DNA from: Melioribacter roseus
GTDB taxonomy: Bacteria; Bacteroidota; Ignavibacteria; Ignavibacteriales; Melioribacteraceae
Length of the DNA: 33,577 nt
Assembly: GCA_020723165.1 (NCBI GenBank)
Contig: DYJK01000031.1
Coordinates: 1 to 33,577, forward strand
Direction: 5' to 3'
The position numbers were made by a program, and so were the translations under genes. Shown in pieces: positions 1 through 33,577 of this stretch. Under the pieces are notes generated by a model. It saw only the letters and a list, made by a program, of their open reading frames with translations. It did not search any database and was not told the DNA's origin. Within the stretch, counting starts at the first letter, position 1; each line of letters opens with the position of its first letter.

Positions 1-1500
1 GTTGTAACAATAATGGGTCACGTAGATCACGGAAAAACTTCTCTATTAGATTATATACGAAGAACAAATGTTGTAGCCGGTGAATCAGGCGGTATCACAC
101 AGCATATCGGTGCATACCAGGTAGATTTAGTAGATGGAAGAAAGATAACATTTCTCGATACACCCGGCCACGAAGCATTTACCGCAATGCGTGCACGCGG
201 CGCCAAGGTAACTGATATCGTTGTTCTCATTGTAGCGGCAGATGATGCAGTAATGCCTCAGACAGTAGAAGCCATTAACCACGCACAAGCCGCCAATGTG
301 CCAATCATAGTTGCAATCAATAAAGTTGATAAACCAAATTCAAACATTGAACGAATCAAACAGCAGTTAGCTGAAAGAAATATACTTGTAGAAGATTGGG
401 GCGGTAAATATCAATGTGTTGAAATTTCCGCTAAGTTCGGAAAGAATATTGATGTGTTATTAGAAAAAATTGTTTTGGAATCCGAGCTTCTTGAATTAAA
501 GGCAAGACCGGATAGATATGCCCGCGGTGCAATTATTGAATCGCAGATGGATAAAGGAAAAGGTATAACTGCAACAGTTCTTGTTCAAAAGGGTACTTTA
601 AAGATCGGCGATCCGTTTATTGCTGGCGTTGTTCATGGGCGTGTACGTGCAATGTTCGATGAAAGAAGCAACAAGGTACATGAAGCCGGACCTTCTGCGC
701 CGGTACTGGTACTTGGTTTTGAATCTGCACCGCAAGCCGGCGATACATTTATAGCTGTTGAATCCGAACGCGAAGCTCGTGAAATAAGCATCAAAAGATC
801 ACAGTTGAAAAGAGAACAAGATAACCGCCAGGTTCGGCATATTACGCTGGATGAAATTGCAAGCCAGATCAGTCACGGAGGATTTAAAGAATTACCGGTA
901 ATTGTAAAAGGTGATGTTGACGGTTCAATCGAAGCTCTATCAGATTCGTTAATGAAATTATCCAACCAGGAAGTTTCAGTACGTGTGATTCATAAAGGTG
1001 TTGGTGCGATATCCGAAGGTGATGTACTTTTAGCTGCCGCATCAAGAGCAATCATAGTCGGGTTCCATGTACGCCCGAATATAAATGCTCGTAAATTAGC
1101 CGAACAAGAAAAAGTTGATATCCGTTTGTACAATATTATTTATGATGCAATCAATGAAGTTAAATCAGCCCTCGAAGGAATGCTCTCACCCGTTGTATCC
1201 GAAGAATTAGTTGGTACTATTGAAGTCCGGGAAATTTTCAAAGTACCAAAAGTTGGTACAATCGCCGGCTGCTATGTTCAGGATGGAAAAGTTGCGCGTG
1301 CAAATAAAATAAGGTTGTTCCGTGATGGAATTGTAATCTATGAAGGAGAACTTGCTTCGCTTAAGAGATTCAAAGATGATGTTCGCGAAGTTGAAAAAGG
1401 ATTTGAATGCGGATTGAATATCAACAATTTCAACGATGTGAAAGTCGGCGATATAATAGAAACTTATAAATTAATTGAAACAAAGAAGAAATTAGAATAA
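1..1500 (+). CDS. infB: Translation initiation factor IF-2 (5' end outside window)
   Basis: IF-2 is the GTPase that brings initiator fMet-tRNA to the 30S subunit and promotes subunit joining. The reading frame is open from base 1, so 499 residues are visible and the N-terminal part lies upstream. The visible part starts just before the G1 loop GHVDHGKT (window residues 6-13). It continues with DTPGHEAF (G3), NKVD (G4) and SAK (G5), then the beta-barrel domain II and the C-terminal initiator-tRNA-binding region, including [19 protein letters not shown]. The internal ATG at 13 lies inside the G1 region and is not the true start. The stop codon overlaps the rbfA start by one base (TAATG), so the two are probably translationally coupled. 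Identification is secure; only the missing N-terminus is unknown. Confidence 0.97.
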
Positions 1501-1853
1501 TGTCGCATAGATTAGATAAAGTTTCCAGTTTAATAAAAGAAGAGATCAGTTTAATCTTTTTTCATAGGGTCCAGGATCCAAGCTTAAGCTTAATTACGGT
1601 TACAAGTGTAAAGATGAGTCCTGATTTGCGTCATGCAAAAATCTATCTTTCTGTTTATGAAAAAGGAAAAAGGGATGAAGTAATGCTGAAGGTAGCAGAT
1701 ATGAAAGGACTAATCCGGTCCGAATTAGCTTCTCGAATAAAGATCAGGTTTGTACCTGAACTTCATTTCTTTTTGGATGATACTCTCGATTATGTTGAAA
1801 AGATGGAAGGTTTGTTCAAAAAGATTCATGATAACGAAAAGAACAATAATTGA
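1500..1853 (+). CDS. rbfA: Ribosome-binding factor A
   Basis: RbfA is a small KH-fold protein that binds the immature 30S subunit and assists 16S rRNA 5'-end processing and cold adaptation. The 117-residue product has the usual size. It shows the family pattern: an N-terminal helix ending in EEISLIFFHRVQDP, the strand SLITVTSVKMSPDLRHAKIYLSV, and a C-terminal RFVPELHFFLDDTLDY segment. Its ATG overlaps the infB stop by one base, and its 3' end overlaps truB by 26 bases. The infB-rbfA-truB-ribF order is widely conserved and supports the call. No separate ribosome-binding site is needed if it is coupled to infB. Confidence 0.95.
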   Translation: MSHRLDKVSSLIKEEISLIFFHRVQDPSLSLITVTSVKMSPDLRHAKIYLSVYEKGKRDEVMLKVADMKGLIRSELASRIKIRFVPELHFFLDDTLDYVEKMEGLFKKIHDNEKNNN

Positions 1854-2544
1854 TTACGAACCGGATTTTAAGAACGGCGAAGTTATATTGATTGATAAGC
1901 CGTACCGCTTATCATCATTCAGTATTGTTTACAAAGTTAGAAAAGCTGTTGGTGTACAAAAGGTGGGTCATGCCGGTACTTTAGATCCCATGACGTCGGG
2001 ATTAATGATTATTTGTGCCGGGAGAGCCGCTACAAGAGAAATATCAAAATTTTCGGGACTTGATAAAACATATACCGGAATTATTTCTCTTGGTAAGACA
2101 ACGCCTTCTTTTGATGTTGAGACAGAATTTAATTCTGAAAAAAGTATTGACGGAATTTCAAATTATATGATTGAAAAAACCGCTGAATCATTCATGGGCG
2201 TAAATTTACAAGTACCGCCAATGTATTCGGCAATTAAGAAGAAAGGTAAAGCGCTATATCATTTTGCGAGAAAGGGTGTTGAAGTTGAAAGAAATCCAAG
2301 AAAAATTTTAATCAAGAAATTTGAAATAACAAAAATTGATTTGCCCGATATTCATTTTGAAATATCTTGTTCAAGCGGAACTTATATACGCGTTATTGCA
2401 AACGACTTTGGTGAGCGAATCGGAACCGGTGCTTACTTGAAAGATTTACGAAGAACCGAGATTGGTGATTTTAATGTTGAGGATGCAATTGATATAAAGG
2501 AATTTGTTGAATACGCAAATAATTTTGAACTTGTTGCAGTTTAG
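1828..2544 (+). CDS. truB: tRNA pseudouridine(55) synthase
   Basis: TruB converts U55 of the T-loop of tRNAs to pseudouridine. I place the start at the ATG at 1828, giving 238 residues. The open frame continues upstream to 1750 inside rbfA, but that extension is out-of-frame rbfA sequence and lacks TruB character. Visible family features are GEVILIDKP at the N-terminus, then GHAGTLDPMTSGL with the catalytic aspartate Asp53. Further on are VPPMYSAIKKKGKALYHFAR and CSSGTYIRVIANDFGE. The gene overlaps rbfA by 26 bases and ends 12 bases before the preferred ribF start. The length is at the short end for the family, consistent with a compact C-terminal region. Confidence 0.95.
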   Translation: MITKRTIIDYEPDFKNGEVILIDKPYRLSSFSIVYKVRKAVGVQKVGHAGTLDPMTSGLMIICAGRAATREISKFSGLDKTYTGIISLGKTTPSFDVETEFNSEKSIDGISNYMIEKTAESFMGVNLQVPPMYSAIKKKGKALYHFARKGVEVERNPRKILIKKFEITKIDLPDIHFEISCSSGTYIRVIANDFGERIGTGAYLKDLRRTEIGDFNVEDAIDIKEFVEYANNFELVAV

Positions 2545-2556
2545 TGATTGTTGAAG

Positions 2557-3495
2557 ATGAAGATTTATACTGACATTAAAGATTATAAAAAGAATAAAAA
2601 TGCTGTTGTAACTGTTGGTACTTTTGACGGCTTACACATAGGGCACACAAAAATTTTGGATACATTAAAGTATAAGGCATCTGGTGTTGATGGTACAACA
2701 GTATTAATGACTTTTGAACCACATCCGCGTACGGTGGTTTCAAAGGATTTCAATTTGAAATTGTTGACAACTTTAGATGAGAAAATTAAACTGCTGGAAG
2801 GTTTTGGCATAGATGATTTATTAATTGTCAATTTTACAAAAGAGTTTTCTCAAATGTCATCCGAACAGTTTATTAAAAATTTGATTGTTGATAAAATTGG
2901 TGCTGTGCATATGGTTGTCGGGCACGATCACAAATTCGGGAAGGATAGACTTGGTGACGAAGAGAAATTAAGAGAAATAGCTAAGCAGTATAATTTTGAA
3001 GTTACATCGGTACCGGCTGAAATGTTTAATGGTGAAGTAATCAGCAGCACTAAGATACGTAATGCACTTGTTGCCGGGGACGTTGATACCGTAAATAGTT
3101 TCTTAGGCAGAAGTTATTCATTAAGCGGTGTTGTTGTTAAAGGGGCACAGAGAGGCAGATTACTCGGCTTCCCGACTGCTAACTTAAGATTGCATGATCA
3201 AAATAAAGCTGTACCGAAAAAAGGTGTTTATATTGTAGCATGCAGATGCGAAAACAATCCGTATTATGGAATTATGAATATAGGATTAAGACCAACATTT
3301 GCAGATACAATTGAACTGGTAATTGAAGTTCATATATTAAATTTCGACCGTGATATTTATGGTAAGGGCTTAACTGTAGATTTTATGAAGCGGCTGCGTG
3401 ATGAGAAAAAATTTGAGTCCAAGGAGGAATTAGTTCACCAAATTGAAGAAGACAAAAAGAAAGCAGTAGAATTAATAAGTATTTTGAATAATTAA
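2557..3495 (+). CDS. ribF: Bifunctional riboflavin kinase / FAD synthetase
   Basis: RibF phosphorylates riboflavin to FMN and then adenylylates FMN to FAD. The N-terminal nucleotidyltransferase half shows VGTFDGLHIGH, TFEPHP and SSTKIR. The C-terminal flavokinase half shows GRLLGFPTANL and PKKGVYIV. I prefer the ATG at 2557 (312 residues, MKIYTDIKDYK). The frame is open from a TTG at 2548, which would add only MLK, and neither site has a clear Shine-Dalgarno sequence. The gene follows truB closely and precedes rpsO by 55 bases. The truB-ribF pairing is common in bacteria. Confidence 0.94.
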   Translation: MKIYTDIKDYKKNKNAVVTVGTFDGLHIGHTKILDTLKYKASGVDGTTVLMTFEPHPRTVVSKDFNLKLLTTLDEKIKLLEGFGIDDLLIVNFTKEFSQMSSEQFIKNLIVDKIGAVHMVVGHDHKFGKDRLGDEEKLREIAKQYNFEVTSVPAEMFNGEVISSTKIRNALVAGDVDTVNSFLGRSYSLSGVVVKGAQRGRLLGFPTANLRLHDQNKAVPKKGVYIVACRCENNPYYGIMNIGLRPTFADTIELVIEVHILNFDRDIYGKGLTVDFMKRLRDEKKFESKEELVHQIEEDKKKAVELISILNN

Positions 3496-3496
3496 T

Positions 3497-3520
3497 TAAT
3501 CCCGGTTTAGACTGGGTTTA
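3497..3520 (+). promoter_or_regulatory. Hairpin in the rpsO leader, possible S15-binding site
   Basis: A six-pair stem spans 3501-3516 with a UUAG loop. The pairs are C-G, C-G, C-G, G-U, G-C and U-A. Three more A-T/T-A pairs extend it outward past a T-T mismatch, to 3497 and 3520. A G-U pair next to a G-C pair is the element S15 recognises in 16S rRNA and in several rpsO leaders. The hairpin lies about 34 bases upstream of the rpsO start. It is followed by TTTATATT rather than a run of T, so it is a poor intrinsic terminator. The autoregulatory role is inference. Confidence 0.4.
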
Positions 3521-3550
3521 TATTGTAAATAAAAAGTAAGGAGCAGCAAA

Positions 3551-3820
3551 ATGTCGTTATCAAAAGAAGAAAAGGGCGCGATCGTTAAAAAATATGGAAA
3601 GAACGAAAAAGACAGCGGTACGGCTGAAGTTCAAATCGCACTTTTGACCGAACGAATTAATAAACTAACATCTCATTTTGAAGGACACATTAAAGATCAT
3701 TCTTCAAGAAGAGGTTTGATGCAGCTGGTAGGTAAAAGAAGAAGGCTTCTTGATTACGTTGCCGGTAAAGATATTGAAAGATATCGTGCTATAATTAAAG
3801 ATTTGAACATTAGAAAGTAA
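3551..3820 (+). CDS. rpsO: 30S ribosomal protein S15
   Basis: S15 is a primary-binding protein of the 30S platform that contacts 16S rRNA helices 20-22. The 89 residues match the normal length. They carry the family segments [41 protein letters not shown] and [13 protein letters not shown]. The start is fixed by a strong Shine-Dalgarno AAGGAG at 3538-3543, seven bases before the ATG. This is one of the best ribosome-binding sites in the window, as expected for a highly expressed gene. The rpsO-pnp pair downstream is a classic conserved arrangement. The upstream hairpin at 3497-3520 may control it. Confidence 0.98.
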
Positions 3821-3834
3821 AAAGAGGAAATTAA

Positions 3835-5952
3835 ATGATTTATTCTAAAGAAGTCGAAATCGGCGGAAAAATTTTAAAAATAGAAACCGGAAAACTTGCT
3901 AAACAATCTAACGGTGCTGTTACAGTTCAATACGGCGAGACTGTTGTGTTAGTTACTGCGGTAGCCGGTGATTTAAGAGAAGATATAGATTTTTTCCCGT
4001 TAAGTGTTGAATACCGTGAAAAAGCATATGCAGCCGGTAAAATACCGGGCGGATTTTTTAAGCGTGAAGGAAAGCCAAGCGATAAAGAAATACTTAGTGC
4101 TCGTTTGATCGATCGTCCGATTAGACCTCTGTTTGCAGATAATTATTATAACGATACACAGGTAGCCGCATTCGTTTATTCATACGATAATGAAAACGAT
4201 CCCGATGTTATAGCCGCTGTTGGTGCATCTGCCGCACTTGTTATCTCGGATATACCTTTTCTTGAACCGGTTGGCGAAGTTCGTGTTTGCAGAGTTAATG
4301 GCGAGTTCATTGTTAACCCGACTAATTTACAAGTTGAACAAAGTGATCTTGAACTTGTTGTTGCCGGTACCGATAGTTCGATAATGATGGTTGAAGGTGA
4401 AGCAAAAGAAATTAGTGAAGAGGATATGCTCAGTGCTTTGAAGTTTGCACACGGTGAAATTAAAAAACTCGTAAAAGTTCAGAATGAATTAAGAGAACTT
4501 TGCGGCAAACCTAAAACCGTGGTTCCGGAAAAAGTTATTGATCAGAACTTATTGAACGATGTAAAAGAATTAGCTTATCAAAAATTCAAAACTATTGTTG
4601 CATCGGTGCTCGCTAAGGAAGAACGTTCTGCAAAGAATAAAGAACTTGGAGATGAAGTTCTTGCTGCTTTAGCTGAAAAATATCCCGAACAAGAAAAAGT
4701 TGTGAAAGAAATCTTGCACGATATGGAAAAGGATTTGATGCGCAAGAGAATTCTTGAAGAAGGATTGCGTCTCGATGGAAGAAACACTACCCAGATCCGC
4801 CCTATCACTTGTGAACTTGGAGTTTTACCGCGTCCGCACGGAACAGCATTATTCACACGCGGAGAAACACAAAGTTTAACAACTTTAACACTTGGTACAA
4901 AACAAGACGAGCAAATAATTGATGGACTGGCTACGGAATACAAGAAACGTTTTATCCTTCACTACAATTTCCCTCCATTCAGTGTTGGTGAAGTTGGAAA
5001 ATACAGCGGAGTTGGAAGAAGAGAAGTTGGTCACGGAAATCTTGCCGAGCGTTCATTAAAAAATATTATTCCGCCTGAGAATGTATTCCCGTATATGATT
5101 CGTGTTAACTCAGAAATTCTCGAATCAAACGGATCATCATCAATGGCAACCGTGTGTGCCGGTTCTCTTGCCTTAATGGATGGCGGCGTACCGATAAAAT
5201 CTGCTATTGCCGGTATTGCGATGGGACTTGTAAAAGAAGGAGAGCAGTATGCAATCCTTACAGACATTTTAGGCAATGAAGATCATCTAGGTGATATGGA
5301 TTTCAAAGTTGCCGGTTCTGATAAAGGTATTTCAGGTTTCCAGATGGATATTAAAATTCAAGGCATATCTTTCGAAATTATGGAGAAAGCATTAGCACAA
5401 GCTAAGGAAGGCAGATTACATATTTTGAAAATTATGAATGAAGCAATATCAGCTCCAAGACCTCAAATTTCTAAATATGCACCGATATTGTTATCGACTA
5501 AAATCCCGGTTGATAAAATTGGTACGGTCATTGGCCCTGGTGGAAAAGTTATTCAAAAAATTCAGAAGGAATTTGTAGTTGAAATTTCTATTGAAGAAGA
5601 CGGAACGGTTAGCATTGCCGGTCAAGATCATCAGAAAGCTAAAGAAGCAAAAGAGTATATTAAATTGATGGTTGCTGAACCCGAAGCTGGTAAAAATTAT
5701 AATGGCAAGGTTGTTAAGATAACCGACTTTGGTGCGTTCGTAGAATTTATGCCGGGCACTCAAGGTCTGCTTCATATTTCTCAGGTTGATATCAAGCGGA
5801 TTGATAAAGTAACAGATGTACTGAAGGAAGGCGATGCGATCCGTGTGAAATTATTGTCAATCGAGAACGGTAAATTTAGTTTATCAAGAAAAGCACTGTT
5901 GAAAGAGAAAGAAGAACCGAAAACTGAAGTAGCAAAAGAAGTAAGCGAATAA
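3835..5952 (+). CDS. pnp: Polyribonucleotide nucleotidyltransferase (PNPase)
   Basis: PNPase is the trimeric 3'-5' phosphorolytic exoribonuclease of mRNA decay. The 705-residue product has the full domain set: a first RNase PH domain, a helical linker, then a second RNase PH domain from about residue 310. That second domain includes FTRGETQSL and GDMDFKVAGSDKGISGFQMD. A KH domain follows with GTVIGPGGKVIQKI near residues 562-575. An S1 domain with GKVVKITDFGAFVEF and GLLHISQV spans about 622-690. The short charged tail is variable in the family. AGAGG at 3823-3827 precedes the ATG. It sits 14 bases after rpsO and ends at the terminator at 5959. Confidence 0.98.
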   Translation: MIYSKEVEIGGKILKIETGKLAKQSNGAVTVQYGETVVLVTAVAGDLREDIDFFPLSVEYREKAYAAGKIPGGFFKREGKPSDKEILSARLIDRPIRPLFADNYYNDTQVAAFVYSYDNENDPDVIAAVGASAALVISDIPFLEPVGEVRVCRVNGEFIVNPTNLQVEQSDLELVVAGTDSSIMMVEGEAKEISEEDMLSALKFAHGEIKKLVKVQNELRELCGKPKTVVPEKVIDQNLLNDVKELAYQKFKTIVASVLAKEERSAKNKELGDEVLAALAEKYPEQEKVVKEILHDMEKDLMRKRILEEGLRLDGRNTTQIRPITCELGVLPRPHGTALFTRGETQSLTTLTLGTKQDEQIIDGLATEYKKRFILHYNFPPFSVGEVGKYSGVGRREVGHGNLAERSLKNIIPPENVFPYMIRVNSEILESNGSSSMATVCAGSLALMDGGVPIKSAIAGIAMGLVKEGEQYAILTDILGNEDHLGDMDFKVAGSDKGISGFQMDIKIQGISFEIMEKALAQAKEGRLHILKIMNEAISAPRPQISKYAPILLSTKIPVDKIGTVIGPGGKVIQKIQKEFVVEISIEEDGTVSIAGQDHQKAKEAKEYIKLMVAEPEAGKNYNGKVVKITDFGAFVEFMPGTQGLLHISQVDIKRIDKVTDVLKEGDAIRVKLLSIENGKFSLSRKALLKEKEEPKTEVAKEVSE

Positions 5953-5958
5953 ATTAGT

Positions 5959-5989
5959 AACCCGGCTTAACAGCGGGTTCTTTTATTAC
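5959..5989 (+). terminator. Intrinsic terminator after pnp
   Basis: A perfect six-pair stem AACCCG/CGGGTT (5959-5964 with 5974-5979) encloses a nine-base loop. It is followed by CTTTTATTA. It lies seven bases after the pnp stop and probably ends the infB-to-pnp transcript. Confidence 0.75.
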
Positions 5990-6038
5990 GATTTATAAAG
6001 TATATAAAATTATTCGCTGCATAGATAAAGAATGTAAA

Positions 6039-7106
6039 ATGAAGATTGGAAACCTCGATATTGGTAATAAGTTATTTTTAGCCCCCATGGCGGAGGTTTC
6101 CGATTCACCATTTAGAAAAATTGCAAAGGAACACGGTGCCGGTTTAACATTTACTCAAATGATAAACGCACTTGGTGCCATACGCAGCGATTTCGATACT
6201 CTACGCCATCTTTCATTTAACCGGTCAGAAAAACCAATTGGTGTTCAAATATTAGGTAAAGATCCCGGAATTTTAGGAGAAGCTGTAAAAGAAATTTCAA
6301 AAAGCAAACCTGATTTGATCGATCTGAATTGCGGCTGCCCGGTTGAAAAAGTTGTTTGTCATAATATGGGCGCAGCTCTGCTAGATGATCCAAAGAGAAT
6401 TGGAACAATTATACATAGAATGGTGGATTCATCAAGCGGCGTTCCAATTTCTATTAAGGTACGGCTTGGTAAAGATAAATCTAGGATTAATATAATTGAT
6501 ATAGCAAAATCGGCAGAGAGCAACGGTGCATCATTAATATTTATTCATACTAGAACACGTGTGGATAAATATGATTCCGATCCTGATTGGAGCTGGCTTA
6601 GAAAGGTAAAAGAAAGTATAAAAATACCGGTCGTTGGAAACGGTTCCTTGTTTTCACCTAAAGATATAAAAAAAATGATCGATGAAACCGGGTGTGATTC
6701 TGCTATGATTGCAAGAGGTGCACTAGGTAATCCATTTATTTTTGATCGTTTTAATCATCTAATGGAAAAAGGAGTTGATCCCGGTGAGCCTGGGGCTGAA
6801 ACAGTAAGAAATGTTCTGTTAAAACATATCAAATTATTAGTAGCTGAATACGGCGAGTTGCTCAGTTTCGATAAATCTAAAAAACAATCAATCTGGTATT
6901 TCAGAACGTTCGCGGGTATAAACCAATTTTTAGATAAAGTTTTTACCAGCTCAAATATTGATGGGTTGGTTCTTATAATCGAAGAGCACACGAAAAATAT
7001 TTTATCAGGTGTTTACAATCACCATTCCGCCGAGGAAATAAATAAAAAGTTTAAGAAGAAAGTACTTTTTTGGTTAGCCGATGAGTACGTTGAAAACCTC
7101 GGTTAA
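6039..7106 (+). CDS. dusB: tRNA-dihydrouridine synthase, DusB-like
   Basis: Dus enzymes are FMN- and NADPH-dependent and reduce specific uridines of tRNA to dihydrouridine. The TIM-barrel part starts with KLFLAPMAEVSDSPFR and TFTQMINA. It contains DLNCGCPVEKV with Cys100 of the NxGCP motif, the family's catalytic cysteine. Later come VVGNGSLFSPKD and IARGALGNPF, the FMN phosphate-binding end of the barrel. The tail to residue 355 is the expected helical tRNA-binding domain. The subfamily is assigned from general resemblance to DusB, so the exact tRNA target is uncertain. It begins 86 bases after pnp, past the terminator, so it probably has its own promoter. RNase G follows after 20 bases. Confidence 0.9.
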   Translation: MKIGNLDIGNKLFLAPMAEVSDSPFRKIAKEHGAGLTFTQMINALGAIRSDFDTLRHLSFNRSEKPIGVQILGKDPGILGEAVKEISKSKPDLIDLNCGCPVEKVVCHNMGAALLDDPKRIGTIIHRMVDSSSGVPISIKVRLGKDKSRINIIDIAKSAESNGASLIFIHTRTRVDKYDSDPDWSWLRKVKESIKIPVVGNGSLFSPKDIKKMIDETGCDSAMIARGALGNPFIFDRFNHLMEKGVDPGEPGAETVRNVLLKHIKLLVAEYGELLSFDKSKKQSIWYFRTFAGINQFLDKVFTSSNIDGLVLIIEEHTKNILSGVYNHHSAEEINKKFKKKVLFWLADEYVENLG

Positions 7107-7126
7107 TTAAAGTTAAAGAGTTTTTA

Positions 7127-8743
7127 ATGAAAAAAGAAATAATTATTAATTCGTCTACATCGCAAAATAGAGTAGCGATTACAGAAGACGGAAACTTAGT
7201 AGATTTTTTCGTTGACCATCCTGAAAAACAGAGAATGGTTGGCGATGTTTACCTTGGCAGAGTTGCCAGAGTATTGCCGGGCATCCGGGCAGCTTTTATA
7301 GATATTGGATTGAAACATGATGCGTTTCTTCACTTCTCGGATATTGGAGAAAGAACGGAAGCACTGCAAGGAATTTTTGATGATGATGAAGATGATGAAA
7401 ACGAACAACCGATAAAACCTTCTGATAATGATGCTAAACTTGAACAACCGTTAGACACCGATCCAAATGCAGAACAACCCACACTAACAATTCCGAAACC
7501 CGAACAGAGAGAAAGACAAATTCCAAAACTTCATAAGGGTCAGGAATTATTAATACAGATTTTAAAGGAGCCGGTTAAGGATAAAGGTGTACGGGTTACT
7601 TCATCAATTTCAATCCCAGGCAGATTTTGTGTTATGCTTCCGATGGATAATAAAATTGGGGTCTCCAAAAAAATCGTTGATTTCCGCGAGCGGAAAAGAT
7701 TACGAAGAATTGCTAGGGGAATCATACCCCAGAATTGTGGTTTGATAATTAGAACGGCTGCGAAGGATCAGGATGAAGAATCACTTTCGGGCGATCTGAA
7801 ATACCTGGTAAAGATTTGGGAGGATATTGAAGAGGATGCAAAGAAACTTGATCCACCTTCACTTCTGTACAAAGATTTAAGCACCACAATCAGCGTTATC
7901 CGGGATCTATTCACACCGGATGTTTCCAAGGTTTATATCGATTCGAAAAAACTGTATAAAGAAATAAAAAATTACATACAATTTATTCAACCGGCATTGT
8001 TGGACCGAATTGAAGTTTACAAAGGTGAAGAACCGATATTTGAAGCTTTCAAGATAGAGCAGCAGATAAAAACTTTAATGGGCAGAAAAGTATCGCTGCC
8101 GAGCGGCGGACATATTGTAATTGAGCATACTGAAGCTATGACTGTTATCGATGTAAACAGCGGTCGTTACGCAGCTAAGAAAGAACAAGAACTGAATTCG
8201 CTCAAAACCGATCTTGAAGCATCGCGCGAAATAGTCAGACAACTCCGTATGCGAGATATTGGTGGACTTTTAGTTGTAGATTTTATCGATTTAGAGGATG
8301 AGAAAAACCGCAAAAAAATTTATGATGAGTTAAAAAAAGAATTTAAGAAAGACCGTGCAAAAACAGCAATTCTTCCGATGACCGAGTTTGGTCTGATACA
8401 GCTTACACGTGAACGTGTCCGCGAAAACATTGTTCAATCGATGACCGAAGCTTGCCCTTACTGCCAGGGAACCGGGTTGCTTACAAAAAAATCAAACCTG
8501 ATCCACGAAATTGATGCCTGGCTTAAACGATACAAGATGGAAGGGAAGTATAAATCTCTGATCTTAAAAGTACATCCTTCTTTGGGATCAAAATTAAAAG
8601 AAGGTTTTATTTCTACACGTACTAAATTACAGATGAAATATTTTATCAAAATTAAATTAGATAAAGATGAGAAAGTAAGTCCGCAGACATTTAGGATGAT
8701 AGCGAAAAAGACCGGTGAAGATTTAACAGAGGAATTTGTTTAG
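7127..8743 (+). CDS. rng: Ribonuclease G/E family endoribonuclease
   Basis: This family makes endonucleolytic cuts in rRNA precursors and mRNA. The 538 residues begin with RNase H-like and S1 segments (VGDVYLGRVARVLPGIRAAF). The DNase I-like catalytic part carries Asp342 in MTVIDVNSGR and Asp385 in VVDFID, 43 residues apart as in E. coli RNase E (303 and 346). The zinc-link CPYCQG has Cys443 and Cys446. No long C-terminal degradosome scaffold is present, so it is RNase G-like. The S1 region carries an acidic, Pro/Gln-rich insertion at about residues 83-130, which accounts for roughly 39 residues beyond E. coli spacing. It may be cotranscribed with dusB. Confidence 0.93.
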   Translation: MKKEIIINSSTSQNRVAITEDGNLVDFFVDHPEKQRMVGDVYLGRVARVLPGIRAAFIDIGLKHDAFLHFSDIGERTEALQGIFDDDEDDENEQPIKPSDNDAKLEQPLDTDPNAEQPTLTIPKPEQRERQIPKLHKGQELLIQILKEPVKDKGVRVTSSISIPGRFCVMLPMDNKIGVSKKIVDFRERKRLRRIARGIIPQNCGLIIRTAAKDQDEESLSGDLKYLVKIWEDIEEDAKKLDPPSLLYKDLSTTISVIRDLFTPDVSKVYIDSKKLYKEIKNYIQFIQPALLDRIEVYKGEEPIFEAFKIEQQIKTLMGRKVSLPSGGHIVIEHTEAMTVIDVNSGRYAAKKEQELNSLKTDLEASREIVRQLRMRDIGGLLVVDFIDLEDEKNRKKIYDELKKEFKKDRAKTAILPMTEFGLIQLTRERVRENIVQSMTEACPYCQGTGLLTKKSNLIHEIDAWLKRYKMEGKYKSLILKVHPSLGSKLKEGFISTRTKLQMKYFIKIKLDKDEKVSPQTFRMIAKKTGEDLTEEFV

Positions 8744-8823
8744 AAAAATCAATTCAAATAATTAAAAGTATTTTTATAATTTAATTCTCATAAAAAGCGA
8801 TAAATATATTGGGGAGATAGTAA

Positions 8824-9471
8824 ATGAAATTTTTTATCGATACTGCAAACATAGACCAAATAAAAGAAGCCGCATCTTATGGTCTGCTTGATGGTGTTAC
8901 AACTAATCCCTCACTTGTAGCTAAAGAAGGAAAAAATTTTAGAGAGCTTTTAGAAGAGATAGTTAAAATTGTCGATGGTCCAATAAGTGCGGAAGTTGTT
9001 GCTACAGATTATAAAGGTATACTTAAAGAAGCTAACGAGCTTGCCAAGATTCATGATAATATAGTTGTTAAAGTTCCGCTTATAAAAGAGGGTCTAAAAG
9101 CTGTAAAAACTTTAGCCGAAGAAGAAATTAAAACAAATGTAACTTTATGTTTCACACCATCACAAGCATTGTTGGCTGCTAAAGCCGGCGCTGCTTATAT
9201 AAGTCCTTTTGTTGGGAGACTTGATGATATCAGCCACGATGGGATGGATTTGATTGCGCAGATTGTACAGATTTATAAAAATTATAACTATAAGACACAA
9301 GTTCTAGTAGCAAGTATTCGTCATCCGCTTCATCTTGTAGAAGCGGCAATGATCGGTGCCGATGTTTGTACAATGCCTTTCGATGTAATAGAAAAACTAT
9401 TCAAACATCCGCTGACAGATATCGGTCTTGAAAAATTTTTAAGTGATTGGAAAAAAGCAAACCAGAAATAA
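8824..9471 (+). CDS. Small transaldolase / fructose-6-phosphate aldolase family protein
   Basis: A 215-residue single-domain TIM barrel of the TalC/FSA type, which is far shorter than classical TalB. Visible motifs are [13 protein letters not shown], the substrate-site [10 protein letters not shown], the Schiff-base lysine in VVKVPLI, and [20 protein letters not shown] followed by SPFVGRLDD. The enzyme either transfers dihydroxyacetone in the pentose phosphate pathway or cleaves fructose 6-phosphate. Sequence alone does not separate the two reliably, though in bacteria lacking TalB it is usually the transaldolase. A strong Shine-Dalgarno GGGGAG at 8811-8816 supports the start. The 80-base gap before it is very AT-rich and probably holds the promoter. 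Confidence 0.92.
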
Positions 9472-9490
9472 TCCAGAGGCTTATTGAATA

Positions 9491-10573
9491 ATGAAAAAAA
9501 CAAAATTTTACTCGATTCATGAAAAGTTAGGCGCAAAGATTGTTGATTTTGCCGGGTTCAAAATGCCGGTTCAATATTCATCAATAATTGCAGAACACAA
9601 AGCGGTTAGAACCAGTGTTGGTGTATTTGATGTTTCCCACATGGGTGAGATATTCATACGCGGTAGTAAAGCTCTCGATTTTGTTCAGCATATTACTGTG
9701 AATGATGCATCGCTGCTTACAGACGGTAGAGTACAATACTCTGCTATGTGCTATAATGACGGAGGAATAGTTGATGACCTACTTGTCTACCGCATAAATG
9801 CGAACGAATTTATGCTGGTTGTTAATGCATCAAATAAAGATAAAGACTATGCCTGGATGAAAGAGAACAATATTTTTGATGTTGATATAGTTGATGAAAG
9901 TGATGACTACTCATTGCTTGCTGTTCAAGGGCCGAAATCGAAAAATGCTATTGAAAAAATTTGCAATAAACCTTTGAACCTTGAGTATTATCACTTCTTC
10001 TTTGCAACGGTTGCCGGAGTAGATATGTTGGTTTCCAGGACCGGTTACACGGGCGAACTAGGGTTTGAATTATATTTTAAAGGTGATGAAGCAATTGCAG
10101 AAAAAGTTTGGAATTCGCTTTTTGATGCCGAGAAAGAATTTGATATTCAGCCGGTTGGTCTTGGTGCACGAGATTCTCTCCGTTTGGAAATGGGCTACTG
10201 TTTATATGGTAACGATATTGATCAAACAACTAATCCTTTAGAAGCCGGTCTTGGATGGATTACTAAACTTAAAAAAACATCATTCATCGCTAAAGATGTT
10301 TTGGTCAAGGTGAAAGAAGAAGGTTTAAAAAGAAAGTTAGTACCGATGGTATCGGATGAAAAAGCATTTCCGCGTCACGGTTATGATTTATCGGTAAACG
10401 GTACCAATGTAGGTCACATTACAAGCGGTACTGTAAGCCCGGTACTTGAAAAGGCTATTGCACTTGGTTATGTTAAAACCGAATTTGCAAGGGAAGGAAA
10501 TCAAATAAACTTTTTAATACGCGGGAAAGAAGTACCGGCGGTTGTAACTAAATTACCTTTTGTGAAAAATTGA
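9491..10573 (+). CDS. gcvT: Glycine cleavage system T protein (aminomethyltransferase)
   Basis: GcvT moves the methylene group from the aminomethyl-lipoyl H protein to tetrahydrofolate and releases ammonia. The 360-residue length is typical. It shows GAKIVDFAGFKMPVQY, GVFDVSHMGEI, YNDGGIVDDLLVYR, SRTGYTGELGFEL and LGARDSLRLEMGYCLYGND, all hallmark GcvT segments. The C-terminal domain has GYDLSVNGTNVGHITSGTVSP. AGAGG lies upstream at 9475-9479, a little far from the ATG. The other glycine cleavage genes are not in this window. The comB-like gene follows after one base, which suggests cotranscription with it. Confidence 0.96.
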   Translation: MKKTKFYSIHEKLGAKIVDFAGFKMPVQYSSIIAEHKAVRTSVGVFDVSHMGEIFIRGSKALDFVQHITVNDASLLTDGRVQYSAMCYNDGGIVDDLLVYRINANEFMLVVNASNKDKDYAWMKENNIFDVDIVDESDDYSLLAVQGPKSKNAIEKICNKPLNLEYYHFFFATVAGVDMLVSRTGYTGELGFELYFKGDEAIAEKVWNSLFDAEKEFDIQPVGLGARDSLRLEMGYCLYGNDIDQTTNPLEAGLGWITKLKKTSFIAKDVLVKVKEEGLKRKLVPMVSDEKAFPRHGYDLSVNGTNVGHITSGTVSPVLEKAIALGYVKTEFAREGNQINFLIRGKEVPAVVTKLPFVKN

Positions 10574-10574
10574 T

Positions 10575-11312
10575 ATGAAAATTAATGTACTAACTTCAAA
10601 TATTAGTTTTGATGAACTCTATTTTACCGGCAAGACGTGTGTGGTAATTGATGTTCTGCGTGCATCAACTGTGATTGTAAATGCACTTGCTAACGGTGCC
10701 AAGGAAATTATACCGGTCGGCACTGTTGATTTTGCTATGAAAGTTTCCGGGGATGCTTTTAGAAGCCAGACATTACTTGGCGGCGAACGGAATACAAAAA
10801 AAGTTGAAGGATTTAATCTTGGTAATTCTCCGCTTGAATATACACCTGAAATTGTTAATGGTAAATCAATCATTCATTATACTACAAACGGTTCCAAATC
10901 AATTGTTAAAGCTAAGTTTGCAGAAAATCTATTCATCGCTTGCTTCAATAATCTTACTGCCGTAGTAGAACATATGAACAAACTCGGAAAAGATTTTGAA
11001 ATTATATGTGCCGGTAACAACGGTTCCTTGAATATGGAAGATTCTGTTTGTGCCGGTAAAATGATCTTTGAAATCCAGAAAAGGAAAAAAGATTTGGTAC
11101 TGTCGGATTCTTCAAATGCTTGTTTAATCATGTACAAAACTTTTTCAAAAAGTATTTTGAAAATGCTTAAAAGCACGGAACATGGTAAACTACTTATAGA
11201 AAATGGATTTGTTGATGATATAAAAGAATGTGCTAAATTAGATGCCACAGATATAATTCCGTACTTCAGTTCCGGAGTTATAAAAAAGCTTGAATTAAAT
11301 AATTCTGCATAA
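10575..11312 (+). CDS. comB: 2-phosphosulfolactate phosphatase family protein (ComB-like)
   Basis: ComB removes phosphate from 2-phosphosulfolactate. This is a step in coenzyme M synthesis in methanogens, but homologues occur in many bacteria that make no coenzyme M. The 245 residues have the normal length and carry the family blocks CVVIDVLRASTVIVNAL, GGERNTKKVEGFNLGNSP, HYTTNGSKSI and CAGNNGSLNMEDSVCAGK. It starts one base after gcvT and ends 16 bases before ftsK. No other sulfolactate-pathway gene is visible, so the true substrate in this organism is open. The family call is firm and the physiological role is not. Confidence 0.88.
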   Translation: MKINVLTSNISFDELYFTGKTCVVIDVLRASTVIVNALANGAKEIIPVGTVDFAMKVSGDAFRSQTLLGGERNTKKVEGFNLGNSPLEYTPEIVNGKSIIHYTTNGSKSIVKAKFAENLFIACFNNLTAVVEHMNKLGKDFEIICAGNNGSLNMEDSVCAGKMIFEIQKRKKDLVLSDSSNACLIMYKTFSKSILKMLKSTEHGKLLIENGFVDDIKECAKLDATDIIPYFSSGVIKKLELNNSA

Positions 11313-11328
11313 GAGTAAATTTCGGATA

Positions 11329-13818
11329 ATGGCAAAGAAAAATAATCATAAAGAAACTGCTACCTCCGCATCAGAAGAAAAATTCTTTGTTATTTCGCCT
11401 CGCAAAAAGAAAAAACTTCTCGGAATATTTTTAATAGTATTTGCACTTTTAATATTATTAAGTATACTTTCTTATTCACGATCGGATGAATCATCCTTTA
11501 GTTATCGCTTTACCGATCTATTTAACATTTTTACCCAAAATGCAGAGATAAAGGAAAAGGCTGCCGGCACTCATAACTGGCTCGGTATTTTCGGCGCTTA
11601 TATTTCTTATTTCTTTATCCATTCTACATTAGGTTACTTATCGATTGTGTTCCCGGTAATTATGTTTATATGGGGATACACTGCATTAAAAGGTGAAAAC
11701 AGCAGACTTGCAATTTATATTACCAACTTTTTATTGGTGATGGGAATATTGATAGCAACCTTTTTCGGGATGGTCCGCTATACTCCTGAGTTAAATTTAT
11801 TTGCAGATGTTTATGAACTTTCGGGCAACATTGGGTTGTTCCTGGGGACTGCCATCAGCCGCTTATTGGGCGGTTTAGGAAGTATAATTTTTCTATCGGC
11901 TGCGATACTTGTAACATTAATTATTGCTTTTGATTTTAAATTGAGTTGGATACTTGGATTCCTAAAAAGGTTGTTTAAGGAAGGGGATTCTGAAGTAAGT
12001 GATATTACAATAAAAACACCAGAAGATGAAAGGTTGGATGATAATCTTGCTAAGATTAAGAATTTAAGAGATGGGTCAAGACTTAAATCATTATTTAAAG
12101 ATAAAGATGATGAAGAAATTGAAGAAGAAGCTGATAAAGAACTTGAGACTAAAATCAGGATAGTCAAAAAAGATGAACCTGAAAAAATAATTGCTGCCGA
12201 TAATCTTTATGATGAAACATCTAAAGCGAAAAAACCTGAGACTAAACAACATAAACCCAAAGTAGATGAAGAAGATCTTCCGGCTGTTGATAAAGAGGAA
12301 GAATCTAAATTTCCGGAACAATGGGAAGAAGAAATTGATTACACCCCTCCTAAATTGGAATTATTAACCCCGGCAGATGACGAAGAAGTGAAAATTCATG
12401 AAAGCGAGTTGAAACGAAATGCAGAATTACTCAAAGAAAAACTTGCTCTGTTCGATATACTAATTGAAGACATTACCGTAACACCGGGACCGGTAGTTAC
12501 ATTATATGAGATAGTACCGGCGCCGGGTGTAAAAATTTCGAGAATAGTTAGTCTTGAACATGATATTGCTCTTGCACTTGCTGCAAGGGGAATTAGAATA
12601 ATTGCGCCGATACCGGGTAAGAGTGCGATTGGTGTTGAAATTCCGAATGCACAAGCTTCATTGGTAAGGGCACGTTCGGTGATTGCAAAACTAAAAGATA
12701 CAAAAGCAGAATTGCCGCTTGCATTGGGCAAAACAATTTCGGGTGATGTTTATATAACCGACCTTGCAAAGATGCCTCACATGCTTATTGCCGGTTCTAC
12801 CGGTTCGGGTAAAAGTGTCGGCATAAACATGATTATAAACAGCTTGATTTATGCCAAACATCCATCAGATATAAAATTTGTAATTATTGATCCTAAGAAA
12901 ATTGAATTATCATTCTATAAAAAACTTAATAAACACTTTTTAGCCGTATCGCCTGATCTGGAAGAAGAAATTATTACAAATCCTCAGAATGCTTTGCTCT
13001 CTTTGAAAGCCGTAGAATACGAAATGGAAAGGAGGTATGATAAGCTTGCTAAAATAGGTGTGCGTAATATTGTAGACTATAACAAAAAAGTATCGAATCC
13101 CAAAACACGTCCTAAAGATACCGAGGAAATGAAACACTATAAGATGCCGTACATAATAATTGTAATAGATGAACTTGCCGATTTAATGATTACTTCCGGC
13201 AAAGAGGTGGAAGAACCGATTGCACGTCTTGCACAACTTGCTAGAGCTGTTGGCATCCATTTAATACTAGCAACACAGCGCCCATCTGTTAACGTAATAA
13301 CCGGTGTGATAAAAGCTAACTTCAGCGCACGTGTTGCATACCAGGTAGCAACAAAGATTGATTCAAGAACAATTCTTGATATGAACGGTGCGGAACAATT
13401 ACTTGGCAGCGGAGATATGCTCTTCTTACCCGGTGGGATGCCGAAACCGATTCGTATTCAAAATGCTTTTATTTCGACTGAGGAAGTAGAAAAGATTACA
13501 AACTTCATTTATGTACAGAAAGGTTTTTCAAAGCGGTATTTCTTGCCCTCAATGTTCGAAAAAAGAAAAGCAGATATGGGCGATTTTCTCTCCGACCTTG
13601 ACCCGATGTTTGAAGAAGCCGCACGTGTTGTTGTACGCCATCAGCAAGGATCGGTATCGCTGCTGCAAAGAAGATTGAAACTTGGTTATTCGAGAGCCGC
13701 AAGAATAGTTGACCAGCTAGAACAAGCCGGTATCGTTGGCCCATCGGAAGGCAGTAAAGCAAGAGAAGTTATTGTTGATAGTGAAGAACAGTTGGAAACA
13801 ATTTTAAGATCTCTATAA
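11329..13818 (+). CDS. ftsK: DNA translocase FtsK/SpoIIIE
   Basis: FtsK is a septum-anchored, hexameric motor that pumps the chromosome ends apart and activates Xer recombination at dif. The 829 residues show about four or five N-terminal membrane segments (residues 25-205). A charged Lys/Glu-rich linker spans about 215-345. The motor has Walker A GSTGSGKS at 489-496 and Walker B IIVIDELADLM with Asp614. The winged-helix gamma domain covers about 765-829, including SVSLLQRRLKLGYSRAARI. The gamma domain reads polar guide sequences in the family. lolA begins directly after the stop codon. A XerC/D recombinase is encoded at 30361. Confidence 0.97.
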   Translation: MAKKNNHKETATSASEEKFFVISPRKKKKLLGIFLIVFALLILLSILSYSRSDESSFSYRFTDLFNIFTQNAEIKEKAAGTHNWLGIFGAYISYFFIHSTLGYLSIVFPVIMFIWGYTALKGENSRLAIYITNFLLVMGILIATFFGMVRYTPELNLFADVYELSGNIGLFLGTAISRLLGGLGSIIFLSAAILVTLIIAFDFKLSWILGFLKRLFKEGDSEVSDITIKTPEDERLDDNLAKIKNLRDGSRLKSLFKDKDDEEIEEEADKELETKIRIVKKDEPEKIIAADNLYDETSKAKKPETKQHKPKVDEEDLPAVDKEEESKFPEQWEEEIDYTPPKLELLTPADDEEVKIHESELKRNAELLKEKLALFDILIEDITVTPGPVVTLYEIVPAPGVKISRIVSLEHDIALALAARGIRIIAPIPGKSAIGVEIPNAQASLVRARSVIAKLKDTKAELPLALGKTISGDVYITDLAKMPHMLIAGSTGSGKSVGINMIINSLIYAKHPSDIKFVIIDPKKIELSFYKKLNKHFLAVSPDLEEEIITNPQNALLSLKAVEYEMERRYDKLAKIGVRNIVDYNKKVSNPKTRPKDTEEMKHYKMPYIIIVIDELADLMITSGKEVEEPIARLAQLARAVGIHLILATQRPSVNVITGVIKANFSARVAYQVATKIDSRTILDMNGAEQLLGSGDMLFLPGGMPKPIRIQNAFISTEEVEKITNFIYVQKGFSKRYFLPSMFEKRKADMGDFLSDLDPMFEEAARVVVRHQQGSVSLLQRRLKLGYSRAARIVDQLEQAGIVGPSEGSKAREVIVDSEEQLETILRSL

Positions 13819-14433
13819 ATGATTGCAAATTTTATTACTATCCTATTCCTATTTGTTTACAATTATTCCGTTCAATCCGGGAATGAACTGTTAAAACGAA
13901 TTCAAAATGAGTTTAGATCATTCGAGAATTTCAGTGCACAATTCACACAGACTATTTATGATGAACAAGGAAAAACTACCGGTAGAACATCCGGCAAGTT
14001 TACTTATAAGAAAAAAAACAAATTTATTGTTGAGCTGAAAAATTCATCGATTGTTTCTAACGGTGAAACTATTTGGAATTATGATAAAAAACTTAAACGA
14101 GTCGTGATAAGCTATTTTGATGATGAACCGACCTCTTTTTCTTTAGACCGATTTGTTTTTGATTACCCGGCACTATGTAAAATCCGGAGTGTAAAAATTG
14201 ATGAATCAAACAAGCAGCTTTTAGAACTTATCCCCAAGGATGAAAATTTAAATTTCAAGAGCATAAAAATTTGGGTCGACGAAAGCTATTTCATAAATAA
14301 GCTGGAAATTGTAGATTTAAGTGATCTCAAATTCACTATACAAATTAGCGACGTAAAGAGAAATCAGGATATTTCTGATTCAAAGTTTACATTCTATCCG
14401 CCAAAAGGGATACAAATTATTGATCTCCGGTAA
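13819..14433 (+). CDS. lolA: Outer membrane lipoprotein carrier LolA-like
   Basis: LolA shuttles lipoproteins across the periplasm from the inner to the outer membrane. The 204-residue protein has a short hydrophobic N-terminus (residues 2-17) that can act as a signal peptide. The family pattern LLKRIQNEFRSFENFSAQFTQTIYDEQGK follows. Next come GKFTYKKKNKFIVE and SNGETIWNYDKKLKRVVI, the half-barrel strands typical of LolA in Bacteroidota. The ATG abuts the ftsK stop with no spacer. The ftsK-lolA order is common in Bacteroidota. Outside that lineage similar proteins are listed under the DUF4292/LolA-like group, so exact orthology is slightly uncertain. Confidence 0.88.
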   Translation: MIANFITILFLFVYNYSVQSGNELLKRIQNEFRSFENFSAQFTQTIYDEQGKTTGRTSGKFTYKKKNKFIVELKNSSIVSNGETIWNYDKKLKRVVISYFDDEPTSFSLDRFVFDYPALCKIRSVKIDESNKQLLELIPKDENLNFKSIKIWVDESYFINKLEIVDLSDLKFTIQISDVKRNQDISDSKFTFYPPKGIQIIDLR

Positions 14434-15490
14434 TAAATATAATTCTATTAGAAAACTTGGGCGCTATTTATTGCCGGTTCTATTCACATTTGTATTTTTA
14501 TTCCTCGCATTTAGAAATATTGATCTGGCAAAGTCTATTAGAATAATTACACAGTCATCTTTAATCTGGCTGGTTATTTATGTCTTTGTATTTTATCTGT
14601 CGCATTATATTCGTGTAATTCGGTGGAAAGCGATTATCAAACCGATTAAACCTAACACATCGCAATTGCATTTGTTTGGTGCTGTAATGATTGGTTACGG
14701 CGTTAATTGTGTCATTCCCCGTTTAGGTGAAATATACCGCGGTATGTTTTTAGGTAAGTGGGAAGGACTTTCAAGGACAAGTATGATCGGGACGGTTATC
14801 ATAGAAAGAATAATAGATATTTTATTTTTTGCGTTTGCCTCATTAATTAGCGTACTGCTTTTCCCGGGTGATCTATTCGAAGAAATTTCGTGGTTAAAAA
14901 CATCTTTAATAATCGGGTTCACTTTTATAATACTTTTTTTCGTGTCTTTGATGTTGATGGTGAAGTTTGAGAAAAAATTTTCTAACTCATTGATAAATAT
15001 TGTTTCAAAATTCAGTAAAACAATCAGCTCAAAATTATACGATCTTTTCTCAACTTTGATTGATGGTATCTCCACCATTAGAAATTTTAAAAGTATATTA
15101 ATAATAGTTTCGTTAACGATTATCATGTTGTTAACATATGCACTGAATGCGTATGTTGGATTTTATATGCTTGGCTTAGAAAAAGAAGTGGGTGTTAGTT
15201 TTATTATGGCATGGGTATTAATGACGATCAGTTCTTATGGAGTTGTAATCCCTACACCGGGTGGAACGGGTTCTTATCATATAATAGCGATTTTAGTTTT
15301 AACCCAGCTCTATAATTTTAGCAGTGAAATTAGTGCTGCTTATGCATTACTTACCCATCTTATCTCGTATATTATTTTTATTGGAACTACTCTCATAATT
15401 ATTTTGGTTATTAATCGGATAAGGGTAAAAAACGGTTTTAAAAGTGAGAATTTTATCTCTGTCTTTAATATTAACTCGGAAACAAAATGA
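14420..15490 (+). CDS. Flippase-like membrane protein (UPF0104 / lysylphosphatidylglycerol synthase TM family)
   Basis: A 356-residue polytopic membrane protein with about eight hydrophobic helices. It resembles the transmembrane domain of lysylphosphatidylglycerol synthase (AglD/UPF0104). Supporting motifs are YIRVIRWKAIIKP, the conserved NCVIPRLGEIYRG, and PTPGGTGSYH near the C-terminus. No soluble aminoacyl-transferase domain is present, so it is the flippase-like part only. The substrate is unknown; members have been linked to lipid or glycolipid translocation. The start is a TTG at 14420, overlapping lolA by 14 bases. The next in-frame TTG is 17 codons in, and the first ATG would remove two helices. 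The 3' end overlaps the next gene in ATGA. Confidence 0.82.
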   Translation: MISGNKYNSIRKLGRYLLPVLFTFVFLFLAFRNIDLAKSIRIITQSSLIWLVIYVFVFYLSHYIRVIRWKAIIKPIKPNTSQLHLFGAVMIGYGVNCVIPRLGEIYRGMFLGKWEGLSRTSMIGTVIIERIIDILFFAFASLISVLLFPGDLFEEISWLKTSLIIGFTFIILFFVSLMLMVKFEKKFSNSLINIVSKFSKTISSKLYDLFSTLIDGISTIRNFKSILIIVSLTIIMLLTYALNAYVGFYMLGLEKEVGVSFIMAWVLMTISSYGVVIPTPGGTGSYHIIAILVLTQLYNFSSEISAAYALLTHLISYIIFIGTTLIIILVINRIRVKNGFKSENFISVFNINSETK

Positions 15491-16128
15491 GAAAATATAT
15501 TATTTACTTTTTTCTTGTACCGCTGTTTGTGATTAATGCACAGTGGGACCTAAGTATTTCTATGGGGTTGGATTTTAAATCTGCATCATCTTTCAGGGAT
15601 TATATCAATTCAGGATTTGCACCGGCTAATGATAAGCTTTCTACATTTTCCAGTTCGGTTAATTTTAACGGTGAGGCCGGTTATCAATTTACCGAAACAT
15701 TTCAGCTAGCACTTGAATACAGTTTATCTATTGATTCTTACAACACTTCAGTAGCCCCGGGTGGTGTGTATGATATTTCCTATAGTTCCCATCGACCTTC
15801 ATTGATCGGATATTATGTTATTAGTGGTGATGGTTATAAGTTCAAATTAGGCGGAGGTGTTGGTCCCAGGTTTATTTCGTTAGAAGAAAAAATTATTTCA
15901 TCGACTAATTACACAGCAAAAGGTTTTGGAGTTTTATTAAAAGCTGATGGGAATACTTTACTCGGTGGTAATTTATATGCACTAATTGGTTTTGATATTA
16001 GATATGATATGCCCGGTGATTTGAAATCCGGTGACGACACTTATATTCAAAATTACGGTAACGGAGAAAAAGTAAATTTAAATGCGTTATCATTCGGTAT
16101 TAAACTTGGGGTAGCATACTTATTATAG
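15487..16128 (+). CDS. Outer membrane beta-barrel protein, unknown function
   Basis: A 213-residue protein with a clear signal peptide: MRK, a hydrophobic core, then cleavage probably after VINA before QWDLS. The mature part alternates glycine-rich amphipathic strands such as GEAGYQFTETFQLALEYSLSI, YKFKLGGGVGPRFISL and NLYALIGFDIRYDM. It ends in a hydrophobic strand KLGVAYLL. This is the pattern of a small outer-membrane barrel of eight to ten strands. The ATG overlaps the preceding stop by four bases (ATGA), so it is coupled to the flippase-like gene. I do not recognise a specific family and assign no ligand. Confidence 0.75.
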   Translation: MRKYIIYFFLVPLFVINAQWDLSISMGLDFKSASSFRDYINSGFAPANDKLSTFSSSVNFNGEAGYQFTETFQLALEYSLSIDSYNTSVAPGGVYDISYSSHRPSLIGYYVISGDGYKFKLGGGVGPRFISLEEKIISSTNYTAKGFGVLLKADGNTLLGGNLYALIGFDIRYDMPGDLKSGDDTYIQNYGNGEKVNLNALSFGIKLGVAYLL

Positions 16129-16135
16129 GAGCCGT

Positions 16136-16984
16136 ATGAATATTTTTGAAGCTATTTTTCTGGGTATCATTCAAGGATTAACAGAATTTCTTCCAATAAG
16201 CAGTACCGGTCACTTAACTGTTGCCGGTAAACTGATGGGACTAATATCAACCGAGAATCCCGAAGAATGGACAGCTTTTATTGCAGTAATTCAACTCGGT
16301 ACTTTAGCTGCTGTATTAATTTATTTTTGGAATGACCTCTTCTATATTGTTAAAGATTTCTTAGCGGATAATCTATTCAAACCAAAAAAAATTGCAGATC
16401 AATCGCAAAATTCTAAGATGGGCTGGTTTTTAATTATTGCAACACTTCCGGTTGTTGTTATTGGGCTTTTGTTCAAAGATACAATTGAAGGCGTACTTAC
16501 AAAAAATCTTGTTGTTATTTCAATCAGTTTGATTGCTCTTGGCATAATTTTATTTATAGCAGAAAAGTTAGGTAAGTTTAATCGCGATCAAAAAGAAATT
16601 AATTGGTTCGATTCCCTTATAATCGGGTTAGCGCAGTCATTAGCTCTAATTCCCGGTTCCTCTCGTTCGGGAACTACAATAACTGCCGGATTATTTTTAG
16701 GATTCAGCCGCGAGACAGCAGCACGTTTTTCTTTTTTGATGAGTGTCCCGGCAGTATTCGCAAGCGGTCTGCTTCAGTTCTACCAATCACTCGAACAGCT
16801 TAATTTTAATAGCTCGATAAATTTAATAACTGCAACTATAGTCTCAGCAATAGTTGGCTATCTTTCTATAGAATTTTTGTTGAGATACTTACGAAAAAGA
16901 TCAGTTATGATTTTTGTAATTTATCGAATTGTTGTTGGTATTTTGATTCTACTTTTAATCTACAACGGGGTTATTCAATCATAG
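16136..16984 (+). CDS. uppP: Undecaprenyl-diphosphate phosphatase (UppP/BacA)
   Basis: UppP dephosphorylates undecaprenyl diphosphate to regenerate the lipid carrier for peptidoglycan and O-antigen, and it confers bacitracin tolerance. The 282 residues include the first signature [14 protein letters not shown] (residues 14-27) and the second signature [17 protein letters not shown] (about 172-188). Both contain the catalytic Glu, Ser, His and Arg residues, and about eight membrane helices surround them. The Shine-Dalgarno AGGAG at 16127-16131 overlaps the stop of the upstream barrel gene, which suggests coupled translation. Confidence 0.97.
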
Positions 16985-16997
16985 TCAGGGGAAATCA

Positions 16998-17612
16998 ATG
17001 AAAAAAAATATTCTGATATTATTATTTATGTTAGTTTTAATATCATGTAAATCAGGTGATAAAAATAAATCCGGGAACAATATAACAAAAGGAGCTAACG
17101 TGGATGAATTAATAGATTTGAAAAGTAATGAAATGCTTGTTGCAAAAATGTCAACAACAATGGGTGATATCGAAATCGAATTATACCCGTCTGATACACC
17201 CAAAACGGTTAAAAATTTTTTATCATTGGCAAATAAAGGATTTTATAATGGTGTAATATTTCATCGTGTAATAAAAAACTTTATGATCCAGGGCGGTGAT
17301 CCTACCGGAACGGGAAGGGGCGGTGCCAGCATTTATGGCGGACCATTTGAAGATGAATTCTCTGTTAATCTGCGCCATGATTCACCCGGAATTCTTTCTA
17401 TGGCAAATTCCGGACCTAACACAAATCAAAGTCAATTTTTTATAACGACTGTTGCAACTCCTTGGTTAGATGCAAGACATTCTATTTTTGGCAAAGTTAT
17501 CAAAGGGATGGATGTTGTTTATGCAATAAGTGAAGTCGAAACAAATCCGATGGATAAGCCTCTTCAAGATGTAGTAATGAAAAATGTTATCGTAGAGAAA
17601 CGTTCTAAATAA
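16998..17612 (+). CDS. Lipoprotein cyclophilin-type peptidyl-prolyl isomerase
   Basis: Cyclophilins catalyse cis-trans isomerisation of X-Pro bonds. The 204-residue product starts with a lipoprotein signal ([17 protein letters not shown]) with the lipid-attachment Cys17. A short polar tether follows, then the cyclophilin domain from about residue 52. Motifs are [45 protein letters not shown] with the catalytic Arg in [14 protein letters not shown], and [15 protein letters not shown]. It should act in the periplasm as a folding helper. Shine-Dalgarno-like AGGGGA precedes the ATG. The symporter gene follows after one base, which suggests cotranscription rather than shared function. Confidence 0.93.
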
Positions 17613-17613
17613 A

Positions 17614-19083
17614 ATGAAGCAGAATGAATTTTTTACATCACGCTGGGGGCTAATATTATCTACACTTGGTATTGCAGTTGGCACCGGTAATATTTGGCGT
17701 TTCTCAAGAGTTGTAGCCCAAAATGGTGGAGGATCATTTTTAATTCCCTGGGTGATTTTTTTATTAATCTGGTCTGTACCTCTTATAATTGCTGAATTCG
17801 CTATAGGAAAATCTACACGCCTTGCACCTATTGGCGCTATAGCAAAAACAGCCGGTAGTAAATTTGGCTGGATGGGTGCTTTTATAACTTTTGTATCTAC
17901 AGCTATAATGTTTTATTATTCTGTTGTAACCGGCTGGTGTATTAGATATTTATTTTCTGCTGTCTCGGGAGATTTGTTCGATATAACAAATCATGTAAAC
18001 TATTGGAATGATTTTTCCTCGGGTAGCTTGCCTATTGTATTTCATTTAGTTGCAATGTCTTTTTGTGCTTTTGTGGTCTATAGAGGCATTGTCAACGGTG
18101 TCGAAAAAATAAACCGAATTTTTGTCTCCTCACTTTTGATTATCCTGGTTGTTCTATTACTTAGAGCAGTCACTTTACCGAATGCGTCTGAAGGATTAAA
18201 ATATTTTTTTACACCTGATTGGAATTATTTATTAGAGTATAAAGTTTGGTTGAATGCGTTAACACAAAACGCATGGGATACCGGTGCCGGGTGGGGATTG
18301 ATCTTGACGTATGCAATCTACATGAAAAAAAAGGAAGATATTTCTTTGAATGCTGCTTTAATCGGTTTTGGTAATAATTCAATTTCACTTCTTGCCGGTA
18401 TGATGATTTTCTCGACAGTATTTGCGTTAGGTGGTACAAATGCTATGAATCAAATATCGCAATCAGGTCCGGCTAATACCGGGATAACATTTATTTATCT
18501 TCCATTGTTATTTTCTAAAATGTCCGGCTCGGTTATCATTAATACGATTTTTGCCTCACTATTTTTTATAGCGCTTTCATTTGCTGCAATTACTTCATTA
18601 ATATCGATGATCGAATTGGCAACAAGAACTCTTATTGATTTTGGGATCGTGAGGAGAAAAGCAATTATTATTATTAGTGTCTCTGGCTTCCTTCTCGGAC
18701 TGCCATCGGCAATTGATATCAATTTCCTGATTAATCAAGACTGGGTATGGGGAGTCGGATTGATTCTAAGCGGGTTTTTTATTGCATTTTCAGTTACAAA
18801 GTACGGAGTTGATAAATTCCGAAATGAGATTATCAATGGATTGGGCAGTGATATTAAAATTGGTAAATGGTATAATTATGTAATTCAGTTTCTTGTGCCA
18901 TTACAAGCGGTTGCATTATTGTTATGGTGGCTTGTTTCTTCAACAACATGGGATCAGGAATGGTGGAACCCATTACATGCAGAAAATTTAGGAACATGCA
19001 TCGTACAGTGGTTTGTAATTTTATCTACATTTATTTTGAGTAATAAATTTTTAGTTAAATATACATTTAAGAATATTATATGA
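17614..19083 (+). CDS. Sodium-dependent transporter, NSS (SNF) family
   Basis: NSS symporters use the sodium gradient to import amino acids or related solutes. The 489-residue protein has about 11-12 hydrophobic helices. It shows the signature first helix SRWGLILSTLGIAVGTGNIWRFSRVVAQNGGGSFLIPW, corresponding to the unwound sodium and substrate site of LeuT-fold proteins. GWCIRYLF and NAWDTGAGWGLILTYA are further family features. The stop overlaps the start of a 38-residue MetS-like gene, the known small partner of the methionine/alanine importer MetP. That makes an amino-acid substrate such as methionine or alanine plausible, but it is not shown by sequence. Confidence 0.92.
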   Translation: MKQNEFFTSRWGLILSTLGIAVGTGNIWRFSRVVAQNGGGSFLIPWVIFLLIWSVPLIIAEFAIGKSTRLAPIGAIAKTAGSKFGWMGAFITFVSTAIMFYYSVVTGWCIRYLFSAVSGDLFDITNHVNYWNDFSSGSLPIVFHLVAMSFCAFVVYRGIVNGVEKINRIFVSSLLIILVVLLLRAVTLPNASEGLKYFFTPDWNYLLEYKVWLNALTQNAWDTGAGWGLILTYAIYMKKKEDISLNAALIGFGNNSISLLAGMMIFSTVFALGGTNAMNQISQSGPANTGITFIYLPLLFSKMSGSVIINTIFASLFFIALSFAAITSLISMIELATRTLIDFGIVRRKAIIIISVSGFLLGLPSAIDINFLINQDWVWGVGLILSGFFIAFSVTKYGVDKFRNEIINGLGSDIKIGKWYNYVIQFLVPLQAVALLLWWLVSSTTWDQEWWNPLHAENLGTCIVQWFVILSTFILSNKFLVKYTFKNII

Positions 19084-19196
19084 AGATAGAAACAATTTTA
19101 ACTGCCGTTTTAGTTATTGGCATTGTTTGGGGAGGAGTTACATTTTTCTTAAGCCATGCAATTAAACACGAACGAACTAAAATTGACAAAGATTAA
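19080..19196 (+). CDS. MetS-like small subunit of NSS transporter (38 residues)
   Basis: A micro-gene that runs ATG to TAA with 38 residues, MKIETILTAVLVIGIVWGGV then TFFLSHAIKHERTKIDKD. It has one membrane helix (about residues 5-24). The GIVWGG followed by an Ala-x-Lys-x-Glu basic tail is typical of MetS/MaAIMP small subunits, which sit beside NSS symporters and are required for MetP activity in Corynebacterium. The ATG overlaps the symporter stop by four bases (ATGA), and holA starts three bases after its stop. Position, size and pattern all agree. Automated callers may miss it because of its length. Confidence 0.82.
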   Translation: MKIETILTAVLVIGIVWGGVTFFLSHAIKHERTKIDKD

Positions 19197-19199
19197 GAA

Positions 19200-20213
19200 A
19201 TGGCAAAGTTAAAGTTACCGTCATATAAAGATTTGCAAAAGTATCTTAGCAAGGATAAGTTACTCCCGGTCTATTTTTTTTGTGGTGATGATGATTACGG
19301 AATTAGTCAGGCAGTTGATCAAGTTATTAAAATTGCTGAGCCATTAATTCAGTCTGATTTTGATAAAGAAATATTCAGCCTGGAAAAAGGTCAAAATTTA
19401 TCGCAATTACTTGATGCTGCATTAGCGTTTCCATTCGGAGGCGGTAAGAAAATAATTGTTATAAAGAACTTTGAAAAACTTAACGATAAGAAAGAATTTA
19501 CAAGTTACATCACTAGTCCACCAGATTTTACGGTACTTATCATCACTAATTCAGGAAAGGTTTCGGATGCATCACGGGAACCTTTTGCATCACTCCTAAA
19601 GAAAAATTTCTTATTTGAATTTAACAGTGAAAGAGGTGATGATTTAGTTGATTGGCTGATACATCAGACAAAGAAAATGGGAGCTAATTTTTCTGATGAC
19701 GGTGCCCGTTTACTGATTGAAATTGTTGGCGAAGATAAAAATCTACTTGAGATGCAGATAAACAAATTCATAGATTTTAATTTAGATAAGAAGAATATTA
19801 CCGACGAAGATATTAGAAAAATTGCATCCCCGACAAAAAACTATTCTATATTTGATTTACAAGATGCCATTGGTATTGGCAATAAGACTAAAGCTTTGGA
19901 AATTGCCTACAATCTTTTGGATGGGGGTATGGATATTGTTGCCATTATTAATATGATTGCAAAATTTATTATTACAGCAGCACAAATTATGGAGTTAATA
20001 AAATTAAATACTAACGACAATGAAGCGGCTAAGAAGATAAATGTAAGCTGGTATTACTATATTAATTGTAAAAAAGCCAAATTCTTGATGTCGGATGAAA
20101 GGTTGCTTGATTCATCCCGTGCATTGATGAATGCAGACGTTTCGGTGAAAACTACAAGTATGGATCCTAAAACTGTATTAACAATTCTTATTTCGGAAAT
20201 GATACATAATTGA
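19200..20213 (+). CDS. holA: DNA polymerase III delta subunit
   Basis: HolA is the delta subunit of the clamp loader and opens the beta sliding clamp. The 337 residues match the family length. The N-terminal AAA+-like domain shows LLPVYFFCGDDDYGISQAVDQVI and FPFGGGKKIIVIKNFEKL, and the nucleotide-binding loop is degenerate, as usual for delta. The middle has LLIEIVGEDKNLLEMQINK. The C-terminal collar region has IFDLQDAIGIGNKTKALEIAYNLLDGG. It starts three bases after the MetS-like gene without a Shine-Dalgarno site. It is followed by 94 bases of AT-rich sequence before the sigma factor gene. Confidence 0.93.
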   Translation: MAKLKLPSYKDLQKYLSKDKLLPVYFFCGDDDYGISQAVDQVIKIAEPLIQSDFDKEIFSLEKGQNLSQLLDAALAFPFGGGKKIIVIKNFEKLNDKKEFTSYITSPPDFTVLIITNSGKVSDASREPFASLLKKNFLFEFNSERGDDLVDWLIHQTKKMGANFSDDGARLLIEIVGEDKNLLEMQINKFIDFNLDKKNITDEDIRKIASPTKNYSIFDLQDAIGIGNKTKALEIAYNLLDGGMDIVAIINMIAKFIITAAQIMELIKLNTNDNEAAKKINVSWYYYINCKKAKFLMSDERLLDSSRALMNADVSVKTTSMDPKTVLTILISEMIHN

Positions 20214-20307
20214 TTCACTTAAACTTATTAATCCTTGCAAAAAAAATGATTTATGGGTAAAATTAACCCCGAAAATTTGAAACAATCTTATTATTGGACG
20301 AGTATAA

Positions 20308-20898
20308 TTGGCTCAAGATAAAATATTGGTAGAACTGACAGACGAAGAACTTATTAAGGTCTTTCAACAAACAAATGATTTAGCGCCTTATGAAATATTG
20401 GTAAAGCGTTATAAGGACCCACTAATGAATTTTGTTTACAGATTTGTTGGCGATCGTGATGCGTGTACAGATATTGTCCAGGATACGATGATCAAATTCT
20501 ACCTTAACAAGGACTCTTATCGTGAATTTGCAAAGTTCTCTACTTGGATATACACAATTGCCGGTAACCTTGCCAAGAATGAACTGAAGAGAAGACGCCG
20601 GAGAAATATTTTTTCGCTCGATAATAGCGACGATGAAAGAACACCACAAATTGAAGATAAATCTTTTGTTGCGCCTGATCGAGCAACTGACAGTGAAATT
20701 AAAAATGAGATGATCCAGAGAGCACTGTTAAAAGTTAAACCCGTTTACCGGGAAGTTGTAATATTAAGAGATGTTCAGGAGTTCTCCTACGAGGAGATAG
20801 CAGAAATTACACGTCTTTCAATAGGAACAGTTAAATCAAGAATTAATCGCGGTAGAAATCAATTACAAAAATTATTGAAAAACATTTATAGAGAGTAA
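20308..20898 (+). CDS. ECF-type RNA polymerase sigma factor (sigma-70 family)
   Basis: Alternative sigma factors of this group redirect RNA polymerase to stress or envelope promoters. The 196 residues contain region 2, YEILVKRYKDPLMNFVYRFVGD, DIVQDTMIKFY and FSTWIYTIAGNLAKNELKRRRR. Region 4 is LLKVKPVYREVVILRDVQEFSYEEIAEITRLSIGTVKSRINRGRNQL. The start is a TTG at 20308 with an in-frame TAA immediately before it. The first in-frame ATG would cut into region 2, so TTG is nearly forced; GGACGAG at 20296-20302 is a weak ribosome site. A TATAATTG overlaps the start. The gap 20214-20307 probably holds the promoter. The next gene is a likely partner. Confidence 0.9.
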   Translation: MAQDKILVELTDEELIKVFQQTNDLAPYEILVKRYKDPLMNFVYRFVGDRDACTDIVQDTMIKFYLNKDSYREFAKFSTWIYTIAGNLAKNELKRRRRRNIFSLDNSDDERTPQIEDKSFVAPDRATDSEIKNEMIQRALLKVKPVYREVVILRDVQEFSYEEIAEITRLSIGTVKSRINRGRNQLQKLLKNIYRE

Positions 20899-20902
20899 GC
20901 CT

Positions 20903-21586
20903 ATGGAGATAAAAGATTACAATGATAAAATGGAATTTTCAGAATTAAAAAATGATTTAAAAAATCTTCCTAAAATTGGTACTCCAGACAATTTTGAATA
21001 TAATCTATATACTAAAATTCAGAATAAGTCCTTTGCTAATCTCTCTGTGCAAAGAGAAAAATTCAACTTGGTTAAATTTTTCGCTCCATCAGCAATTGTG
21101 GTTACCGCATTAATAGCTTTTTTTGTATTTCTGCCTAACTCTGATCAGCAATTGGATAATCCATTAATGTCTGAACCGCAAGAAATCACAAGCAATGGTC
21201 AGCAAGTTGTTGAAACAATACAAAATGGCAGCGCTCCTAATCAGGAAGTTTCCACAACGTCTAATCCCAATTCTGTTAATTTGCAGAGTCCAAATAAAGC
21301 GCCGGCAAGCCCGAACATAGTTGCAAAAAAAGAAAATAAATACCCGATTAACAGAAATCAGTCTGTTGCGGTTGATGAATTTATTTCAGGTGATAATAAG
21401 AATAGATCTGACATCCGCCAGGGTAATGTTGTTAATAGCGGTACCGGTAGGGATGAATTTGACGGGTTTTTTGTAAGAGAGCAGCCGGACCAAAAAACTC
21501 TTGAAAAGTACCGGGCAATGATCGATTCTGTTAAAAGAGCCCAGGCAAAACAAGATTCCTTGAAAAAAGCTAAAAAAACTAAATAG
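20903..21586 (+). CDS. Single-pass membrane protein, possible anti-sigma factor
   Basis: A 227-residue protein encoded four bases after the ECF sigma factor. Residues 1-50 are a charged cytoplasmic segment. One membrane helix follows (about residues 57-76, FFAPSAIVVTALIAFFVFLP). The long periplasmic part is rich in Asn, Gln, Ser and Pro. The C-terminus is Lys- and Ala-rich and probably helical (EKYRAMIDSVKRAQAKQDSL). The gene order and topology suit an anti-sigma factor. There is no HxxxCxxC zinc-binding motif of the ZAS type, so this is inference from position only. Confidence 0.6.
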   Translation: MEIKDYNDKMEFSELKNDLKNLPKIGTPDNFEYNLYTKIQNKSFANLSVQREKFNLVKFFAPSAIVVTALIAFFVFLPNSDQQLDNPLMSEPQEITSNGQQVVETIQNGSAPNQEVSTTSNPNSVNLQSPNKAPASPNIVAKKENKYPINRNQSVAVDEFISGDNKNRSDIRQGNVVNSGTGRDEFDGFFVREQPDQKTLEKYRAMIDSVKRAQAKQDSLKKAKKTK

Positions 21587-21666
21587 TTACAGCGACCCAT
21601 ATTTGGTTTTTTAGCCATGTATCGTTAAATTTACCACTCAAATTTTAACAAGGACGTAAAATAGAT

Positions 21667-21873
21667 ATGAAACCAGGTATTCATCCGGCTTACAAAAAAT
21701 GTGAAGTTTCGTGTGTTTGTGGCAATACATTTATTACCAGATCGACAGTTAGCTCAATAAAATTGGAAATTTGCTCTGAATGTCATCCGTTTTTTACCGG
21801 GAAACAGAAGATTGTTGACTCAACTGGAAGAGTTGAGAGATTCAAGAAAAAATACGGAATTAAGCAAGCTTAA
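21667..21873 (+). CDS. rpmE: 50S ribosomal protein L31
   Basis: L31 lies at the central protuberance and bridges the subunits. The 68 residues begin with [14 protein letters not shown] and carry zinc-ligand pairs Cys16/Cys18 and Cys36/Cys39 (CVCGN and CSECHPF). This is the zinc-binding C+ form. [25 protein letters not shown] is the standard C-terminus. AAGGA at 21651-21655 precedes the ATG. The gene stands 80 bases from the membrane-protein gene before it and is followed by a strong terminator, so it may be a single-gene unit. Confidence 0.97.
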
Positions 21874-21892
21874 TTTTTCTAAGTTTTGGTTT

Positions 21893-21925
21893 AGGGCTGT
21901 TGAAGTACAGCCCTTTTTATTTTTT
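21893..21925 (+). terminator. Intrinsic terminator after rpmE
   Basis: An eight-pair stem AGGGCTGT/ACAGCCCT (21893-21900 with 21907-21914) encloses a six-base TGAAGT loop. It runs into TTTTTATTTTTT. It is the clearest rho-independent terminator in the window and lies 20 bases after the rpmE stop. Confidence 0.92.
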
Positions 21926-21964
21926 AAATACCTACCGCTTTAAGATTATCCTTAACTGAATTTT

Positions 21965-23338
21965 ATGGTAACTGAAGAGAACATCGAAAAACAAGCCATT
22001 AATCTTTATCAAGGTGTGAGAGGATTCGCTGTAAAAATCCTCAATCGGATTGATAGAACCGATGCTTATTTAGATAAACTGTTAGAAATTGAATTGAAAA
22101 ATTCAAACCTATCCGGTCCCGATAAAGCTCTTCTCTTCGAGATTGTCCATGGTGTTATGCGTTGGATGGGAAGAATAGATTGGATACTAAACGGATTTTA
22201 TAAAGGTCAATTCTCTAAAGTTGTACCCAACATTAAAAACGCTTTGCGAGTAGCGCTTTACCAAATTTTATTTCTTGATAAAATCCCAGACTATGCCGCT
22301 GTTAATGAAGCTGTAGAATTTGTAAAAAAACTACAAGGGCAGAAGTACGCTGATTTGGCAAATGCTGTACTAAGAAATATAATCCGAAGCAAAGATTCTA
22401 TTCGTTACCCGGATCCGAATGAAGACGTGGTTGCATATTTAAGCGCGTATTATTCCCACCCTTCATGGATGGTAAAAAGATGGCTTAGTAGATATGGTAA
22501 GGAACAGACAGAAAAATTATTGTCATTTAATAATAATAAGCCTTCGCACACACTAAGGATCAACGGTTTGGTAACTAACAAAGATGAGTTTATCAAATTG
22601 CTTGATTCGGTAGAACTAAAATATTCTTTCAGTAAATATCTGCCAAACTTTATCCGATTGAACATTCTAACCAACATTACTGATTGGGAATATTTTAATA
22701 AAGGATACTTTTCTATTCAGGATGAAAGCACAGCGTTTCCGGTTCTTTTACTTGAAGCAGAACCTGGCATGAGGATATTAGATTTATGTGCGGCGCCGGG
22801 TGGTAAAACTGCATATATAGCTGAAATATTGCAGAATAGTGGTGAAATAATTGCAATTGACCGCTTTGAAAGCAGATTGAAAATTCTTCAGAGAAACTTA
22901 AGCCGTTTGAATATTTCTAGCGTTAAAACGATTGTAAAGGATGCATTGGAATATGAAGATGAACTAGGCTTCGATAGAATATTGGTTGACGCACCTTGTT
23001 CAGGGTTGGGCACACTAACAAAAAAACCTGATTTGAAATGGAAGAAAGACTTGGGGGATATTAGAAAAATTGTTAATATTCAGTATAATTTGATAAAAAA
23101 AGGTGCATCGTTGTTAAAGGTTGGTGGAAGCATGGTTTACAGTACGTGTACTATGGAACCGGAAGAAAACCAGGAAATGATTAAAAAGTTTTTAAGCGAA
23201 TATCCAAATTTTGAACTTGTTAATGCATCAAATATTTTGAACAGCGAATTAGTCGATAATGATGGATTTGTTTGCACTTATCCCCACATTCACGGAATTG
23301 ACGGATCATTTGCCGCAAAGCTGGTTAGGAAACATTAA
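21965..23338 (+). CDS. rsmB: 16S rRNA (cytosine-967-C5)-methyltransferase
   Basis: RsmB uses S-adenosylmethionine to methylate C967 of 16S rRNA. The 457-residue product has an N-terminal NusB-like RNA-binding domain (about residues 15-150, including LPDYAAVNEAVEFVK-type helix NusB features). The Rossmann methyltransferase domain shows ILDLCAAPGGKTAYIAEIL (SAM site), VDAPCSGLGTLTKKPDLKWK with the motif IV cysteine, and VYSTCTMEPEENQ with the motif VI catalytic cysteine. The NusB domain separates it from RsmF-type enzymes. The start has no clear Shine-Dalgarno. It begins 39 bases after the rpmE terminator, so a promoter should lie close by. Confidence 0.93.
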   Translation: MVTEENIEKQAINLYQGVRGFAVKILNRIDRTDAYLDKLLEIELKNSNLSGPDKALLFEIVHGVMRWMGRIDWILNGFYKGQFSKVVPNIKNALRVALYQILFLDKIPDYAAVNEAVEFVKKLQGQKYADLANAVLRNIIRSKDSIRYPDPNEDVVAYLSAYYSHPSWMVKRWLSRYGKEQTEKLLSFNNNKPSHTLRINGLVTNKDEFIKLLDSVELKYSFSKYLPNFIRLNILTNITDWEYFNKGYFSIQDESTAFPVLLLEAEPGMRILDLCAAPGGKTAYIAEILQNSGEIIAIDRFESRLKILQRNLSRLNISSVKTIVKDALEYEDELGFDRILVDAPCSGLGTLTKKPDLKWKKDLGDIRKIVNIQYNLIKKGASLLKVGGSMVYSTCTMEPEENQEMIKKFLSEYPNFELVNASNILNSELVDNDGFVCTYPHIHGIDGSFAAKLVRKH

Positions 23339-23350
23339 AGACGAAAATAA

Positions 23351-26210
<2,860 letters not shown>

Positions 26211-26213
26211 GCG

Positions 26214-26744
26214 ATGTTCGAAAACGTTAAAAAGAAAATTGGGCGTTATTTACTGAACAAGAAATATTGTAAAACCGATCAATTGGTTATTAACTATAAT
26301 AATACCCTCGTAAAATCATCTGATATTTTTGTGATCATGCCGAGAGATGATCAGGACTTTTACCACTCGCTCGATCTAATTAAGTATTTGTTAAACCAGG
26401 GAAAACGTATTACACTATTTCTACCTGAATTCAAATACAGTCTAATACCGGAAAAAGATAAATATAAATTTGTGTCATATCATCCACAGCAGACTACAAG
26501 ATTTTTTCTGCCGGATAAAACTCTAGAATCGCTGCTTAAAATAAAAGAATTTGATATAGTTATTGATTTGAACCGCAATGAAGATCTCTTTTACAGTGCC
26601 GCTGCTAATATTGTAAAGTCAAAAGTACGTATTGGATTTTCAAGACAATTCTCGGAAAGTTATTATAATCTTCAGTATATGGATAAGAATAATCAATTGG
26701 ATACTATTTATAATGGATTTTTGGGCTTTTTAAAGATGTTTTAA
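26214..26744 (+). CDS. Short glycosyltransferase-9-like protein, function unknown
   Basis: A 176-residue protein starting three bases after ligA. Residues 33-150 look like the N-terminal Rossmann half of GT9 heptosyltransferases: SSDIFVIMPRDDQDFYHSLDLIKYLL, then FDIVIDLNRNEDLFYSAAANIVKSKVRIGF. The C-terminal nucleotide-sugar half is absent, and no remnant follows in any frame before the STAS gene. This is therefore a stable short protein and not a recent truncation. It recalls the small ligA-adjacent proteins of Bacteroidota listed as DUF6913. Without the donor-binding half, transferase activity is doubtful. I give no function. Confidence 0.7.
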   Translation: MFENVKKKIGRYLLNKKYCKTDQLVINYNNTLVKSSDIFVIMPRDDQDFYHSLDLIKYLLNQGKRITLFLPEFKYSLIPEKDKYKFVSYHPQQTTRFFLPDKTLESLLKIKEFDIVIDLNRNEDLFYSAAANIVKSKVRIGFSRQFSESYYNLQYMDKNNQLDTIYNGFLGFLKMF

Positions 26745-26814
26745 ATTTATCTTTTTGAATAATTAAATGAATTTGTAGATTAGAGATGTAAATAATCAAA
26801 TATGGCGTATTCAG

Positions 26815-27177
26815 ATGAGTGAAAACATTAATTATGAATTAAAAAAGACGAAGGACATAGCAATTTTCAAGCTAAACGAAAAGCGTTTTGATGCTTCAAT
26901 TGCGGGTTTTGTCAAAGGTGAATTCACAATTCTGCTTCATACTGAAGATGTAAAGAAATTAATTATTGACCTTTCCGAAGTTGAATATTGCGATAGTTCA
27001 GGCTTAAGTGCCATTCTGCTCGCTTTTAGAATACTGCAAACTAATGAAGGGCTGATCAGGTTAGCTTCACCTACTAAAAATGTCAAAACATTAATTGAAA
27101 TATCTCAATTAGATAGAGTCTTAACCGTTTGTAATACCGTTAACGAAGCGATTAAAGATCTGGAAGAAATAAAATAG
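26815..27177 (+). CDS. STAS-domain protein, anti-sigma factor antagonist type
   Basis: A 120-residue protein that is almost entirely one STAS domain. The segment VKKLIIDLSEVEYCDSSGLSAILLAFRIL matches the SpoIIAA/RsbV core, and Ser61 of DSSG aligns with the phosphorylated Ser58 of B. subtilis SpoIIAA. Members are switched by kinase-phosphatase pairs and regulate anti-sigma factors or other targets. No kinase or phosphatase partner is encoded next to it, so it probably works with partners elsewhere. The 70 bases before it are AT-rich, with only a weak ribosome-binding region. The family call is firm and the pathway is not known. Confidence 0.9.
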   Translation: MSENINYELKKTKDIAIFKLNEKRFDASIAGFVKGEFTILLHTEDVKKLIIDLSEVEYCDSSGLSAILLAFRILQTNEGLIRLASPTKNVKTLIEISQLDRVLTVCNTVNEAIKDLEEIK

Positions 27178-27293
27178 CAATCTTCAACAATTTACGAATC
27201 AATTTGACATACCGGGTATCCATTTCGAAAATTGAAACATCATCTTTTTTTCTACTTATATATATTAAATAATAAATTAACCTTTTCGGAAAA

Positions 27294-28139
27294 ATGCTTA
27301 GTAAAGAATCATTAAAAAAAATTCAACTGGTAGTCTGCGATTTAGACGGGACACTTCTGAACAACAGCAATCAACTCGACGAGCTGACTATCCAACTTGT
27401 TAAAGAATTGAAAAAAGCCGGGGTATTATTTTCTATTGCTACCGGCAGACTGCATAACGCAGTATTAAGTTATGCTAAACTGCTCGATATTAAAATTCCA
27501 ATTATAACAATGGACGGAACCTTTATAAAAGAGACCGAAGACAATGATATTATTTATAAATCGTTTGTCCCGGTCAGGTATGTTAAACGGGCACTGAAAT
27601 TTGCTGATCGTTATTATCTTAAAGTTGCTTTATGTCAGGATTCAGCCATCTACTTTACCGAAGATAATTCTGTAATTCAAACGTTATTAGAAAAGAATGA
27701 TGCAATTTTTAGGCAAGTTGATTCTTATGACAGTCATTTGGAAAATACACTCGAAATTCTTTTAACGGGCGATCAAAGTGCCAATATTAAAACTGTCGCT
27801 AACAAAATGGCGTTCCCGTATACGTTCGGAATCCAATCAAACTATTATAAGTCTCAATCACATGGCGGAGTTTATTATATTGAGATTAGAAAAATTGGTG
27901 CTAGTAAAGGTGAGGGGCTTTTAAATCTTTGTAAGTACCTCAAAATTGATATTGAAAACACTGCCGTAGTTGGCGATTGGTATAACGATAAAAGTCTATT
28001 TGATACCGATGCTGTTAAAATTGCTGTTGCTAATGCTGTACCTGAACTTAAAAAGACAGCCGATTTTATTACCAAGAAGAGTAACGATGAAAACGGCATA
28101 GTCGAATTTTTAGAGATGTTGCTAAAAGCTAAACAATAA
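27294..28139 (+). CDS. Cof-type HAD-superfamily phosphatase
   Basis: HAD phosphatases of the Cof subgroup hydrolyse small phosphorylated metabolites such as sugar phosphates and flavin or pyridoxal phosphates. The 281 residues show motif I VCDLDGTLL with Asp16 (nucleophile) and Asp18, and motif II as SIATGR. Motif III lysine is in GASKGEGLLNL, and motif IV is VVGDWYNDKSLF. A C2-type cap lies between motifs II and III, typical of Cof. The substrate cannot be read from sequence. It follows a 116-base gap after the STAS gene, the longest in the window, so it probably begins a new transcript leading into the HD-domain gene. Confidence 0.9.
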   Translation: MLSKESLKKIQLVVCDLDGTLLNNSNQLDELTIQLVKELKKAGVLFSIATGRLHNAVLSYAKLLDIKIPIITMDGTFIKETEDNDIIYKSFVPVRYVKRALKFADRYYLKVALCQDSAIYFTEDNSVIQTLLEKNDAIFRQVDSYDSHLENTLEILLTGDQSANIKTVANKMAFPYTFGIQSNYYKSQSHGGVYYIEIRKIGASKGEGLLNLCKYLKIDIENTAVVGDWYNDKSLFDTDAVKIAVANAVPELKKTADFITKKSNDENGIVEFLEMLLKAKQ

Positions 28140-28155
28140 CAAACATTTGTTTTGG

Positions 28156-30357
28156 ATGGACCCACAATTAAAAATAAAATTGAAAGAGAGCAAAAGAATA
28201 AAAATTCTTATTGTACTCGTCACTATTATTCTAATTGTTATGATGTTCCCGAAAGGCGAATCAATAGAATCCGAAGTTACCATCGGTTCTGTGTGGATTA
28301 AAGATGATCTTATTGCCTCAACTACTTTCGAGATCCTAAAAAATAAAGAGCAATTTGAAAAAGAAAAACTGCAAGCTTCTTCAAAAATCTTCCCGATATT
28401 TTTGCGTGATAATAGCATTACAGCAATTACAATCGATTCTATTAAAAGGGATAATAAAAATTTAATCAATATAATTGCCCGGACTAACAGCAGTAACATT
28501 GAATTACAAAACAAATTGTTCCTCAGCGATCAATCTTTTACAACCTTCTACAGATTAAGGTATCTCCCTAATTCTTTCCGCGAGTTAAAAACTAATACAT
28601 TATTTGGAATATTAAATCACGCTGTTGAGTTGCTGAACCGGATATATCAAAGAGGTCTCCTGAATGTTACGTATAATGAAATAAATCGTGATAGTGTTTC
28701 AGTCCGTGATGGAAAGTTTGAAAGAATTTTTCCAAAAGAATTGTACTTCGATAGATATTCCGTTAATAAATTCTTAGACGAATATATCGAAAATAACATA
28801 GGCAAAAACAGCGAGGTGATAGAAGCTTTTTCAGAGTATCTATTGTACCATCTCAAACCTAATTTAATTTACAGTTTTGAACTCACGAGTATTGCAATAG
28901 CTGACGCTAAAGATAAAGTACCTAGAAACGTCGGCATTGTTAATGAAAATGAAAGAATAGTTGCAAAACACGATAGGATTACACCGGATGTAAAATTAAA
29001 AATTGATTCGTACCGTGTTGCAAAGGGAGAAGAAACTGGTTTCTGGGGGAGGTTCAGCCAAAACTTAGGTAAGTCTATACATGTTTCGATAATAATTTTG
29101 TTGCTGATTATTTATATCTATTTATTCCGTAAGAGAATCTATAATGATAATATTAAAATTTTACTGATCTCAATTATCATTCTGTTTATTAGCTTTTTGA
29201 CGTTTCTGATTTATAGTCTTAATGTTTCGTCACCGGTTGAGTTTTTAGTTGTTGTCCCGGTCGCTTCGATGCTGCTTACTATAATATTTGATTCGCGCAT
29301 AGGGTTTTACGGTACTGTTGTGGTTTCATTAATAGTGGGCGGATTGAGGGGCAACGATTATGTATTCACTATTATGAATATTGTTGCCGGGGGTTTATCG
29401 GCATATACAGTGCGTGATATAAAAAATCGTACTCAGATATTTCGTTCATTCTTTTTCATTCTTGTTGGATACGTAATTAGTATTATCGCTTTTGGATTAG
29501 AAAGATTCGCTTCATTTGATCAAATGACTGTTAGTTTTGCATTCGCAGCATCCAATGCACTAATAAGTCCGGTTTTTACATACGGCCTGATAATTTTTAT
29601 CGAAAGAATTTTTAAGATTACTACAGAATTAACATTACTTGAACTGACCGATTTCAATCATCCGCTATTAAAAGAACTTGCAAGGAATGCAACCGGAACA
29701 TTTAACCATTCAATGATTATGGGGACACTTGCCGAGACAGCGTCAGAGGCAATTGGTGCAAATTCTATATTATGCCGCGTTGGTGCTTATTATCATGATA
29801 TCGGTAAATCACTTGACCCGGCAAGCTTTGTTGAAAATCAAATTGCTTCCGAAAATATTCATGAAAGATTAAAGCCTGAAAAGAGTTTAGAACTGATTCT
29901 CAATCATGTTAAAAAAGGAATTGAAATTGCTGAGCAATATAATATTCCGAAAGAAGTAGTAAATTTTATCCCGATGCACCATGGTACGATGGTAGTAACT
30001 TACTTTTATGAAAAAGCCAAGAATTTATATGGTGAGAATAATGTTAATATTGATGATTACCGTTACCCGGGACCAAAACCTGACTCGAAAGAAACTGCTA
30101 TAGTTATGCTTGCCGATGCATGCGAATCAACGATTCGTTCGCTTACCAATGCCGATCCGGAGAAAATTGAAAATGTAATTAATAATCTTATCTCCGCAAG
30201 GATTGATGACGGTCAGCTGGATAATGCACCACTTACATTTAAGGATATAAAAAAGATCAAGGAATCATTCTTTAATATTCTTGTAGGACAACATCATAAA
30301 AGAATAAAATACCCCAAACAAGAAGAGCTGGAATCACTTAAAGATGAGAAGCTTTAA
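28156..30357 (+). CDS. PgpH-like 7TM HD-domain phosphohydrolase
   Basis: The layout matches PgpH, which hydrolyses cyclic di-AMP. There is one N-terminal membrane helix (about 12-30), then a large extracytoplasmic 7TMR-HDED domain to about 290. Seven membrane helices follow to about 490 (including LLLIIYIYLFRKRI and SPVEFLVVVPVASMLLTIIF). A cytoplasmic HD domain comes last, with His518 in FNHSMIMG, His547-Asp548 in YYHDIGK, and PMHHGT further on. I prefer ATG 28156 (733 residues) over the TTG at 28147. c-di-AMP specificity is from family knowledge, and no synthase gene is visible. XerC/D starts three bases after the stop. Confidence 0.88.
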   Translation: MDPQLKIKLKESKRIKILIVLVTIILIVMMFPKGESIESEVTIGSVWIKDDLIASTTFEILKNKEQFEKEKLQASSKIFPIFLRDNSITAITIDSIKRDNKNLINIIARTNSSNIELQNKLFLSDQSFTTFYRLRYLPNSFRELKTNTLFGILNHAVELLNRIYQRGLLNVTYNEINRDSVSVRDGKFERIFPKELYFDRYSVNKFLDEYIENNIGKNSEVIEAFSEYLLYHLKPNLIYSFELTSIAIADAKDKVPRNVGIVNENERIVAKHDRITPDVKLKIDSYRVAKGEETGFWGRFSQNLGKSIHVSIIILLLIIYIYLFRKRIYNDNIKILLISIIILFISFLTFLIYSLNVSSPVEFLVVVPVASMLLTIIFDSRIGFYGTVVVSLIVGGLRGNDYVFTIMNIVAGGLSAYTVRDIKNRTQIFRSFFFILVGYVISIIAFGLERFASFDQMTVSFAFAASNALISPVFTYGLIIFIERIFKITTELTLLELTDFNHPLLKELARNATGTFNHSMIMGTLAETASEAIGANSILCRVGAYYHDIGKSLDPASFVENQIASENIHERLKPEKSLELILNHVKKGIEIAEQYNIPKEVVNFIPMHHGTMVVTYFYEKAKNLYGENNVNIDDYRYPGPKPDSKETAIVMLADACESTIRSLTNADPEKIENVINNLISARIDDGQLDNAPLTFKDIKKIKESFFNILVGQHHKRIKYPKQEELESLKDEKL

Positions 30358-30360
30358 AAA

Positions 30361-31251
30361 ATGGAGACGTTTGTTAAAGAATATCTAACTATTCTCCGTT
30401 TCGAAAAAAATCTTTCCGATAATACCATTCAGTCATATCAAAATGATATAAACAATTTTATCAATTTCATCCTGGATAATAATATTAAGGACTTGAATGA
30501 AGTAGGTCCCAAGATAATCTCAGATTTTTTTGATAAACAAAGAAAAGTGGGGAGGGATAGTTCTACAACTGCTCGTTATATGTCTTCAATTAAAGGATTC
30601 TTTAATTACTTAGAAGATTCGGGTTATGTAGAAAAGAATCCGACTGAAAAGTTAGTGCATGTTAAACAGTCTAGGAAATTACCGCCCGTACTTTCTTTTG
30701 TTGATATTGAAAAAATACTAAACACACCTAAAACTGATAATACTATTGGTCTCAGGGATAAGGCAATTCTGGAATTATTTTATTCATCGGGTCTCCGTGT
30801 TTCGGAGTTGATCAATCTAAAGATTAGCGATCTGTTCTTGAACGATGAATTTATTAGGGTACTTGGAAAGGGCTCGAAAGAAAGGATAGTTCCGATAGGA
30901 AGCAGCGCAATTAAATGGGTGCAAGAATATTTAATAAAGGCGCGCCCATCGCTTGAGAAAAAGAATAAAAGTATGAATTACATTTTTCTTAACAAGCGCG
31001 GCACTAAACTTTCAAGGATGTGGATATGGAAAATATTTAATTTTTATTCTAAAGAAGCTGGGATTAATATCGAGATTCATCCGCACACTTTCAGGCACTC
31101 ATTTGCAACTCACTTATTAGAGGGAGGCGCCGATCTCCGTGCTGTTCAAGAAATGCTTGGACATGCCGATATTTCTACTACCCAGATATATACTCATATT
31201 GATAGAGAATATATTAAACAAGTTCACCGCGATCATCATCCAAGAGGCTAA
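30361..31251 (+). CDS. xerD: Tyrosine recombinase XerC/XerD
   Basis: Xer recombinases resolve chromosome dimers at dif during division, in cooperation with FtsK. The 296 residues have an N-terminal SAM-like core-binding domain (FVKEYLTILRFEKNLSDNTI). The catalytic set is complete: Arg146 (SGLRVSEL), Lys170, His242 and Arg245 (HPHTFRHSFATH), His268 (LGHAD) and Tyr277 (IYTHID). All are offset by exactly two from E. coli XerD, which favours XerD over XerC, although lineage-level XerC/D assignment needs the other copy. The ATG lies three bases after the PgpH-like stop with no Shine-Dalgarno. Confidence 0.92.
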   Translation: METFVKEYLTILRFEKNLSDNTIQSYQNDINNFINFILDNNIKDLNEVGPKIISDFFDKQRKVGRDSSTTARYMSSIKGFFNYLEDSGYVEKNPTEKLVHVKQSRKLPPVLSFVDIEKILNTPKTDNTIGLRDKAILELFYSSGLRVSELINLKISDLFLNDEFIRVLGKGSKERIVPIGSSAIKWVQEYLIKARPSLEKKNKSMNYIFLNKRGTKLSRMWIWKIFNFYSKEAGINIEIHPHTFRHSFATHLLEGGADLRAVQEMLGHADISTTQIYTHIDREYIKQVHRDHHPRG

Positions 31252-31262
31252 TTACCGGTGTT

Positions 31263-32483
31263 ATGAAAAATCATTCTGTAAAAATATCACTTATATATGC
31301 GCTCGGTTTTTGTGCGGCTCTACTATCTGGCTGCAAACCTATCGATACCGAAGTTGACGATAGTCAAAAATATTTTATTAATCTCGGGGAGTTTACAACT
31401 TACGATGAAGCGGATGCTTTCAAATCTAAAATTGATTTTGAATTATGGCGTGAATTAAAAATTAAACAGATTGAAGAAAAAAGATTTATGATGCTCTATG
31501 GTTCATTTAATTCTTCTTTTGATGCCGGTGAAAAAGGATTTGAACTTTATTCAAACTCATTGATCTCGAATTACAAGATCTTAAAAGAAAATAATTATGT
31601 TCACGATGATTTTTCAAATTTCATGTTTATTGGAAAATACCAGGGACGGCAATCAATTTTTAGTTATAACTTAACATCTCAAAAGACAAAGCAAGTTTGG
31701 AGCCGCTGGGGTAGGAAAGTTGTAACATTAAATCATTCATTCGATAAAGGTGGAATCTTTTTTACAACCGCACTCGGATTTGGAAAGCAAGGATCATTCC
31801 CCTATATAAGAGATGCAAGACTCTACATATATAGAAATGCTAACGATGTTTTCGAAGAGATTGAAGAATTCGGGACGGGTTTGCAGATTTATACTTTTTG
31901 GGAAAATGCAGATACATTCAAAGTAAATCTAACAAAACCGGATTCCATTGATTCGAATATTCTTATCCAGGAAATATCTTCTTATGATTTATCAGGTAAC
32001 AAGGGAACGAAATCTGCCAGGAGATTTAGTTTGACCAAAGACGGCTTTCCAAAGCCTCCCCGGATTAAGCCGGAATATTTTTCTCCTTCTGCTAAAAGAC
32101 AGATTAGAGAAGTAACCCAGGATGGTAAGTCGTATCTTTATCTAAGGGATATAGACAAAAATTCTGAATTGTTGATTTATCAATCGAATGGGAAATTAGA
32201 CGATATACGCTGGACTAATAATAGCAATTTTGCAATGTGTAATATGATTAGTCCTAAATCTCCTAAAGGTTTTGAACTTATAGTTATAGATTGTCCAAAT
32301 AATAAAAGTGAAAGGACATTTTATTCTTCAGATTATATCAATTCATTAGTTCACGGAAACTTATTATTTTTTGAAGAGAAATCTGGTTATGGTTCAGCTA
32401 TATCTATCTATAATTTTGAAAAGGATTCAGTTCTAAATAAAATATCGATGCCGGGCGGCTGCGCTATTTTTAATTTGAAATAA
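31263..32483 (+). CDS. Lipoprotein with SPOR-like domain and propeller-like C-terminus
   Basis: A 406-residue protein I do not recognise as a named gene. It begins with a lipoprotein signal ending in ALLSGC (Cys24). Residues about 37-108 read like a SPOR domain, with paired repeats YFINLGEFTTYDEADAFKSK and FMMLYGSFNSSFDAGEKGFE. SPOR domains bind glycan strands bare of stem peptides at division sites. The remainder is beta-rich, with repeated units such as ARLYIYRNAND, KSYLYLRDIDKNSELLIY and DDIRWTNNSNFAMC, suggesting a WD40/TolB-like propeller. It sits 11 bases after xerD and four bases before an ABC exporter. The domain calls are by eye and need a profile search. Confidence 0.6.
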   Translation: MKNHSVKISLIYALGFCAALLSGCKPIDTEVDDSQKYFINLGEFTTYDEADAFKSKIDFELWRELKIKQIEEKRFMMLYGSFNSSFDAGEKGFELYSNSLISNYKILKENNYVHDDFSNFMFIGKYQGRQSIFSYNLTSQKTKQVWSRWGRKVVTLNHSFDKGGIFFTTALGFGKQGSFPYIRDARLYIYRNANDVFEEIEEFGTGLQIYTFWENADTFKVNLTKPDSIDSNILIQEISSYDLSGNKGTKSARRFSLTKDGFPKPPRIKPEYFSPSAKRQIREVTQDGKSYLYLRDIDKNSELLIYQSNGKLDDIRWTNNSNFAMCNMISPKSPKGFELIVIDCPNNKSERTFYSSDYINSLVHGNLLFFEEKSGYGSAISIYNFEKDSVLNKISMPGGCAIFNLK

Positions 32484-32487
32484 CATT

Positions 32488-33577
32488 ATGAAAACTTATC
32501 TGAGAATATTAAAATATATTAAACGGTATTGGTCGCATCTTTCCGCTTCAATATTTTTTACAATTCTTTCCGCACTGCTCGATGGCGCCTCGATCTATCT
32601 ATCTATACCTCTGCTCGATGCATTATTTCAACAAAAAGGCGTAAGCACAGCAGCAAATAACACTCTGCAAAACGAGGTGCAGAATAAAACCGGTGTGGAA
32701 GTAACCAATTTTCTAAATGAAATAACCAAATCACTGCAACAATTTATTTTTACCGGCGACACAACGGAAATTCTACTCAAAATATGTTTACTCATTTTAC
32801 TTGCTTTCCTTGGTAAAAATCTTTTCCATTACCTCCAGGCATATTCCCTTGCTTATGTAGAACAAGGAATCATACACGATTTACGTAACGAAGCATATCT
32901 TCATCTGCACAAGCTGCCTATGAGTTTCTTCAAAAATGAGAGGACCGGAAATTTAATATCCAAGCTTACAAATGATGTTAATATGGTTCAATCAAGTGTT
33001 TCGGCAGTATTTTTGAATTTAATTAGAGAACCCTTAAAAATAATTGTGTTTCTCGGAATTGCCATATCAATTAGTTTGAAGCTTACACTGTTTTCCCTGG
33101 CTGTATTACCTTTCTCTTTAATTATTATTGGTTACATCGGGTTGATTCTTCGAAAACAAAGTGCTCTTCTTCAAGAAAAAATGGCGGATATTACAAATAA
33201 TCTGCACGAGACAATTACGGGTGTTAAGATAGTTAAAGCTTTTGGGATGGAAGATTATGAGAATAAGAAATTTTTCAAGGAGACAAAAAGTTTTTTCAAA
33301 TTAGTTTTAAAGATTACCCGTATTCGAAATATTTCTAGTCCGGCTACTGAATTTTTAAGTGTCATTGTCGGCGTAGTTATAATTTATTACGGCGCCCAGC
33401 TTGTTCTTGTCGATCAAGCTATTACAGCAAGCCAGTTTCTTGGATTTCTTTTTGCGATATTTCAATTGATGCCGCCGGTTAAAGAACTGAGTACTGTAAA
33501 CAACCGGATACAAGAAGCAAGCGCCGCTGCTGATAGAATTTTTGAAATTTTAGATACAGAACCGGAAATTAAGAATG
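32488..33577 (+). CDS. MsbA-type ABC exporter, membrane domain (3' end outside window)
   Basis: The ATG at 32488 opens a frame that stays open to the window edge, giving 363 visible residues. They are the type I ABC exporter transmembrane domain: an N-terminal helix with SASIFFTILSALLDGASIYLSIPLLDALF, a linker of about 40 polar residues, then LRNEAYLHLHKLPMSFFKNERTGNLISKLTNDV. The coupling-region helices end in ITGVKIVKAFGMEDYENKKFF and INRIQEASAAADRIFEIL-like signatures. The ATP-binding half lies beyond the window. MsbA relatives flip lipid A core or other lipid-linked substrates. Whether this is MsbA itself cannot be told. It starts four bases after the lipoprotein gene. Confidence 0.88.
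   Translation, partial: MKTYLRILKYIKRYWSHLSASIFFTILSALLDGASIYLSIPLLDALFQQKGVSTAANNTLQNEVQNKTGVEVTNFLNEITKSLQQFIFTGDTTEILLKICLLILLAFLGKNLFHYLQAYSLAYVEQGIIHDLRNEAYLHLHKLPMSFFKNERTGNLISKLTNDVNMVQSSVSAVFLNLIREPLKIIVFLGIAISISLKLTLFSLAVLPFSLIIIGYIGLILRKQSALLQEKMADITNNLHETITGVKIVKAFGMEDYENKKFFKETKSFFKLVLKITRIRNISSPATEFLSVIVGVVIIYYGAQLVLVDQAITASQFLGFLFAIFQLMPPVKELSTVNNRIQEASAAADRIFEILDTEPEIKN

Follow-up and report, generated by a model that had tools for sequence, protein, structure and literature searches.

Lipid-anchored beta-propeller proteins of the Ignavibacteriales, some with a SPOR-homologous domain, encoded beside MsbA-type exporters

The DNA analyzed in this study, referred to below as the window, is the whole stretch of 33,577 nucleotides from the Melioribacter roseus (Ignavibacteriales, Melioribacteraceae) assembly GCA_020723165.1 (contig DYJK01000031.1, positions 1-33,577, forward strand). 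Near its end, and all on the plus strand, lie a gene for a PgpH-type 7TM-HD phosphodiesterase (28147-30357; profile match, predicted start), xerD, encoding a tyrosine recombinase (30361-31251; Phage_integrase, E 1.3e-52), an ORF encoding a lipoprotein of 406 aa from an ATG start (31263-32483), and an MsbA-type ABC exporter gene that is cut by the contig end (32488-33577; ABC_membrane, E 5.1e-46). The spacing is tight, with xerD ending 11 bases before the lipoprotein start codon and the ABC gene starting four bases after its stop codon. Neighbors were assigned throughout from phmmer and profile matches of the ORFs. TIGR02203 (MsbA) is the best model for the exporter, yet three complete relatives score 531 to 554 bits, under the equivalog cut-off of 602, and the exporter is therefore named "MsbA-type". 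Elsewhere in the window, ftsK is directly followed by lolA (11329-14433), bacA is nearby (16136-16984) and xerD further on, so that dimer-resolution and envelope genes share one window.

The lipoprotein begins with a signal sequence and the lipobox LLSGC (31263-31334, plus strand), assigned by eye from the translation, with Cys24 as the lipid-modified residue. A single-protein search found relatives in 43 of the 79 genomes of the bacterial family and no match in the other 36. Three protein families, designated f1, f2 and f3, are distinguished among the relatives. Alignment A1 contains 34 full-length members taken from 42 f1 loci; the near-copies or fragments L008, L010, L012, L013, L016, L018, L021 and L039 were omitted. 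Identity to the window protein is 22-48% across A1, and Cys24, Ala88 and Asp227 are invariant (34/34). The relatives in 43 genomes, the level of identity and the three invariant residues together argue that the ORF is a real gene. A lipoprotein with a lipobox at Cys24, its gene flanked by those for XerD and an MsbA-type exporter, had been proposed in the initial annotation, and both points were borne out, the arrangement of the genes being kept across the order (see below). In E. coli, lipoproteins without Asp at position +2 are sorted to the outer membrane. Asp was found at +2 after the lipobox Cys in one of the 34 members; the E. coli rule would place the lipoprotein in the outer membrane, and may fail in the host phylum. 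At the C-terminus of this exported protein, alignments A1 and A5 display a Gly-Gly-Cys motif (residues 398-400; 32454-32462, plus strand), which is found in f2 and f3 relatives too. Its Cys400 is nearly invariant (32/34 A1 members and 25/28 A5 rows), and a single Cys beyond about residue 25 is present in 11 of the 34 A1 members.

A SPOR-fold domain follows the lipid anchor at residues 37-108 (31371-31586, plus strand). The AlphaFold2 model of the whole protein has a mean pLDDT of 88.0 and a pTM of 0.81, and residues 32-114 modeled alone (pLDDT 91.4) have the strand and helix order typical of SPOR domains. Residues 37-108 were modeled in the RNP-like beta-alpha-beta-beta-alpha-beta arrangement of the SPOR fold, with beta1 at 37-44, alpha1 at 47-56, beta2 at 65-71, beta3 at 74-82, alpha2 at 85-97 and beta4 at 105-108. 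When the domain was searched alone with Foldseek, ranks 1-4 were the SPOR structures of CwlC, RlpA, DedD and DamX (E 0.018 to 0.075). VIA-align placed SPOR structures at ranks 2-6 (Z 8.2 to 6.6; rank 7 has Z 4.7). Its rank 1, and thus the closest likeness by this method, is residues 81-167 of the exported protein BPSS2145 (PDB 6ozd; Z 10.0, 78 residues, rmsd 2.2), which was compared over this segment and for which no paper was found in our literature search.

Homology to the SPOR family (PF05036) is detectable at the level of the protein family, through profiles. Pfam and NCBIfam searches with the window protein sequence alone gave no match. PF05036 was matched by five of the 34 A1 members at E up to 10 (best 8.7e-4), and the f3 relative L091 scores above the curated cut-off (27.7 vs 21 bits). 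An hhalign comparison, made as one pair, of the N-terminal family alignment with 32 SPOR domains found elsewhere in this bacterial family gave a probability of 96.6 and E 6.5e-10. Against the PDB, the A1 profile matched the CwlC SPOR domain best (E 0.048), and a narrower profile of the isolated domain (A4, without the fragment L049) returned chance matches only and no SPOR chain. Conservation is similar in the SPOR part and the propeller, with mean top-residue fractions of 0.458 and 0.481, which suggests that some constraint maintains the SPOR fold.

The remainder of the protein, about residues 118-404 (31614-32474, plus strand), is a predicted beta-propeller. In the AlphaFold2 model residues 119-395 are all strands, in about six strand groups, and a ring of four-stranded blades was recovered through AlphaFold2, Foldseek and VIA-align. 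With the whole model as query, Foldseek ranks 1-14 are all TolB chains (best E 3.7e-10), and the best 50 rows of VIA-align are propellers throughout (Z 15.0 to 13.1), TolB appearing in that list as 7mx5_A (Z 13.7, rmsd 4.6 over 222 residues). A TolB chain is also the best match of the order-wide propeller profile against the PDB (E 0.0051), and the propeller profile also weakly matched the sequence of Leptospira Lp49 (PDB 3bws, E 0.03). The models and comparisons make both predicted folds firm. The initial annotation had read a two-repeat SPOR pattern at 37-108 and a propeller C-terminal to it, and this fusion survived structure prediction, where the lack of either fold would have spoken against it, as well as the search against PF05036, where relatives and profiles match and the window protein alone does not. 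No description of this SPOR-propeller fusion was found in our literature search, which left most subscription papers outside and in whose available texts co-mentions with propellers were incidental; a search for SPOR domains together with Ignavibacteri likewise found nothing.

TolB is composed of an alpha/beta domain and a six-bladed propeller (PMC7391070). The layout of a small alpha/beta domain plus propeller is shared with the window lipoprotein, as is the putative periplasmic location. However, TolB carries a TolB_N domain and is encoded in an operon of tol genes, whereas the window protein is a lipoprotein encoded in an operon with msbA and matches neither TolB_N (PF04052) nor NCBIfam TIGR02800. 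Neither model was found over cut-off in the window's genome, and TolB_N exceeds its cut-off in two of the 164 genomes of the order, which suggests that Tol-Pal is incomplete or strongly diverged in this order. Another comparison is with PorE of the type IX secretion system of Porphyromonas gingivalis, described in PMC7192894 as a proposed scaffold with TPR, propeller, CRD and OmpA_C in that order. PorE resembles the window protein as a lipoprotein that combines a beta-propeller with a peptidoglycan-binding-type domain, but its TPR, CRD and OmpA_C give no Pfam match in the window protein.

SPOR domains bind septal glycan through known residues. In the RlpA-glycan structure the contacts are Gln270 (FtsN Gln251, DamX Gln351), Arg302, Arg309 and Arg311; the Gln is called highly conserved, and main-chain contacts to glycan are also reported (PMC6895207). 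The site of the glycan-contacting Gln is occupied in the window protein by Asn at residue 40 (31380-31382, plus strand), as placed by alignment and agreed by the structural frame: residue 266 of 6i09 pairs with window residue 36 (residue 5 of the domain model), which puts Gln270 at residue 40 if the strand is gapless. The beta3 Arg-x-Arg site, aligned to control SPOR domains, is Met-Met-Leu at residues 76-78 (31488-31496, plus strand). The controls are SPOR domains that belong to other proteins of this bacterial family, recovered from 32 of 33 fetched loci (L112 was under cut-off and not recovered). The beta1 Gln is present in 32/32 controls and 1/34 A1 members, the first beta3 Arg in 22/32 and 4/34, and the second in 25/32 and 2/34, where the controls, being mostly the strongest Pfam matches, lean towards typical residues. 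Residue 40 is hydrophobic in 21/34 members vs none of the 32 controls, and residue 78 in 28/34 vs 2/32. From these aligned positions, the former putative glycan-binding face is now mostly hydrophobic. The f3 proteins, read by eye and outside the count of 34, have the Gln in one of four (L091).

Because the Gln and Arg contacts are replaced, we file the domain as SPOR-homologous and not as a septal glycan binder. RlpA, FtsN, DamX, DedD and CwlC (PF05036) share its fold with detectable homology, but differ from the window lipoprotein family in these residues, and in RlpA the SPOR domain is C-terminal (PMC6895207), whereas here it is located between the lipid anchor and the propeller. The initial annotation had assumed targeting of the lipoprotein to denuded septal glycan. 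Since the known contact residues are replaced in nearly all members and kept in the controls, the alignments do not support such targeting. The protein families offer a natural test of what a SPOR domain needs, with the fold intact-looking and the contacts lost in f1 and mostly in f3, and the domain absent from f2. They also give a warning that a SPOR fold by itself should not be taken as septal targeting.

An order-wide search gave a match at E 0.001 or better in 120 of 164 genomes, some of the matches being short and apparently other proteins; those of about 1e-4 to 1e-6 that end the list are apparently other proteins too and were left out of membership. In a phylum sample of 395 genomes, 30 have a match, all in the lipoprotein's own order (Ignavibacteriales), with none among the genomes outside it, whose number, about 355, is estimated from the ordering of the sample. 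A total of 102 loci were compared, comprising 42 f1, 56 f2 and four f3; the f2 and f3 loci are 60 fetched matches of the order search, with the shortest and weakest left out. Families f1 and f3 possess SPOR plus propeller (full-length members of 392-438 residues), and f2 has the propeller alone (290-374 residues): most f2 proteins match the A1 profile from about position 105, and f2 is therefore taken to be without SPOR. A tree of the propellers from 101 of the 102 proteins (280 residues or more), constructed without outgroup, sets f1 to one side with support 100/99. The free tree implies two SPOR changes, and f2 as one clade was not rejected (AU p 0.363). The presence of SPOR is explained by one or two changes, which in a tree without outgroup may be gain or loss.

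The gene order PgpH-XerD-[M50 peptidase]-lipoprotein-MsbA-type exporter is conserved in nearly all loci, with or without SPOR. MsbA is next downstream on the same strand in 85 of the 102 loci, 84 of them with a gap of 25 bases or less. It stands behind one glycosyltransferase gene in six more and nearby on the opposite strand in another six; in the remaining five it is farther off, not seen, or lost at a contig end. The intervening family 2 glycosyltransferase gene was observed between lipoprotein and msbA in the f2 loci L096, L097, L169, L170, L174 and L180. XerD is upstream in 94 loci, either immediately or with an M50 (site-2-protease-type) peptidase gene in between. This peptidase gene was found between xerD and the lipoprotein gene in 43/102 loci (6/42 f1, 4/4 f3 and 33/56 f2, including L090-L093 and most f2 loci), and the window's own operon has none. 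Downstream of MsbA there is often a gene matching O-antigen ligase. In genomes without the lipoprotein, of which 21 were searched as a subset of the 36 lacking a match in the bacterial family, PgpH-XerD-[M50]-MsbA was found with nothing in the lipoprotein's place in 8 of 20 XerD loci. The exporter thus does not need the lipoprotein, which appears as an accessory to a standing operon. Since the tie to MsbA is kept in f2, which lacks SPOR, it is independent of this domain. The survey confirmed the neighborhood seen in the window and spoke against a further suggestion made for it, that the protein couples division-site wall status to lipid export, as the gene still adjoins MsbA in f2.

The gene, its lipobox, the two folds, the conserved gene order and the replacement of the contact residues are results of the analysis. 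We infer the function of the lipoprotein from gene order, which is the only link between it and MsbA; its membrane side, its partner, its packing and its role we infer as well. Our preferred reading, at a probability of about 0.4, makes it a TolB-like adaptor, anchored by lipid, that serves the export or assembly of envelope glycolipids and whose SPOR module would have been recruited to a structural or docking task. In layout this periplasmic adaptor would resemble TolB, with a small alpha/beta module preceding the propeller. The latter would be the working part and would probably bind a protein partner of the glycolipid export and assembly route that the operon encodes with its MsbA-type exporter and, often, the O-antigen-ligase-like gene after it. 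The SPOR module would descend from a glycan-binding SPOR domain that lost its known contacts, and its former binding face, now largely hydrophobic, would probably pack on the propeller or on the partner and so position it.

Alternatively, the lipoprotein may share no more than expression with its neighbors: a periplasmic scaffold with another envelope task, such as stabilizing the outer membrane or assembling polysaccharide, whose gene would be co-transcribed with xerD and msbA as a bystander. Propellers are versatile, housekeeping genes lie all around, and the gene is missing from many genomes, some with the operon otherwise intact. We nevertheless judge this rather doubtful: the MsbA-adjoining position is common to three families, and adjacency to MsbA was also found in the f2 loci L099, L109, L182 and L193, where no XerD was seen (in L099 the MsbA gene is on the opposite strand). 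It is unlikely that the SPOR domain still directs the protein to the division site through other contacts, with the propeller recruiting or sensing a component there. In favor of this are the SPOR fold itself, the location of the gene next to xerD, with ftsK in the same window, the large variation among SPOR sequences, and the main-chain contacts also reported in PMC6895207. But the highly conserved Gln is kept in one of 34 members and the beta3 Arg residues in four and two, two key positions of the face carry mostly hydrophobic residues, and f2 has no SPOR domain at all.

Far less probable still is a replacement of TolB, in which the lipoprotein would take over TolB's part in outer membrane constriction where TolB is missing, as a lipid-anchored analogue partnering Pal and a TolA-like protein. 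TolB is its best Foldseek match and consists of an alpha/beta domain plus six-bladed propeller (PMC7391070), and PF04052 is absent from the window's genome and over cut-off in only two of the 164 order genomes. However, TolB_N is missing from most genomes of the order, with or without the lipoprotein, and 36 of the 79 family genomes have no match to it, so that lipoprotein and TolB are not complementary. Moreover, propellers are widespread folds, the operon showed no Tol genes, and the N-domain is SPOR and not TolB_N.

If the MsbA link is real, the lipoprotein would be an accessory periplasmic factor for glycolipid export; we know of none described of such kind. A wider claim, which we put forward as improbable at present, is that MsbA-type exporters have a new type of partner, an order-wide lipid-anchored propeller whose SPOR, once a glycan binder, would in some lineages now be a protein-docking module; a well-known tag for addressing proteins to the cell wall would then have become a component of lipid export. 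A longer first periplasmic loop of MsbA where the lipoprotein is present was considered and rejected: the lengths, taken by proxy as the stretch between two conserved motifs (9/96 and 1/8 not measurable), overlap with those from loci lacking the gene. One f2 genome has an additional 230-aa ORF (L094:6203-6892, minus strand) that separates xerD from the M50 gene. The f2 lipoprotein gene at G122:C1:3536672-3537566 was matched as two overlapping pieces, which suggests that it carries a frameshift.
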